From contig NZ_JAPQNS010000014.1 in assembly GCF_028867935.1 (NCBI RefSeq), forward strand, positions 1 to 64,000: a stretch of 64,000 nt of DNA. Direction: 5' to 3'. Source of the DNA: Flavobacterium sp. SUN052 (GTDB lineage: Bacteria; Bacteroidota; Bacteroidia; Flavobacteriales; Flavobacteriaceae). Under the pieces are notes generated by a model. It was not told where the DNA came from. It saw only the letters and a program-made list of their open reading frames with translations, and searched no databases. The translations under genes and the position numbers were made by a program. Positions 1-64,000 of the stretch are shown here, one piece after another (the first letter of the stretch is position 1; each line of letters starts with the position of its first letter).

Positions 1-1
1 T

Positions 2-106
2 TACTTACTGACGGCTACCTGTACGGTTCAATTGATGATGTACGATAATTACACCAATCAGCGAGAGTTGGGCAGCATGGAAACATTCAGAACCAATTTC
101 CAATAA
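2..106 (+). pseudogene. Possible 3' end of a gene cut by the window edge
   Basis: A reading frame is open from base 2 to a TAA at 104-106 and encodes 34 residues ending in ETFRTNFQ. It could be the tail of a gene that starts left of the window, perhaps a transposase or other mobile-element gene given the setting. I do not recognise the family, and an open frame of this length can arise by chance. Confidence 0.2.
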
Positions 107-171
107 TGCCCACCCCTCAATTAGAGTATATAAGATGGAAGCTAACGCCCTAGTCAATAAAGAACTGAAAA

Positions 172-513
172 ATGGCTAAGATCAATGTAGAAATAAGTGA
201 ATCATCACTCATGGAATGGATGCATTCGGTAGGGTACTTTCTTCCTAGGAACGAAGTAGAGTTAAATCGTTTTGAACGTTTGCATTCACCAGTTGTCCGT
301 ACAGTAGATGATGATCAGGTTGATCCATTGGCCATTCTGAATGGAACATGGCAACCAAGGCCCATAAGGCCTTTAGACGACAGTATAATAAATGAGGAGA
401 TAGCTGAGTTAAGTATGGCTGCACGAAAATCGCAAGGCCTACCGAATCACATCGTAGATAAGATTAGAGCGAACAATAAAAAGAATGGGAGTTCAGATAA
501 TACCGAAAGTTAA
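172..513 (+). CDS. Small hypothetical protein paired with an ImmA/IrrE-type protease
   Basis: This encodes a 113-residue soluble protein with no signal peptide or membrane segment. The middle is acidic (VDDDQVDP) and the C-terminus is basic and Ser/Asn rich (DKIRANNKKNGSS). No helix-turn-helix is obvious to me. Its 3' end overlaps the next gene by 29 bases in another frame, so the two are almost certainly co-translated partners. Small proteins of this kind upstream of ImmA/IrrE metalloproteases can be antitoxins, regulators or substrates. That role is inferred from position only. Confidence 0.7.
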   Translation: MAKINVEISESSLMEWMHSVGYFLPRNEVELNRFERLHSPVVRTVDDDQVDPLAILNGTWQPRPIRPLDDSIINEEIAELSMAARKSQGLPNHIVDKIRANNKKNGSSDNTES

Positions 514-1297
514 AGTTGAGATTATAAAGCTTACAACTTTCCTGTCTTCCGCTTTTATTTCAGAAGGGTATACCGATCTACTAGGTATATGTCAAGATGA
601 AGGTCTTTTTATATACGAAGATGATTATGAAGAATATTTTGATGGAATGCTAGTATGGGAGAATCGGGCTTTTCACATTCATCTTAATGTAAATAAAAAT
701 AACCAAAAGGAAAATAAAAAAGGCCGATTCACGCTAGCTCACGAGTTGGGGCACTATTTCATCAATACACATAGGGAAGGAATTAAAAAAGGTCTACTTG
801 AACCTCACCCATCTCACGGCGCATTAGTTCACTCGAATCGGATGGAAACAGAAGCTGATTATTTTGCATCTAGCTTATTAATGCCCAGCGATAAATTACG
901 AAGTTTAACTGGAGGACGCATATTCTCTCTAGATATAATTAAGTCAATTTCTGATGAGTTCAAAGTTAGCTTAACTGCTGCTGCCTTGAGGTTTGCGGAG
1001 GTTGGAACTCATGAAATAATGATTGTATTTAGTCAGAATAACATTGTCAAATGGTATACTAGAAGTCCAGATTTTCCGGCAATTGCAAATAGGTTTCAGG
1101 TAGGTGGTACACTTCCTCCAACAACAGTTGCTGGAGAATCTTTTTTAAAATCTAAAGTAAGGTACAACACAATAGAATGTGTGGATTTAGAAGATTGGTT
1201 TTATTATCGGCTAGGTGCTCCTAAACAACAACTTTATGAACAATGCTTTTATTCAGACATCTATGGCTATGTTATAAGTCTAATATGGTTTGCTTAA
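485..1297 (+). CDS. ImmA/IrrE family metallo-endopeptidase
   Basis: This is a predicted cytoplasmic zinc protease of 270 residues. The zinc motif HELGH lies at residues 86-90 in the context LAHELGHYF, and a downstream ETEAD block at 121-125 supplies the likely third ligand, followed by FASSLLMP, which is typical of the COG2856/ImmA-IrrE family. Family members cleave phage or element repressors or act in stress responses and toxin-antitoxin-like modules. The C-terminal half (about 150-270) looks like a variable target or sensor domain. The gene starts inside the preceding small gene and ends in a strong hairpin. The AT-rich composition fits accessory DNA. Confidence 0.85.
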   Translation: MGVQIIPKVKVEIIKLTTFLSSAFISEGYTDLLGICQDEGLFIYEDDYEEYFDGMLVWENRAFHIHLNVNKNNQKENKKGRFTLAHELGHYFINTHREGIKKGLLEPHPSHGALVHSNRMETEADYFASSLLMPSDKLRSLTGGRIFSLDIIKSISDEFKVSLTAAALRFAEVGTHEIMIVFSQNNIVKWYTRSPDFPAIANRFQVGGTLPPTTVAGESFLKSKVRYNTIECVDLEDWFYYRLGAPKQQLYEQCFYSDIYGYVISLIWFA

Positions 1298-1330
1298 ATA
1301 ATACAATCTATTATTTAAGCAAACCATATT
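1282..1330 (+). terminator. Perfect 22-bp stem hairpin over the ImmA/IrrE stop codon
   Basis: Bases 1282-1303 and 1309-1330 are exact reverse complements (22 bp) separated by a 5-base loop. The left arm contains the TAA stop at 1295-1297. There is no clear T-tract after it, so it may be a terminator, an RNA-stabilising structure, or a terminator that works in both directions. Confidence 0.6.
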
Positions 1331-1409
1331 CAATAGTAGATTTATCGAAAATAAACTTCAGTTTATATACATAAACTATTGGATAAAAATTTCAGTTATC
1401 CAACGACTA

Positions 1410-1442
1410 AACAATATACTTTTTTCAAAAAAGTATATTGTT
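1410..1442. terminator. 16-bp perfect inverted repeat, terminator-like
   Basis: Bases 1410-1425 and 1427-1442 are exact reverse complements around one central C, with six T then six A at the centre. This is the second strong hairpin between the protease gene and the next gene. A bidirectional terminator or a protein-binding palindrome are both possible. Confidence 0.45.
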
Positions 1443-1512
1443 CCTAATTTAATACCAAATACTTTTTCAACCTTTATCAATTTTAATAAAAATTAATTTA
1501 TAGTTCCCTGAA

Positions 1513-2823
1513 ATGATCAAAAAAGAAATTGGTAAAACATTTCCTAATTTGAATAGAACTATTGCTTATTATAGCCCTATTTCTCAATTCATCACCCTTA
1601 ATGAAATCGACGAAGCCGATTTACAACTACTCTTTAGTGATAAAAGAGAATTGGGATTCGTACAAAAAGCAAGTGTTTATTTGCATGAAACAAGGCACAA
1701 TCTTGATCATTTTGGAACTGTATGGGGACAAAATAATTTACTTAAACTATCAAATGCAATAGATGCTAGGGTTTTGAAAGATGTAAATAAATTTCACAAA
1801 ATACTACCGCTTAAAATAGAAGAAAATCAATTCCATTATAATGAATATTACACTGAATATTATTTATCAACAAATTACGAAGGTCCTGATGATATTTGGA
1901 TTTGGGGGCTCAGCTCAGGGATTAAATTTGATATATACGGCTATCCCAATGAAAACGCTCCTATTCCTTTTATAAGATTTTACAAAAGAACGGGTGAACC
2001 AATAGTAAGGACACCGTTATCAATTGCGGCTCTGCTTGAAACTAATGCTGTATATGATGAATTTAAGCATATAATTGATTTTATAAACAATCTGCCATTA
2101 ATGGAAAGAGCAGTCGAAAATTCTCTTTTTACTAATAATATTTTCAAAAATATTGTTTACAATCAAAAGATGGCAACCTATAATTCTATTGTTCATCTGA
2201 CTTCAAATATTTTAAAAATCAAAGATCTTATAGTTGCGCTTAAAATCTCTTCATCAATAGCAACTTTAGTTTTAAATTTACCCCAAGAATTGCTTTCTAG
2301 AATACCTATAAATCCTATTGCTAAAGAGCATTGGGGAAAAAGGAACGTAGCGATGATTAACAATAATGAATATGGATATATATTTTATTTGTTAGTTAGT
2401 AATTATCAGATAATATACAAAGAAACAGAGATTTATAATTTAGATAAATTATTAGAATCTAATAATCTTCCTAATGCAAATGATATCTTAGTCTTGGTTA
2501 ATACTCAATTTGAGAGCATAAAGTCTGAACTATCGAAAAACGTCTGTATGAAATCTTATTTTGAGAATATATTAAATAAAGGGAAAGACATTTTCAATAT
2601 AAGAGGGCTAGATGGAACACTTATATCTACAGAGTCTATTTTAAAGAATAATTTATTTATGCCTGATATAATTTGCTCTGATTCTGATTTTGAGCTGACT
2701 GAATTCGATTTAGAAGAAATTGCTATTAATCCTCCTGACAATATAAACTTCATAGAGAGGTATTCTTTCGCTGATTTAATTAACTCAAAATTTGATGAAT
2801 TTTTTCTAATAAGAGGACTATAA
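1513..2823 (+). CDS. Orphan AT-rich protein with an HETRH (HExxH) motif
   Basis: I do not recognise this 436-residue protein. It has no signal peptide. Residues 58-62 read HETRH within SVYLHETRHNLDHFG, which fits the HExxH zinc-protease pattern, preceded by hydrophobic residues as in a catalytic helix. A later helix, IAALLETNAVYDE (E176), could supply a third ligand, but that is a guess. Codon use and base composition are far more AT-rich than the PUL to the right, so the gene looks recently acquired. It stands alone between two hairpins and a 565-base non-coding stretch. A role as toxin, defence effector or peptidase is possible but unproven. Confidence 0.7.
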   Translation: MIKKEIGKTFPNLNRTIAYYSPISQFITLNEIDEADLQLLFSDKRELGFVQKASVYLHETRHNLDHFGTVWGQNNLLKLSNAIDARVLKDVNKFHKILPLKIEENQFHYNEYYTEYYLSTNYEGPDDIWIWGLSSGIKFDIYGYPNENAPIPFIRFYKRTGEPIVRTPLSIAALLETNAVYDEFKHIIDFINNLPLMERAVENSLFTNNIFKNIVYNQKMATYNSIVHLTSNILKIKDLIVALKISSSIATLVLNLPQELLSRIPINPIAKEHWGKRNVAMINNNEYGYIFYLLVSNYQIIYKETEIYNLDKLLESNNLPNANDILVLVNTQFESIKSELSKNVCMKSYFENILNKGKDIFNIRGLDGTLISTESILKNNLFMPDIICSDSDFELTEFDLEEIAINPPDNINFIERYSFADLINSKFDEFFLIRGL

Positions 2824-3388
2824 GTGCACTATTACTAATAATCTTTACACTAATTGAAGATCCTAATAGCCATTTATAAATTACTTGAAAACCAATACGC
2901 ACAAACGGTTAAAGCGTCTTAGTGACCAAGGTATTATGGTTGAGTCCATACATTTAATTCAATTTTGCCTAATCTTTCTAATCTAAAAATTGACAACCGC
3001 TAAAGCGGTCCGTTTGACTTTAGGATCGAGCAACGGTCAATTGTTTCCAAAACGGGTCAAACGAATCAATTCAAAAATCGTTCACAAAAACGGTCAATTT
3101 CTTAAGTTAATTGGACGCATAAATAACTTAAATTTAGCCAGTTATCTCATTTTTGTACATCCCGTAAAAACCGTTCAGGAAAACCCTCATTTGAATGAAA
3201 TGCATCTTCGTGGCTTGCCAGTCATATTATGTCCATGAAACAGTAACACGATGAGGATTTATCGGGGCGGCCCGTGCCGTACGATTCAGCAACATGGCCC
3301 CAAAAGACGAAAACGATCTTCTCAATCAGATACCTCTCAAACTTTTCACCCTTTCTTGACTTTAAATAATCATTAATTATAATAGTAT
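2824..3388. other. Non-coding AT-rich stretch with short repeats
   Basis: I see no convincing gene here. It holds a small perfect hairpin (ACCGCT/AGCGGT, 2996-3009), an 8-bp inverted pair at 3011-3018 and 3056-3063, and three GGTCAA words at 3035, 3055 and 3092, two of them in the context ACGGTCAATT. These may be protein-binding sites linked to the nearby replication region, or remnants of an older origin. An open frame at 2990-3238 has no protein-like character. Confidence 0.35.
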
Positions 3389-4243
3389 TTATTGATTGTC
3401 TTTAGCATCGAACAAATCTAACTGAGCCGGATCATCGTCGGGGTTATGTAGCCCAAATGCTGCCTGACTTTCCGATTCAGGGCGGGGCCTCGCATAGAGC
3501 CGGACTGCTCCAGACGTACTTTTTTGAGGAAACCGGCCCAAATAGAATTCAATTTCTTTGTTCTGTTGGGGGTGTACCCGGTTTATTTCGGCCATATTGA
3601 CAAAAATAATGTTTTGCTTGTGCTGAGTGATATTGCCGATCCGGTCACGGGTATGGTGCAACAGATGCTCTGAGATATTATCGTAGTCACCATTGGGTAA
3701 CACAAACTTGTAGCTGACATACAGATAAGCGTACCCACGCTGATAAGTTGACACCGCCAGTTCATACTCGTGACTCCTGGTCTGGATCAGTTGCCAGGCA
3801 TCAATTTCTTTCAAGGTCATGTCAATTCGACTACGTGTCTCTGATTGCATAAGGGGTGGTTGCTGATCTAATTTAGCCTGTAACAAAACAACCGACAGTG
3901 ACAGAGTATTCAAATGGTCAGTAATATAGTCATCCCGTTCCTCATCGGTGAGATCGTGGGGTTTCTTAAGCCAGTACTTGTGTTTGCTATAAAAACTCAT
4001 TTTAGCGGCTGCCCGACCGTAGTTTATCAGTTTGACGGTTTTACAGCCAAAGTCTCGCCAGAGGGCAAATTCAGCCATGTAGCGGCTATCCACAAAGTGA
4101 ATGTCTCCGCAATCATGCCAGCTCCCCTCAATGTCCCAGTCCTCCCGGTCGGGTTTAAGTTTAGTAGTTTTAGCCAGTTCGTTTAGCAAACCCGTTAGGA
4201 GAAACCCGTACTCCTTGTCCGAAAACTTTGTTTTCTTTTTCAT
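3389..4243 (-). CDS. Origin-linked hypothetical protein with C-terminal QLDLF peptide
   Basis: This encodes a 284-residue soluble protein of unknown family, transcribed away from the replication origin. The body is mixed alpha/beta with no motif that I know. The last residues contain QLDLF at 274-278, six residues from the C-terminus. This exactly fits the QL(S/D)LF consensus by which bacterial proteins bind the DNA polymerase sliding clamp. With iterons and a Rep_3 initiator directly upstream in divergent orientation, a role in plasmid replication, copy control or maintenance is plausible. The clamp-binding idea is inference from one short motif. A near-perfect hairpin of the type GGGG(T)AAAAC/GTTTTCCCC lies just upstream of its start. 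Confidence 0.65.
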   Translation of the reverse strand: MKKKTKFSDKEYGFLLTGLLNELAKTTKLKPDREDWDIEGSWHDCGDIHFVDSRYMAEFALWRDFGCKTVKLINYGRAAAKMSFYSKHKYWLKKPHDLTDEERDDYITDHLNTLSLSVVLLQAKLDQQPPLMQSETRSRIDMTLKEIDAWQLIQTRSHEYELAVSTYQRGYAYLYVSYKFVLPNGDYDNISEHLLHHTRDRIGNITQHKQNIIFVNMAEINRVHPQQNKEIEFYLGRFPQKSTSGAVRLYARPRPESESQAAFGLHNPDDDPAQLDLFDAKDNQ

Positions 4244-4512
4244 GGTAGTCTGACCGCAAATATAGGGGGTAAAACGTTTTTTTGTTTTCCCCTGAGAGTA
4301 AAAATAAAATTTATCTGTACTCTTTTTGTTCTTTGATTCAACCTATTGATCCATTTTGAGCGATTAGCATTATTTTATCCTTAGATGCCGTTTTTGATCA
4401 ATTACAACTTGTTATTTTTTTTTTATTTGTTCTGAAATTGAGATATTGAATTAATTGATACTTGTAAGCCAAAAAACTTGCCCTCAAAATGCTAATAATC
4501 AATTAGTTAGCA

Positions 4513-4521
4513 TGTGGATAA
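4513..4521 (-). promoter_or_regulatory. Consensus DnaA box
   Basis: The + strand reads TGTGGATAA, so the minus strand is TTATCCACA, the strict DnaA box consensus. It lies 11 bases before the first iteron, where host DnaA would help load the helicase. A 9-base match alone could be chance; its place at the edge of the iteron array makes it credible. Confidence 0.65.
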
Positions 4522-4531
4522 TTTTCCTAAA

Positions 4532-4690
4532 GCAAGACAGAAATAGGTTCGGGCAAGACAGAAATAGGTTCGGGCAAGATACAGGTAGGTTCAGGCAAGA
4601 TAAAAGTAGGTTTAGGCAAGATGAAAGTAGGTTCAATCACCTTCTAAAGCAAGATACAGGTAGGTTTGGGCAAGATAAAAGTAGGAATAA
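4532..4690 (+). repeat. Seven 21-bp iterons
   Basis: Units start at 4532, 4553, 4574, 4595, 4616, 4649 and 4670. The first two are identical, and all share GCAAGA at the start and TAGG near base 13. The period is exactly 21 bases, two helical turns, with one 12-base insertion between units five and six. Because 21 is a multiple of three, the array creates a spurious open frame of repeated seven-residue units, which is not a gene. Confidence 0.9.
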
Positions 4691-4867
4691 AGCATCAAAC
4701 GTATAGCCTATCTTGCTCAGGCAAGTTAAACGTCGTGTCTAAAATGTACAGTATATATTCAGCATGTTTTTAAGATAAACAGCGTGTATTACTTGAATTT
4801 AAGTAAGTTATTGAAATCTCAGGCCTCAAAATTAAGGGACTCAAAATCAACATATTATCTCAGTAAA

Positions 4868-4888
4868 GCAAGATAAAAGTAGGTAGGG
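4868..4888 (+). repeat. Eighth, isolated iteron
   Basis: The sequence GCAAGATAAAAGTAGG matches unit seven of the main array. It sits about 180 bases further on, past the AT-rich stretch and about 90 bases before the rep start. It may help loop the origin or control rep. Confidence 0.75.
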
Positions 4889-4942
4889 TCCGAGCCGTTG
4901 GGCATTATAAGCGACGTTTGTCTTGCTTTAGATCGTTGAATA

Positions 4943-4958
4943 CCTATTTTTGTCGTGC
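4943..4958 (-). promoter_or_regulatory. Inverted iteron at the rep start, likely autoregulatory operator
   Basis: Read on the minus strand this is GCACGACAAAAATAGG, one change in the first half relative to the iteron core. A further inverted GCAAGAC lies 32 bases upstream (4919-4926). It ends 17 bases before the rep ATG. In Rep_3 systems initiator dimers repress their own gene by binding inverted iteron sequences, so this is a plausible operator. Confidence 0.55.
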
Positions 4959-4975
4959 TTAATAACATTTCGGTA

Positions 4976-5953
4976 ATGAGCGATCTGATTCATATACAGG
5001 AACCGTTGCGGCTTTTGCTGTCTCGCAACAACTTCGATGTACTGGAGCGTCGGGTTTATTGGCTCATTCTAAAAGAGATCAAGCAGCTACAGACACTACG
5101 GCGCAACGAGACCGATCCTATGCCAGGGGAGTTTCCGGCTTTTAAAATCTCAATCGCTGATTTACAGCTACCTAACTCCTCGGCGGAAGTCAACTACTCG
5201 ACCTATAAACGGGTTGCCCAGCGGCTTACATCCCGGCAGTTATACCTTGATTCCCCGGCGCAGCATGAGTTTACGTCAGTGGTTGTTTTTCCGATGGCGC
5301 GTTATAGTCGGGGTGTTCTAACCGTTGAAGTCAATAAGCATCTGGTGCCTTACATGATTGATTTGAGTAAGGGATACACCAAATTACAGTTGCAGGCAGC
5401 CCTGTCGCTGAACAGTCAATACGCCCAAGTACTTTACACAAGGTTGTGTAAATTTCTGGATACGGGTATCTGGCGCGTAACAGTTACAGACCTGAAAGAA
5501 ATCTTAGAAGCACAGCAGTATGTGCGGTGGTCTAATTTCAAGCAAACTGTCTTGTCACGCTCCATTGACGAAATTAATCAGAAGACCGACATTGAGGTAT
5601 TTCTGTCTGAAAGGCGCGAAGGTCGTTTTATTACGACGCTGGTTTTCACCATCAAGCGGCAGTCACGAAAGGGTGACGGAGCGTTCGATGCGTTTAACGA
5701 TGAGATTGAACTGGTACTCTCCCAGCCAGCCGAAGTATTGCACAATACGGCCATGGAAATCATGCTCCAGAACTACCGGTTTACGGCGGTTCAAATGCGC
5801 CGTATCGTCAGTGAGCAACATCTACTCGATGAATTCGTGCGGTTGGATTCGCTGATTCAGAAAGGGTATGTGGACATAAAAACAAATCCGACACGTTATA
5901 TAGCCGGTATTTTATTCAAGAAAGAAGGCCCCCAAAAGCCCTCAGAAAAGTAA
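4976..5953 (+). CDS. Replication initiation protein, Rep_3 (RepB/RepE/Pi) family
   Basis: This encodes a 325-residue plasmid initiator that binds the iterons just upstream. The N-terminal part (about 10-130) has the family opening in which a conserved helix (NNFDVLERRVYWLILKEI) starts the first winged-helix domain. The second winged helix includes NSQYAQVLYTRLCKF at about residues 145-160, a Rep_3 hallmark. I chose ATG 4976; an in-frame GTG at 4955 lies inside the inverted iteron. The gene is followed after 22 bases by a lipoprotein gene and then a membrane protein gene, probably in one transcript. Confidence 0.9.
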   Translation: MSDLIHIQEPLRLLLSRNNFDVLERRVYWLILKEIKQLQTLRRNETDPMPGEFPAFKISIADLQLPNSSAEVNYSTYKRVAQRLTSRQLYLDSPAQHEFTSVVVFPMARYSRGVLTVEVNKHLVPYMIDLSKGYTKLQLQAALSLNSQYAQVLYTRLCKFLDTGIWRVTVTDLKEILEAQQYVRWSNFKQTVLSRSIDEINQKTDIEVFLSERREGRFITTLVFTIKRQSRKGDGAFDAFNDEIELVLSQPAEVLHNTAMEIMLQNYRFTAVQMRRIVSEQHLLDEFVRLDSLIQKGYVDIKTNPTRYIAGILFKKEGPQKPSEK

Positions 5954-5975
5954 AGTTCTTTATCCTCAACGTATT

Positions 5976-6473
5976 ATGAAAAATTTAACGGGCCTATCGG
6001 CTTGTGCATGGCTATGGCTGGTTTTCGTGACGGGGTGTTCCAAAAGCGAATCTGATGTGGGGCCGGTCGTAGATGCTACTCAGGTCGTGGGGGCCTGGCA
6101 AGTTACCCGGATTACTGCCGATCCAGCAGTAGTGTCACCTACTTATGGTTCAACTTCTGATGTGTTGAACCTTTACCAGCAAAACATTGGAAAAGATTGT
6201 GTCGGCCCAACCCGGTACGTGTTTTCAACCGATGGTAAGCTGCAACTGACGACATCGCCGGATTGCCAGAATCGGCTGAACAGTCTTTTTGGGTTTTCCT
6301 CTGCCAATTGGCGAACAAGTGGTCAGGAGCTACGTATCGAGGGGGTTTATGATGCCCTCTCCTATACGGTTACCCAACAATCTGCTCAGGCAATGGTCTG
6401 GCAGCGAACCGAGTATAACTCGCCATTCGATGGCAAAACGCACACCTACACAATAACCCTATCTAAACGTTAA
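5976..6473 (+). CDS. Lipocalin-like outer-envelope lipoprotein
   Basis: This encodes a 165-residue protein with a signal peptide and a lipobox ending FVTGC, so it is likely a lipid-anchored envelope protein. The mature part follows the pattern of small Bacteroidota lipocalin-like proteins: an early GAWQVTRI strand, a central YVFSTDGKL strand pair, then a late WQRTEY strand. The ligand is unknown. It lies 22 bases after rep and 11 bases before a membrane protein, which is an odd place for a lipoprotein and suggests a plasmid-borne envelope function. Confidence 0.7.
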   Translation: MKNLTGLSACAWLWLVFVTGCSKSESDVGPVVDATQVVGAWQVTRITADPAVVSPTYGSTSDVLNLYQQNIGKDCVGPTRYVFSTDGKLQLTTSPDCQNRLNSLFGFSSANWRTSGQELRIEGVYDALSYTVTQQSAQAMVWQRTEYNSPFDGKTHTYTITLSKR

Positions 6474-6484
6474 TTTCTCAACAC

Positions 6485-6973
6485 ATGAAACGCTTTGAAC
6501 ACACGCACTATTTTCAACTGTTAGAACCGTTCATCAACCCCGTTCTTCAGCGGCTCTTCTTCCGGGATGAGCGGTATATTTTATTTTTTAGCCAGATACT
6601 ACTGTCGGGCTTGCTATACATCGTCTCGGTAGCTTTGCAACCTTTTTTGCTGGGCATTATTAGTCAGACCAACCTGCTTAATGAGGTGACTGAAGTGCTG
6701 AACTCGTTTGTTCACCTCGGCACTGTACTAACTATGTTCTGGTGTATCTGGTATGCACTGACTCTGGTATTTCGCATGGCCGGTACAATGCGCTTCAGGA
6801 CATCCTGGTTATCGCCCCGCCTATTGAGTTGTATTCTTACCGCCGGCATGACAGTAAGCATCGGGCTTCAGGTAGGTGAAGCGGTCGGACACGCTTTCTG
6901 GTTTTATGCTATGCTCGGTCTGAGCTGGGCCTACGCCTGTCTGCGCCCGACCCTATTCGGAGCCGACTCTTAA
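6485..6973 (+). CDS. Four-helix integral membrane protein of unknown function
   Basis: This encodes 162 residues with four hydrophobic segments: about 35-62, 78-100, 110-130 and 135-153. There is no cleavable signal or recognisable family motif. It follows the lipoprotein gene by 11 bases and is followed by a hairpin, so it ends the rep transcript. It may work with that lipoprotein in the envelope. Confidence 0.65.
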   Translation: MKRFEHTHYFQLLEPFINPVLQRLFFRDERYILFFSQILLSGLLYIVSVALQPFLLGIISQTNLLNEVTEVLNSFVHLGTVLTMFWCIWYALTLVFRMAGTMRFRTSWLSPRLLSCILTAGMTVSIGLQVGEAVGHAFWFYAMLGLSWAYACLRPTLFGADS

Positions 6974-6980
6974 CGAAAAG

Positions 6981-7010
6981 ATCCCGGTTTGCGAATCAAG
7001 TCGGGATTTT
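6981..7010 (+). terminator. Rho-independent terminator after the rep operon
   Basis: The stem ATCCCG (6981-6986) pairs with CGGGAT (7002-7007) and is followed by a short T run. It lies 8 bases after the membrane protein stop. Confidence 0.5.
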
Positions 7011-7131
7011 GTCTGTATACTCTTTCACCGTGCTATAAAATCCCATTTGCGTGAATTGGTGAATCAAAACAATTTTACTACCTTCACCCAACCAAGCGCA
7101 TTTACCATGGCTGACTCTGCTATTGCTGTAT

Positions 7132-8319
7132 ATGATCTCCCAAAAGCCGACCCTAATCAAGCACTGGAAAACCATTGCCCGTTACACGATTAGCCAACTG
7201 ATTCGCTACTTTGCGGCTGACCTGCCCAAGTCGAGTAATTATCCGCGCCACGCCAGGGCTTACATAGAGTTTTGTTTGACCGAAGGCTTCGGCATCGATG
7301 GCATGAGCTTTGCCCGCTATACCGCCGGGCTACCGCCCAACCGGGCCTCGCCCATTCGGAAGTTCCTCCTGTTTTATCAGACTATCGGTTGCCCAACCGT
7401 AGTGGCGGACCCCAGGACTACCAAAATTCCACCCGCAGCCAATGAACTGATCTTGAAATTCATTCGAGAAGCCAAAAGCCTGCGCGGTGACCGATCCAAA
7501 GAAACCTATACCAAAGCTCTCAATGCCTTTTTTCTGTATGTCGATCAACAGCTTGCGCTGAGCCAACCGGCATCTTTCGGTGGGTTGACCGTATCCGACT
7601 TTGTCCAGCATCTCAAAGACAATCAGTATTCAGCCTTTACTATTAACCTCTACCTCTCGGCCATCAAGCAATTGGCCGCCTGGTGCATCCGCCGACGCGA
7701 AGACCTCAATCTGGGTGAAGAGCAGCTCAATGCCCTGCGCGATATCGACGACGTGCGGGGGCTGGCCATCGAGCGTACCTTTTATAAAGACAGTTTGGAA
7801 GCTGACGAGCGGCAACAAATTCTGAGCGAGGTTGAGACCACCCGTGATAAGGCAGTGCTGGTTTTATTGGGACTGGAAGGCTTGAGGACAGTTGAAGTAA
7901 CCCGTCTGAAGCTGGGCGATTTAGACTTTGACCGGCAACAGTTACAGGTCCTGGGTAAAGGAAAAAGCACCAAGAAAGCCATCAAATTCTTTGTGGCTTG
8001 TCGGCAGGTACTACAAACCTATCTGGAGGAAACAAACCGATGGCCCATTCCTCACGGCCGACGAGGGGAGTATCTCTTTGATAACCTGAAGACCCATCAA
8101 ATACGGTACATCGTCGATAAACAACTCAAAAAGCATGGCTTGAAACGAGTGGGGATGTCGGCCCACAGTTTACGGCACACGGTGGGCCAGCTACTTCTGG
8201 AAGAGGGCGTTAGTTTAGAACACGTCCAGCAGCACCTGCGGCACGAAACGCTGGAGACGACTCAGTTTTATACCAAGAAAAAAACCCGCAAGACGTATTT
8301 TCAACAGATGCCCGATTGA
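7132..8319 (+). CDS. Tyrosine recombinase / phage-type integrase
   Basis: This encodes a site-specific recombinase of about 395 residues. An N-terminal core-binding SAM-like domain (to about 190) precedes the catalytic domain. The catalytic set is visible, numbered from the TTG at 7123: R255 in GLRTVEVTRL, H348 and R351 in HSLRHTVG, H374 in LRHETLE, and the nucleophile Y383 in QFYTKK. It may resolve plasmid multimers or integrate the element. The start is uncertain: ATG 7132 or TTG 7123 are in frame. A better-looking ATG at 7107 is in another frame and stops after 28 codons, which could reflect an N-terminal frameshift. Confidence 0.88.
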   Translation: MISQKPTLIKHWKTIARYTISQLIRYFAADLPKSSNYPRHARAYIEFCLTEGFGIDGMSFARYTAGLPPNRASPIRKFLLFYQTIGCPTVVADPRTTKIPPAANELILKFIREAKSLRGDRSKETYTKALNAFFLYVDQQLALSQPASFGGLTVSDFVQHLKDNQYSAFTINLYLSAIKQLAAWCIRRREDLNLGEEQLNALRDIDDVRGLAIERTFYKDSLEADERQQILSEVETTRDKAVLVLLGLEGLRTVEVTRLKLGDLDFDRQQLQVLGKGKSTKKAIKFFVACRQVLQTYLEETNRWPIPHGRRGEYLFDNLKTHQIRYIVDKQLKKHGLKRVGMSAHSLRHTVGQLLLEEGVSLEHVQQHLRHETLETTQFYTKKKTRKTYFQQMPD

Positions 8320-8423
8320 GAGGCACACAGCCTGTACCATCCTGATAACGCTAACTACATTCTCTTAAAAACCCGCTGCCCAACGGCAATATGTCGACGG
8401 GGGCAGCAATTCCCAGAGAATAA

Positions 8424-8455
8424 CCAGTAGCCATTATTCAAACGGCTACTGGCTT
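8424..8455 (+). terminator. Hairpin downstream of the recombinase
   Basis: CCAGTAGCC (8424-8432) pairs exactly with GGCTACTGG (8444-8452) and is followed by CTTTACTT. It lies between the recombinase and the convergent small gene and may terminate both. Confidence 0.5.
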
Positions 8456-8462
8456 TACTTGG

Positions 8463-8675
8463 TTAACAATCTGATGCTAATCGTTCGTTAATGCTCGCCA
8501 CAAGGTCAGGATGCTCAGTGGCCTTGAAGCTTAATTCTAAATCGAGAAGACGTAAAGCTTGATTTAGAATTACTTTCTGAGCATTCGTTGGGACAAAGTT
8601 AGGCGCGGCTAACTCACGCGATAGTTGGTTCAAACAGGCTAATGAAAACAGATAAGTCGATTCAGTAGGTATCAT
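8463..8675 (-). CDS. Small hypothetical protein
   Basis: This 70-residue reading frame has a reasonable soluble, helical composition (LACLNQLSRELAAP, QALRLLDLELSFKATEHPDL). I do not recognise it. The frame contains a 12-bp inverted repeat (8532-8543 with 8561-8572), so the region could instead be a structured RNA or regulatory element. Confidence 0.4.
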   Translation of the reverse strand: MIPTESTYLFSLACLNQLSRELAAPNFVPTNAQKVILNQALRLLDLELSFKATEHPDLVASINERLASDC

Positions 8676-8927
8676 ACGTATAATGACAATTGTAGCCCAG
8701 TTATCCTCATTCGCTCCGGCGCATGGCTACAATCACAAAGCAATTTACCGACATATAAAATTATCTAGTGGCACTCGTGCTGTTCAGGTCTGATTTCGGG
8801 ACAAACAGGGTAATCTCTGGGACAAATTCATCGTGAGCTTAGATAAGCGGGGTTGGCAGGTGGTTATGAATAGAACAATAACTCTACTTATTCGCTATAT
8901 CTAAGAATACATCATCCAAAATTAGCT

Positions 8928-9998
8928 GTGAAGCCAAACCAACCAGATACTCCCCACCAGACGACTTTGTATGAGAGTGACTCGTTATCAATAAGCGTAT
9001 CCGCACAAGTTGACGAGCGAGCCGTTGCGTTGCTCCAACAAACTACTTACGGCACCGAAGGGGTACGCTACCGCCAAACAGGTCAGGAAGCCAGGATACA
9101 TCAACTCCATAACCCCTATTTTTTTCACCTCTACGAACAGCAGGAGCTGATCGGATTATACTGCCTGGATCAACGGACGGTTGGTTTTCCAGGTGCTTCA
9201 GTTCCCGGCTACTACGGCCGTTATCTGGCAGTACGGGCCGACGTTCAAGGGAGAGGGTACGGGCAACTGTTGAAAACGTCAGCGGTTGACTACATCGGTC
9301 AAAACGTATCAGTACCTTACCTGTACTACTCCTACATTGAAGCCAAAAACACGCGATCGATGGCTGCATCTTTAAAGGGAAATTTTACGTCGTATTCACG
9401 GCTCAAAACCTTCATGTTCAGACGATTCGCGCCAAAAATAGACGCTCGGTTTAAGGTAGCCTCGTTGACTCATCCGGCTCAGGCCCTGAAGTTGGTTCAA
9501 CGTCAGTATGCCGGGTATAGCTTTCAGAACTTCCTGAACATCAATTACCAAAATCAATACTTCACCCTTGAAGTGGATGGCCATGTTCTCGCTGGGGTTC
9601 AGGCAAACCCTATCTTCTGGACGTTAGTTCATATTCCGGGTAAACTGGGGCCATTTATTAAATACGTTGCTCCTTTCGTGCCCGGCCTACGCCGTTTCTT
9701 CAATCCATCCAGGCAAGCCTTTGTAGCGTTGGAAGGGGTTTATGTCGAGGACAGTCGAACGGAGTTGCTACCCATCCTGCTGGAGAGTGTACTGGCTCAT
9801 TTCAACCTGCACACCGCCATGTGGCAGATCGATGAGAAAGATCCACTCATTCGACTGCTGACCAATCCGCAGATGGGTCCTTTCAGCCAGTTTCAGCCGG
9901 GGGTAACCACGCACGTTATGGTTAAAGCGGTTGGACTACCCCCAATGGTTGAACTAGGTAAAGACCCCGCTTACGTATCTTGTTTTGATTACTCCTAG
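8928..9998 (+). CDS. GNAT-family N-acetyltransferase
   Basis: This encodes a 356-residue cytoplasmic protein. The acetyl-CoA binding motif is visible as YLAVRADVQGRGYGQLL at about residues 98-115, the R/Q-x-x-G-x-G loop of GNAT enzymes, followed by an aromatic strand YLYYSYIEAKNTRS. The C-terminal 200 residues form a second domain that may be a degenerate GNAT fold. The acyl acceptor cannot be told from sequence. The gene is 68 bases before a LytS-type kinase and on the same strand, so it may be co-expressed with that two-component system. It starts at GTG 8928. Confidence 0.75.
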   Translation: MKPNQPDTPHQTTLYESDSLSISVSAQVDERAVALLQQTTYGTEGVRYRQTGQEARIHQLHNPYFFHLYEQQELIGLYCLDQRTVGFPGASVPGYYGRYLAVRADVQGRGYGQLLKTSAVDYIGQNVSVPYLYYSYIEAKNTRSMAASLKGNFTSYSRLKTFMFRRFAPKIDARFKVASLTHPAQALKLVQRQYAGYSFQNFLNINYQNQYFTLEVDGHVLAGVQANPIFWTLVHIPGKLGPFIKYVAPFVPGLRRFFNPSRQAFVALEGVYVEDSRTELLPILLESVLAHFNLHTAMWQIDEKDPLIRLLTNPQMGPFSQFQPGVTTHVMVKAVGLPPMVELGKDPAYVSCFDYS

Positions 9999-10066
9999 GC
10001 TTTGTACGGTCGTTAGCCGCTATATCTCCAATCAAACTATTGTCGTTGACAGGCAACCGCTACTAT

Positions 10067-11476
10067 ATGAATCAGGAAGAAACGCAGTTGAAGCAGTTGC
10101 TTGAACGCTCTCGGCAGCAACTAACTCGACCCTTTTCGGATGTACAGCGCCGGTTACTGTCCGTTATCAATATCACGTACCTGGTGCTTGTGCTCATCTT
10201 TCTGGTGGGCGAAAAGTTAGCCACCGGCTCCTACGTACCGGACAACCGGCTTTGGTTTGTTTACGGCTTTGTCTGGATAACTAACCTAATTTCAGGCGTT
10301 TACGCCTATCTCAGTTTGAAGAACAGCAAGGTTACTATTTTCGGTAAGCTTCTGGATTTTTCAACGCTGAAAAGCAACTCGCGCATCGAGCAGGCGTTAC
10401 GCTGGGCAAGTGTCCTGTCGCTGATGTTGATGAGCGTGGCAAACCTGGTGGGCATCGGTAATCCATCGACCGATTCACTCCTGACCGACTTTGCTATGGC
10501 GCACTCCCTGATTGTCTTATCCGCCATGATGCTGGGCCGGAGGGCCATGCTGTCCTGGTCAGTGATTGTAGTAGTGATACTGATATACGTCACGTTTGGT
10601 CAGTTGGGCTATTCGTACCGATTCCATTATCTGACACCGGATGAGTCCGTTCGGTTTGAGCGAGCTTTGGAGCAGCGGCAGGTGTGGGCACTCAACCGGC
10701 AAGCCGTTCTAAGGGCTAATCACCTCAATCCGCCACAGGCCTCACGCTACTTCAATATCTGGATAATCTTTATAACGGTCGCCACCGCTACGGCTTATTT
10801 TTTCGCTGGGGTAACACTGGATATCTTTAAGATCATACCCGAAGTAACCGATGACATCAAGGATGCTATCGAAGCCACGAAACTGGCCGAAGAACGACGC
10901 TTGTTGCAGCAGCAGGAATCGTTGAGCACCGAACTAAAGGCCCTCAAAGCCCAGGTCAACCCGCACTTCTTGTATAACACGTTGAACTACTTCTATATCA
11001 AATCGCAGGAAGTTGACCCCGAATTAGCTGAGTCGATTATCAAGCTTTCAGAAATCATGCGCTACAGTATGCGTGAAGATTTCAACACCGCCAGGCTATC
11101 CGAAGAAATCAACTACATGAAGCAATTCATCAGTCTGCATCAATTGCGCTATCCTATGTATATAGATTTCAGCGTCACGGGCGATGTTGATAACAAAAAG
11201 ATACTGCCCTTTCTATTGATTGGTTTAGTAGAAAATGCGTTCAAACACGGCAACATGACCAATCCAAATCATCCATTCGTCATCAAGGTAAATATAAATG
11301 CTGATCGCATTGAATTTTTTACTTCCAACCTTAAAAACAAAAAGAAGCGGTTTGAAAGTAACCACATTGGCCTCTCCAATATGCGTCAACGCCTGGAGCT
11401 TTCTTACGAAAACTACACGTTCGACATCCAGGACACCGATGACACGTTCTCTTGCAATCTAATCATCTACAGCTAA
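10067..11476 (+). CDS. LytS-type sensor histidine kinase
   Basis: This encodes 469 residues from ATG 10067; an in-frame TTG at 10040 is less likely. About five membrane segments occupy residues 30-250, including one at about 230-248. A short coiled coil leads to a His_kinase domain (PF06580 type) with the phospho-acceptor in QVNPHFLYNTLN (H300). The ATP-binding domain has the N-box VENAFKHG and the G-box IGLSNMRQRL. It would phosphorylate the LytTR regulator encoded next, whose ATG overlaps this stop (TAATG), a sign of translational coupling. The signal is unknown; there is no large periplasmic sensor domain. Confidence 0.9.
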   Translation: MNQEETQLKQLLERSRQQLTRPFSDVQRRLLSVINITYLVLVLIFLVGEKLATGSYVPDNRLWFVYGFVWITNLISGVYAYLSLKNSKVTIFGKLLDFSTLKSNSRIEQALRWASVLSLMLMSVANLVGIGNPSTDSLLTDFAMAHSLIVLSAMMLGRRAMLSWSVIVVVILIYVTFGQLGYSYRFHYLTPDESVRFERALEQRQVWALNRQAVLRANHLNPPQASRYFNIWIIFITVATATAYFFAGVTLDIFKIIPEVTDDIKDAIEATKLAEERRLLQQQESLSTELKALKAQVNPHFLYNTLNYFYIKSQEVDPELAESIIKLSEIMRYSMREDFNTARLSEEINYMKQFISLHQLRYPMYIDFSVTGDVDNKKILPFLLIGLVENAFKHGNMTNPNHPFVIKVNINADRIEFFTSNLKNKKKRFESNHIGLSNMRQRLELSYENYTFDIQDTDDTFSCNLIIYS

Positions 11477-12204
11477 TGGCCATGACCTGCTTAATCCTTG
11501 ACGATGAAGAAATCTGCGTCAACCAACTTCGCAAATACATTGAGAAAGTGCCGACATTAACGACGAAGGCGTATTTTACCGATCCTAACGAAGCCCTTCT
11601 GTATCTTGAAAAGGAAAAAGTTGACGTGATTTTTCTCGATATGGAGATGCCCAATTACGCCGTCGATGGACTGGACTTTGTACGAATTATGGGCGACTCT
11701 CAGCAATACATCTTCACGACGGCCTATCCTCAATATGCCCTGCCGAGCTACGAATACAACGTGATTGATTTTCTGCACAAGCCTTATTCGTTCGAGCGGT
11801 TTATGAAAGCCGTTCAACGAGCAAAACAGTTGCTGGGCCTTTCTACGAAGGAGGAGGCCACGGATACGGACACCTACACGTATGTGCGTTGGGATGGCAA
11901 GCTACAACGCGTTGATTTCGATGAGGTGTGTTGGATAGAAAGTGAGCGTAACGGTATCTGGTTTTATACCGAAACGAACCGCTTTAGTGCCACGTTAACC
12001 ATCAGTGATATTGAGACTCGCCTTCCGCAAAACCAATTCATCCGTGTCCATAAATCGTACATTATCGCCACGAATAAAGCTGAAGTAATTAACAAAGACA
12101 CGGTCAGCATTCGACGGCAGGGAAAGCTTCAGGAGATACCCATTGGGGACACGTTCAGAAAAGAATTTATTACATCAATTGAGAAAAAAATCATAAAGAA
12201 ATAA
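11476..12204 (+). CDS. LytTR-family response regulator
   Basis: This encodes a 242-residue DNA-binding regulator. The receiver domain (about 1-120) has the acidic pocket ILDDEE and the phospho-acceptor D55 in VIFLDMEMP. The C-terminal LytTR domain (about 135-240) carries the typical RVHKSYIIATNKAE strand-helix stretch. It is the partner of the kinase directly upstream. A later ATG two codons in (11482) is also possible. Target genes are unknown; the acetyltransferase upstream is a candidate. Confidence 0.9.
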   Translation: MAMTCLILDDEEICVNQLRKYIEKVPTLTTKAYFTDPNEALLYLEKEKVDVIFLDMEMPNYAVDGLDFVRIMGDSQQYIFTTAYPQYALPSYEYNVIDFLHKPYSFERFMKAVQRAKQLLGLSTKEEATDTDTYTYVRWDGKLQRVDFDEVCWIESERNGIWFYTETNRFSATLTISDIETRLPQNQFIRVHKSYIIATNKAEVINKDTVSIRRQGKLQEIPIGDTFRKEFITSIEKKIIKK

Positions 12205-12269
12205 GCGAGTTGTGGCTAAGCCATCATTCGTATTTTGCTAAATGGCGCTGTGTTGAAACAATCACGTTG

Positions 12270-12312
12270 CAAAAAAACCGCCCCAGTTCAGTCCGAACCC
12301 GGCTTTTTTGTG
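12270..12312. terminator. Bidirectional terminator between convergent genes
   Basis: A run of seven A followed by CCG pairs imperfectly with CGGC followed by six T (12271-12280 with 12299-12309). It lies between the response regulator and the convergent epimerase gene and can act in both directions. Confidence 0.6.
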
Positions 12313-12333
12313 CTAAAAAGTGTACCAGAGAAA

Positions 12334-13266
12334 TCACCTCTTTTTCTTTTCTATTAAAGCCGCCAGCACACCCGGTAGTCCAAGCTCGAAACTGGCGTAT
12401 CGGGGTGACCAGCCCAGCACTCGCCGTGCTTTTTCGTTGCTGACCCGCGACGAACTGATTAGCGACTCCACCAACGGCGCACCGATCAGCAGACCAATCA
12501 GCCAAGGCGGGATGCTCCCCACCGGGTTATGATTGGTTTGGCTCGTCAGACGGTCCACTAACTCACGAAGCCGGATCGGTTCGTCGTCCACGATGTTGAA
12601 ATTTTCGCCCCAATACTGCCCCTCGCTCACTAAGGCAAACGCCTGCGCCAGATCATCCACATGAACCGGACTCCAATAATTGATGCCCCGACCAAACACG
12701 CGGAGTTGCCCTTTTTGCAGGGTATCGTAGAACGACGTTTTGAACAAGCCGCCCGGTCCATAAACAAATCCAGCCGTCAGGACCGCCACCCGCAGGACCC
12801 CTTGTTGCTGTAAGCCAAACAGAAAATCCACCATTTGCTGATGGCCCACACCCAAAGGGGTTGGATTGGCGGGGGTGTTTTCGGTAATCCAGGTGTCACC
12901 GTGATCGCCGTAACAAAAGTAGCCACTCGTGTAAATCAGGGGTTTATCGGTTGCTAAACACGCTTCGGCTAGTGCTTTTGTCATGATTTCGTCGGCCTCA
13001 TTGATGTTGGCGATGGTCTTTTTCGTAACCCGGCCCGTTGTGGTCAGTTGGGCGCAATGAATAACCACATCGACGTTCGCCACTTGAGCAACATAACTGG
13101 CTGGCTGAAGCATATCGCCGACAACAAGCGTAGCTCCCAACGCCTGAATGGGGTGTGCTTTGGTGGGATTGCGAACGAGGGCCGTAACGCGGTGGCCACG
13201 CGCCAGAAGGGTTCGGACAACGGCATTGCCTACAAAGCCGGTCCCGGCAGTAACAAAAATGTGCAT
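12334..13266 (-). CDS. NAD(P)-dependent epimerase/dehydratase-like protein (extended SDR)
   Basis: This encodes 310 residues with an N-terminal Rossmann fold (MHIFVTAGTGFVG), a VVGDML acidic-loop strand, and the late motifs AGFVYGPGG and VHVDDLAQA of extended SDRs. The usual catalytic Tyr-x-x-x-Lys is not visible: where it is expected, after YTSGYFCYGD, the sequence reads PLGVGHQQMVDFL. The first glycine of the nucleotide motif is also changed (TAGTG for TGGTG or TGATG). It may bind NAD(P)H without classical SDR catalysis. It lies 60 bases after the AraC-type gene and is probably co-transcribed with it. Confidence 0.8.
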   Translation of the reverse strand: MHIFVTAGTGFVGNAVVRTLLARGHRVTALVRNPTKAHPIQALGATLVVGDMLQPASYVAQVANVDVVIHCAQLTTTGRVTKKTIANINEADEIMTKALAEACLATDKPLIYTSGYFCYGDHGDTWITENTPANPTPLGVGHQQMVDFLFGLQQQGVLRVAVLTAGFVYGPGGLFKTSFYDTLQKGQLRVFGRGINYWSPVHVDDLAQAFALVSEGQYWGENFNIVDDEPIRLRELVDRLTSQTNHNPVGSIPPWLIGLLIGAPLVESLISSSRVSNEKARRVLGWSPRYASFELGLPGVLAALIEKKKR

Positions 13267-13326
13267 GGCCCAAAGTAAGCCCCCGCCATCCGTCCAATCT
13301 TGCTATTTTAGCTACGACACCACTGC

Positions 13327-14241
13327 TTACTCCACTGGCAGATACAACTGAACCGGAACCAGCCGCCGATTTGGAAAGCCGTTTGCTCCCGGATACACCT
13401 CCAAACTGGCTGCCGGGCGTAGCGAATGGCCGCTAAAGGGCAACCAATATTGGAAGATCGCCCACCAGCTTTCACAAAGCTGCTCGTATGGGCCGTGATG
13501 CGTAAAGACCATGAACGCACCACCCGGATCGTCCCCAATGCCAAATTCTCCCCAACCCTCAACCGCCTGATCGGCCCTTAGTCGAATGCAGGCTTCGTAG
13601 TGGCACTGGCTGGCCTGGGTTATGGCTGTGCAGTGCGGGAAACGGGTCATGTACTCGGTTTGGTCATCGAGCAATTGCTGTTGTCGGGCGTAAACCAGCA
13701 GCCGGGGCCAAACTTGACGGGCCACTTCGTTATAATTCCCATCCACGAACCCCTGCCCGCGCAGATAAAGCACCAGACCCGGAGGCCGGTTGACGAGGTG
13801 GCTTTGCTCGAACATGGCCCAAAGCCGCCCGTTGAGCGACTGAACGGCTGGTTTCGCTTCGGGTCGGGTATCGCTGTTGGTTTTTCGGTAGGTTTGCGGG
13901 CTAAGAGCGAAGTGTTTGCGGAAGGCTTTGGTCAGACTGTCCACCGATTCATAGCCCACAATCCGGGCAATAGTCAGCAGGTCGGTTTGGGCGTAGCGGA
14001 GCAGAAAGGCGGCTTTCTCCAACCGGTTACGAATGAGCAAACGACCGGGTGACTCTCCCGTCAGGCGGGCAAACACCCGGTGAAAATGGTAGGGCGACAG
14101 CGCGGCCATATCGGCCAAATCGTAGAGCGACAGTGATTCGGGCAGGTGTCGGGCGATGTAGTCCTGCACCAGATTCACCTTTTGTTGATAGGCTTGTTGC
14201 GTACTTTCTTTGTTGACAATCATTTGGTCCAAGTATTTCAT
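13327..14241 (-). CDS. AraC-family regulator with GyrI-like effector domain
   Basis: This encodes 304 residues. The N-terminal AraC helix-turn-helix pair spans about residues 17-115, with SLYDLADMAALSPYHFHRVF and ARIVGYESVDSLTKAFRKHF. The rest resembles the GyrI/SOUL-like small-molecule binding domain of Rob-type regulators, with ARQVWPRLLVYARQQ and a final QLYLPV strand. I start it at ATG 14241; a longer frame would run into the divergent transporter. It may control that transporter and the SDR gene downstream. The effector is unknown. Confidence 0.85.
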   Translation of the reverse strand: MKYLDQMIVNKESTQQAYQQKVNLVQDYIARHLPESLSLYDLADMAALSPYHFHRVFARLTGESPGRLLIRNRLEKAAFLLRYAQTDLLTIARIVGYESVDSLTKAFRKHFALSPQTYRKTNSDTRPEAKPAVQSLNGRLWAMFEQSHLVNRPPGLVLYLRGQGFVDGNYNEVARQVWPRLLVYARQQQLLDDQTEYMTRFPHCTAITQASQCHYEACIRLRADQAVEGWGEFGIGDDPGGAFMVFTHHGPYEQLCESWWAIFQYWLPFSGHSLRPAASLEVYPGANGFPNRRLVPVQLYLPVE

Positions 14242-14313
14242 AAGAAAGGCTATGGCAAAGCGTCCGTACTGACTGGTATTTTTGCTATTCGTTAACCGAA
14301 TAGTTAAAAACGA

Positions 14314-15654
14314 ATGGATAATCCCGATACCCGCTCGCATTACTCATTAGGCATCTCCTTTATATCGGCTCTCGGCGGCTATTTGTTTGGATTTGATTTC
14401 GCCGTCATCTCCGGGGCATTGCCCTTGCTCCGGGATGTATTCGGGCTGACGGCCTGGTGGGAAGGGTTCATGACCGGCTCGCTGGCCTTGGGCTGCATGG
14501 TAGGCTGCGTGGTGGCTGGTAAACTGGCCGATCAATACGGGCGACGACCGGCCCTGATGGTGGCGGCTGGTATTTTTGCGGTATCGTCAATCGGGATGGC
14601 GATGGCCGGTTCGCTGTCGCTTTTTCTGATAAGTCGTTTTGTAGCGGGTATTGGGGTGGGTATGGCTTCGATGCTCAGTCCGATGTACATTGCCGAGGTG
14701 TCGCCCGCCGACATCCGGGGGCGCAATGTGGCTATCAATCAGCTTACTATCGTCATCGGCATCCTCATTACCAACCTCGTCAATTATGGCTTGGCCGACA
14801 ACGGACCCGATGCCTGGCGGATGATGTTTGGGCTGGGAGCAATACCCTCCGTAGCCTTTTTGGTGGGTGTGTTCTGGCTTCCCGAAAGCCCTCGGTGGCT
14901 GATTCAGCGGGGCGAAACCGCACGGGGAATAGCCATTTTACAGCGCATTGGCGGCACTGAGTTTGCCCAGAAAACGGTGGCCGATGTTCATGTATCAGCC
15001 ATCAATCAATCGAAGGTGGCTCTGTCTGAGTTGTTTCAACCGGGCATCCGGGTGGCTGTTTTTGTGGGGATTGGGCTGGCTGTTTTTCAGCAACTGTGCG
15101 GTATAAACGTCGTGTTCAATTACACGTCCACTATTTTCGAGACGGTGGGGGCCAACTTAGACCGGCAATTGTTCGAGACCGTCGCCATTGGCATCGTCAA
15201 TTTGGTTTTCACGGTGGTGGCTATGTGGCAGGTCGATAGGCTGGGACGCAAGCCGTTGATGCTGTTTGGTGCGCTCGGTCTAACAGTTCTCTACGTTATC
15301 ATTGCGCTGTTGTTGCAGACCGGCTCGTCGGCGAGCGTTTTATCCATCTTTGTGTTACTGGCTATTGCTATGTATGCCACCTCACTGGCTCCCGTTACCT
15401 GGGTGCTAATCTCCGAAATCTTCCCAAATCGCGTGCGTGGACTGGCTTCGTCGGTGGCGATTCTGTCCCTGTGGGGTTCCTATTTCGTGCTGGTGTTCAC
15501 CTTCCCGATCCTGGCCGAAACGCTGGGTACGTATGGCCCCTTCTGGCTCTACGCCGTGATCTGCCTCATCGGTTTTGGCTTCGTGTTCCGCAACGTGCGC
15601 GAAACAAAGGGCAAGACACTGGAAGAAATGGAAACCGTTTTTATGCCTCATTGA
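14314..15654 (+). CDS. MFS sugar porter family transporter
   Basis: This encodes a 446-residue inner-membrane protein with twelve predicted helices. Sugar-porter marks are present: GKLADQYGRRPALM between helices 2 and 3, PESPRWL after helix 6, DRLGRKPLM in the second half, and a C-terminal VRETKGKTLEEME. It would import a monosaccharide by proton symport. It is divergent from the AraC/GyrI-like regulator and directly before the PUL, so it may take up a product of PUL digestion. That link is inferred from position. Confidence 0.88.
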   Translation: MDNPDTRSHYSLGISFISALGGYLFGFDFAVISGALPLLRDVFGLTAWWEGFMTGSLALGCMVGCVVAGKLADQYGRRPALMVAAGIFAVSSIGMAMAGSLSLFLISRFVAGIGVGMASMLSPMYIAEVSPADIRGRNVAINQLTIVIGILITNLVNYGLADNGPDAWRMMFGLGAIPSVAFLVGVFWLPESPRWLIQRGETARGIAILQRIGGTEFAQKTVADVHVSAINQSKVALSELFQPGIRVAVFVGIGLAVFQQLCGINVVFNYTSTIFETVGANLDRQLFETVAIGIVNLVFTVVAMWQVDRLGRKPLMLFGALGLTVLYVIIALLLQTGSSASVLSIFVLLAIAMYATSLAPVTWVLISEIFPNRVRGLASSVAILSLWGSYFVLVFTFPILAETLGTYGPFWLYAVICLIGFGFVFRNVRETKGKTLEEMETVFMPH

Positions 15655-15655
15655 G

Positions 15656-15757
15656 TTTTTTGACAGCATGAAAGGATTTTTCTCGTCTCCTTGGCCTGTG
15701 TCCCCATAGGCCAAGGAGACGAGAAAAATCCTTTCATGCTGTAATCCTGTCAAAAAA
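15656..15757. repeat. 35-bp perfect inverted repeat with nested outer arms
   Basis: Bases 15663-15697 and 15708-15742 are exact reverse complements over 35 bases with a 10-base loop. Outside them TTTTTTGACA (15656-15665) pairs with TGTCAAAAAA (15748-15757) after a short bulge. It starts 2 bases after the sugar porter stop and ends about 30 bases before the first PUL gene. It could be an unusually strong terminator insulating the PUL, or a small palindromic mobile element (MITE-like). Confidence 0.85.
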
Positions 15758-15788
15758 AATCTTTCACATACACCAATCCAGTCAACCA

Positions 15789-18569
15789 ATGCGTCTTCTT
15801 TTCCTGCTTTGTATCGTATTCTTATCGCCAACCGTTCGCGCTCAAAACGAGCTATCGCTGGCGGGGGAATGGGAAGTGGCCTTCGACAAGAGCGACGACG
15901 GGGCCGGGGCGCATCGCTGGCTGAAACGCCCTTTCCCGCACAAATTGGCTCTTCCCGGTACTACCGACGAGGCTCGGCTGGGCGATACGCTGGCACTCAA
16001 ACCAACGCTCACCCGCGAATCACTCTATCAACTCGCCCGCCGACACAGGTTCGTTGGAACGGCTTATTACCGACGTACCGTCACGATTCCGGCCAACTGG
16101 CAGGGCAAGCGTATCGAGCTGATGCTGGAACGGGTACTCTGGCAAAGCCGCGTGTTTGTGGATGGAAAAGAGTACGACATCTCACAACAGGAAAGCCTGA
16201 CCACCCCGCACCGCTACGACCTGACGAACCTGCTGACACCGGGAACGCACACGATTTTGCTGCGAATAAACAACACCCGGCAGTACGACATCAGCTACCA
16301 GAACCTGGCCCACGCCTACACCGACGGCACCCAAACAATCTGGAACGGGGCTATCGGAAAACTGACTTTAACGGCCCATGACTCGGTACGTATGAGCCAC
16401 GTCCGCACCGAAACCGACCTTAAAGCCACCGCCGTTGCCGTGCAGGTTGAATTTCGGAACAAAACCGGGCGGGCGGCAAGCGGAACGCTGCAACTGATGG
16501 CCCGTTTGGGGAGCCAAAAACTGCCCGTTGCCCGCCAAACCGTGCGGATCGACACGGGGCAGTACCGCCTGAACACGACCTATGAACTGGGGGCTAACCG
16601 GCAGTTGTGGGATGAGTTTTCGCCCTCGGTGTACCACCTGACCGCCGAGTTTGTGGCTGACGACTCCGGTAGCAAAAGCCAATACCAGACCACGTTTGGC
16701 GTTCGGCAATTGACCAACGAGAACAGTTTGTTGCACATCAACGGTCGCCGGATGTTTTTGCGCGGTACGTTGGAATGCGCCATTTTTCCGCTCACGGGCC
16801 ACCCGCCGGTTGATCGGGCGGGCTGGGAAAAGGTATTCGTAACGGCCCGGCAATATGGTCTGAACCACCTGCGATTTCACTCGTGGTGCCCGCCCGAAGC
16901 CGCGTTTGTCGTGGCCGATTCGCTGGGATTTTACCTGCAAATTGAGTTGCCGATATGGAGTTTGCAGGTGGGCGAAGACCCCAAAGCAAACCGGTTTATC
17001 CGGGACGAAGCCGACCGCATTGGCCGTGAATACGGCAACCATCCGTCGTTCTGTTTCTGGTCGATGGGCAACGAACTGGAAGGCCGTTTCGAGTTCCTGA
17101 CGGGCCTGATGACCCGCCTGAAACAGACCGACAAACGACATCTGTACACCACGACCTCCTACACGTTTCAGCCTCCGCACGGTCGGTGGCCCGAAGCCGA
17201 CGACGATTTTTTCGTGACCCAACAAACCAAGCTCGGCTGGGTACGTGGACAAGGAATTTTCAACCAGAAAGCCCCCGCCTTCACCGACGATTATTCGACC
17301 TCGCTCGTGGGGTTACCCGTGCCGCTCGTCACACACGAGGTGGGGCAATATGCCGTGTTCCCGAACATGGCCGAAATCAGTAAGTACACGGGTGTTTTGG
17401 AACCCGTCAACCTGATTGCTATCCGCAACGATTTGGAGAAGAAGGGCTTGCTCCCCCTCGCCGACAAGTATCTGAAAGCCAGTGGCAAACTGGCCGCGAT
17501 TCTGTACAAAGAGGAACTGGAGCGGATTCTGCGAACCAAAGAAGCCAGTGGCATTCAGTTGCTCGATTTGCACGATTTTCCGGGGCAGGGAACAGCGGAT
17601 ATTGGCCTGCTCGATGCCTTTTGGGATAGCAAAGGCATCCTGACCCCCGACGAGTTCCGGCAGTTTTGTTCGCCGGTGCTGCCGCTGCTGCGCTTCCCCA
17701 AAGCCACCTACACCAATGCGGAGAACTTTACGGCAACAGCTGAACTCGCCAACTTCGGGTCAGGTACGTTGCCCAACGTAACCCCCGAATGGACCTTGCG
17801 CGACGAGATGGGCAAGCAACTGGCGGGCGGGCAACTCCCCAAAACAAAGGTAGCGGTCGGCAACGGTTTTGCACTCGGCACGATCAACGCCAAACTAAGC
17901 TCGATCAAGACAGCCAAGCAACTGACGCTGACCCTGTCGCTACGTGGTACGTCGGTTCGCAACACCTGGCACATTTGGGTGTATCCGGCCAACGTACCCA
18001 ACGCAACGGCGGACGTACTCGTGACGCAGTCAACCGACGAAGCGGTGCAGGCACTGGCGCAGGGGAAAAAAGTGCTGCTCAACCCCGACTACAAACAGTT
18101 GAAAGGCGTGGAAGGCAAATTCGTGCCGGTGTTCTGGAGTCCGGTGCATTTTCCGGCGCAGGCCACAACGATGGGCTTGCTCTGCGACCCAAAACACCTG
18201 GCTTTTGGGTCGTTCCCAACCGATTTTCATACCGACTGGCAGTGGTGGGATTTATGCACGAAATCGACCACGATGGTGCTCCCCGATAACCGCCTGTCGC
18301 CCATCGTGCGGCAGATCGACAACTTCGCCAACAACCGGCAGTTGGCAAGTCTGGTGGAAGCACGGGTTGGTAAGGGGCGTTTGGTCGTGTGCAGTTTCGA
18401 CATCAGCAGCGACCTCAGCAACCGCCCCGTGGCCCGGCAACTGCGCTACAGTTTGCTCACCTACATGAATACAGGTACGTTCAATCCGACCATTACGCTG
18501 TCGCCCGATGCGGTTAGAAACCTGACTGCTACCAAACCGCTTCCGGCCACCAGTAAACGAACTAACTGA
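15789..18569 (+). CDS. Glycoside hydrolase family 2 enzyme (first of two)
   Basis: This encodes a 926-residue secreted enzyme with a signal peptide ending near TVRAQ. The order is an N-terminal sugar-binding jelly roll (about 22-195), an immunoglobulin-like domain (200-305) and a (beta/alpha)8 barrel from about 310. Acid/base E429 lies in FWSMGNELEG and nucleophile E517 in VTHEVGQYA. The long C-terminal region (about 640-926) ends with a FDISSDLSNRPVARQLRYSLL stretch of amidotransferase-like appearance, as seen in some GH2 proteins. Specificity (beta-galactosidase, glucuronidase or xylosidase) cannot be told. It opens the PUL and is followed after 7 bases by an SGNH hydrolase. Confidence 0.88.
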   Translation: MRLLFLLCIVFLSPTVRAQNELSLAGEWEVAFDKSDDGAGAHRWLKRPFPHKLALPGTTDEARLGDTLALKPTLTRESLYQLARRHRFVGTAYYRRTVTIPANWQGKRIELMLERVLWQSRVFVDGKEYDISQQESLTTPHRYDLTNLLTPGTHTILLRINNTRQYDISYQNLAHAYTDGTQTIWNGAIGKLTLTAHDSVRMSHVRTETDLKATAVAVQVEFRNKTGRAASGTLQLMARLGSQKLPVARQTVRIDTGQYRLNTTYELGANRQLWDEFSPSVYHLTAEFVADDSGSKSQYQTTFGVRQLTNENSLLHINGRRMFLRGTLECAIFPLTGHPPVDRAGWEKVFVTARQYGLNHLRFHSWCPPEAAFVVADSLGFYLQIELPIWSLQVGEDPKANRFIRDEADRIGREYGNHPSFCFWSMGNELEGRFEFLTGLMTRLKQTDKRHLYTTTSYTFQPPHGRWPEADDDFFVTQQTKLGWVRGQGIFNQKAPAFTDDYSTSLVGLPVPLVTHEVGQYAVFPNMAEISKYTGVLEPVNLIAIRNDLEKKGLLPLADKYLKASGKLAAILYKEELERILRTKEASGIQLLDLHDFPGQGTADIGLLDAFWDSKGILTPDEFRQFCSPVLPLLRFPKATYTNAENFTATAELANFGSGTLPNVTPEWTLRDEMGKQLAGGQLPKTKVAVGNGFALGTINAKLSSIKTAKQLTLTLSLRGTSVRNTWHIWVYPANVPNATADVLVTQSTDEAVQALAQGKKVLLNPDYKQLKGVEGKFVPVFWSPVHFPAQATTMGLLCDPKHLAFGSFPTDFHTDWQWWDLCTKSTTMVLPDNRLSPIVRQIDNFANNRQLASLVEARVGKGRLVVCSFDISSDLSNRPVARQLRYSLLTYMNTGTFNPTITLSPDAVRNLTATKPLPATSKRTN

Positions 18570-18576
18570 TTCTCTG

Positions 18577-19296
18577 ATGAAAACGATCTCTGGAATTGCC
18601 TTCGGTTTGCTCATCGTCACCGCCCTGACGGGCTATCGACTATTGCCGTTTGGTGTGGCTGACCCGGCTACGTACCTAACCGACATCAAGACGGAACTGA
18701 CGAACAAATGGCCCAAAAATCGGGCGGTGACACTGGTGTTTCATGGGCATAGCGTACCGGCGGGATATTTCAAAACGCCGGTCGTCAATACATTGGGAGC
18801 TTACCCGCACCTGCTGCTGAAACGAATCAAAGACCGCTACCCCTACGCCGTCGTTAATGTGGTGGTTACGGCCATTGGCGGGGAGCAATCGGAGCAAGGG
18901 GCCGCCCGGTTTCAATCGGACGTGCTGACTCACAAACCCGACCTGCTGCTGATCGACTACGCCCTGAATGACCGGCGGATTGGGTTGGAAAAAGCAAGGA
19001 GATCGTGGCAGGCGATGATTGAACAGGCGCAGAAATTGGGGATAAAAGTCATCCTGCTCACGCCCTCGCCCGATCTGAAAGTCGATATGAGCAACCCGGC
19101 CAACGAGCTAAACGGGCACGCCAACCAGATTCGGCAATTGGCCGACCGCTACCAAACGGGCTTAGTGGACAGCTATCAATTGTTCGATGCCAAACGGCAG
19201 CAGGGCGACTCACTGACCCGGTATATGTCGCAGGGCAACCACCCCAACGAAGCAGGACACACGCTGATTGCTGACGAGTTGATCAAATGGTTTTAA
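18577..19296 (+). CDS. SGNH/GDSL-family hydrolase (carbohydrate esterase-like)
   Basis: This encodes 239 residues with an N-terminal signal or anchor. Block I is HGHSVPAGY with nucleophile S59, block II has a glycine in AIGGEQSEQG, block III is YALND (N131), and block V is GNHPNEAGH (H222). The Asp that normally sits three residues before the catalytic His is Gln219. It probably removes acyl groups from the PUL substrate. It lies between two GH2 genes in one apparent operon. Confidence 0.82.
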   Translation: MKTISGIAFGLLIVTALTGYRLLPFGVADPATYLTDIKTELTNKWPKNRAVTLVFHGHSVPAGYFKTPVVNTLGAYPHLLLKRIKDRYPYAVVNVVVTAIGGEQSEQGAARFQSDVLTHKPDLLLIDYALNDRRIGLEKARRSWQAMIEQAQKLGIKVILLTPSPDLKVDMSNPANELNGHANQIRQLADRYQTGLVDSYQLFDAKRQQGDSLTRYMSQGNHPNEAGHTLIADELIKWF

Positions 19297-19400
19297 GAAG
19301 CAGTAAGATCGTCCATTATTTCCGGTAAAAATGCTATGGTTTTGGGTTGATCTATTCCTGTTTTTTGCACAACTATTTCCCCGAAAAAGCCACTCGCGTT

Positions 19401-22286
19401 ATGTCAACTTATCCGTTTACCTTTTTGCTGCTGTTGATGGGCATCTGGCTGGCGAATCCACCGAAATCAGTAGGTCAGGATAAGCTGTCGCTGGCGGGTA
19501 CGTGGCGATGTCGCTTAGACCCCGACGACCGAGGGCTGCGGGAAAGCTGGTGGCGGTTTGCGTATGCTGATCAGGTAAAACTGCCCGGCTCCCTGACCGA
19601 AAACGGCAAAGGCAACGACGTAACGCTGGATACACCCTGGATTGGCGAGGTGGTCGATAGCAGCTATTTTTTCGCCGACCGCTACAAAAAATACCGGCAA
19701 GGCGACATCAAAATACCGTTCTGGCTCAAACCAGCTAAATACTACGCCGGACCAGCATGGTACAGACGGGAGATCGAGATACCGGCGAATTGGGCCAAAA
19801 AGCACCTCGTGCTGAACCTCGAACGATGCCATTGGGAAACGATGGTTTATGTGAACGGGCAGTTTTGCGGCACCCAAAACAGCCTCGTTGTTCCCCATCA
19901 GTTCGACCTGTCTAAGCAACTCAAACCGGGCAAGAATACCATCGTTATTCGGGTCGATAACCGATACAAAATCAACGTTGGGTTGAGCGCACACAGCGTT
20001 GCCGACCACACACAAACCAACTGGAACGGCCTGATCGGGGACTTGTCGCTAACTGCCGAATCGCCAACATACATTGCTGATATTCAGGTATATTCGAAAT
20101 TAAGTACGCAATCCGTCAGCGTCGCGTTCGCGCTGAATCAGCCCCGGCGACAGGCGTTTCGGGGTAATATAGTGTTGCAGGTAAGTCCCACAACGGGCAA
20201 CAGCGCGACGTTGCCGGAGGTGAAAATGCCGGTTAGTTTTTCGGCGGAAACTGCCGAACTGACTGCCACGTACTCGATTCCAAACCCGCAACATTGGGAC
20301 GAATTCAACCCCAATCTGTACAAACTGACAGCTCGTTTGGTGGATGAGCAGGGGCAGGTATGTTCGGAAAAGGCCGTGACGTTTGGGATGCGTGAGATCA
20401 GCGTCAGCGGCACCCGGCTGGCGATCAATGGTCGGCCTATTTTTCTGCGGGGCGACGTGGATTGCGCGGCCTTTCCGCTTACAGGGTATCCGCCCACGAC
20501 GGAGCCACCCTGGGAGAAGATTATGAAAACGGCCAAATCGTATGGCCTGAATCACCTGCGATTTCACTCGTGGTGTCCTCCCGAAGCCGCATTTGCCGTT
20601 GCCGACCGGCTGGGTTTTTATCTTCAGGTTGAGGGACCTTTTTGGGCCAATAAACCCAGTTCAGTGGGTACGGGCGGGGTGGTCGATTCGTTCATTTACG
20701 AGGAGTCGGAGCGCATTCTGCGGGAATACGGTAACCATCCGTCGTTCTGCCTGATGGCCTACGGCAACGAGCCGGGCGGGGCCAATCAGAACGACTTTCT
20801 GGGTCTTTGGGTGGATCATTTCAAGCAGAAAGACACCCGTCGACTCTACACGAGTGGAGCGGGCTGGCCTATGATCCCTGAGAATCAGTACCATGTTCAT
20901 GCCAACGCCCGGATTCAGCGGTGGGGCGAGGGGCTGAAAAGCGTCATCAACAAAGGCATTCCCCGCACTAATTACGACTGGCGCGAAACCACCAAAAAAG
21001 CGGGTGCGCCCTACGTCAGCCACGAAATCGGGCAGTGGTGCGCGTACCCAAATTTTGCAGAAATGCCCAAGTACACGGGTGTTTTGAAACCCACCAACTT
21101 CGAGTTGTTCAAGGATATGCTCAACGAAACCGGCATGGGCGATCAGGCTGCCGATTTCCTGTATTCGTCAGGCCGGTTGCAGACGCTTTGCTACAAAGCC
21201 GACATAGAAGCGGCCCTGCGAACGCCCGGTTTTGCCGGTTTTCAGTTGCTGGGCCTGCACGATTTTCCGGGGCAGGGATCGGCCTTGGTGGGTGCGCTGG
21301 ACGTTTTCTGGGAATCGAAAGGGTACACCACGCCGGAGGAATACCGGACCTTTTGCAACCCGACCGTTTTGCTGGCCCGAATGGATAAACTCATCTATGA
21401 AAACACCGAAACCGTGCAGGCCGCGCTGGAAATAGCCCATTTCGGAGCGGCCGAACTCAAAAACCAAACCATCGTCTGGCAACTATTGACCGCTGCCGGG
21501 AAGGTGGTGCAAAGCGGTACGTTCACAAAGGCGACCGTTGCCATCGACAACGCCCAACCCGTAGGCACCGCGCAAATACCGTTGGCCGGGTTCAAAAAAC
21601 CCGAAATGCTGACGTTGCGGGTATCACTGAAAGGCACCGACAGCCCGGTCAGCAACTCCTGGACTATCTGGGTGTATCCGGCGGCTCTGAACCCGGAAAC
21701 GGCTGTGGGTAAGGTGGTTGTGGCTCACACGCTGACCCCGGATGTAGTGACGCAATTGCAAAACGGAGCGAAAGTACTGTTGCTCCCCTACGGCCACGTA
21801 AAGCAGGGCAAAGGCGCGGAGGTCGCCATCGGCTTTTCGTCCATCTTTTGGAACACGTCGTACACCAAAAACCAGCCGCCCCACACGCTGGGACTGGTTT
21901 GCAACCCCAAACACCCGCTGTTTGCGAGCTTCCCGACCGAAGGGGTCAGCAATTACCAGTGGCACGACATTATCAGCCATTCCCAAACCATCGTCCTCAA
22001 CGATTTTCAGAAAAGTCTGCGTCCGTTGATTCAACCCATCGACGACTGGTTTGAAAATCGCCGGTTGTCGCTCGCGTTTGAGGCACGGGTCGGCAAGGGT
22101 AAACTGATGGTATGCAGCGTCGATCTGGAAACCGACATCATGCAACGGCCCTCGGCCCGGCAGTTGAAATACAGCCTGTTGACCTATATGAACAGCGACC
22201 GATTTACCCCAACCGAGGCCGTCGCCATCGAGAAGATCAGCCAGCTTTTTCAGACAGAGACATCGCTGAAAACACCAGCTAACTAA
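19401..22286 (+). CDS. Glycoside hydrolase family 2 enzyme (second of two)
   Basis: This encodes 961 residues from ATG 19401, which places a clean signal peptide (MSTYPFTFLLLLMGIWLA) at the start; the frame is open upstream. It is a paralogue of the first GH2 gene: same domain order, shared LNHLRFHSWCPPEAAF block, acid/base E457 in AYGNEPGG and nucleophile E542 in VSHEIGQW. The C-terminal region also ends with the same CSVDLE-type strand and a conserved RQLKYSLLTYMN. It is likely to cleave a related but different linkage of the same glycan. Confidence 0.88.
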   Translation: MSTYPFTFLLLLMGIWLANPPKSVGQDKLSLAGTWRCRLDPDDRGLRESWWRFAYADQVKLPGSLTENGKGNDVTLDTPWIGEVVDSSYFFADRYKKYRQGDIKIPFWLKPAKYYAGPAWYRREIEIPANWAKKHLVLNLERCHWETMVYVNGQFCGTQNSLVVPHQFDLSKQLKPGKNTIVIRVDNRYKINVGLSAHSVADHTQTNWNGLIGDLSLTAESPTYIADIQVYSKLSTQSVSVAFALNQPRRQAFRGNIVLQVSPTTGNSATLPEVKMPVSFSAETAELTATYSIPNPQHWDEFNPNLYKLTARLVDEQGQVCSEKAVTFGMREISVSGTRLAINGRPIFLRGDVDCAAFPLTGYPPTTEPPWEKIMKTAKSYGLNHLRFHSWCPPEAAFAVADRLGFYLQVEGPFWANKPSSVGTGGVVDSFIYEESERILREYGNHPSFCLMAYGNEPGGANQNDFLGLWVDHFKQKDTRRLYTSGAGWPMIPENQYHVHANARIQRWGEGLKSVINKGIPRTNYDWRETTKKAGAPYVSHEIGQWCAYPNFAEMPKYTGVLKPTNFELFKDMLNETGMGDQAADFLYSSGRLQTLCYKADIEAALRTPGFAGFQLLGLHDFPGQGSALVGALDVFWESKGYTTPEEYRTFCNPTVLLARMDKLIYENTETVQAALEIAHFGAAELKNQTIVWQLLTAAGKVVQSGTFTKATVAIDNAQPVGTAQIPLAGFKKPEMLTLRVSLKGTDSPVSNSWTIWVYPAALNPETAVGKVVVAHTLTPDVVTQLQNGAKVLLLPYGHVKQGKGAEVAIGFSSIFWNTSYTKNQPPHTLGLVCNPKHPLFASFPTEGVSNYQWHDIISHSQTIVLNDFQKSLRPLIQPIDDWFENRRLSLAFEARVGKGKLMVCSVDLETDIMQRPSARQLKYSLLTYMNSDRFTPTEAVAIEKISQLFQTETSLKTPAN

Positions 22287-22315
22287 AGGGTTAACGCCCT
22301 GAAAAACAGTATATT

Positions 22316-25300
22316 ATGGCTTTGCAGGAAGTAAAAATCTGGGAAGAAGAGGTAATCATCCCGACGTATGGGGTTGGTCAGCCGGAGAAGAACCCGATGT
22401 TTCTCGAAAAACGGGTCTATCAGGGCAGCAGTGGCGTGGTCTATCCGAATGCCGTGATCGAAAAAATAAATGACCACAAAGAAGATCAGGCGTATCAGGC
22501 GGTTTTTCTGGAAAATCAGTACCTCAAAATCATGATTCTGCCTCAGTTGGGCGGGCGGGTTCAAATGGCGTTCGACAAGGTTAAAAATCGCCATTTTGTC
22601 TATTACAATCAGGTCATCAAACCCGCGCTCGTGGGACTGACCGGACCCTGGATTTCGGGCGGCATCGAGTTCAACTGGCCGCAACATCACCGGCCAAGCA
22701 CCTTTGAACCAGTCGATTACACCACCGAAGCCCACCCCGACGGGTCAAAAACGATCTGGGTCAGCGAGGTTGAGCGGATGTTCGGGACGAAGGGCATGGC
22801 TGGGTTCCGGCTCTATCCCGACAAAGCCTACCTCGAAATTCAGGGGGTGCTGTACAACCGGACCGAAGTGCCGCAGACTTTCCTGTGGTGGAGTAACCCG
22901 GCGGTGAAAGTGAACGATCATTACCAGTCCGTTTTCCCGCCCGACGTTCAGGCCGTTTTCGATCATGGCCGACGCGATGTGTCCTCGTTTCCTATCGCTA
23001 CAGGCACCTACTATAAGGTCAATTACGCGCCGGGAACGGATATTTCGCGGTATAAAAACATCCCGGTGCCTACGTCCTACATGGCGGCTTCGTCTAAATA
23101 CGATTTCGTTGGTGGCTACGAACACGACACGCGGGGCGGGTTGCTGCACGTTGCCAGTCACCACCTGTCGCCGGGCAAGAAGCAATGGACGTGGGGCAAC
23201 GGCGAGTTTGGGTACGCCTGGGACCGCAACCTAACCGACGAAGACGGACCGTACATCGAACTGATGACGGGTGTTTTCACGGATAATCAGCCCGATTTTT
23301 CGTGGATCATGCCCAACGAAGAACGGACATTTGTACAGTACTTCATGCCCTACAGCGAGATTGGCTTGGTCAAAAACGCGACGAAAGAAGCAGCGGTTAA
23401 TCTGGAAGTTACGGAAGACGAAGTTAATGTAAGTGTTTACGTAACAGCGTCTTATGTGGATGCCGTAATTCGACTAACGCAGGAAAATGAGGTTGTTTTC
23501 GAGCAACGTACTGATCTGTCGCCGGCCCATCCGTTTCTGCAAACCATCGCGTTTCGGGTGAGTGGGCCAACGTACCTGCGGTTGAGCGTGACGACCGCCG
23601 AAGGCGTTGAGTTGGTGGCCTATCAACCCGACGATACCGCTGCTGAGGTGATTATCCCGGAACCGGCAATGGCGGCCAAACACCCCGCCGAGGTGGACAC
23701 CAACGAGCAGTTGTTTCTAACCGGGCTGCACATCGAGCAGTACCGTCATGCCACCTATTCTGCCGTCGATTATTACGAAGAAGCCCTGCGCCGTGACCCG
23801 ACAGATAGCCGGTGCAACAACGCGCTGGGGCTGTGGCTGTTCAAGCACGGGCAGTTTGCCAAAGCCGAACCCTACTTCCGGCGGGCCATCCAGACGCTGA
23901 CGGCCCGCAACCCGAACCCCTACGACGGAGAGCCGTGCTACAATCTGGGCCTGTGCCTGACGAAGTTAGAGCGATGCGACGAAGCGTTTGATGCGTTTTT
24001 CAAAGCCACCTGGAATGCCGCCTGGCAGGACACGAGTTTCCTCGAACTGGCCCGGATTGCCACCCGCCGAAACGAGTACGAGCAAGCTCTCGAACTGGTA
24101 GAGCGGTCACTGGTTCGCAACGGACATGGGCACTCGGCGCGGCATTTGAAAGTCGCTTTACTCCGCAAAATCGGACGTACTGAGGAAGCCCTGCGGCTCA
24201 TTGACGGTACGTTGGCAATTGACAAATTCCACTTCGGCTGCTTGTTTGAAAAGCTGCTGATTGAGCAGACGGATGATTCGTCGGTAACCGAAAAAGCGCG
24301 GGCAGAACTGGCAATGCTCATGCGCGGGTACGTTCACAACTACCTCGAATACACCCTCGATTACAGCCGTGCCGGGTTGTACGACGAAGCCACGCAATTG
24401 CTGCTGACGTATGTGGAGGAATCGGCCACCGTTTACCCCATCGTGTATTATTTTCTGGCCTTTTTCTACGACCGGCTGGGGCAGCATGATTCGCGGGATA
24501 CGTACCTGACAAAGGCAATCGAAGCCAGCCCGGATTTTGTATTTCCGAACCGGCTCGACGAACTGAGCGTGCTGCAATGGGCCACGAAGCAGTCGGCTGG
24601 TAGCCAGTCTCTTAACCACGCCCGGACCTGGTATTGCCTCGGCAATTTCTGGTACGGCAATCGGCAGTACAGCGAAGCCATTGCCGCCTGGGAACGGTCG
24701 GCAGAGCTGAATACCACGTACCCAACTGTGTTCCGAAACCTGTCGCTGGCGTACTACAACAAGCTACAACAGCCCGATAAAGCCTTGTCGGTGCTGGAAA
24801 AAGCCTTCGCGCTGGATACGACCGATGCGCGGGTGCTGATGGAGTTGGATCAGTTGTACAAAAAGCTAAATCGTGACCCCACCGAGCGGCTGGCGTTGCT
24901 CGAAAAACACCTTCCGGCGACCGAACAACGCGATGATTTGTATCTGGAGCGGGTCACGCTGTACAATCAGTTGGGGCAGTATCAAACGGCCCGGCAGTTG
25001 CTGGCAACCCGGCAATTTCACCCCTGGGAGGGGGGCGAAGGCAAAGTGGTGGGGCAGCATTTGATCTGTCATATCGAACTGGCAAAGCAGGCGTTGGTGG
25101 CTGATCAGCCGACCGAAGCTCTCCACCTGTTGACCGCTGCCGGAACATACCCGCTCAATCTGGGCGAGGGCAAACTGTACGGTGTGCAGGAGAACGATAT
25201 TTCCTATTTGAAAGGGTTAGCCCACGAAGCGTTGGGCGAAACCACTGCCGCAACCGACCACTACGAACGGGCTACGTTGGGGCTGGATGCGCCCGTGCAA

Positions 25301-25684
25301 GCCATTTTCTACAACGATCAGCAACCCGACAAGCTGTTTTATCAGGGATTGGCCTGGAAAAAGCTGGATCAGCACGGCCGGGCCGAAACGCTGTTTAACC
25401 GCCTGATTCAGTACGGCCAAACGCACCTGAACGACGACATCAAGCTCGATTATTTCGCCGTGTCGCTGCCCGATATGCTGGTGTTCGATGCTGACCTCAA
25501 CGAGCGCAACCGAATGCACTGTTATTACCTGATGGCCCTCGGCAACCTGGGGCTGGGCAACGGCCACACCAGTCAAGCCATTGCCTATTTCGACACCGTT
25601 TTGGGTCTGGATGTCAACCATCAGGGAGCTATTATCCACCGGAACATGGTCGATTTCCTGCTAATGCAGGAGGTGGCGAGTTGA
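22316..25684 (+). CDS. DUF5107 domain protein with TPR repeats
   Basis: This encodes 1122 residues with no signal peptide, so it is probably cytoplasmic, unlike its neighbours. The N-terminal part (about 1-350) matches the DUF5107 pattern with LPQLGGRVQMAFDK, GGIEFNWPQHH and FLWWSNPAVKV, which is mutarotase-like in feel. A strand-rich linker leads to about a dozen TPR-like helix pairs from about 480 to the end (NALGLWLFKHGQFAKAEPYF, NLGLCLTKLERCDEAFDAF and others). The biochemical role is unknown. It is 29 bases after the second GH2 gene and overlaps the next open frame. Confidence 0.8.
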   Translation: MALQEVKIWEEEVIIPTYGVGQPEKNPMFLEKRVYQGSSGVVYPNAVIEKINDHKEDQAYQAVFLENQYLKIMILPQLGGRVQMAFDKVKNRHFVYYNQVIKPALVGLTGPWISGGIEFNWPQHHRPSTFEPVDYTTEAHPDGSKTIWVSEVERMFGTKGMAGFRLYPDKAYLEIQGVLYNRTEVPQTFLWWSNPAVKVNDHYQSVFPPDVQAVFDHGRRDVSSFPIATGTYYKVNYAPGTDISRYKNIPVPTSYMAASSKYDFVGGYEHDTRGGLLHVASHHLSPGKKQWTWGNGEFGYAWDRNLTDEDGPYIELMTGVFTDNQPDFSWIMPNEERTFVQYFMPYSEIGLVKNATKEAAVNLEVTEDEVNVSVYVTASYVDAVIRLTQENEVVFEQRTDLSPAHPFLQTIAFRVSGPTYLRLSVTTAEGVELVAYQPDDTAAEVIIPEPAMAAKHPAEVDTNEQLFLTGLHIEQYRHATYSAVDYYEEALRRDPTDSRCNNALGLWLFKHGQFAKAEPYFRRAIQTLTARNPNPYDGEPCYNLGLCLTKLERCDEAFDAFFKATWNAAWQDTSFLELARIATRRNEYEQALELVERSLVRNGHGHSARHLKVALLRKIGRTEEALRLIDGTLAIDKFHFGCLFEKLLIEQTDDSSVTEKARAELAMLMRGYVHNYLEYTLDYSRAGLYDEATQLLLTYVEESATVYPIVYYFLAFFYDRLGQHDSRDTYLTKAIEASPDFVFPNRLDELSVLQWATKQSAGSQSLNHARTWYCLGNFWYGNRQYSEAIAAWERSAELNTTYPTVFRNLSLAYYNKLQQPDKALSVLEKAFALDTTDARVLMELDQLYKKLNRDPTERLALLEKHLPATEQRDDLYLERVTLYNQLGQYQTARQLLATRQFHPWEGGEGKVVGQHLICHIELAKQALVADQPTEALHLLTAAGTYPLNLGEGKLYGVQENDISYLKGLAHEALGETTAATDHYERATLGLDAPVQAIFYNDQQPDKLFYQGLAWKKLDQHGRAETLFNRLIQYGQTHLNDDIKLDYFAVSLPDMLVFDADLNERNRMHCYYLMALGNLGLGNGHTSQAIAYFDTVLGLDVNHQGAIIHRNMVDFLLMQEVAS

Positions 25685-25779
25685 CCCTTACTGAGTTTCC
25701 TATCCACACAGTATCTGCTTTTTTGAATTGGCATCTATTAAGTACAGGCAGCCAACAAATCAACCCAATACTATCCCTC

Positions 25780-28700
25780 TTGAACACAACTTTACACTTC
25801 AGACAGCGCAGGAGTCCACTCCTAGCGCTCCTTGTCGTCGGGCTGTTTTTAGCTCCTGATGGCCTTCTTGCTCATGCAGAAAACCCCGTTGTAGTTCCAT
25901 CGCCCGTGCCGGTAAAACAGGCCGTATCTGTGTCTGGAACAGTTCGGGACGAGACCAATCAGCCCTTACCCGGTGCGACGATTGTGGTCAAGGGTACGTC
26001 AACCGGGACCAGCACCGATGGCGATGGAAAATTCACCCTGAACGTACCGGATGGCAGCAATACGCTGATTGTTTCGTTCGTGGGGTATCTCGCGCAGGAG
26101 GTCGTCATGGGCAATGAACGGGTGGTTGATGTAGTGCTGAAAAAAGACGCGAAATCGCTTGATGAGGTCGTGGTGGTGGGCTACGGCCAACAGGCTAAAT
26201 CACAGGTGATTGGCTCGGTGGCGCAGTTGGATGCCAAACAGATCAACAACCGGGCGGTGCCGCAACTCTCGCAGGGATTGACCGGGCAACTTCCGGGCGT
26301 AACCATTATTCAACGGTCGGGGCAACCCGGTGCGAGTGGCGGCAACATTCAGATTCGTGGCGTCGGGTCGTTTGGCGCGGCTACCAACCCGCTGATTTTG
26401 GTCGACGGTATCCCGACCAACTCCTTCAACGACATTGACCCGAACGACGTGGAAACGGTTTCGGTGCTCAAAGATGCCTCGTCGGCAGCGATCTACGGGG
26501 CACGTGCCGCCAACGGCGTTATTCTCGTAACAACCAAACTTGGCAAAGCCAACCGGCTAAAAGTCAGCTACAACGGGTACGTGGGCGTACAGCGACTGAC
26601 CGCAACCCCCGACTTTGTCGAGTCGGCAGAGTACGCTCAACTGACCAACGAGGCACTTCCCGGCACATACAGCGACGCGCAGATTCAAGCGTTCCGCGAT
26701 GGTTCGGACCCCGACAATTACCCGAACATCGACTACATCGGCGCGGTCCTGAAAAAACAGGCGTTTCAAACGGGCCACAACATCTCGCTGACGGGCGGTA
26801 GCGAAGGCTCGCAATACCTGATTTCGCTGGGTTTTCTGAACCAGGACGGTATCGTGGCGAAGAATAATTTTACCCGCTACAGCTTCCGGCTCAACCTGAC
26901 CAACAATCTCTCTAAACGCCTGAAACTGACTACCCGCCTGTCGGGGATTCAAACGAAGGACGACCAACCGGCGGCTCCTCCGGGTCTCGATTTCAACGAT
27001 ATGTTGTCGGGCATTGGTCAGGTGGTACGTACCGCCCCCGTCTTCCCGATTCATTTGAAAAACGGCGAGTGGGGAACGGGCGTTACCAACAAAGGAAACC
27101 CTGTTTCGTACCTCGACAATGATTCATTTTTCAAAGGCAAGACGCTCGATATTGGCGTCAACAGCCGCTTAGACTGGCAGGTTATCGACGACCTAACGCT
27201 CTCGCTGATTGCCGGTTACACCGATTATACGAGCCGCAATACCCGATTCCTGGGGACGCAGCGGATCAACGCGATCATCACTAACGGCCCGTCCTCGCTC
27301 AACGAATTTACGAGCAAAACGACCTACCAGACCATTCAGGGGCTGGCCGATTACCGGAAGCAGTTTGGTTTGCACGAAATCGGGGTGCTGGGTGGCTACT
27401 CGTTCGAGTCATCGTTCATCGAGTCATTGGGCGTAGGTCGGTCAAACCTGCCGTCGAACGACATCACGGTCATCAACGCGGGCGATGCCAGCACACAAAC
27501 CACGTCGGGAAGTGCCGCAGCCTGGGCCTTGCAATCGTATTTCGGGCGGATTCAGTACAACTTCGACCATAAATACCTGCTGGAAGGCACCGTGCGCTAC
27601 GATGGTTCGTCGCGCTTTCCATCGACCCAAAAATTTGCGGCTTTCCCGTCGATAGCCGTTGGCTGGCGCATCGGGCAGGAATCGTTTGTGCGCGACAATG
27701 CGAGTTGGATTGATGAACTGAAACTCAAAGCCTCTTACGGCATTCTGGGCAATCAGAACGTACTGAATGGCGACGGGTCGGCCAACTATTACCCGTACCA
27801 GAACGTACTGAACACTGGCTTCAACTACCCCTTCGGTGGCGTGATTTCGCCCGGCGTGGCCCGCACCACCATCACCGACACGACGCTGCATTGGGAATCG
27901 ACCCGGACGCAGGACGTGGGCCTGGAAGCCAGCTTTTTCAAGCGGCTGATTAGCGTGAGCGCGACCTACTTCAATAAGAAAACGTATGACATCTTAGTTA
28001 GTCCGGCGAGCAGCGTATCGCGGGTGCTGGGGTACAACGTGGGGCAGCGCAATTCGGGTAGTCTGAGCAACAAAGGCTGGGAATTCACCCTGAACCACGA
28101 AAATCGGATCGGGAAATTCAACTATTCCATCGGCGGAAACCTGACTTCGTTGACCAATACGGTGCTGGATTTGGGTGTCGGCAACATCAACCAACCCAAC
28201 GGCCTGGTGGGCAACGGTAGTTCGCTGTTCATCGGCTACCCCATGAACCTCTACTACGGGTACGTTGCCGACGGGCTGTTTACCAACGTCGACGACATCA
28301 AAAACTGGCCCAACCAGACCACTATTGCGCCCAACAGCAGACCCGGCGACATTCGCTACCGGGACATCAGCGGCCCCGAAGGGAAGCCCGATGGCAAAGT
28401 GGATGCCACCTACGACCGGACGATTTTGGGCAGCACGATTCCCAAACTCAGCTACGGTATTAACGCTACGATGGCGTTCCGGGGCTTCGACGCATCGATT
28501 CTGTTTCAGGGCGTTGGCGGGGTGAACGGCACGCTGAACAGCTACGCGGGCTTTGCTTTTAACAACGTCGGGAGTGTGCAGCGGTGGCAGGCCGATGGAC
28601 GGTGGACGGTCGAGAACCCGAACCCTAAGGCGACTTACCCCCGGTTGGAGCAGATCACCAACAGCGGCACCAACAACACGCTGAGTTCCTCATTCTGGAT

Positions 28701-28926
28701 TCTCAACGGAGCGTACCTGCGCCTGAAAAACGTGCAGTTGGGCTACACCATCCCTTCCGCGCTGACCCAAAAAATCAAGGTGGCAACGGCCCGGTTTTAT
28801 GCCAACGGCGAAAACCTGCTCCTGTTCAGCAACTACCGGCAGGGCTGGGACCCGGAAATCAACACCGGCGGCAGCTACTACCCCATCCTGGCGAACTACA
28901 CCTTCGGTCTCAACATCACATTCTAA
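25780..28926 (+). CDS. SusC/RagA TonB-dependent transporter 1
   Basis: This encodes an outer-membrane oligosaccharide importer of about 1050 residues. I start it at TTG 25780, which gives a signal peptide with the hydrophobic core PLLALLVVGLFLAP. The frame is open upstream to 25681 and no ATG is available, so the start is unsure. A carboxypeptidase-regulatory-like domain (VSGTVRDETNQPLPGATIVVKG) precedes the TonB plug (LDEVVVVGYGQQ, VDGIPTNSF, GARAANGVILVTT), and a beta-barrel runs to the terminal phenylalanine ITF. It pairs with the SusD gene directly downstream. Confidence 0.9.
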   Translation: MNTTLHFRQRRSPLLALLVVGLFLAPDGLLAHAENPVVVPSPVPVKQAVSVSGTVRDETNQPLPGATIVVKGTSTGTSTDGDGKFTLNVPDGSNTLIVSFVGYLAQEVVMGNERVVDVVLKKDAKSLDEVVVVGYGQQAKSQVIGSVAQLDAKQINNRAVPQLSQGLTGQLPGVTIIQRSGQPGASGGNIQIRGVGSFGAATNPLILVDGIPTNSFNDIDPNDVETVSVLKDASSAAIYGARAANGVILVTTKLGKANRLKVSYNGYVGVQRLTATPDFVESAEYAQLTNEALPGTYSDAQIQAFRDGSDPDNYPNIDYIGAVLKKQAFQTGHNISLTGGSEGSQYLISLGFLNQDGIVAKNNFTRYSFRLNLTNNLSKRLKLTTRLSGIQTKDDQPAAPPGLDFNDMLSGIGQVVRTAPVFPIHLKNGEWGTGVTNKGNPVSYLDNDSFFKGKTLDIGVNSRLDWQVIDDLTLSLIAGYTDYTSRNTRFLGTQRINAIITNGPSSLNEFTSKTTYQTIQGLADYRKQFGLHEIGVLGGYSFESSFIESLGVGRSNLPSNDITVINAGDASTQTTSGSAAAWALQSYFGRIQYNFDHKYLLEGTVRYDGSSRFPSTQKFAAFPSIAVGWRIGQESFVRDNASWIDELKLKASYGILGNQNVLNGDGSANYYPYQNVLNTGFNYPFGGVISPGVARTTITDTTLHWESTRTQDVGLEASFFKRLISVSATYFNKKTYDILVSPASSVSRVLGYNVGQRNSGSLSNKGWEFTLNHENRIGKFNYSIGGNLTSLTNTVLDLGVGNINQPNGLVGNGSSLFIGYPMNLYYGYVADGLFTNVDDIKNWPNQTTIAPNSRPGDIRYRDISGPEGKPDGKVDATYDRTILGSTIPKLSYGINATMAFRGFDASILFQGVGGVNGTLNSYAGFAFNNVGSVQRWQADGRWTVENPNPKATYPRLEQITNSGTNNTLSSSFWILNGAYLRLKNVQLGYTIPSALTQKIKVATARFYANGENLLLFSNYRQGWDPEINTGGSYYPILANYTFGLNITF

Positions 28927-28940
28927 GCTCATTGATAGTC

Positions 28941-30611
28941 ATGAATCAACGTCGCGTTTATACCCGAATCATACCGGCGACTCTGTTGCTGGTGATGCTC
29001 ACCTGGACCAGTTCGTGCCGGGAGCAATTAGAGGCCAACCCGCTCAGTAGTTACGCCAACGAAACCTTCTGGACCAGCGAAACCAACGCTCTGCTTGCCC
29101 TGACGGGCGTATATCGGGGGAGTATCCAGATGTCGACAGTACCCAGCACCAGTGCCGAGTTTGGCAACACCGATTGGTGGTCGTATCACGGGCTGTTGCT
29201 GCTCGATCTGGCAACCGACAATGCCTATGACCGCCGGGGCGACAACTCCGCCCTGAACCAGCTAACCAACGGCAACCTGACCGCCACCAATGGCTATTTG
29301 TCTAACTATTGGAGCAGTGGCTACACCCGGATTGCCCGCGCTAATTACTTTATCGAAAACGTGGGCAGAACGCCCGCAACCGCCGACAGAATAGCCCGTA
29401 TGACGGCAGAAGCCCGTTTTGTTCGCGCCTGTCAGTATTTTTATCTCTCGCAGTCATTCGGTGCGGTGCCGCTCATTACCCGGACCCTGAGTGCCGAAGA
29501 GGCCAACGTGATGACGAAGGCGACGAAAGAGGACGTACTGAAATTCGCCACTGCCGAGTTCACCGAGACTGCCCCGCAATTGCTCCGTGCCAAAGACCTG
29601 CCCCCCGCCGACCGGGGCCGCGCTACCCGGCAGGCTGCCTTGGCGTTTTTGGGCCGGGCGCAGTTGGCCGCCAATAATTTTTCGGGAGCCGCCACGACGT
29701 ACCAGACCATCATCGACCTGGCCGATAACGCTATCGACCCCGATTTTCAGGGCCTGTTCACCGGCGTCAACGAAGCCAGCCGGGAGATCATTTTTGCCGT
29801 GCAATACGTAAAAGATTTGGGGCCGAATGCGATGCAACAGCACTTTTTCCCGAACAGCAGTGGGGGCTGGAGTTTGGTGAGTCCGTTGGGTAGTCTGGTC
29901 GAGTCGTTTGACTTTGCGGATGGTACGCCGTTCTCCTTCACCGACAAGCGATACAACGCCAACGACGTGTTCGCCGGGCGCGACCCCCGACTGCGCTACT
30001 CGGTATTGGGCAACGGACAACGGTTTCAGAACCAGCCCTATGTGGCGCACCCCGACTCGGCCCGCTCCGGCGATCAGTTGACGCTCTCGAAGCAGGGAAC
30101 ACGTACCGGTTTTCTGATCCGCAAGTTTAGCTGGGAAGGGCAAACCGGCGATTTGCAGAATTCCGGCATCGACGTACCCGTCATCCGCTACGCGGAGGTG
30201 TTACTCAGTTATCTGGAAGCCCGTTTGGAGTCGGGTGGAGCCATTAATCAGGTACTGCTCGATCAGACGATCAACGCGGTTCGGGGTCGTGCAACAGTCA
30301 ATTTGCCCAAAATCACGGAGACCGATCCCGTCAAGCTTCGCCCGCTGCTTCGGCGCGAACGCCGGAACGAACTGGCGTTTGAGGGCATCCGGTTGTGGGA
30401 TCTGATGCGCTGGAAAATTGCCGCCGACGTACTCAAGGGCGATTTCTACGGTGCCCCCTTCCCCAACGCCAAGATCCTGCGGACTAAAAACGCCACCACC
30501 AAAGACCCGTACAGCCGGTGGTACGTTACCTCGAAGGCGTTCCGGGCGGGTACCGACGAAACCTGGCCCATTCCGCTAAGCGAAGTGAATATCAACCGCA
30601 ATCTTAAATGA
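28941..30611 (+). CDS. SusD/RagB glycan-binding lipoprotein 1
   Basis: This encodes 556 residues with a lipobox ending TSSC, so it is a surface lipoprotein that caps SusC 1. The family pattern is clear: an early TFWTSETNALLALTGVY helix, a TPR-like core (AEARFVRACQYFYL), and the C-terminal RRERRNELAFEGIRLWDLMRWK block followed by WPIPLSEV. I start it at ATG 28941 rather than TTG 28932. It is 14 bases after SusC and overlaps the next frame's possible start (ATGA). Confidence 0.92.
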   Translation: MNQRRVYTRIIPATLLLVMLTWTSSCREQLEANPLSSYANETFWTSETNALLALTGVYRGSIQMSTVPSTSAEFGNTDWWSYHGLLLLDLATDNAYDRRGDNSALNQLTNGNLTATNGYLSNYWSSGYTRIARANYFIENVGRTPATADRIARMTAEARFVRACQYFYLSQSFGAVPLITRTLSAEEANVMTKATKEDVLKFATAEFTETAPQLLRAKDLPPADRGRATRQAALAFLGRAQLAANNFSGAATTYQTIIDLADNAIDPDFQGLFTGVNEASREIIFAVQYVKDLGPNAMQQHFFPNSSGGWSLVSPLGSLVESFDFADGTPFSFTDKRYNANDVFAGRDPRLRYSVLGNGQRFQNQPYVAHPDSARSGDQLTLSKQGTRTGFLIRKFSWEGQTGDLQNSGIDVPVIRYAEVLLSYLEARLESGGAINQVLLDQTINAVRGRATVNLPKITETDPVKLRPLLRRERRNELAFEGIRLWDLMRWKIAADVLKGDFYGAPFPNAKILRTKNATTKDPYSRWYVTSKAFRAGTDETWPIPLSEVNINRNLK

Positions 30612-30640
30612 CGTTTTTGTTTCACACGCCCCTGTCAATT

Positions 30641-32206
30641 ATGCTAACCAAAGCGTTTACGGCTGGTTTGCTGGTCTTCGGAACAACGGCGTTTGCGCAA
30701 CCCGCAAACCCTGCTACGCAGCGGCCCAATATCGTTCTCATATACGCCGACGATATTGGCTATGGCGATCTGAGTTGTTATGGCAATAAGAGGGTGAAAA
30801 CCCCTAATGTAGACCGGCTGGCGAGTCAGGGGTTGCGGTTTACCAACGCCTACGCTACGGCAGCTACCTGTACGCCTTCGCGCTATTCGCTCCTGACGGG
30901 CGAATACGCGTGGCGGCAGAAAGGCACGGGCATAGCACCGGGCAACGCGTCGCTCATTATCCGGCCAGGGTGCAGCACGTTGCCCGGTGTATTTAAATCA
31001 GCTGGCTACCAGACGGGAGCAGTTGGCAAATGGCACCTCGGCCTGGGAGGAGCCGAAGGCCCCAACTGGAATGGCGATCTGAAACCAGGCCCTTTAGAGG
31101 TTGGGTTTACTTACTCCTACATTATGGCTGCCACCGGCGACCGCGTCCCCTGTGTCTACGTCGAAAACCACCGCGTTGTTAATCTTGACCCTAACGATCC
31201 CATTAAGGTTGACTACAAACAAAAAATAGATAACCAGCCCACTGGCCGCGAAAACCCGGAGTTGCTGAAAATGAAGCACTCGCACGGCCACGACATGACT
31301 ATCGTGAATGGAGTTGGCCGCATTGGCTACATGACGGGGGGTAAATCGGCTCGCTGGAAAGACGAGGACATGGCCGATGTGTTTACGAATCAGGCCATTA
31401 AATTCATCGAAAACACCCAGAAGAACCGCGCGTCTGCCGGGGCATCACCCTTCTTTCTGTATCTGGCCACCCATGATATTCACGTACCCCGGATGCCGCA
31501 CTCCCGGTTTGTGGGCAAAAGTGGATTAGGCCCGCGTGGCGATGCCCTGCTTGAATTCGACTGGACAGTGGGCGAAATTTTAAAAACACTCGACCGCCTG
31601 GGCCTGACCAATAATACGCTGGTAATGCTGTCGAGTGATAATGGCCCCGTTGTGGACGATGGCTATCAGGATCAGGCCGTTGAAAAGCTAAATGGACATA
31701 AACCCGCCGGTATCCTGCGGGGTGGCAAATACAGTGCCTTTGAAGGCGGTACACGAGTACCCTTGCTGGTTCGCTGGCCAGGGCAGGTAAAGAAAGGCGT
31801 GTCTGATGCCCCAATCAGTCAGGTCGATTTTCTGGCTGATTTTGCTGCCCTGCTGAACCAATCCTACAACCGTAGTGATGGCCTCGACTCGGAAAATCAG
31901 TTGAATGCCCTGCTGGGACGCGACCCGGTTGGCCGTTCTGTTATTGTTGAACATGCCGGTACATGGTCGTTGGTACAGCCCAACCGCCCCGGAGAACCAG
32001 CGGCCCGCTGGAAATATATAGAACCCAGTAAAGGACCGGCTTATGAAAAAAATACCAGTACCGAATTGGGAAACAACACCAAACCGCAACTGTACAACCT
32101 GACGAATGATGCGGGCGAAAAAAATAATGTTGCCGAACAATACCCGGAGCGGCTACTACAGATGAAGCAGCAGTTGCAGGAAATCCAGAACAAACAACCG
32201 CAGTAG
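30641..32206 (+). CDS. S1-family sulfatase 1 (arylsulfatase A-like)
   Basis: This encodes 521 residues from ATG 30641, which gives a canonical signal peptide (KAFTAGLLVFGTTAFAQ). An earlier in-frame ATG at 30608 overlaps the SusD stop as ATGA and cannot be excluded. The active site is CTPSR, with C77 to be oxidised to formylglycine, plus the calcium-binding ADDIGYGD, the GKWHLG block and SSDNGPV. It removes sulfate from the PUL glycan in the periplasm or at the surface. The next gene is a close paralogue. Confidence 0.93.
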   Translation: MLTKAFTAGLLVFGTTAFAQPANPATQRPNIVLIYADDIGYGDLSCYGNKRVKTPNVDRLASQGLRFTNAYATAATCTPSRYSLLTGEYAWRQKGTGIAPGNASLIIRPGCSTLPGVFKSAGYQTGAVGKWHLGLGGAEGPNWNGDLKPGPLEVGFTYSYIMAATGDRVPCVYVENHRVVNLDPNDPIKVDYKQKIDNQPTGRENPELLKMKHSHGHDMTIVNGVGRIGYMTGGKSARWKDEDMADVFTNQAIKFIENTQKNRASAGASPFFLYLATHDIHVPRMPHSRFVGKSGLGPRGDALLEFDWTVGEILKTLDRLGLTNNTLVMLSSDNGPVVDDGYQDQAVEKLNGHKPAGILRGGKYSAFEGGTRVPLLVRWPGQVKKGVSDAPISQVDFLADFAALLNQSYNRSDGLDSENQLNALLGRDPVGRSVIVEHAGTWSLVQPNRPGEPAARWKYIEPSKGPAYEKNTSTELGNNTKPQLYNLTNDAGEKNNVAEQYPERLLQMKQQLQEIQNKQPQ

Positions 32207-32220
32207 GCCCCGCACTAATT

Positions 32221-33741
32221 ATGAGTATTCCCATTTGCCAATACGCGCTATGGAGTCTGTTGCTGGTCTCAACAGCCGGGTTTCCACAGCAGAAGCCAAA
32301 CATCGTCCTGATTTACGCCGACGATCTAGGCTATGGTGACCTAAGTTGTTACCAATCGGGCAGTCCCAAAATCAAAACGCCCAACATGGATCGGCTGGCG
32401 GCTCAGGGGTTGCGGTTTACGAACGCCCATACCAGTTCGGCCACCTGCACACCCTCGCGCTTTTCGATGCTGACAGGTACGTATGCCTGGCGCAAAACCG
32501 GCACCGGAATTGCCCCCGGCGACGCGGCTTTACTCATTCCTACGGACAAGGTTACGCTGCCGGGTATGCTGAAAAAAGCGGGCTATGCCACTGGCGTTGT
32601 CGGCAAATGGCACCTGGGTCTCGGACCCGAAGGCGGACCCAACTGGAACGCCGATATCAAACCGGGGCCGCTCGAAATCGGCTTTACGTACTCGTTTCTC
32701 GTACCCGCCACCGGCGACCGCGTACCCTGCGTGTACGTCGAAAACCACCGAATTGTGGGCCTGGACTCCAAAGATCCCATTCAGGTTAGCTACAAAGACC
32801 CCGTCGGGAATTTGCCGACCGGCAGGAAAAACCCAGAATTGCTGAAACAGAAATTCGCCGATGGGCAACACGATCAGACCATTATCAATGGCGTGAGCCG
32901 GATTGGGTACATGAGTGGCGGTAAGTCGGCGTGGTGGGTCGACGAAGAGATGGCCGACGTACTGACCGGCAAAGCCAACCGCTTCATGGAGCAGAACAAG
33001 GCGAACCCGTTTTTCCTGTACTTCGCCACGCACGACATTCACGCGCCCCGGATGCCCAATTCCCGGTTCGTGGGCAAAAGCGGGCTTGGGGCGCGGGGCG
33101 ATGCACTCCTGCAATTGGACTGGTGCATGGGCGAAATCCTGAAAACCCTCGACCGGCTCGGCCTGACCAAAAATACCCTGGTTATCCTATCGAGCGATAA
33201 CGGGCCGGTGGTCGAAGAGGGGTACGTTGACCAATCGACGGCGCAGCTAAACGGGCATACCCCGGCGGGGCCGTTTCGGGGCGGGAAATACAGTACGTTT
33301 GAAGGCGGTACGCGGGTACCCATGCTGGTACGTTGGCCGGGGTACGTTAAGCCCGCCACCTCAAAAGCCCTGTTTAGCCAATTGGATTTGCTGGCTTCGC
33401 TGGCCTCACTCACGGGTCAGAAAATGGCATCTGACGAAGCAACCGACAGTTTCAATACCCTCGATGTACTGCTCGGCAAAAAGCAGACGAACCGGCCTTT
33501 CGTGATTGAACAGGCTCTGAACGGTGCCTTATCCATCGTGAGCGACAACTGGAAATACATCGAAGCCAGTAACGGGGCCCGCATTCTCAAAAACGCCAAC
33601 ATGGAAAGTGGGTACGCTCCAACTCTGCAACTCTATGACCTAAACCGCGATCTCAGCGAGCAAACAAACGTAGCCGAAACCAACCCGGCCAAAGTAGCCG
33701 AACTGCAAAAAATGCTGGAAGGCATTAAGCAGGGCAAATAG
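32221..33741 (+). CDS. S1-family sulfatase 2 (tandem paralogue)
   Basis: This encodes 506 residues with an N-terminal signal peptide (LWSLLLVSTAGF). The motifs are those of the gene before it: ADDLGYGD, CTPSR with C76, GKWHLG and SSDNGPVVEEGY. Long blocks are nearly identical in the two proteins (RLAAQGLRFTNA, TGTGIAPG, ATGDRVPCVYVENHR), so the pair arose by tandem duplication and probably acts on related sulfate positions. It is 14 bases after sulfatase 1 and converges on the AraC/cupin gene. Confidence 0.93.
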   Translation: MSIPICQYALWSLLLVSTAGFPQQKPNIVLIYADDLGYGDLSCYQSGSPKIKTPNMDRLAAQGLRFTNAHTSSATCTPSRFSMLTGTYAWRKTGTGIAPGDAALLIPTDKVTLPGMLKKAGYATGVVGKWHLGLGPEGGPNWNADIKPGPLEIGFTYSFLVPATGDRVPCVYVENHRIVGLDSKDPIQVSYKDPVGNLPTGRKNPELLKQKFADGQHDQTIINGVSRIGYMSGGKSAWWVDEEMADVLTGKANRFMEQNKANPFFLYFATHDIHAPRMPNSRFVGKSGLGARGDALLQLDWCMGEILKTLDRLGLTKNTLVILSSDNGPVVEEGYVDQSTAQLNGHTPAGPFRGGKYSTFEGGTRVPMLVRWPGYVKPATSKALFSQLDLLASLASLTGQKMASDEATDSFNTLDVLLGKKQTNRPFVIEQALNGALSIVSDNWKYIEASNGARILKNANMESGYAPTLQLYDLNRDLSEQTNVAETNPAKVAELQKMLEGIKQGK

Positions 33742-33768
33742 AGCGCGGACGGGTACGTTCTTAACCGC

Positions 33769-34650
33769 CTATACCTTACGGAGTTTGCGAAAGTCACGGG
33801 GAGACACGCCCATGACGTTGGCAAAGACCCGGCTGAAATGATACGGATCGTTATAGCCAATCTGGTAGGCCACTTCTTTAATGCGTTGCTGCGTATTTTC
33901 GAGGAGCCGACACGCTTCCTGAATCTTCAAAAACGTGAAGAAATTAATGGGCGCACTCTGCACTTTATTCCGAAAAAGGGCCGAATAATGCGAGGCCGAC
34001 ATCCCCGCGATCTCGGCCAGATTTTCCAGGTTAAGCGACCGGCTCAGGTTATCTTTCATGAACGTGATGGTCCGGCTAACAGGGTCTTCGTCAAGAGCAT
34101 CTACCGGATTTGGGTTATAGACCGCGTTGTTGAACGTAGCCAGAAAACGAGCAAGGCTGCTGTTGGCGTAAACGATATTGTCCATGTTATAGGACATTTC
34201 GAGGTGCGATAAGATGTCGTCGAACAACTGAAAGCGTTCGGGTTGGGGCGATACCGTGATGGGTACCGGACCAGCCTTTTGTTGCAGAAATTCGAGGTAG
34301 TAGTGCGCCCGTGAACCCGTAAAATGCAACCAGTAAATCGTCCAGGGGTTGGAGGGATCAGTGCCGTATCGGTGGGCCACGTTGGCGGGTAGAATAAACA
34401 CCTGATTAGGCTTAACGGTGAAATTTTGGTAGTTAACCTGATACCATCCTGCCCCCTTAACGCAGTAGATCAGAATGTGTTGCGGGCTTCCCTTACGCCG
34501 TTCGCGGGCATGAAGAGCCGCTTTGGGGTAATAGCCAATATCGGTGATATACAGGTTTTCGCAGAGGGGGTGTCGGGCAATCTGTTTCGTTAATTCGCCG
34601 GGCAACACGCAACTGCGCTGACCCGCAAAACCTTCTTTCTTTTTAGGCAT
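33769..34650 (-). CDS. AraC-family regulator with N-terminal cupin domain
   Basis: This encodes 293 residues from ATG 34650. The N-terminal half is a cupin-like sugar-sensing domain with ILIYCVKGAGWYQVNYQNF and VFILPANVAHRYGTD. The C-terminal AraC helix-turn-helix pair covers about residues 195-290 (LENLAEIAGMSASHYSALFRNK; IKEVAYQIGYNDPYHFSRVF). Such regulators usually sense a mono- or oligosaccharide. It is divergent from the GH43-like gene; the 120-base gap holds a GGGTTCAACCC palindrome at 34684-34694 that could be an operator. It probably regulates PUL genes. Confidence 0.88.
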   Translation of the reverse strand: MPKKKEGFAGQRSCVLPGELTKQIARHPLCENLYITDIGYYPKAALHARERRKGSPQHILIYCVKGAGWYQVNYQNFTVKPNQVFILPANVAHRYGTDPSNPWTIYWLHFTGSRAHYYLEFLQQKAGPVPITVSPQPERFQLFDDILSHLEMSYNMDNIVYANSSLARFLATFNNAVYNPNPVDALDEDPVSRTITFMKDNLSRSLNLENLAEIAGMSASHYSALFRNKVQSAPINFFTFLKIQEACRLLENTQQRIKEVAYQIGYNDPYHFSRVFANVMGVSPRDFRKLRKV

Positions 34651-34772
34651 AGTACAATGATTGATCTGAATAGGCTGGCAACTGGGTTCAACCCGAACAC
34701 GGGTGATCTGTTCTTCAATAGAGACAAAGCACATCTCACAAATACTTATACCAACGTAAACCTGATTACTCC

Positions 34773-35786
34773 ATGAAATTATCCAGTATTCTCGCAGTCC
34801 TGTGTCTGCCCTTGTTTGTGCTGACTACGTTCTATCCCGGTCAGGAGTGGAAAGACACGAACAGTAATGTCATCAATGCCCACAGCGCGGGCATCTACTA
34901 CGAAAAGGGATTTTACTACTGGTACGGGGAGCATAAAAATCCCGGCAGTTCCGAGTCGAAGGGGGCTGCGGATGGGGGTATGCACTGTTACCGCTCCAAA
35001 GACCTCCTAAACTGGACTGATTTTGGGGTAGTGCTGCCGGTAGATCGCGAAAATCCAACCAGCGATATGGCTTACGGCTGCATTTTTCAGCGGCCCAAAG
35101 TGGTTTATAACCCCCGCACCAAAACCTATGTAGCCTATTTCAAACTCTACCTGAAAGGGGATGGCTATAAAATCTGTCATGTGGGTGTGGCAATGGCATC
35201 GAAACCAACCGGCCCGTTCGCGTATCACGGAAAGTTTCTGGCGGCATCGACCGCAGGCACGGGCGACTTTGCCCTACATCAGGATGCCAGCGGCGACCTG
35301 TATCACTTCGCCGTCCGAAAAACCGACCGGCTGATGGTCATGGCCAAAATGTCCCCCGATTACCTGCAACCCGCTACCGAGTATGTGGTCTGCCCCGGCA
35401 TCACCAAAAACACGGAGGCCCCGGCTATTCTGCTAAAAGACGGGGTTTACCATCTATTGGGTTCCGGCTCGTCGGGCTGGAACCCCAACCAGGCCCGCTA
35501 CTTCACGAGTTCGAGCCTTGACGGCCCCTGGATTAGTCAGGGAAACCCCTGTCATGGCAAAAACCCGGCAAACGGCCTGGATTCGACCAAAACCTTCGGT
35601 GGCCAATCGACCTTCATCCTGCCTATTCAGGGAGCCGACAACCAGTACATTGCCCTGTTTGACGACTGGAAACCGAGCGACCCGATCAATAGCCGCTACA
35701 TATGGCTACCCTTCCGGGTGAAAGACAAACGAATTTCAATTAACTGGGTGGATAGCTGGGATATGAGTTGGTTCAAGAACCACTGA
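34773..35786 (+). CDS. GH43-family glycosidase (exo-galactanase-like)
   Basis: This encodes a 337-residue secreted five-bladed propeller. A signal peptide is followed by DTNSNVINAHSAGIYYEKGFYYWYGEHK, which recalls the GH43 subfamilies that include exo-beta-1,3-galactanases. A likely general acid is E215 in KNTEAPAIL. Near residue 106 the sequence reads FQRPKV, where I recall many relatives having a Glu (ERPKV). In those subfamilies some members use Gln in catalysis, so activity is not excluded. It starts the unit that continues with sulfatase 3. Confidence 0.8.
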   Translation: MKLSSILAVLCLPLFVLTTFYPGQEWKDTNSNVINAHSAGIYYEKGFYYWYGEHKNPGSSESKGAADGGMHCYRSKDLLNWTDFGVVLPVDRENPTSDMAYGCIFQRPKVVYNPRTKTYVAYFKLYLKGDGYKICHVGVAMASKPTGPFAYHGKFLAASTAGTGDFALHQDASGDLYHFAVRKTDRLMVMAKMSPDYLQPATEYVVCPGITKNTEAPAILLKDGVYHLLGSGSSGWNPNQARYFTSSSLDGPWISQGNPCHGKNPANGLDSTKTFGGQSTFILPIQGADNQYIALFDDWKPSDPINSRYIWLPFRVKDKRISINWVDSWDMSWFKNH

Positions 35787-35857
35787 GTCCATCCGTTTTT
35801 GACTCTGCACCTGAGTAATTGTTTTCAATCCCCCAACTACGGCCAAACAATACAAAA

Positions 35858-37852
35858 ATGAGACGATTCCTGAATGTACTGCTTCTAAGCGTTCACGCCT
35901 TAATTTTGTCAGCGCAGAACCCACAAGACCGGTGGAGTACCACACCCCGTGCGACGGACCGCCGTGCGAGGGAGCGGCCCAACATTTTGTGGCTCACGTT
36001 TGAAGACACGTCGCCGGAATTCATTGGCTGTTATGGCAATAAAGTGGCTAAAACGCCTGTCATAGACAAGTTGGCGGCTGAGGGCATCCGCTTCACAACC
36101 GCGTATTCGACGGGCAGCGTGTGTTCGCCAAGCCGAAACGCGCTCATTCTGGGGTGCAAAACCTTCACCCTCGGCACGGGGCATCACCGCAGCAGCTATC
36201 CCATTCCTGACCAGATGACGGGCTTCCCGAAATACCTGCGTGATGTTGGTTATTACACCTCCAACAACGCCAAAACTGACTACAACACTTCAGCGGCCAA
36301 GATGATCATTGAGGAATCGTGGGACGAAAGTTCGGCGCAGACCGGTTGGTGGAATCGGAAAAATGGACAACCGTTCTTTGCCGTTTTCAACTCCAACTCC
36401 AGTCATCAGTCGCGTACAATGACCGACCCGTTTCCCCAGTACAAAAAGCAGATTTTCGACCAGTTGGCCGACGGGCAGCGGACCAAAGACGCAGATGTTT
36501 TGTTGCCGCCCTTCTACCGCGACTCCCCCGAAATGCGTAAACACACGGCACGGATTTATAACTCCATCACTAAAACCGACGCGGAATTCGGAGAGTTACT
36601 GGCGCGGTTAGAGAAGGAAGGATTGCGCGAGAACACCATCATTTTCCTGTTTGCCGATCATGGCGAGGGAATGCCCGGTGCCAAGACTAATGGGAAGGGG
36701 CTGGGCCATCGGGTTCCGTTTATTGTCTGGTTCCCCGAAAAGTATAAACACCTCTCCTCCTGGAAACAGTCACCAGTCCCGATTGGCGGTGCTACGACTG
36801 GAGGGGTCGTTACGGATGAACTGATTGATTTTGCGGATTTGGCACCTACCGTGTTGGCATTAGCCGGGGTACCGATCCCGTCTTATATGCAGGGACGTAG
36901 CCTGGCGGGAACGCCGGAACTCCGAAAACCGGCACCGCCGTACCTGTTCCTCTCCTCCGACCGTTCCGACGAGAGTTACGACCTGACCCGCACCGTTATC
37001 AAAGGCCACTATGCCTACACCCGCGTGTTCATGCCCTTTATACCCGAATTGCGCTACTTTCAGTACATGGACGTGGGCGAGATCACCCAACAGATCCGAA
37101 CCGATTTCAAAGGCAAAAAACTAAACAAAGTGCAGCAACAAATGCTGTTGCCCCGGCCCGCCGAGTTTTTGTATGATCTGGAAAAAGACCCCTGGGAGAT
37201 AGATAATCTGGCCCAGAAAAAAGGCTATGAGACCCTACTAAACGAGTGTAGAACCCAACTTCGGAACAACGTGCTTGGTCAACGTGACGTGCTGTTTTTG
37301 CCCGAGTACGAAATTGCCCGGTTGTCAAAAACCACCAACGCCTATACGTATCGGCAACTAGATGCCAACTACCCAATTCGCGTCATCTACGAAGCAGCCT
37401 CCTTATCGGGCTTTCAGGACGGGGCTACGCTGAAAAAACAGATCGACTTGTTGAACAGCGACAACTCAATAGTCCGGTATTGGGCGTTAATGGGCATCCG
37501 GTCGCAAATCAAGTCGGCTTTGTTGCCACATCAGGCCCGGTTGAGGTCTATGTTGACCGATAGTTACCCGCTTAATCAGATCATTGCGGCCTCCATTCTG
37601 AACGGTCATTTTGATGATGCTCCCGCCAAAACCGTGCTTCTCAAACACCTCAACTCCCCCGACGATAACGTGGCCAACGTGGTGATGCAGCAACTGATGT
37701 ACCAGCCCAACGCCCGCGATTGGGTAGCCGAGATCGAACAGTTTTATACCCGCACAAAAACGCTTCCCACAAAGCCATACCACGCCACACTGTCGGCCAG
37801 CGTATTTTTGTATGCACATGGCGGGCGGTTGTTGCAAACAAATACCGAATAA
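35858..37852 (+). CDS. S1-family sulfatase 3 with C-terminal HEAT-like repeats
   Basis: This encodes 664 residues from ATG 35858, which gives the signal peptide FLNVLLLSVHALILSAQ. The sulfatase core has CSPSR with C89, a TFEDTSPEF metal-binding stretch in place of the usual ADD-GYGD, a KTDYN block and FADHGEGMPG. This places it with heparan-N-sulfatase-like S1 members. The C-terminal 150 residues (IDLLNSDNSIVRYWALMGI; LNSPDDNVANVVMQQL) look like HEAT repeats, a known accompaniment in this group. It lies 71 bases after the GH43-like gene. Confidence 0.9.
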   Translation: MRRFLNVLLLSVHALILSAQNPQDRWSTTPRATDRRARERPNILWLTFEDTSPEFIGCYGNKVAKTPVIDKLAAEGIRFTTAYSTGSVCSPSRNALILGCKTFTLGTGHHRSSYPIPDQMTGFPKYLRDVGYYTSNNAKTDYNTSAAKMIIEESWDESSAQTGWWNRKNGQPFFAVFNSNSSHQSRTMTDPFPQYKKQIFDQLADGQRTKDADVLLPPFYRDSPEMRKHTARIYNSITKTDAEFGELLARLEKEGLRENTIIFLFADHGEGMPGAKTNGKGLGHRVPFIVWFPEKYKHLSSWKQSPVPIGGATTGGVVTDELIDFADLAPTVLALAGVPIPSYMQGRSLAGTPELRKPAPPYLFLSSDRSDESYDLTRTVIKGHYAYTRVFMPFIPELRYFQYMDVGEITQQIRTDFKGKKLNKVQQQMLLPRPAEFLYDLEKDPWEIDNLAQKKGYETLLNECRTQLRNNVLGQRDVLFLPEYEIARLSKTTNAYTYRQLDANYPIRVIYEAASLSGFQDGATLKKQIDLLNSDNSIVRYWALMGIRSQIKSALLPHQARLRSMLTDSYPLNQIIAASILNGHFDDAPAKTVLLKHLNSPDDNVANVVMQQLMYQPNARDWVAEIEQFYTRTKTLPTKPYHATLSASVFLYAHGGRLLQTNTE

Positions 37853-37867
37853 AATTATCCAGTATTT

Positions 37868-37953
37868 CCCAATTTCTATCCATTGATTGAACCCGGACAT
37901 TCCCGCAAATTTGCCCCTGTAAATTGACTTTATAATATAAGTTTTTGTACTAT
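37868..37953 (+). promoter_or_regulatory. Conserved region upstream of SusC 2, likely promoter
   Basis: This stretch aligns along its length with 62246-62331, upstream of another SusC. The best kept part is TTGACTTTATAATATAAG followed by a T run, TGTACTATA. It resembles a promoter with a TTG-type upstream box and a TA-plus-T-run box, roughly in the Bacteroidota style (TTTG and TAnnTTTG). Exact elements are uncertain. Confidence 0.55.
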
Positions 37954-38019
37954 ATCGTCGCTATTGCTCTACCACCCTTGTGCTGACCCCTTTCGAGTCA
38001 ACCATTCAATCATCCTGTT

Positions 38020-41000
38020 ATGCTCCATTCTTTACGGTTTCTGCAAACGGTCTGTTTACTGCTATTCTCTACTCTGTTCGCGTTGGCGCAAAACCCCCTC
38101 ACGGGTAAAGTCACGGGGGATCAAAACGAAGCCATTCCCGGCGTGACGGTCTCCATTAAAGGCACCACACGCGGCACCACAACCGATGCTGATGGAGCTT
38201 TCCGGCTCAACGCGACTCCCAGCGAAACATTAGTTTTTAGTTATGTCGGTTACGTCAGTCAAGAAGCGGTAGTAGGTAATCAAACTACGTTCAGCATTAA
38301 GTTAGTGCCGGACACGCGCAGCCTGGAGGAGGTTGTGGTGGTGGGTTACGGTACGCAGCGACGGCAGGATTTGACGGGTTCCATTGCCTCCGTAAAAGGG
38401 CAGGAACTGGCTAAACTGCCCATTGCGTCGGTGCAGCAGGGCTTGCAGGGGCGTGTGTCGGGGGTGCAGGTCACGCAGTCGTCGGGGCAACCAGGCGGGG
38501 GTGTTCGCATTCGTATTCGGGGAGCCAACTCGATCTCGGCGGGCAACAACCCGCTGTTCGTGGTCGATGGATTGCCTATCGACGATGGTAGCGTGGGAGC
38601 CGGGGCCACCGCCCGGAACCCGCTCAATATGCTCAATCCGAACGATATTGAGTCGATTGAAGTGCTTAAAGATGCCTCGGCCTCAGCTATTTATGGTTCG
38701 CGGGCCTCGAACGGGGTGGTGATAATAACCACCAAAAAAGGTACCGCCGGCCGCACGAAAGTCGAGTACGGAACCTACGTGGGGATTCAGCAGGTATCCC
38801 GCAAAGTGGACGTGCTGACTGCGCCAGAATATATGACGGTGCTGAACGACATTCGCCGGGACCGGGGCGAACCTGTAGAGTTTAAACCCGAAGATATTCA
38901 GCGGATCGGGAACGGCACCGACTGGCAGGATGCTATTTTTCGGCAGGCCCCTATCCAGAATCATCAGCTTTCGTTTAGCGGGGGCAGCGAAAAAACGCGC
39001 TATTTTGCCTCGCTCAACTATTTCAATCAGCAAGGGATTGTCCGTAACTCTGGCATCCAGAAATACATCGCCCGGCTGAATCTCGATCAGGCGGTGAGCG
39101 AGAAATTCAAGTTCGGCATCAACCTCACCAGCAGCCTGATTAACGATCAGCTTATTCCCGAAGGCAACGACCAGAACCTCGGAGCCGGGGCCATCAACAG
39201 CGCGTTGCAGGCCGACCCCACGCTGCCCGTTTACGATCAGAATGGCCGTTACACCGTGTTCAATAATGACCTCGAAAACCCGGTGGCCCTGCTCAACGAA
39301 CGCCGGAACGAAGCCCGGACCAACCGCACCTTCGGGAACATCTTTGGCGAACTGACCCTTGCTCCCGGCCTGCGGGCGCGGCTTAATCTGGCCCACGATA
39401 CCCAAACCGGACGCAGCGATTTTTACCTGACTCAAAACACGATTGTGGGAGCCGCGTTGGGTGGTCAGGCACGCATCACGTCGGGCGAGCGGTGGAATTC
39501 ACTGTTGGAGGGGACCGTCAGCTACGACAAGACATTTGGTAACCGCCATGCTATCGCTGCCGTAGCGGGCTACACGTTCCAGAAGTTTACGGTGCGGTCG
39601 GCCTCGATCAACACGCAAGGATTCCCCTCCGATTTTACCGAGACCAACAACGTGGGTTTGGGGGCGACCATCAACATTCCCGGTTCTAACCGCGCCCAAA
39701 ACCAGCTTCTGTCGTACCTGGGGCGGGTTAATTACCGGCTCGACGACAAGTATCTGTTTACGGCCTCGTTACGGGCCGATGGCTCGTCACGGTTCGGGGC
39801 CAACTCCAAATATGGCTATTTTCCATCCATCGCCTTTGCCTGGCGCATGAGCGATGAGTCGTTTATGAAAGCACAATCGGTGGTGGATGACCTCAAATTT
39901 CGGGTTAGCTACGGCCTGACCGGCAACCAGGAAATTGGCAACTACAACTCGCTGGTGCTGCTCACTCCGACCGGATCGCCCACCGTGTTCAACGAGAAAC
40001 AGGTGCCGGGCGTATCGGCTTCGCGCATTGCCAACCCCGACTTGAAATGGGAACAAACGGCCCAATTCAACGCCGGGATTGACTTTGCCCTGCTGAAGGG
40101 CCGCGTGTCCGGCTCGTTCGATTATTTCGTGAAAAACACCAACGACCTGCTGCTCGCGTTTCCCCTGCCGACGAGTTCGGGTTATGGCAGCATCACCCGC
40201 AACATTGGTGAGGTACGCAACACTGGCTTCGAGGTGTCGCTGACATCGCGCAATCTGGTCAAGGCCCTCAAATGGACCACAACGGCCAATTTCTTTGCGG
40301 CCACAAACCGGGTTGTGTCGCTCGGCGGCATCAATCAGATCATCACCGGGGCCGAGGGCGTAACCTTCATTCCCAATTTTACGATTATCAAAGAGGGCTA
40401 TCCGATTAATTCCTATTACGGTTACGTGGTCAGTGGCATTGTGCAACAGGGCGAAACCTTGCCCGCCCAACCCACCGCCAAACCGGGCGAGCTGAAGATT
40501 CAGGACACCAACGCCGATGGGCGGATCACTCCCGACGACCGCACGATTCTGGGGTCGGCGTTTCCCAAACTAAACGTGGGGTTGAACAACGAGTTTTCGT
40601 ACAAGCGGTTTACGCTGTCGGCTTACATTCAGGGCGTGAGTGGGGTGCAGATTTTCAATGCCAACTGGGCCAACTCCGACCTGCCTATCAACTTCCGCCG
40701 GAACCGTTTCGCGGCTCCCTACCTCGACCGCTGGAGTTCGCAAAACCCGACTAACAACAACCCGTCGGGCCTGAACCCCAACGCCTACGCGGGCGATCCG
40801 GCTAACTCGCGGAGCATCGTCGATGCGTCGTACCTGCGGTTGCAAACCCTGAACATTGGCTACAGCGTTCCCCTCGGAAAAAGCAAGATTATCCGGCAGA
40901 TTGATTTCTACGTGTCGGGGCAAAACCTGTTAACAATCACCCCTTACGATGGCTACAACCCCGACGTAAGCTCGTTCGGTAACAGCAACGTAGTGGTCGA

Positions 41001-41058
41001 TTACAACGCCTACCCATTAGCTCGCACCTACACCGCCGGTATCAACGTCAGCTTCTAA
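38020..41058 (+). CDS. SusC/RagA TonB-dependent transporter 2
   Basis: This encodes a 1012-residue outer-membrane importer. A signal peptide (CLLLFSTLFALAQ) is followed by the CarboxypepD-reg-like domain (LTGKVTGDQNEAIPGVTVSIKG), a plug with EEVVVVGYGTQRRQDLTGS and VVDGLPIDDG, GSRASNGVVIITTKKG, and a barrel ending NVSF. It lacks the STN domain of SusC 3, so it is probably not controlled through FecR. Its first 50 codons and upstream region are close to those of the truncated SusC 4. SusD 2 follows after 13 bases. Confidence 0.93.
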   Translation: MLHSLRFLQTVCLLLFSTLFALAQNPLTGKVTGDQNEAIPGVTVSIKGTTRGTTTDADGAFRLNATPSETLVFSYVGYVSQEAVVGNQTTFSIKLVPDTRSLEEVVVVGYGTQRRQDLTGSIASVKGQELAKLPIASVQQGLQGRVSGVQVTQSSGQPGGGVRIRIRGANSISAGNNPLFVVDGLPIDDGSVGAGATARNPLNMLNPNDIESIEVLKDASASAIYGSRASNGVVIITTKKGTAGRTKVEYGTYVGIQQVSRKVDVLTAPEYMTVLNDIRRDRGEPVEFKPEDIQRIGNGTDWQDAIFRQAPIQNHQLSFSGGSEKTRYFASLNYFNQQGIVRNSGIQKYIARLNLDQAVSEKFKFGINLTSSLINDQLIPEGNDQNLGAGAINSALQADPTLPVYDQNGRYTVFNNDLENPVALLNERRNEARTNRTFGNIFGELTLAPGLRARLNLAHDTQTGRSDFYLTQNTIVGAALGGQARITSGERWNSLLEGTVSYDKTFGNRHAIAAVAGYTFQKFTVRSASINTQGFPSDFTETNNVGLGATINIPGSNRAQNQLLSYLGRVNYRLDDKYLFTASLRADGSSRFGANSKYGYFPSIAFAWRMSDESFMKAQSVVDDLKFRVSYGLTGNQEIGNYNSLVLLTPTGSPTVFNEKQVPGVSASRIANPDLKWEQTAQFNAGIDFALLKGRVSGSFDYFVKNTNDLLLAFPLPTSSGYGSITRNIGEVRNTGFEVSLTSRNLVKALKWTTTANFFAATNRVVSLGGINQIITGAEGVTFIPNFTIIKEGYPINSYYGYVVSGIVQQGETLPAQPTAKPGELKIQDTNADGRITPDDRTILGSAFPKLNVGLNNEFSYKRFTLSAYIQGVSGVQIFNANWANSDLPINFRRNRFAAPYLDRWSSQNPTNNNPSGLNPNAYAGDPANSRSIVDASYLRLQTLNIGYSVPLGKSKIIRQIDFYVSGQNLLTITPYDGYNPDVSSFGNSNVVVDYNAYPLARTYTAGINVSF

Positions 41059-41071
41059 CCACTCACCAACC

Positions 41072-42505
41072 ATGAAACTTTGTATCGCTTCCATTGGCCT
41101 GACGGCCCTGCTTGTTACCATTACCACAGCCTGCGAAAAACCGCTCGACGAGGACGTTTATTCGCTGTTTACGCCCACCACGTTCCTCAATAATGACAGT
41201 GGCATCCGGGCGGTCCTCAACGCGACCTACAAACCCGTTCACTCGGCAGTAGCCGACATCAACTACCAATATTTGGCCTCCGAACTCACCACCGACCTGC
41301 TCACCGAACAGGGAGGGGGTCTGGAAGCATCAGCCAAGTTTTTTATGGATTACAACTGGCCCACCTCGGAACCCCGCTTATATGGAATCTGGACGCAGTT
41401 TTTCAGTGCCATCCGGGATGCCAACGTGGTGATTGACAACGCACCACAAGCCACCATGACCGACGCAAACCGGGCATTGTACATGGCTGAGGCTCGTTTC
41501 GTCCGCGCGACGGCCTATTCCCTGCTGTATGACCTGTGGGGTCCGGTGCCACTCGTGGTCTCCAGCAAGCAGGAAACCTTAGAGAATCCCCGTGCCGCCG
41601 AAGCCGATTTATTTAAGTTTATCGAGGACGAGTTGCGGGCTTCAGCGGATGCCCTGCCGCTAACGCAGGCCGAGTATGGACGGGCTACCAAAGGGGCCGC
41701 ACTGGGGGTTTTGTGTAAGTTTTTGCTGAACACGAAGCAGTGGCAGAAAACCGCCGACGTAGCCGATCAAATTATTAAACTCGGTGTGTATGAGTTATTT
41801 GCAGATCGCACAGGCACGCTATTCTTGGTCGAGAACGAGCGTAACAAAGAGTATTTGTTTACGGTGCCTGCCATTCCCATTGCGGGACAGGGCAACGTGT
41901 ATCTGGCTCACGCAGCCCCGCCCGGCTACGCCTTCAAATTTCCACCCAAAGAGAAATTCGCGGCTAATTTCAAGACACCCACAGCGTTCTACAACACGTT
42001 TGCTGCCGATGACAAACGCCGACTGGCCTTCATCACAGAGTATAAAAACACGGCGGGGGCTACGGTCAAGCTCGGAGCCAACGATATACGGAGCCTTAAA
42101 TTTAACGAAGACCCGGCCTCGCGCGACCGTTGGGCGGGCAACGACGTACCATTGGTTCGCTACGCTGACATCCTGTTGTCGCGGGCCGAGGCCCTCAACG
42201 AACTGAATGGTCCCACGCAGGCCGCTCTCGATCTGATTAACCAGGTTCGGAAACCGGCGGGCGTTCCGGCATTGGTACTGACTGATTTTAAATCGAAAGA
42301 GCAACTGCGCGATCACCTGCTAAATGAGCGGGGGTGGGAGTTTTTCTCGGAAGGCAAACGCCGACAGGATCTCATCCGGCACGGGAAACTGATTTCGTCG
42401 GCCAAGAGTCGCGGAAAAACCGCGCAGGATTTCCAGGTTCACTTTCCGATTCCGCAGCAGGAAAAAGACGCAAACCGGGCCATTGTGCAGACTAAAGGGT
42501 ATTAA
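41072..42505 (+). CDS. SusD/RagB glycan-binding lipoprotein 2
   Basis: This encodes 477 residues with a lipobox ending TTAC. The early FTPTTFLNNDSGIRAVLNATY, the central YMAEARFVRATAYSLLYDLWGPVP and the C-terminal LLNERGWEFFSEGKRRQDLIRHGK with HFPIPQQE are SusD features. It works with SusC 2 as a surface glycan-capture lid. The gene ends in a GC-rich hairpin. Confidence 0.92.
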   Translation: MKLCIASIGLTALLVTITTACEKPLDEDVYSLFTPTTFLNNDSGIRAVLNATYKPVHSAVADINYQYLASELTTDLLTEQGGGLEASAKFFMDYNWPTSEPRLYGIWTQFFSAIRDANVVIDNAPQATMTDANRALYMAEARFVRATAYSLLYDLWGPVPLVVSSKQETLENPRAAEADLFKFIEDELRASADALPLTQAEYGRATKGAALGVLCKFLLNTKQWQKTADVADQIIKLGVYELFADRTGTLFLVENERNKEYLFTVPAIPIAGQGNVYLAHAAPPGYAFKFPPKEKFAANFKTPTAFYNTFAADDKRRLAFITEYKNTAGATVKLGANDIRSLKFNEDPASRDRWAGNDVPLVRYADILLSRAEALNELNGPTQAALDLINQVRKPAGVPALVLTDFKSKEQLRDHLLNERGWEFFSEGKRRQDLIRHGKLISSAKSRGKTAQDFQVHFPIPQQEKDANRAIVQTKGY

Positions 42506-42527
42506 TAGGTTGGTATAGTATGTTTAT

Positions 42528-42549
42528 GGGCCGGGCGTTTGTCCGGCCC
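42528..42549 (+). terminator. GC-rich hairpin after SusD 2
   Basis: GGGCCGG (42528-42534) pairs with CCGGCCC (42543-42549) over an 8-base loop, 22 bases after the stop. Only a weak AT-rich tail follows. Confidence 0.5.
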
Positions 42550-42573
42550 GTTAAATTGTCCGATCTTTTATTT

Positions 42574-42656
42574 AGGGCGGTCGGACTGGCGCACCAGTTT
42601 TCTACCCGCCCCTATGCGTCAGCAAGTCATCTCAGGGCGGGTTTTCTACCCGCCCT
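42574..42656. repeat. Repeated GGGCGG-type palindromes (REP-like)
   Basis: The word TTTTCTACCCGCCC occurs twice (about 42598 and 42642), each time preceded by AGGGCGG. The second copy forms a perfect 8-bp hairpin (42634-42641 with 42649-42656). This looks like a REP-type intergenic palindrome. It separates the SusC/D 2 unit from sulfatase 4. Confidence 0.5.
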
Positions 42657-42704
42657 ACAAAACTCTTAATTTAGCTATTCATAGTGATTGCTACTTCTTG
42701 AACC

Positions 42705-44228
42705 ATGCGCCAACCAAATACCAAACCAACCACAATCCATAAGGCCAGCCGGGTAATGGTTGTCCTATTATCCTTTGCTTTGATCCTAACCGCCGGTTTT
42801 GTCAGGCCGGCTCAGAAGGTTAAACAGGCAAAGCAAAAGCCAAACATACTCTTTATTTTAATCGACGATCTGGGCTGGACCGACATCGGGGCTTTTGGCA
42901 AATCACCGTTCTACGAAACCCCCAACGTCGATGCGCTGGCCAAAAAGGGGGTCATGTTCACCAATGGGTATGCCGCCTGCCCGGTTTGCTCACCCACCCG
43001 CGCCAGCATCATGACCGGCAAATACCCCGCCCGCCTGAAAGCCACCGACTGGTTTGGTGCGCCACAGCCCGGCACCGTGGGCAGCCACTGGACCAAAAAC
43101 AAGCCCCTGCTGCCCGCTCCCTACGAAGAAAACCTGGCCCTGAGCGAAACCACGCTGGCAGAGGCCTTGAAAGCCAACGGCTACAGCACCTTCATTGCGG
43201 GCAAGTGGCACCTCGGCGAAACGGAAGCGTATTGGCCTGAAAAACAGGGGTTTGACATTAACAAAGGCGGATATTCGTCGGGATCGCCCAAAGGGAAAGG
43301 CTATTTTGCGCCCTACGCCAACCCCCGCCTGACCGACGGCCCCGTGGGCGAAGACCTGACAGACCGATTAGCCAACGAAACGGTCTCGTTTATTCGGGAG
43401 AACAAATCAAAACCCTTCTTTGCCTATTTCTCCATGTACTCGGTGCATACGCCCTTGCAGGCTCCCCAGGAGTTGATCGATAAGTACACCGAGAAAAAGA
43501 AACGGCTGGGTTTGGAAGACAAGTGGGGCAAAGAAGACAACCAAAAGGTGCGGTTAACTCAATGTTTGCCTGTGTATGGAGCGATGGTCGAGTCGATGGA
43601 CGCGGCAGTGGGCAAAGTGCTTAATGCCCTGCGGGACAATGGTATCGAGCAGGAAACCATTGTTGTGTTCATGTCCGACAACGGCGGTTTATCGACTGCC
43701 GAGGGTCATCCCACGTCGAATTTGCCGCTACGGGGAGGCAAAGGCTGGCTCTATGAAGGGGGTATTCGCGAGCCAATGATTATGTACTGGCCGGGGAGTG
43801 GTAAACGGGGTCTCGTGAGCGATCAGGTAGCCACAAGCACGGACTTTTACCCCACCCTGCTCGACATGGCGGGGCTACCCCAACAGCCCCGCCAACATCA
43901 GGACGGGGTGAGCCTTGTTCCCGCGCTGAAAGGCAAAAAAATGGCTCGTGGCCCGGTGTACTGGCATTATCCGCACTACGGCAATCAGGGTGGTTCTCCC
44001 GGGTCGGCGGTGCGCGATGGCGACTGGAAGCTGATCGAATGGTTCGAGGAAGGCCGGGGACTGGAGTTGTTCAACCTCAAAACAGACTTGGGCGAGCAGA
44101 CCAATCTGGCGAAATCGAATCCGGCGAAAGTGGCCGAACTGCAACAGAAACTGACCGATTGGCGCAAGTCGGTGGATGCCCGTCTGCCCACCAAAAACCC
44201 GGCCTATGTCCAGGCAGAAGGCAAGTAA
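42705..44228 (+). CDS. S1-family sulfatase 4
   Basis: This encodes 507 residues with a long basic N-region then a hydrophobic signal (VMVVLLSFALILTAGF); ATG 42756 is an alternative start. The motifs are IDDLGWTDIG, CSPTR with C95 for formylglycine, AGKWHLGE and MSDNGGLST. The fourth signature residue is Thr instead of Ser, which is common in S1. The HWTKNKPLLPAPY and YWHYPHYG stretches are typical of arylsulfatase A-like members. It begins a probable unit with the SGNH esterase and the lyase-fold gene. Confidence 0.92.
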   Translation: MRQPNTKPTTIHKASRVMVVLLSFALILTAGFVRPAQKVKQAKQKPNILFILIDDLGWTDIGAFGKSPFYETPNVDALAKKGVMFTNGYAACPVCSPTRASIMTGKYPARLKATDWFGAPQPGTVGSHWTKNKPLLPAPYEENLALSETTLAEALKANGYSTFIAGKWHLGETEAYWPEKQGFDINKGGYSSGSPKGKGYFAPYANPRLTDGPVGEDLTDRLANETVSFIRENKSKPFFAYFSMYSVHTPLQAPQELIDKYTEKKKRLGLEDKWGKEDNQKVRLTQCLPVYGAMVESMDAAVGKVLNALRDNGIEQETIVVFMSDNGGLSTAEGHPTSNLPLRGGKGWLYEGGIREPMIMYWPGSGKRGLVSDQVATSTDFYPTLLDMAGLPQQPRQHQDGVSLVPALKGKKMARGPVYWHYPHYGNQGGSPGSAVRDGDWKLIEWFEEGRGLELFNLKTDLGEQTNLAKSNPAKVAELQQKLTDWRKSVDARLPTKNPAYVQAEGK

Positions 44229-44288
44229 TAAACCGAGCAATTGTCTGATTAACAAACGAATAAACAACAAAATCACTCGTCAAACCAC

Positions 44289-44966
44289 ATGAACCAGTCC
44301 CTTAATCGCCGGAATTTTATTCAGCTTTCGCTAAGTACAATTCTGGCAGTGCCAACGTTGGGTTTGCGGTTTCAGGAAGAGCGTGAGTTGCCCAACGTGC
44401 TTATTATTGGCGACTCCATTTCGATTGGCTACACGCCGTTTGTTACCAAACTACTGGCCGAGAAAGCCATCGTCACGCGCCCCGGCGAAAACTGTGGCCC
44501 TACAGAGCGCGGAGTCGCCAAATTGGACAAATGGCTCGGCAACAAGACGTATAAAGTAATCTATTTCAACTTTGGTCTGCATGATCTGAAGCACGTTGAC
44601 CCGGTCACGAAAGCAGCCTCGGCCAAACCCGAAGATCCTGTGCTGGCCGACCTGCCAACCTACAAGGCCAACCTCACAGCTATCGTTCAGAAACTGAAAG
44701 CAACGGGGTTTACCCTGGTCTTTGCTACCACCACACCCGTTCCAGAGAACTCCGGGGCACCACTGCGGACACCCGATATGCCCCAAAAATACAATCAGGT
44801 TGCCAAAGAAGTCATGCAGCAAGAGAATATCGCCGTGGACGATTTGTACGCCTTTGTGTTGCCACAGGTGGCACAATGGCAAAAGCCCAACAACGTACAT
44901 TTCACCGATCAGGGATCAGAAGCCCTGGCGCAGCACGTAGCTGCCGAAATCGCCCGGTATTTGTAG
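44289..44966 (+). CDS. SGNH hydrolase of the GLHD subgroup
   Basis: This encodes 225 residues. The N-terminus has a twin-arginine-like start (NRRNFIQLSLS) and may be a Tat signal. Block I is IIGDSISIGY with S43, block II GENCG, block III NFGLHDLK with His where Asn is usual, and block V NNVHFTDQG with H204. The GLHD variant recurs in bacterial carbohydrate esterases. It likely removes acetyl or other ester groups from the glycan. Confidence 0.85.
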   Translation: MNQSLNRRNFIQLSLSTILAVPTLGLRFQEERELPNVLIIGDSISIGYTPFVTKLLAEKAIVTRPGENCGPTERGVAKLDKWLGNKTYKVIYFNFGLHDLKHVDPVTKAASAKPEDPVLADLPTYKANLTAIVQKLKATGFTLVFATTTPVPENSGAPLRTPDMPQKYNQVAKEVMQQENIAVDDLYAFVLPQVAQWQKPNNVHFTDQGSEALAQHVAAEIARYL

Positions 44967-45071
44967 GTTTTGGCATAAAATCAAGAATTAGTTGGAAAAG
45001 CCGGAAGCGGGCGAAAGTATCTTTAGCCACAGGATGCCATCTATAGATAAACCATTCTGTTGAACGACCTG

Positions 45072-46316
45072 ATGAAACGATACCTAACTCCCTTTATCGC
45101 CGTTGCTTCCTGCCTCTTTTCAGTTGGTAGCGCAGCCCCGGTTAGGCCCATTGACGCAGTCCTCAGCAGTGAAACGTCAAGAAACTTCACCGTGCTTGAC
45201 GAGCGCAGGATTGCCGCCGTAAAAGCCAGTCTGAAAAAGAAAGAGGCCACGTATGCTCCTTATTATCAGGACGCACTGAAAGCTGCCGACAAGCAGCTGA
45301 CGGGCAAACTAACGTCGGTGGTAACCAAAACGCAGACCCCGCCCAGTGGCGACAAACACGACTACTTGAGCCTTGCCCCCTACTGGTGGCCCGACCCAGC
45401 CAAAGCCGATGGCCTGCCCTGGATTCGCAAAGACGGGCAGGTGAACCCTCTCACGCGGGGTGATAATGTCGATCAGCCCGCCAAAGATGCCATGTTCAAA
45501 CGGGCCGAAACATTGGCTACGGCCTGGTACTTTTCGGACGACCGGAAATATGCCCAACGGGCCGTTGAAGTGCTGCAAACGTGGTTCATAAACCCCGAAA
45601 CCAAAATGAATCCTAACCTGAATTTTGGTCAGGGCGTGCCGGGAGTGAGTACGGGCCGGGGCTTCGGCATCATTGAGTTTACGGGCGTAATCGACCTAAC
45701 CACGACCATCGAAATGCTCCGACAGGGCAACGCGCTCGACCCGAAAACGGATGCCGGATTGGTGTCCTGGCTCACGGAGTACGTCAACTGGTTGCAAACG
45801 GGTAAGCTGGCCTTAGAAGAGAAAGCCACAATGAACAATCACGGCACCTGGTACGACGCGCAGGTAGTCGCTATCCTGTTGTTTCTGAAACGGGATGCTG
45901 AGGCCAAAGCCGTTCTCGAATCCACAACCAAAAAGCGCATCGACCATCAGCTTGATGCCGATGGTTCGCAACCCGAAGAACTGTCCCGCACCAAATCGCT
46001 GTCATACAGCATTATGAATCTCAACGCCTTCACGCACCTGTCCTATTTCGGGAAGTTGCTCAACGTTGATTTGTGGAACTACAAAAACCCCAAAGGCGGC
46101 AGTATTCAGAAAGCCTACGAGTTTCTGCAACCCTACGCCGAGGGCAAAGCTAACTGGACCCGCGAACAATTAGGCGACCTTGCCCCGGAACTCGATAAAC
46201 TGCGCCGGTTATTCGTGGATGCGGGCAGTATGATGAATAAGACGGATTACTGCGCGTTTGCGTCGAGCGTTCGGGACAAAAACAGTACAAGCCGCCTGAC
46301 CAGACCGTGTGAGTAA
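45072..46316 (+). CDS. Alginate-lyase-fold polysaccharide lyase (uronan lyase-like)
   Basis: This encodes 414 residues from ATG 45072 (signal peptide TPFIAVASCLFSVGSAA); a TTG at 45060 is an alternative. The alpha/alpha barrel of the alginate_lyase Pfam family is indicated by DYLSLAPYWWPDP, the catalytic-type MNNHGTWYDAQ and the late QPEELSRTKSLSYSIMN. Relatives cleave alginate or glucuronan by beta-elimination. With GH105 downstream, a uronic-acid substrate is likely. Its last codons overlap the sigma factor start by 8 bases. Confidence 0.82.
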   Translation: MKRYLTPFIAVASCLFSVGSAAPVRPIDAVLSSETSRNFTVLDERRIAAVKASLKKKEATYAPYYQDALKAADKQLTGKLTSVVTKTQTPPSGDKHDYLSLAPYWWPDPAKADGLPWIRKDGQVNPLTRGDNVDQPAKDAMFKRAETLATAWYFSDDRKYAQRAVEVLQTWFINPETKMNPNLNFGQGVPGVSTGRGFGIIEFTGVIDLTTTIEMLRQGNALDPKTDAGLVSWLTEYVNWLQTGKLALEEKATMNNHGTWYDAQVVAILLFLKRDAEAKAVLESTTKKRIDHQLDADGSQPEELSRTKSLSYSIMNLNAFTHLSYFGKLLNVDLWNYKNPKGGSIQKAYEFLQPYAEGKANWTREQLGDLAPELDKLRRLFVDAGSMMNKTDYCAFASSVRDKNSTSRLTRPCE

Positions 46317-46956
46317 GCCGCGTTCATCCAATACCGGGCAAACTGACCAACAACTATGGCTTCAGATGAAAGCCGACAGCGAACTTGCGTTTTCTAAGCT
46401 TGTCAAAGTGTATTTTCGGCAATTAGTCAACTACGGCTTCCGGTTTGTGCGGGATGAGGAATTTGTTAAGGATTGCGTGCAGGAAGTGTTTATCGAAATC
46501 TGGAAACGCCGGCAGCGCATCAACGTACCCGATAGCATAAAGGCGTATCTGCTCAGTTCGGTTCGGCGGAAGTTGTATCGGGAAAGCTCCCGGCAGAAGT
46601 TCGAAGCGGGCGAATTTGACCTGGACTTTGCCAACGACCCCTCGCTAACCGAAGAACCGTTTGAGTGGATGCTAATTAACGATGAGCAGGAGCAACAGAT
46701 TCAGGCCAAAGTTGATGCCGTGCTGAATGAACTTCCCCGTCGGCAACGGGAAGTGGTCTATTTGCAGTACTTTCAAAATATGAGCCGTGAGGAAATTGCC
46801 GACACAATGGGCATCAATCCGCAGTCGGTTTCCAACCTGTTACAATTAGCGTTTAAGTTCATCCGAACACGCTGGAGTACCCTAATCATTCTGTTAATGA
46901 TTATTGGTATTCTCCGTAGCCTATCAAATTTTTCCAGTTGGAAGGGTATGGATTGA
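46309..46956 (+). CDS. ECF sigma factor with C-terminal membrane segment
   Basis: This encodes 215 residues. Sigma-2 (about 22-90) includes VKDCVQEVFIEIWKRR, and sigma-4 (about 135-185) includes LPRRQREVVYLQYFQNMSREEIADTMGI. The start is GTG 46309, inside the end of the lyase gene. A hydrophobic stretch STLIILLMIIGIL at about 190-202 follows sigma-4, which could tether the factor to the membrane. It is followed by FecR and an STN-type SusC, so it should switch on the unit from SusC 3 onward when substrate is sensed. Confidence 0.9.
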   Translation: MSKPRSSNTGQTDQQLWLQMKADSELAFSKLVKVYFRQLVNYGFRFVRDEEFVKDCVQEVFIEIWKRRQRINVPDSIKAYLLSSVRRKLYRESSRQKFEAGEFDLDFANDPSLTEEPFEWMLINDEQEQQIQAKVDAVLNELPRRQREVVYLQYFQNMSREEIADTMGINPQSVSNLLQLAFKFIRTRWSTLIILLMIIGILRSLSNFSSWKGMD

Positions 46957-46991
46957 TTTTGGGTGCCATCTATTAAGAAATCACGCTCCAC

Positions 46992-48077
46992 ATGATGCCG
47001 AAGGAACAGGCGGACTATACGATTCAGGACTTGCTTCAACAGGAGCAGTTTCGGGAGTGGGTACTGAACAACGATTCGGAGGGGGATGCGTTCTGGACGA
47101 ACTGGATGGTTGCCAAACCCGAAAACGCCCGGAAGGTTCATGTTACCAAAGCCATTTTACTGAATTTACAGGAGACCCCCGTAGCTATTTCCGACGAGGA
47201 GATAGACGATTTTGTGGCCGACACGGTGGACGAAAACCGACCCAAAATGATCTTTTTCTGGCGCAGTCCGGCGTTACGAATCGCGGCCTCTATCCTGTTG
47301 GTGTTGGGCATTGGTGGCGTACTATACAGGCAGATCGTTCTGAAACCGGGCCAATCGACTGTCGCCAACGGCCAACCGGCCATCGGCAAATACATCGAAA
47401 ACATTAACGATACTGATAAACCCGTCCGCATTCAATTGTCGGAGAACAGCGTGATCACGCTTTACCCTAACAGCACCATCAAGTACCCAAACCCGTTTGA
47501 GACAACGAAGCGGATCGTTTTTTTACGGGGAAAAGCCTTTTTCGAGATTTCCCACAACCCCAAAAAACCGTTTTGGGTGCATAGTAGCCAACTTTCTACG
47601 CAGGTGCTTGGTACGAGTTTTTTGGTAAATGCTTACGAAAATCAGTCGGTGTCAAGTGTAGAGGTGCGTTCGGGCAAGGTATCTGTCTATCTGCATAAAG
47701 ACCTGAACTCAGGCAAACAGGTGGGCAACCCTAATTTGGCGGGTGTGGTGCTGACTCCCAATCAGCAGGCAACCATTGCCGGAACAGACGAACGATTGGT
47801 AAAGTCCATTGTGCCGGAACCGGAATTAGTGGCTGCACCCGCCAAAGAGACATTCATTTTTGAAGATACGCCATTGAAAGATGTGTTAGGTGTACTGAGT
47901 GCTGCCTACGGAATCTCGATTAACTATGACGAGAAAACGCTCCAGAACTGCCACTTGACGGCCAACATGACCGAAGAATCTCTGTTTGAGAAACTCAACC
48001 TGATTTGTCGGATTACAGATTCTACGTATGAAATAGTTGATGCCCAAGTTGTTATGCACAGTAACGGATGTAATTAA
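46992..48077 (+). CDS. FecR-family anti-sigma factor
   Basis: This encodes 361 residues. The cytoplasmic N-terminal part (to about 92) binds the sigma factor, one transmembrane helix lies at about 95-113, and the periplasmic FecR domain (about 140-245) has VRIQLSENSVITLYPNSTI and FLRGKAFFEISHNP. A DUF4974/STN-like domain (about 283-355) includes TPLKDVLGVLSAAYGISI. It relays the signal from the STN domain of SusC 3 to the sigma factor. It lies 35 bases after the sigma gene. Confidence 0.92.
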   Translation: MMPKEQADYTIQDLLQQEQFREWVLNNDSEGDAFWTNWMVAKPENARKVHVTKAILLNLQETPVAISDEEIDDFVADTVDENRPKMIFFWRSPALRIAASILLVLGIGGVLYRQIVLKPGQSTVANGQPAIGKYIENINDTDKPVRIQLSENSVITLYPNSTIKYPNPFETTKRIVFLRGKAFFEISHNPKKPFWVHSSQLSTQVLGTSFLVNAYENQSVSSVEVRSGKVSVYLHKDLNSGKQVGNPNLAGVVLTPNQQATIAGTDERLVKSIVPEPELVAAPAKETFIFEDTPLKDVLGVLSAAYGISINYDEKTLQNCHLTANMTEESLFEKLNLICRITDSTYEIVDAQVVMHSNGCN

Positions 48078-48100
48078 ACGTATTTTCAGGCTTCATGTAT

Positions 48101-48127
48101 AAGGCATTTAGCCAGGTGCCTTTTTTT
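48101..48127 (+). terminator. Rho-independent terminator after FecR
   Basis: AAGGCA (48101-48106) pairs with TGCCTT (48117-48122), and seven T follow. It separates the sigma/FecR transcript from the SusC 3 operon it should control. Confidence 0.7.
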
Positions 48128-48232
48128 ACGGGCGATGATTCAGGGTTGGATTATTTTTAAAGTTTCTTTAATAATAAGGAGTATTCGAGTTCCAGTGCTG
48201 GCATCTACCAATAAAAAAACCTTTAACCGTAG

Positions 48233-51200
48233 ATGGATAAACAGCTACTCGTCGGGTACATTCACCAGGTTGCAAAACGGACTATCGCCCAGTTCCTCTG
48301 CATTGCCTTATTTGCGGGTATAGCTCACGCACACGACTCGGCCGGGCAGGAACTTCTTGACCAAACCATTAGCATCGAACTCGTTAACGAAGATCTGCGG
48401 TCTTCCCTCAGCAAGCTCGAAAAAGCATCGCGCGTTCGTTTCGTTTTTAATCCGAAACAGCTAATTGTAGGCCAGAAGATTAACTTCAAAGCTACAAACG
48501 AGCAGCTACGGCAGGTACTCGATCAGATATTTAGACCGCTGAAAATTACGTATGAATCGACAGCGAACCGGCAGATTCTCCTGTTCAGAAAAGACGTCGG
48601 TGTTACAGATCTGCCCGCAATGGAGGGTCAGGTAGCATTGGCAAAAACGATAAAAGGAGCCGTTACCGATTCGGAGGGGGCCGCGTTGGTAGGCGTGTCG
48701 GTACTGGTGAAGGGAACCCTCAACGGAACCGTGACCGATGCCAAAGGCAACTACCAGATCTCGGTGCCGAATGAGAAGGCAATTTTGGTGTTTTCGTTTG
48801 TGGGGTTTACCAAAAAAGAAATACTCGTTGCCAATAACTCCACCATCAACGTGGCCCTGTCGCCTGATAATCAGGCTCTCGATGAGGTTGTGGTGACGGG
48901 TTATTCAACTACGAACCGCAAGGACATTCTGGGTTCGATCAGTTCCATCAAGGAAAAAGACATTGAGCAGACAACCCCCGTCAACGCCTTCGATGCGGTG
49001 CAGGGGCGGATTGCCGGGGTGCAAATCTCCTCGAACGGCGGGCCGGGGTCGGGGTCTGATATTCGCATTCGGGGAACGTCAACGTTTTCGGCGGGGGTGA
49101 ATCCGCTGTATGTGGTCGATGGGCAGCAGTTGGAAGACATTGACAACCTCAACCCAAACGACATTGCCTCGATAGAAGTGCTGAAAGACGGGGCTTCGGC
49201 GGCCATCTACGGGTCAAAATCAGCCAACGGCGTGATCATCATTACCACCAAATCGGGAAAGACCAACGATTTCAAGCTCGACGTGGACTACGGGCGAGTC
49301 TATAGTCAGGTGGCAAGTGCCATCCCGGTGGCCAACACCCGGCAGCGTTTTTATTATGAGAACGTGCGGGCCGGGTTGTTGCCAGAGGCCCAATTAGCTG
49401 ATTCGACCAGTCTGTTGTACCAGATTTCCAACGATCTGAGTAGCTTAGTAACCCGCACGGGCGTACGGGATCAGGTTAACGTATCGCTGAGTGGCGGCAC
49501 CAACCGGACCCGGTTTTACTGGAATACGGGCTACCTGAACGAAAACGGTATTGTGCTCAACAGCTCCTACACCCGCCTGAGTTCGAAATTGAAATTAGAC
49601 CTCGAAATCAACAAGCGAATGAACGGCGGCACGGCCCTCAACCTGTCGTATGAGCTGACTAAGGGTTTGAACGAAAACAGCGTGTTTCAGCAAATTGCCG
49701 AGCGGATTGCTTATTACCCTATTCTTGAACCCAACGGAACATACACCCCGGAGATTGCGGGTCGGCAAAATCCGGTGGCCGAAGCCCTGTTTACCACCCG
49801 CGACAACCGGAACTACCGCGCTCAATCGTTTAGCTTTCTTGAGTTTGAGCTTGCCCCCTGGCTCACGTTCAAAACCACGCTGGGGATCAATTTCAGGCTG
49901 AACAAGCAAAACAATTTCGACCCACTCGTGGTGCAAACGGTGGGTCGGCCTGCCACGGGCAGCGAGGGCTACGGCCTGAGTTATGACCTGCTTCAGGAAA
50001 ATTACTTCCGGTTCAAAAAACGGTTTGGCAAACACTCGCTGGGGGCATTGGCGGGTTATTCTACCCAACGCTGGGAAGAGGAAACCTCTGATCTGGTGGC
50101 GATTTCGTTTGTTTCCGACAATATCCGCACCTTCAACAACGTCGCTGAGTTTAACCTCGGCAACACACGCACCGATAAGTTTCGGCACGCGCTGACGGGC
50201 CTTTTCGGGGATGTCTCGTATGACTACGGCGGCAAGTATTTGGTCAAAGCGACGCTTCGGCGGGATGGTTCGTCGCGGTTTGGGTCGAATAAGCGGTATG
50301 GCCTTTTTCCGTCGGGTTCGGTGGGCTGGCGGGTGAGCAACGAGCCATTTTTCAAGCGCATGCCGCAGGTCAACAATCTGTTGCTGAAAGCGAGTTTCGG
50401 GGCCACCGGCAACGAGCGCGTGGGCAACTACGAATCGCTGTTACTGTATCGTCCGGGGTTTTATTACAACGGGGTCAACGGCGTAGCGAGTTTTCAGTTG
50501 TCGAACCCCAACTTGGGCTGGGAGAGTACGCTGTCGGTCAACTACGGGCTGAACGCTACCCTGTTTCAGTCCCGGTTAAACGTGGAGGTTGACTTCTGGC
50601 AGAAAACCACCCGGAACCTGCTCTACAACGTACCGATTCCCGAAGAAACGGGGTTTTCGGTATCGCGGCAGAACATCGGCTCGGTGGGCAACAGTGGGAT
50701 CGACATCAACCTCAGCGGAACGCCCTACCGGAAAGGCTCATTCGAGTGGTTCAGCAGTTTCAACATCACCTTCCAGAAAAATAAAGTGCTTGAACTGGCT
50801 GACGAAGACGGCTTTACGTCGGGCAACTTCTTTGTTCAGCAGGGTGCGTCGATTGGGAATTTCTACGGGTATCGCAACCTCGGCGTGTTCCCGACCGATC
50901 AGCACAATGCTTTCGATGCGGGTGGCAAACAGTTGACTCCCATTTTTGAGAACGGGGCGTTCGTGAAATACCAGCTAAACGGGGCCGACTATACCGGCAC
51001 TGTTAACCGTCAGAAAATCGGCGCGACCGTGCTGCGGGGGGGCGATATTTACTGGCAGGATCTCGACAACAATTTCTCGATTGATGGCCTCGACCGGCAG
51101 GTGATCGGCAACGGACTACCAAAATATTTTGGCGGGTTTTTCAACGAATTCAAGTACGGAGCGGCCTCGCTGTCGTTTCTGTTCGATTACACGTTTGGCA

Positions 51201-51625
51201 ACCAGATTTTCCGCAACTACGATCAGCAGCGCAACGACCTGAACTCGGCGGGTGAAACGCCCTCGCCCGAACGAATCGAAAAAGCATGGGTAAAGACAGG
51301 CGACCTGACCGAGTTTGCCAGCCTCGACCGGGGCCGCACCCAAAACCGGCTGGGACCAAACTCGCAGTACATCAGCAAAGGTGAGTACATCAAGTTTAGG
51401 AATATTCGGTTTTCGTACCGGCTGCCGGCAACGCTGCTCAAAAAAACGCCCTGGCTGAAAAATGCGTCGGTTAATTTTTCGGTCAACAACCTCGTCACGT
51501 TCACCAACTACCCCGGCTACAACCCTGAACTCGGTGCGCGTGGCAACGTGCTGCAACCGGGTCAGGACGATCTGCGGTATCCGAACAAGCGGGATTTTAT
51601 TATCGGGATAAAAGCAGGATTTTAA
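48233..51625 (+). CDS. SusC 3, FecA-like TonB-dependent transporter with STN signalling domain
   Basis: This encodes 1130 residues. After a signal peptide the STN domain (about 45-118; ISIELVNEDLRSSLSKLEKA) would contact FecR. Next come the CarboxypepD-reg-like domain (IKGAVTDSEGAALVGVSVLVKG), a plug with DEVVVTGYSTTNRKDILGS, VDGQQLEDI and GSKSANGVIIITTKSG, and a barrel ending IKAGF. It is the only full-length SusC here with an STN domain and sits directly after the sigma/FecR pair, so import and signalling are probably combined. SusD 3 follows after 15 bases. Confidence 0.95.
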   Translation: MDKQLLVGYIHQVAKRTIAQFLCIALFAGIAHAHDSAGQELLDQTISIELVNEDLRSSLSKLEKASRVRFVFNPKQLIVGQKINFKATNEQLRQVLDQIFRPLKITYESTANRQILLFRKDVGVTDLPAMEGQVALAKTIKGAVTDSEGAALVGVSVLVKGTLNGTVTDAKGNYQISVPNEKAILVFSFVGFTKKEILVANNSTINVALSPDNQALDEVVVTGYSTTNRKDILGSISSIKEKDIEQTTPVNAFDAVQGRIAGVQISSNGGPGSGSDIRIRGTSTFSAGVNPLYVVDGQQLEDIDNLNPNDIASIEVLKDGASAAIYGSKSANGVIIITTKSGKTNDFKLDVDYGRVYSQVASAIPVANTRQRFYYENVRAGLLPEAQLADSTSLLYQISNDLSSLVTRTGVRDQVNVSLSGGTNRTRFYWNTGYLNENGIVLNSSYTRLSSKLKLDLEINKRMNGGTALNLSYELTKGLNENSVFQQIAERIAYYPILEPNGTYTPEIAGRQNPVAEALFTTRDNRNYRAQSFSFLEFELAPWLTFKTTLGINFRLNKQNNFDPLVVQTVGRPATGSEGYGLSYDLLQENYFRFKKRFGKHSLGALAGYSTQRWEEETSDLVAISFVSDNIRTFNNVAEFNLGNTRTDKFRHALTGLFGDVSYDYGGKYLVKATLRRDGSSRFGSNKRYGLFPSGSVGWRVSNEPFFKRMPQVNNLLLKASFGATGNERVGNYESLLLYRPGFYYNGVNGVASFQLSNPNLGWESTLSVNYGLNATLFQSRLNVEVDFWQKTTRNLLYNVPIPEETGFSVSRQNIGSVGNSGIDINLSGTPYRKGSFEWFSSFNITFQKNKVLELADEDGFTSGNFFVQQGASIGNFYGYRNLGVFPTDQHNAFDAGGKQLTPIFENGAFVKYQLNGADYTGTVNRQKIGATVLRGGDIYWQDLDNNFSIDGLDRQVIGNGLPKYFGGFFNEFKYGAASLSFLFDYTFGNQIFRNYDQQRNDLNSAGETPSPERIEKAWVKTGDLTEFASLDRGRTQNRLGPNSQYISKGEYIKFRNIRFSYRLPATLLKKTPWLKNASVNFSVNNLVTFTNYPGYNPELGARGNVLQPGQDDLRYPNKRDFIIGIKAGF

Positions 51626-51640
51626 CGACACCCATCTCAG

Positions 51641-53101
51641 ATGAAGACAATCTATACACTCATTGGCCTGATGCTGACCACCTTGCTTGTTAGTTCGTGC
51701 GAGGGTATCCTCGATCAGCAGCCGTACAGCCAATTGTCGGAAGAACAATTCTGGCGCACCAATGCTGATGCTACGTCGGGGGTTACGGCCATGTATGATG
51801 CCATGCAGAAAACCTACAATTCGAAGTATTACAGTTGGGGTGAGTTCCGGGCCGACAACTTTGTGCGGGCGGGTGCTGCTTCGGCCGAGGCTCTCGAATT
51901 GCTCAATAATAGCCTGACCCCCTCCAATGCCGGATCGTTGCGCTGGAATAACTTTTACCTGATTATCGCGAGAGCCAACATCGCCATCGCCAATATTCCC
52001 AACATTTCGGGCTACGACCGGCAACTGCTTGGCGAGGCCCATGCCGTGCGGGCTTACGCTTATTTTCACGCGATTCGGGTTTGGGGCGACGTGCCGCTAT
52101 ACACCGAACCCGTAACGGGACTGGATCAGGAAATCAAAAAGTCTAAAACGAAAGCCGCCGAGATTATGAATCAGGTCATTATCCCGGATATGCTCAATGC
52201 GGAGACGTTACTGACCCAAAACACGAATACCTATCGGTTCTCCAAAGCGGGCATCTGGTCGTTGCAGGCCGAGGTGTATATGTTTTTGAAGGATTTTGCG
52301 AAAGCCAAAGTCGCCCTCACGAATATCACCAGACTCGGCACGTTTTCGCTCGTAACGACCCGCGATACCTGGTGGAAACAGTTTTTGAACGATCCGGGGC
52401 AGGGTGGCAAATTTCAGACAAGCCCCGAATTTATTTTCAACATTCGCTATAGTCAGACCGAAGACAGCGACCGCAGCGGTATTTACGCGGTGTTTTTCGC
52501 CGGTATTCCCAACTACTTTATCAGCCCGGCCCTGGAGCGAAACTGGATTGCCAAGTTCCCGATTGATTCGGTTTCGTGGTACAAACTCTACCCCACCTTT
52601 CCGCCCCGAACCAAAGATGCAGCCGGAAAAACGTTCTTCGGCGACTGGCGGTATTTTGAGAGTCGGGAAGCTACAGCCGCTCAGGGGCTGGCCCGACTGG
52701 CCAAATATAACAAGTTTCAGGTCAATGTGAGCTTCGACGATACCGACATTATCGTCTATCGGTACGCCAACACGCTGACTATGCTGGCCGAGGCCGAGAA
52801 TCAGTTGGGCAATAAGGATGCCGCCGTTGCGCTGATGAATCAGATTCGCACGGCGCGTCAACTACCCACTGTGCGGGCAACCGATTTTACAACGAAAGAG
52901 CAACTTGAAAACTTCATTCTCGATGAACGGCAGTTAGAATTCATTGGGGAGGGTGTTCGCTGGTGGGACCTCCGCCGAACGGGTAAGGCCGTGCAGGTGA
53001 TGGGGCCAATTAACGGGCAAACCGAGCAAAAACTGCTGTTCCCCATTTTCGACCGGCACCTATTCGACAACCCGCTCCTGACACAAACTGAGGGCTATTA
53101 A
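51641..53101 (+). CDS. SusD/RagB glycan-binding lipoprotein 3
   Basis: This encodes 486 residues with a lipobox ending VSSC. The family pattern includes EEQFWRTNADATSGVTAMYD, the TPR-like LGEAHAVRAYAYFHAIRVWGDVP, and the C-terminal LDERQLEFIGEGVRWWDLRRTGK block ending LTQTEGY. It pairs with SusC 3 and is probably in the ECF-controlled operon. Confidence 0.93.
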   Translation: MKTIYTLIGLMLTTLLVSSCEGILDQQPYSQLSEEQFWRTNADATSGVTAMYDAMQKTYNSKYYSWGEFRADNFVRAGAASAEALELLNNSLTPSNAGSLRWNNFYLIIARANIAIANIPNISGYDRQLLGEAHAVRAYAYFHAIRVWGDVPLYTEPVTGLDQEIKKSKTKAAEIMNQVIIPDMLNAETLLTQNTNTYRFSKAGIWSLQAEVYMFLKDFAKAKVALTNITRLGTFSLVTTRDTWWKQFLNDPGQGGKFQTSPEFIFNIRYSQTEDSDRSGIYAVFFAGIPNYFISPALERNWIAKFPIDSVSWYKLYPTFPPRTKDAAGKTFFGDWRYFESREATAAQGLARLAKYNKFQVNVSFDDTDIIVYRYANTLTMLAEAENQLGNKDAAVALMNQIRTARQLPTVRATDFTTKEQLENFILDERQLEFIGEGVRWWDLRRTGKAVQVMGPINGQTEQKLLFPIFDRHLFDNPLLTQTEGY

Positions 53102-53155
53102 AATTTTACCCCCCGCCGATAAACTTAAGAACAAACCCGATACTCCCCATTCCAT

Positions 53156-53812
53156 ATGTTTTCGCATCTGAAATACTTCTTCGTTCTCGTGTTGTTTCTT
53201 CCCCTGATTGGTTGCGATCTGGAGGTGCAGAAGCCCTTTGAGTTTGTACCTGAAGTAAAAACCTTCGCCACCTTCGAGAATCAAACCGTTTGGGAGTGGC
53301 TACAAACCCAGAAATCACCCAGCAGCCTCACAACGGTCGATCAATACAAGTTTGATTTCCTGATCGAAGCCATCGAATACACGGGTCTGGTGGACGAGTT
53401 CAATCGGAAGACCGACCGGCGAACGTTTCTGTTGCTGAACAACAACGCCTTCGATGATGCCAACAAGATTCTGCAAACGCTGACGGGCAAGGTAACAGGG
53501 CCGGTTCGGGCCGCCGATAAAACCCGGCTGACGAATCTGCTGAAATACCACATCATCGACAAGGAGTATATCACGCAGATCGACCCCTTGTTCGTGTTTG
53601 GGGCCGATTATTTTTTCCAGACCATGAATGAAGGTGACAATGGGAAGATACTGCTTCGCCGGGCCGACCGCTACGATATTTCGGTGAACCCGGCCACCGT
53701 TTTTCCGTTAAGTACGGCCCGCCGGGGTACTGTCGTGCGAACGCACAACCTGCGCTACGCCAACGGAATCGCCCACGTGCTTAACGATTACACGCGCAAC
53801 GTCGCTTTTTAA
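53156..53812 (+). CDS. Fasciclin-domain surface lipoprotein
   Basis: This encodes 218 residues with a lipobox ending LIGC, so it is lipid anchored. One fasciclin (FAS1) domain covers about 42-215, with TVWEWLQTQ, a FLLLNNNAFDD strand, LLKYHIIDK (the conserved FAS1 H-box) and a final ANGIAHVLNDY. It occupies the place where SusE/F-type glycan-binding lipoproteins usually lie, directly after SusD 3 and 10 bases before sulfatase 5. A role in glycan or matrix adhesion is inferred from position. Confidence 0.82.
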   Translation: MFSHLKYFFVLVLFLPLIGCDLEVQKPFEFVPEVKTFATFENQTVWEWLQTQKSPSSLTTVDQYKFDFLIEAIEYTGLVDEFNRKTDRRTFLLLNNNAFDDANKILQTLTGKVTGPVRAADKTRLTNLLKYHIIDKEYITQIDPLFVFGADYFFQTMNEGDNGKILLRRADRYDISVNPATVFPLSTARRGTVVRTHNLRYANGIAHVLNDYTRNVAF

Positions 53813-53821
53813 GATTTTCGG

Positions 53822-55876
53822 ATGAATGTTTGGTTTACGCTGCTCCTGGTTTGTTTGTCCACCCTGGTTGCAAACGGGCAATCAGCGGCCCGGCCCAACA
53901 TCATTTTCATCCTGACCGACGATCATCGATCGGATGCGCTGGGGTATGCGGGGAATCGGTTCGCGCACACGCCCGAAATGGACAAACTCGCGCGGACGGG
54001 GACGTACTTCAAAAACGCCGTTGTCACCACGCCCATTTGCACCGCAAGCCGGGCCACCATCCTAAGCGGGATGCACGAGCGGACCCACAAGTACACCTTT
54101 CAGTCGGGTACTATCCGGTCGGAATACATGGAAACGGCTTACCCCAAACTCCTGAAAGAGGCTGGTTATTACACGGGTTTCTACGGGAAGCTCGGCGTTA
54201 AGTACGACGCTACAGACAAACTGTTCGACGTTGTGGAGGATTACGACCGGAACGGAAAATTCACGGATCGGCGTAGCTATTTCTACAAAACGATTGGCAA
54301 AGACACCGTTCACCTGACCCGCTACACCGGCCAGAAAGCGGTTGATTTTATCCAGAATGCCCCCACTAAGCAGCCGTTCTGCCTGTCGCTCAGTTTCTCG
54401 GCACCCCACGCCCACGACTCAGCCCCCGACCAGTATTTTTGGGACGAACAGACAGCGGCTTGGCTGGAAAACGAGACCATTCCACCCCCGCCCCTGAGTG
54501 CCGATACCGATTTTAACCGCCAACCCGATGCCGTGAAAGCCGGGTTCAGTCGGTTGCGGTGGACATGGCGATTCGATACGCCCGAAAAATACCAGCGCAT
54601 GGTGAAGGGCTACTACCGGATGATTGCGGGCGTAGACCTCGAAGTGGCCCGCATCCGGGCGCAGCTCAAACAAAGGGGGTTGGACAAGAACACCGTCATT
54701 ATCGTGATGGGCGACAACGGTTATTTCCTCGGCGAACGGCAGTTGGCCGACAAGTGGCTCATGTACGATGCCTCGATTCGGGTGCCGCTGATTGTCTATG
54801 ACCCACGGGTGGCCCAACATCAGGACGTGGAAGCCATCGCCCGAAACATCGACATTCCCTCGACCATCCTCGACCTGGCAGGCGTGAAGCAACCAACTAT
54901 TTATCAGGGAAAAATCCTGCGACCCTTAACAACAACACTCCAATCGAATCGTCGGGTGGGGCTTTGCGACACGGTGCTGATTGAGCACCTCTGGGCGTTT
55001 GAATCCATTCCGCCGAGCGAGGGTGTAAGAACAAACGACTGGAAGTATTTCCGATACGTAAACGATAAATCGCTCGAAGAACTTTACCACCTTAAAAACG
55101 ACCCGACCGAAGCCACCAACCTTGCCAAACAAGAAGCCTACCGGTCCGTGCTGAACAAACTCCGGCAGAAAACGGATCAACTTATTGCCCGCTACAAAGA
55201 CCCGTATTCGGGCGTGCCGACGGGTTTGATAGCTGACAGTACTCCTAACTTTTCGTGGGTTGTCCCAACCGAAGCCGTTTTCCAATTGGGGTATCAGCTT
55301 TTGGTGGCTTCGTCGAAAGACATGCTCGACAACAACGTGGGCGATGTGTGGGATAGCCGGCAGGTTCGCAGCCGCCAATCGACGGGGGTGCCGTATGGGG
55401 GACTGGCGTTGAAAACCGGGGTGCCGTATTTCTGGAAAGTCAGAATTTGGGACACCGACAACCGAACGAGCGACTATTCGGCAGGACAATCGTTTCGGGT
55501 GGGGGAACCGGGAATCTCGGCAGTTTCGGACCCCCCAAATAAACCCAGCCCAGCGGATCAGCAGTTGTGGGGAATTCAGCCCCAAACGCCGGGAAACTCT
55601 ATTCTGACCATCCGGCCTCAGTTGGGCAAACTGACCAAAAGCCAGATAGACCTACCTACGATCAAAGGAACAGTTCGGGCCTCGTATCAGCGCAAAAGCA
55701 AAACAGAGCAGGTATATCAGATCGAGTTGCCCGCCAACGTATCGGCAGAGTTGACTCTGACGTACTCCCCCGAAGACACTGTTTTGCTCAACGGCGGCAA
55801 GGTCAACACCATGTTCGACACGATCAGGCTGTCGCCCGGAATAAATCGGATCGAGTTGATTGTCAATACTTACTAA
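53822..55876 (+). CDS. S1-family sulfatase 5 fused to rhamnosidase-type flanking domains
   Basis: This encodes 684 residues with a signal peptide. The S1 core (to about 455) has [16 protein letters not shown] with C73, YGKLGVKY and MGDNGYFL. A second part (about 466-560; [14 protein letters not shown]-like [36 protein letters not shown]) resembles the Ig-like N-terminal domain of GH78 alpha-L-rhamnosidases. A third part (about 590-684; [29 protein letters not shown]) resembles the GH78 C-terminal sandwich. The (alpha/alpha)6 catalytic barrel that should lie between them is missing. The signature has Ala instead of Pro, which the maturation enzymes accept. Confidence 0.88.
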
Positions 55877-55896
55877 CTAATGAACCATTCTATCCC

Positions 55897-57339
55897 ATGC
55901 AAATAGCCGTACCACTTTCCCTTGTTTTGATGCTCGGTTTGCTTGTAGGCTTCAAAAAACAACCCCACGCGCCAGACAAAATGAACGTCCTGTTCATTGT
56001 CGCCGACGATTTGCGGCCTGAGTTGGGCAGTTTTGGGGCCACGCATATCAAATCGCCCAATATCGACAAGTTGGCCGCAGGAAGTGCCATTTTTGAGCGG
56101 GCCTACTGCAACATACCCGTTTGTGGGGCCTCACGGGCGAGCCTACTATCGGGGGCGAGACCGGCTCGTTACCGTTTTGCTGGATTTGCCGATTTCCTGA
56201 ACGAGCAATACCCGGAGGCAAAATCCATACCCCGCATTTATCACGAAAACGGCTACGCAACTATCTCGAATGGCAAAATTTTTCATCAAAAGAAAGACGA
56301 GCGAGATGCTTGGGACGAAATCTGGCAAGCCAAAGGCAACGACGAATTAGACTATATCAACCCGGTCAATGTTGAGCTGGTGAAAAACGAACCCGCCCGA
56401 AAAGACAACAATCGGGGTTATCCTTACGAAGACGTAGCCATCAACGATACTGATTACCGGGATGGCAAAATGGCGTTGAAAATCAAGCAGGATTTGCAGA
56501 AGTTCAAGAAAAGCGCGAAGCCTTTTTTCCTAACGGTTGGTTTTCACAAGCCCCATTTGCCGTTTAATGCGCCCAAAAAATACTGGAATTTGTACGACAG
56601 TACCAAAATTCAACTACCTGCCAATTACAGCCAACCGGCCAGCACCCCGAAAGTGGCGTTTCATAATTCGGGTGAGCTACGGAATTACTACAGCGTGCCC
56701 GACAAAGGGCTTGTTTCTAAAGACTTAGCCAGAAAATTGATACATGGCTACTACGCCAGCGTGAGTTATGTGGATGCTCAGTTGGGTATCATCATGGACG
56801 AGCTTGCCCGGTTGGAGTTAGACAAAAACACGATTGTAGTACTGATCGGTGATCACGGCTGGAATCTCGGCGACCATCAGTTGTGGAATAAACACTGCAA
56901 CTTTTCGTCGTCGCTGAGAACGCCGTTGCTGATCAAAATCCCGCAAAAAACATCGGGGCAGCGCATCAACGACATCGTGGAGTTTATCGATATTTTCCCA
57001 ACCTTGGCGGAGTTAACCCACTTGCCCAAACCCAATACGGCGGTGGGCGAGAGTGTAGTGCCGTTGATCGAAAACCGGAAACGAACCAAGACGTTTGCCA
57101 TCTCGCGGTGGGGTGATGCGCTGACCGTCATCAAGGATCAGTATTTCTACACCGAATGGACCGACGATAAAGACAACCGCACCGCCCGCATGTTGTTCGA
57201 CCACAAAACGGACCCGTCGGAGCTAAAAAATTTGGCTGAGCAACCCGAACAGGCTGGGGTGGTTACCGAGCTATCTGACCTGATGCGAAAGAACCGGGGA
57301 GCCGATTTTTGGGAAGACAAACGAAAGACAAAGCCATAA
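55897..57339 (+). CDS. S1-family sulfatase 6 (iduronate-2-sulfatase-like)
   Basis: This encodes 480 residues from ATG 55897, 21 bases after sulfatase 5; the frame is open further upstream but only 55897 gives a signal peptide (AVPLSLVLMLGLLVGF). The motifs are ADDLRPELGSFG, CGASR with C76, NGKIFHQK, FHKPHLPFNAPKKYW and GDHGWNLGDHQLW, as in iduronate-2-sulfatase-like S1 members. This fits removal of sulfate from a uronic-acid-type or neighbouring residue. It is in the SusC 3 operon. Confidence 0.92.
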   Translation: MQIAVPLSLVLMLGLLVGFKKQPHAPDKMNVLFIVADDLRPELGSFGATHIKSPNIDKLAAGSAIFERAYCNIPVCGASRASLLSGARPARYRFAGFADFLNEQYPEAKSIPRIYHENGYATISNGKIFHQKKDERDAWDEIWQAKGNDELDYINPVNVELVKNEPARKDNNRGYPYEDVAINDTDYRDGKMALKIKQDLQKFKKSAKPFFLTVGFHKPHLPFNAPKKYWNLYDSTKIQLPANYSQPASTPKVAFHNSGELRNYYSVPDKGLVSKDLARKLIHGYYASVSYVDAQLGIIMDELARLELDKNTIVVLIGDHGWNLGDHQLWNKHCNFSSSLRTPLLIKIPQKTSGQRINDIVEFIDIFPTLAELTHLPKPNTAVGESVVPLIENRKRTKTFAISRWGDALTVIKDQYFYTEWTDDKDNRTARMLFDHKTDPSELKNLAEQPEQAGVVTELSDLMRKNRGADFWEDKRKTKP

Positions 57340-57356
57340 TTTGCGCCATTACAACC

Positions 57357-58484
57357 ATGCACAAACACCCCTATTTCATCCTTCTGCTGCTCTTTGCTTT
57401 AGCCTTTCCGGTTTTGGGTCAGGGTACGATCACCGTTCAGAACGAGGCCAACGTTGCCCGAAAAGAAGCCGTTGTCGGTGTTTCGTGGAAAGCTCTCAAA
57501 GCCCGTTACCCGGCACTCGATTCGGCCAATTTCAGGTTGATCGACAGCCGGACGAAGGCAGAGATTCCCTATCAGTTGGAACGGGTGGGTGAAGCGTCGG
57601 TGCAGAACCTGTTAATGCAGGTGTCGGTTCCGGGAAAGAGCAGCGTTCGGGTGACTATCCAGAAAGGCAAACCGGCTCCCGTTACGGCCAAAACCTTCGC
57701 CCGATACGTTCCCGAACGGCTCGACGATTTTGCGTGGGAGAACGACAAAGTGGCATTCCGCACCTACGGCAAGGCTCTCGAAGGCACCAAAGGCGATGCC
57801 TACGGGCTGGACGTGTGGGTAAAACGTACCGACAAACTCGTTATTGACGACCGATATAAGCGCGGCAAATACCACGAAGACATTGGCGACGGCCTCGACT
57901 ATTACCATGTGGGCCAAACCCTCGGCGCGGGCAATGTGATGCCCTACGTGGACGATTCGGTTTATTACTCCAAAAACTACCACCGCTGGAAGGTGCTCGA
58001 CAACGGCCCCATCCGAACCACGTTTGTGCTGGAGTATGACGAGTGGGACGTAAACGGCCTGAAGGTGACAGCCGCCAAGAAAATCACGCTGGATGCCGGT
58101 ACGCAGATGAACCGGGTTGAGGCTACTTACCGCTACACTGGGTCTACCAACCTGCCGGTTGCGGTCGGGATTATTAAACGACCGGAGCCGGGACAGATGC
58201 TGCTCGACGAACAGCGCGGGGTCATTGCCTACTGGGAACCGCAACACGGGCCGGACGGCATCACGGGCGTGGGTACGGTACTGCTTACACCCGTCACGGG
58301 CATGAAAATCACGAGTGAGCAACTCCTGGCGCAATCGACTTCGGTGCAAAACGAGCCGTTCGTATATTACACCGGGGCCTGCTGGAACAAAGCCGGGGTC
58401 ATCACCGATGCGCCCGCATGGTTCGCCTACTTGCAGGCATTCAAAGAAGCGTTGGCAAGCCCGCTCGTGGCGCGAATAAATTAA
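57357..58484 (+). CDS. DUF4861 family secreted protein
   Basis: This encodes 375 residues from ATG 57357, with a signal peptide (FILLLLFALAFPVLGQG). The body fits the DUF4861 family, with KVAFRTYGKALE, the central YHEDIGDGLDYYHVGQTLGAGN, and ITLDAGTQMNRVEATY. Members are common in PULs for uronic-acid glycans, next to GH105/GH88 and lyases, but their reaction is not known to me. It lies 17 bases after sulfatase 6 and 8 bases before the lyase. Confidence 0.82.
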   Translation: MHKHPYFILLLLFALAFPVLGQGTITVQNEANVARKEAVVGVSWKALKARYPALDSANFRLIDSRTKAEIPYQLERVGEASVQNLLMQVSVPGKSSVRVTIQKGKPAPVTAKTFARYVPERLDDFAWENDKVAFRTYGKALEGTKGDAYGLDVWVKRTDKLVIDDRYKRGKYHEDIGDGLDYYHVGQTLGAGNVMPYVDDSVYYSKNYHRWKVLDNGPIRTTFVLEYDEWDVNGLKVTAAKKITLDAGTQMNRVEATYRYTGSTNLPVAVGIIKRPEPGQMLLDEQRGVIAYWEPQHGPDGITGVGTVLLTPVTGMKITSEQLLAQSTSVQNEPFVYYTGACWNKAGVITDAPAWFAYLQAFKEALASPLVARIN

Positions 58485-58492
58485 GTTTAGTT

Positions 58493-61087
58493 ATGAAAAA
58501 TTTATTCAACTGTTTATTAGTCAGTATTTTATATTGCCAATCGGTCGTACTGGCTCAGGAGGTTGTGAGGCCGATGATTTGGGTAAAACAGGCGGATAAA
58601 GCGGCTATCCTGCAAAAGATCGCGACGACACCCTGGGCAAAAACGTACTACGAAGCCTTTAAAGCAAGGGCGGAAGTGGATGTTGCAAGGCATCAGGCCG
58701 ACGCAAAAACGTACCTGGGCAAAATGCCGCTCGACTGGTCGAAACAGACCGCCGGAAAAATACCCCCTTTCGTAAACATGACCGTGGTTAGTGACCATCG
58801 GGAATCGCGCAGAGAACTGATGCACTACCTGCAAACGGGCATCGACTGCGGCATTTTGTACTTCCTGACCAACGACGACCGCTACGCGCAACTGGGGGCC
58901 GATGTGTTGCATACCGTTATCGAGGGATTAGTGCAACTGCAACCGAACAAAGAAGGCCATAACGGCGGTGGACTATTGTACCCCACCGATCATTTGCGGG
59001 AATCCCGCGAGATTGGGGCATCCATCCCGATCCTCTACGATTTCGTTTATCCGTTTCTGTCAAAAAAAGGTCAGGTGTTCGATGTGGGTCAGGGAAAGAA
59101 AGTAGATTTCTCAGAGCAAAATGCCGAAAAAGTTTTCCGAACATACATCAACCTGGCTCTGGAACAGGGCATTATCGACTGCAACTGGCCAATTCTGGAA
59201 TCGCCGAGTCTGGTGGGCAACACGCTGGCTCTCAACGATCCCGCCGAACGCGCCAACTTTCTACCGTATTACCTCACCAAAAACACGCCCCATCAGGACG
59301 CGCTTCAAAAAGTCGGTCAGTTCTACCAGAAAAACGGCGGCAACTGGCCCGAAAGCACCAATTACTCCGGTTCTGTCGCGGGCCTGACCACCTACCTGAT
59401 GACGCTCCTGACTCGCTTCGACCCGTCGCTGCACCTCGGTCAGCAATATCCGCAGGTTCCGCTGGCACTAACCACCACCTACTACCTGACGTACCCCAAC
59501 AAGCGCGACATGGTGGTGTTCGGCGATGGGCACCGGACGTTTCACCTTGACTATAAAGCGTTCGAAATAGCCTACAGCCTGGGGCAGTTAGAAAACTCAG
59601 CGATCCTAAAACGCGAATTTGGGGCTTTGATTAATAGCGGTATTAACACCAAACAATACAACCGGCCCGAAGTGGGCAACCGCAACTATGGCGCGGAGGT
59701 CTATAACGAACCCGTTGAATTGCTGTGGTTTAGCCCAACCATCGACGGTGAAACGAAGGCATACCCGTTGCCCATCACCGACGAATTACCCTTTGCCGGG
59801 ATTCAGATTCAGCGCAATTTCAGCCCCACCAACAACCCTTCCGACGACCTGATGGGCTTTGTGGGCGGGGCATCGTTTGTGCATGGTCACGCATCGGGCA
59901 TGAACATGGAACTTTACGGCAAGGGCGTTGTGATGGGGTCGAAGTCGGGGCGCAGTGCCTACACGACCGACATACACGAGAACTACTACCGGCTTTTCGC
60001 GGGCCATAACACGGTGATTGTCAACGGCTCGTCGGAGGGAAGCGGGGGCTGGGCCAACCTCGGCACGAACCGGGTTGAGCCGGTGGCCGTTGAGCCAACC
60101 TATCGGCAGTCGGGCGTGTCGGCCAACCATTCGTTTTCGGTTTCGCGCTTCCTCGACGACCGGGGCGACGGAGCCGAGGCCACGCAGGAACGCACGTTGG
60201 CCCTCGTCCGCACCTCGCCCACAACCGGCTACTACGTGGACCTGTTCCGCTCGAAATCGGCCCTGCCCACGCAATACCACGACTACGTGTATCACAACAT
60301 TGGCGACACGCTTCTGTTCACCGCGCCGACTCCGGCTTTTCAACTTCGCCCTGACCCGGAGCGATACGCGGCTTCGGGGCAGAAAGAGTGGCAAAACAAC
60401 CGGAAAGCGCGGCATCCGGGCTGGCATTTTTTCAAGGTGGTCAACACGTCGGGGCCGTATGCAAACGAGGTGCGGGTCAGTTTCAAAGCTAACGCCATCC
60501 GCCCACAGCCGGTGCAAATGAATGTATTTATCCCCGGCGATGCCAACCGCGAATACACGAGCGTGATGGCCCCGCCCACCACGGAAGGCCCGCAAGCCTA
60601 CGCGAATCGCCCCACGCCGACGCTCGTGATTCGGCAAACGGGCGAAGCCTGGACGCACCCCTTCGCGGTAGTTTACGAACCGACTGATACAAACAGCAGT
60701 GGCAGCATTCAGTCCGTTGTGGCTATCCGGCAGGGTGACGCATTCAAGGGATTGACTATAAAGAGCAAAACCCCGAACGGGCCAATCACGCAATACGTAA
60801 TTATGCAGGACTCGGACGATGCCGAATTTTCCGACTCCAAACTCGGCATCCGCGTAAAGGGTCGATACGCCGTTATTACCCTGACCGACGCGAACAAACT
60901 GCACTCCATTTATCTGGGGCAAGGGCAATTAGGGTCATTCGGCAAACTGGTCCTGACCTCCGTTAGTGGCAAGCCCATAGCCGCCTACGTGCAAATGGAA
61001 ACCAATGGGCCAGCCGTCAAAGCTGCCGATACTGTTGAGGTTACAGTAGAGTCGGGGAAGCGAAAGATTTTCACTAAATCGAACTAA
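58493..61087 (+). CDS. Heparinase II/III-fold polysaccharide lyase
   Basis: This encodes 864 residues from ATG 58493, with signal peptide ([16 protein letters not shown]). An N-terminal alpha/alpha toroid (about 25-420) contains [14 protein letters not shown] and [19 protein letters not shown], followed by beta-sandwich domains with [21 protein letters not shown] and [20 protein letters not shown], the heparinase II/III layout. It may be related to lyases of the ulvan type (PL37-like), but I cannot fix the family. Beta-elimination would leave a 4,5-unsaturated uronic acid, which the GH105 encoded next would remove. Confidence 0.85.
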
Positions 61088-61115
61088 CACACAACCAAGT
61101 TATCCCATTAACCGC

Positions 61116-62222
61116 ATGAAAACCAGACTAATACTGCCGCTTTTTGCTGTTCTGCTACTTTGTCTGTCGTCGTGGAAACCGGGGCACGTACCCGATAAAA
61201 AAACAATTGAGCAGTCGATGCTGCGGGCGTTGGCCTGGCAGGAAGAGAACCCCATTTTCGCCAAAGCCCCCACCGACTGGACCAACGGTGCTTATTACAC
61301 GGGGGTGGTTCGGGCGCACAAATCGACCCGCAACAAAGCTTTCCTGGATGCGCTGACCGGCATGGCCACCCGCAACAATTGGCAACCCTACGAGCGTTTC
61401 TATCATGCCGACGACATGGCGATCTGCTATTCGTACCTGTACCTCAACGGTTTCGGCGAGAAAACGAACATGACTCCCACCGATAGCATCATCGCCCAAC
61501 ACCTCTACAAACCCCACGAATGGCGCGTGGGCATTCCCGACAAAGATCAGCGCATTTTGTGGTGGTGGTGCGACGCGCTTTTCATGGCCCCGCCCGTACT
61601 GACGGTGTACGCCAAGCAGAAGAAAGCCCCTGCTTACCTCGATCAGATGCACAAATACTACACCCAAACCTACGACCTGCTCTACAATAAAGACGATAAA
61701 CTGTTTGCCCGCGATGTCCGGTTTCTGTGGACGGGCAGCGATACCGACCGGAAAGAAGCCAACGGCAAGCATATCTTTTGGTCGCGGGGTAATGGCTGGG
61801 TGCTGGGCGGGCTGGCTCTGCTGCTGGAAGATATGCCGAAGACCTACAAGAACCGCCCGTTCTACGAGAAACTGTTCAAAGACATGGCCGCCCGGATCAA
61901 AGATCTGCAACCCGCCGATGGCCTTTGGCGCACCAGTTTGCTGGCTCCCGAAGCGTTCCCGCATGGCGAGGTGAGCGGCAGCGGATTCTTTACGTTTGGT
62001 CTGGCGTGGGGCATCAACAACGGCCTGTTAGACAAGGCTACCTACCAGCCCGCCGTGCTGAAAGCCTGGGATGCGTTGATGACCTGCCAACAGGAAAGCG
62101 GTAAAATTGGCTGGGTGCAGAATATCGGTTTCGACCCCAAACCCGCCGACAAAGACAGTTGGCAGAATTTCGGCACGGGTGCGTATCTACTGGCGGGGAG
62201 TGAGCTGCTGAAGATGAAGTAG
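61116..62222 (+). CDS. GH105 unsaturated glucuronyl/rhamnogalacturonyl hydrolase
   Basis: This encodes 368 residues with a short signal peptide. The GH105 pattern is clear: [15 protein letters not shown], the HADDMAICY block, the catalytic-type [12 protein letters not shown] (D153) and [16 protein letters not shown]. It hydrates and removes the 4,5-unsaturated uronic acid left by polysaccharide lyases, acting on lyase products in the periplasm. It follows the lyase by 28 bases and ends the operon. Confidence 0.92.
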
Positions 62223-62245
62223 GCCCGTCAGATTGTCCATCATTT

Positions 62246-62331
62246 TCAATATTCTCTCCATTGCCTGAACCCCGGCATTCCGTCAAATTTGTCCTTCAAA
62301 TTGACTTTATAGTATAATTTTTTGCACTATA
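62246..62331 (+). promoter_or_regulatory. Conserved region upstream of SusC 4, likely promoter
   Basis: This stretch aligns along its length with 37868-37953 (upstream of SusC 2). The best kept part is TTGACTTTATAGTATAAT plus a T run, TGCACTATA. Its preservation, with the gene start beyond it, suggests a shared promoter or regulator. Confidence 0.55.
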
Positions 62332-62391
62332 GTCTGCCATTTGTACTAATCCACTCGTACAGTTCAACCAGTTCAGTTAATCTATCCTGCT

Positions 62392-64000
62392 ATGTTTCAC
62401 TATGTACGGTGTCTGCAAACAATGTGTTTGCTGCTTTTCTTTTCAGGTATTGCTCTTGCTCAAGTCTCCGTCACGGGAAAAGTTACGGGTGAGCAAAACG
62501 AAGCTATTCCCGGCGTGACGGTCTCCATTAAAGGCACTATGCGCGGCACCACGACCGATGCCGATGGCCGCTACAAACTCGATGTGCCGGACGCAGCTTC
62601 TGTGCTGATATTCAGTTTCGTAGGCTATCTGGCGCAGGAGGTGACCGTTGGCAATCTGACAACACTGAACATTACCCTAAAAGTGGACAACAAGAGCCTT
62701 GATGAAGTGGTCGTGGTGGGGTACGGCACTCAAAAGAAAAGTGATTTGACCGGATCGGTAGTGCGGGCCAATATCGAGGCATTTCGCGAGTCGCCCAACG
62801 TAAACATTGCCCAATCGCTACAGGGTACTGTCCCCGGCCTCAACATCGGACAGGTAACAACCGCTGGTCAGAGTCCGACTATTTCGATCCGTGGCCGAAC
62901 AACCATCAATGGTAATCAGAATGTGTTGCTGGTAGTCGATGGCATTATTTATACGGGAAATTTGAATGATCTGAATCCGGCTGACATTGAGTCGGTCGAT
63001 GTCCTGAAAGATCCAAGCAGTATGGCCATTTATGGCGCACAAGCCGCAAACGGGGTCATTCTGATTACGACCAAAGGAGGCAGGAAAACGTCGAAACCGG
63101 TATTTAATTATTCCGGCTCCTATACGACGCAAAACCCCACGAATTCACTGACGCTGCTCGACCGTGATGGCTACATCGCTAAGATAGCCGATCAGGAATG
63201 GCGAACCGCCTTTCTGGCCCCCAATTATACCCAGCCGAATCCCAACTACAACCCGCAAAATGCCATCGTCGATCCGCCCATCCGGGAAGGGCTGGCGAAA
63301 GGAACCAACTACGACTGGTGGGGAAATACGACCAGCCCCGGCTTCATCAATACCCACAATTTAAGCGTAACCGGATCGGGGCAGGAGTGGTCTTACTTTC
63401 TGTCAACGGGTTATACGGACCAAAAAGGATTCGTCATGAATGATAAATTCAAGCGAATCACGGCTCGGATCAACGTGGAGAACAAGATTCTGAAATGGTT
63501 CAGAATTGGTGCTCAGACGTTTGGCTCTTTTTCGGACTACTCTGGTGTGTCGCCCAATTTAGGCGGAATTACGATCATGTCACCCTTAGTGGAACCAACG
63601 GACGCGCAGGGTAATTACATTCTGAATCCGACGGGAATCAACATCCAAAATCCCTTCCTGATTACTGCCGCCGATGACTTCGATAAGCGGAATAATCTGT
63701 TCGGTAATTTCTACGCAGCTATCGACGTACCCTTTGTCAAGGGGCTTACCTACCGTCTGAATTACGGGCATAATTATTCCTGGGATCGCCATTTCAGTGC
63801 CAATTCCTATTCAAACGGGGCGACCGGAGGGGCCTATAAGAACACTTCCAACGCTTACGACTGGACCCTCGATAACATCGTCAATTACAAAAAGACGTTC
63901 AACGACAACCATGCCATCGACCTGACCCTCGTGGCGGGTCGTCGGCAACTAAACTACGAGGGGACCAATGCTACGGGTTCCGGTTTCAATAGTCTGCGTT
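62392..64000 (+). CDS. SusC/RagA TonB-dependent transporter 4 (runs off the window)
   Basis: The reading frame is open from ATG 62392 to the last base, about 536 codons, with no stop. A signal peptide (CLLLFFSGIALAQ) is followed by the CarboxypepD-reg-like domain (VTGKVTGEQNEAIPGVTVSIKG), then DEVVVVGYGTQKKSDLTGS, SLQGTVPGLNI, VVDGIIYTG and GAQAANGVILITTKGG of the plug, and the start of the barrel. No STN domain is present. It closely resembles SusC 2 over the signal and first domain. A SusD gene is expected to the right of the window. Confidence 0.92.
   Translation, partial: MFHYVRCLQTMCLLLFFSGIALAQVSVTGKVTGEQNEAIPGVTVSIKGTMRGTTTDADGRYKLDVPDAASVLIFSFVGYLAQEVTVGNLTTLNITLKVDNKSLDEVVVVGYGTQKKSDLTGSVVRANIEAFRESPNVNIAQSLQGTVPGLNIGQVTTAGQSPTISIRGRTTINGNQNVLLVVDGIIYTGNLNDLNPADIESVDVLKDPSSMAIYGAQAANGVILITTKGGRKTSKPVFNYSGSYTTQNPTNSLTLLDRDGYIAKIADQEWRTAFLAPNYTQPNPNYNPQNAIVDPPIREGLAKGTNYDWWGNTTSPGFINTHNLSVTGSGQEWSYFLSTGYTDQKGFVMNDKFKRITARINVENKILKWFRIGAQTFGSFSDYSGVSPNLGGITIMSPLVEPTDAQGNYILNPTGINIQNPFLITAADDFDKRNNLFGNFYAAIDVPFVKGLTYRLNYGHNYSWDRHFSANSYSNGATGGAYKNTSNAYDWTLDNIVNYKKTFNDNHAIDLTLVAGRRQLNYEGTNATGSGFNSLR

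Follow-up and report, generated by a model that had tools for sequence, protein, structure and literature searches.

According to PMC8511951, P36 of Formosa agariphila is a fusion of an S1_25 sulfatase with a GH78 domain. As described there, the sulfatase desulfates the rhamnose at the non-reducing end of Rha3S-XXX-Rha3S, the GH78 domain then removes that rhamnose, and the two domains were analysed separately. Two other papers supply further points of reference, namely that CBM67 is domain D of SaRha78A (PMC4690510) and that Uly1040 is a PL40 ulvan lyase (PMC12915356).

The window examined here, by which we mean the whole stretch of 64,000 nucleotides that was analysed, contains a gene for a P36-like sulfatase that carries both flanking domains of a GH78 rhamnosidase, with the catalytic barrel between them missing.

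Results

A sulfatase with both flanks of a rhamnosidase

The gene, taken from the list of open reading frames, lies at 53822..55876 on the forward strand, as do all features of the window given below. It codes for 684 residues, which Pfam and PDB matches identify as a barrel-less S1_25-type sulfatase with GH78 flanks. The sulfatase core (53894..55183) is made up of PF00884 at residues 25-355 (E = 1.4e-47) and SGSH_C at residues 304-454 (1.5e-26); PF01663 barely passes its cut-off (23.3 versus 23) inside the same part. Behind the core follow Ig_Rha78A_N (PF25788) at residues 470-561 (55229..55504; 1.5e-20, 73.9 bits against a cut-off of 27.4) and the GH78 C-terminal sandwich (55568..55873), in which Bac_rhamnosid_C (PF17390) matches residues 584-653 (4.6e-9, 36.4 bits against a cut-off of 22.1). 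The family of the (alpha/alpha)6 catalytic barrel, PF17389, is absent among the eight Pfam families listed up to E 1 for this frame. The protein thus has the Ig domain and the C sandwich of a GH78 alpha-L-rhamnosidase and lacks the barrel, so that it does not join two catalytic domains in one chain as P36-type S1_25-GH78 fusions do.

A sulfatase followed by a GH78-type Ig domain and C sandwich with no barrel is what the initial annotation had described, and the Pfam results confirm it. When the C-terminal 229 residues were scanned alone, the same two GH78 flank families came out best, followed by PF12733 at E 0.15, below its cut-off; among the 60 PDB matches listed, the two centred on the C-terminal part are the rhamnosidases 6i60 and 3w5m. 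The counter-proposal that this half fits ordinary sulfatase or FN3 domains better fails, because the GH78 flanks are the best match. That first description overlooked two things, the shortage of 12 residues in the Ig domain itself and the recurrence of barrel loss in relatives.

In the sulfatase half, the best PDB match is 6hr5 (2e-196 over residues 22-462), with the next PDB sequence at 5.3e-48. Its record is named alpha-L-rhamnosidase/sulfatase (GH78), and from this name we take it to be the sulfatase half of P36 of F. agariphila. The alignment places the formylglycine-type motif TPICTASR from residue 70 on (54029..54052, with Cys73), and C73, A75, and R77 are invariant in a 46-row alignment of homologs. 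A sulfatase fold with this motif, and a closest kinship to P36_S1_25 as judged through the PDB match to 6hr5, place the protein in S1_25. The 6hr5 chain has 467 residues, is matched to residue 466, and stops where the Ig domain would start; together with the separate analysis of the two P36 domains in PMC8511951, this means that the Ig domain is seemingly not needed for catalysis in P36.

The surrounding genes make this an ulvan-type utilisation locus, as judged from gene content. A SusC-like receptor (48233..51625), assigned by its position before SusD and by its own sequence rather than by a Pfam scan, and conserved in the syntenic locus L057 introduced below, is followed by a SusD-like protein (51641..53101; PF07980, 7.5e-26). 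Downstream of the fused gene are a second S1 sulfatase (55897..57339; best PDB match 6hhm, 1.3e-83), a DUF4861/BT_3233-family PUL protein identified by Pfam, whose start is uncertain (57309..58484), a heparinase-like protein akin to the PL40 ulvan lyase Uly1040 (58490..61087, with a listed frame start at 58418; 7.7e-207), and a relative of the unsaturated 3S-rhamnoglycuronyl hydrolase 4ce7 (61116..62222; 1.9e-152). A SusC/D pair (the SusC member by place and sequence only), kin of an ulvan lyase, a GH105/GH88-type hydrolase, and sulfatases are thus all present. The link to ulvan that the initial annotation drew for sulfatase-GH78 fusions is supported both by this inventory, with its Uly1040 and 3S-rhamnoglycuronyl hydrolase kin, and by the P36 fusion itself, described in PMC8511951.

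Two further features of gene order may be recorded. A fasciclin-domain gene (53156..53812; 8.9e-7) lies between the SusD and sulfatase genes and is conserved in L057. In L057 the second-sulfatase and DUF4861 genes are separated by a gene for 372 residues with a weak Cellulase (GH5) match (L057:13120-14238); the corresponding interval of the window, 57339-57357, is too short to accommodate this gene, which was either lost in the window or gained in L057.

Evidence for deletion of the barrel

Locus L057, from the MAG of Cytophagales bacterium PH2015_12D_54_44, is collinear with window positions 45966-60617 (about 14.6 kb) at 79-88% DNA identity per piece. At the place of the window gene it has a 1170-residue open reading frame with the barrel (PF17389, 163 bits). 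Over about 1100 residues, RpoB from the genome that contains the window shares 96.8% identity with its counterpart in this MAG and 84.4% with the one in Runella, so that a comparison of the window with L057 is one of close kin. Three members tested (G127, G018, and G001) of the family under which the window's genome is labelled have rpoB just 70-71% identical to its own. With rpoB nearer to the Cytophagales MAG and to Runella, the family label looks wrong.

A second barrel-bearing relative, P0003 (1173 residues), is 89% identical to the window protein. In alignment with it, two stretches are missing from the window protein: residues 469-480, and a net 477 residues from the region 582-1070. Both losses are in frame, the first removing 12 codons of the Ig domain (55226, after residue 468, placed by alignment to full-length relatives) and the second a net 477 codons of the barrel region. 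The barrel motifs DGDRERIPYEAD and TWEAWD, present in L057 and P0003, are missing from the window protein in the alignment. P0002, a protein of 689 residues that is 87-88% identical and occurs on four contigs from another source, has the same domains and the same indel pattern as the window protein, and its frame is likewise open to the same C-terminal residue; it differs by five extra residues near the signal peptide and shows no further gap past that region.

Of the 120 homologs listed, out of 4493 found, 117 carry PF17389. Together with the syntenic copy in L057, they support the proposed history of a fusion followed by deletion of the barrel, and the objection that relatives never carry the barrel fails on both counts. 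We regard deletion of the barrel from the window gene as well supported by these comparisons.

The order of events among the closest relatives is harder to read. A tree that makes the window protein and P0002 sisters has a log likelihood 0.90 lower (p-AU 0.495) and is neither favoured nor rejected. The nearest kin by sulfatase distance are P0002 and L057, by Ig distance the window protein with P0002 and P0003 with L057, and by C-domain distance P0002 and P0003; with neighbours that change from domain to domain, recombination among close kin may blur any tree.

Between the Ig domain and the C sandwich, at the site of the barrel deletion, lies a short linker (55513..55567). Its DNA aligns to the L057 barrel end with a score of 15; among 2000 codon-position shuffles 11 reached this score, and among 40 segments from the 20-50 kb part of the window none did. 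At the protein level the match is not significant: the P0002 score was reached in 391 of 2000 shuffles and that of the window linker in 1255 of 2000, with a different best place. Derivation of the linker from an eroded barrel end is thus suggestive only.

Selection on the retained domains

Between the window and L057, omega was 0.102 for the sulfatase (95% interval 0.070-0.143), 0.155 for the Ig domain (0.077-0.284), and 0.118 for the C domain (0.055-0.240). Because these values span the barrel-bearing branch of L057, and because P0002 is a protein sequence only, they bear on constraint after the deletion indirectly. The window protein and P0002 differ at 9.2% of residues in the sulfatase, 14.3% in the Ig domain, and 15.7% in the C domain, far below the linker, where 8 of 17 residues differ. 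Low omega and low divergence between these two proteins speak for a kept function of the Ig and C domains.

Some relaxation may nevertheless have followed barrel loss in the Ig domain. The ratio of Ig to sulfatase divergence is 1.59 for the window protein and P0002, against a 10-90% range of 1.16-1.73 in 1272 full-length pairs, and it exceeds 1.73 in 32 of 51 barrel-less pairs, reaching 3.92, which suggests such an effect. The core of the domain is fully conserved in the 18 barrel-less rows (1.00 at W491, Q504, N517, W522, K551, R553, and Y564, in P0003 numbering). In contrast, conservation of I474 falls from 0.91 in the 85 full rows to 0.39 in the barrel-less ones, and that of R475 from 1.00 to 0.33; both residues sit inside the 12-residue stretch missing from the window protein. 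V493 (0.98 to 0.33) and P487 (1.00 to 0.56) fall likewise and lie outside that stretch. In our reading, the lost stretch of the Ig domain would face the barrel.

Barrel-less relatives

Shortened relatives recur in each sample surveyed. In the family that contains Runella, 40 of 222 genomes have a match, at 41 places in all, with frames of 1171-1219 residues (15), 571-649 residues (7), or 408-570 residues (19, some of them cut by contig ends); all seven of the middle group have the Ig domain and no barrel, and the Ig domain is absent in all eight of the shortest group that were examined. A sample of 249 genomes labelled as the window's family gave 34 places, 27 full-length and 7 shorter, the window's own among the latter. 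A class-wide sample of 395 genomes gave six, namely the window's, three full-length, and two sulfatase-only. The best 80 of 222 named loci comprise 71 full, 8 barrel-less, and 1 partial copy. S1_25-Ig proteins with no barrel occur in Emticicia, Flavobacterium, Arenibacter, and other genomes or MAGs, and the one match among plasmid records is from Persicobacter sp. JZB09 (54.5% over residues 1-561).

Single cases show the barrel in stages of decay. In L083, from Arenibacter, a stop follows the Ig domain and scattered barrel remnants lie behind it; in L110, from Maribacter sp. PR1, the barrel has an internal deletion and the DGDRERI motif is absent as read from the sequence. The status of L073 is unsure, as it ends near a contig end and stop-bearing pieces of barrel lie on another contig of its genome.

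A tree of the sulfatase part with 115 rows (85 full, 18 barrel-less, 2 partial, and 10 sulfatase-only) has the barrel-less rows scattered inside full-length groups and requires at least 12 barrel changes by parsimony. This is a lower bound from a single quickly built tree, 39 of whose forks are open, rather than an exact count; an earlier tree of 91 rows gave 11. The trees combine the best 80 of 222 named loci, three barrel-less loci that were included deliberately (L031, L054, and L056), and six of the 120 listed proteins, of which P0002, P0088, and P0118 were picked for shortness. For the larger tree, loci of the Runella family and of the class-wide sample were added and nine duplicates and the paralog outgroup dropped; two identical full-length pairs remain. 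Second copies in G044 and G002, and the copy in G231, are short and stand outside all trees. The share of barrel-less proteins among rows so chosen is not a frequency. A GH78-type Ig domain is kept in every barrel-less row, which makes loss the natural direction of change, although the count of changes is no proof of it; several independent losses of this barrel appear to have taken place among related bacteria. The ten sulfatase-only rows form one separate clade (support 99), which may represent either the condition that preceded the fusion or the outcome of complete loss. Its members (L212-L219, L189, and L190) are 458-472 residues long and are sister to the fused clade when the tree is rooted on them.

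Sixteen of the 18 barrel-less rows end 3-22 residues past the column of F570 (P0003 numbering), the final conserved phenylalanine of the Ig domain, and all 16 include the last Ig strand; several are close kin, so that independent lineages are fewer than rows. The C sandwich is kept only in the window protein and P0002. Flanking kin (PL40, GH105, S1_7-like, DUF4861, and alginate-lyase-like) accompany one of 8 barrel-less loci (L120), the one partial locus not at all, and 32 of 71 full ones, several of the barrel-less flanks being short. A literature search, with subscription journals mostly outside its scope, found no description of barrel loss from S1_25-GH78.

Other GH78 enzymes

A profile search found seven PF17389 matches in the window's genome, none of them inside the window. 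The one at C12:41065-43341 (L142) is a stand-alone GH78 enzyme. Its barrel shares 47-49% identity with the fused one and contains the DGDRERIPYEAD and MEAWD motifs, and the remaining GH78 barrels of the genome are at 19-23% identity. On visual inspection, genes for a sulfatase and for a CxxCH-bearing protein are present in the vicinity of L142. In three Emticicia-like loci (L060, L061, and L126) the barrel-less gene has directly upstream of it a stand-alone GH78 enzyme 70-72% identical to another of the window's genome, on contig C1 (C1:1038432-1041383). Overall, a stand-alone GH78 occurs in the flank of 3 of 8 barrel-less loci, all Emticicia-like, and of 5 of 71 full ones; the one partial locus counts through its own decayed barrel. 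In 9 of 13 genomes with a barrel-less or partial copy and no second full copy, with that of L060 left out, no fused-type barrel was found at 1e-40. Replacement of the lost barrel in trans by a separate GH78 is therefore plausible in the window's genome, as judged from these matches, and is not a rule.

Discussion

The data are probably best explained if the protein is an S1_25-type exo-sulfatase of an ulvan-type locus, derived by in-frame deletions from a P36-like fusion, in which the Ig domain and C sandwich are structural leftovers. The ancestor would have been bifunctional, with S1_25 and GH78 in one chain as in P36. Its gene would have lost 12 codons close to where the Ig domain begins and a net 477 codons between the Ig domain and the C sandwich, among them those of the six-hairpin barrel. 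The sulfatase would still remove the 3-sulfate from the rhamnose at the non-reducing end of ulvan oligosaccharides, by analogy with P36, and a GH78 enzyme encoded elsewhere in the genome may take the next step, removal of that rhamnose. The kept domains would then serve as a structural cap or spacer on which the sulfatase relies, rather than as a catalytic or proven binding module. A tentative extension, about which we are more doubtful than hopeful, is that the sulfatase has captured the Ig domain as part of its own structure, so that the break falls just past this domain when the rhamnosidase is lost. In the window's lineage, the kept C sandwich is perhaps a new partner for an Ig domain deprived of its barrel-facing stretch.

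The most serious competitor is that the remnant is a neutral relic on its way to loss, which the sulfatase does not need. Erosion near the Ig start and in the linker, the absence of the C sandwich from 16 of 18 barrel-less rows, the existence of a sulfatase-only clade, and the Ig divergence above the 90th percentile of full-length pairs in many barrel-less ones all fit it. Against it stand omega values of 0.12-0.16 in the Ig and C domains, a frame kept open in both the window and P0002, differences of 14-16% in these domains, far below the linker, and the last Ig strand in every truncated row, albeit from fewer independent lineages; on balance we regard it as unlikely. Less likely still is the proposal of the initial annotation that the remnant now serves to bind rhamnose-rich glycan, as a carbohydrate-binding module would; the analysis turned up no positive evidence of such binding. 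The beta-sandwich domains do belong to a glycan-degrading enzyme in an ulvan-type locus, and aromatic residues of the Ig domain are conserved in barrel-less rows. But the same aromatics are equally conserved in the full-length proteins and may merely hold the fold; the rhamnose-binding module described in a GH78 enzyme (PMC4690510) is a different domain, CBM67; and the scan of the C-terminal 229 residues, with Pfam models rather than a dedicated CBM67 model or structure, returned no CBM family.

Two readings deny the deletion altogether, and both are extremely improbable. One holds that there never was a full fusion in this lineage, the Ig and C domains having been added separately, or the barrel inserted later in relatives. 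The barrel-less L211, a long branch, does sit at the base of the fused clade, and the number of changes gives no direction; yet the Ig and C domains correspond to the N- and C-terminal ends of a single GH78 and follow one another as they do there, L057 has a barrel-bearing copy at the same place, and barrel-less rows are scattered within full-length groups. The other, a barrel collapsed by an assembly or sequencing error, has nothing in its favour beyond the case being a single window. P0002, with the same indels on four contigs of another source, speaks against such an error, and the next match in the window's own genome is just 44% identical, so that there is no second copy to confuse.

Physical coupling of the two steps is dispensable if the family has time and again dropped the second and retained the first. 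A protein of the sulfatase-Ig_Rha78A_N kind should not be annotated as a rhamnosidase. The natural series of full, partial, Ig plus C, Ig-only, and sulfatase-only forms allows the roles of non-catalytic domains in fused enzymes to be tested.

Compared with known systems, the parent, S1_25-GH78, is known and the truncated variant is new as far as the literature search shows; the recurrent loss of the barrel is the more interesting fact. The window protein resembles P36 of F. agariphila KMM 3901 in its sulfatase domain, through the match to 6hr5, and in its ulvan-type locus; with no GH78 barrel, it should not perform the second of the two P36 steps. The full-length fusion of L057 occupies the same syntenic place and differs in having the whole barrel and the 12 Ig residues. 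The S1_25-Ig proteins of Emticicia, Flavobacterium, and Arenibacter share the sulfatase and Ig_Rha78A_N without a barrel and, unlike the window protein, have no C sandwich. The GH78 rhamnosidases 6i60 and 3w5m, with longer chains of 944 and 1043 residues, match it over the Ig part only.
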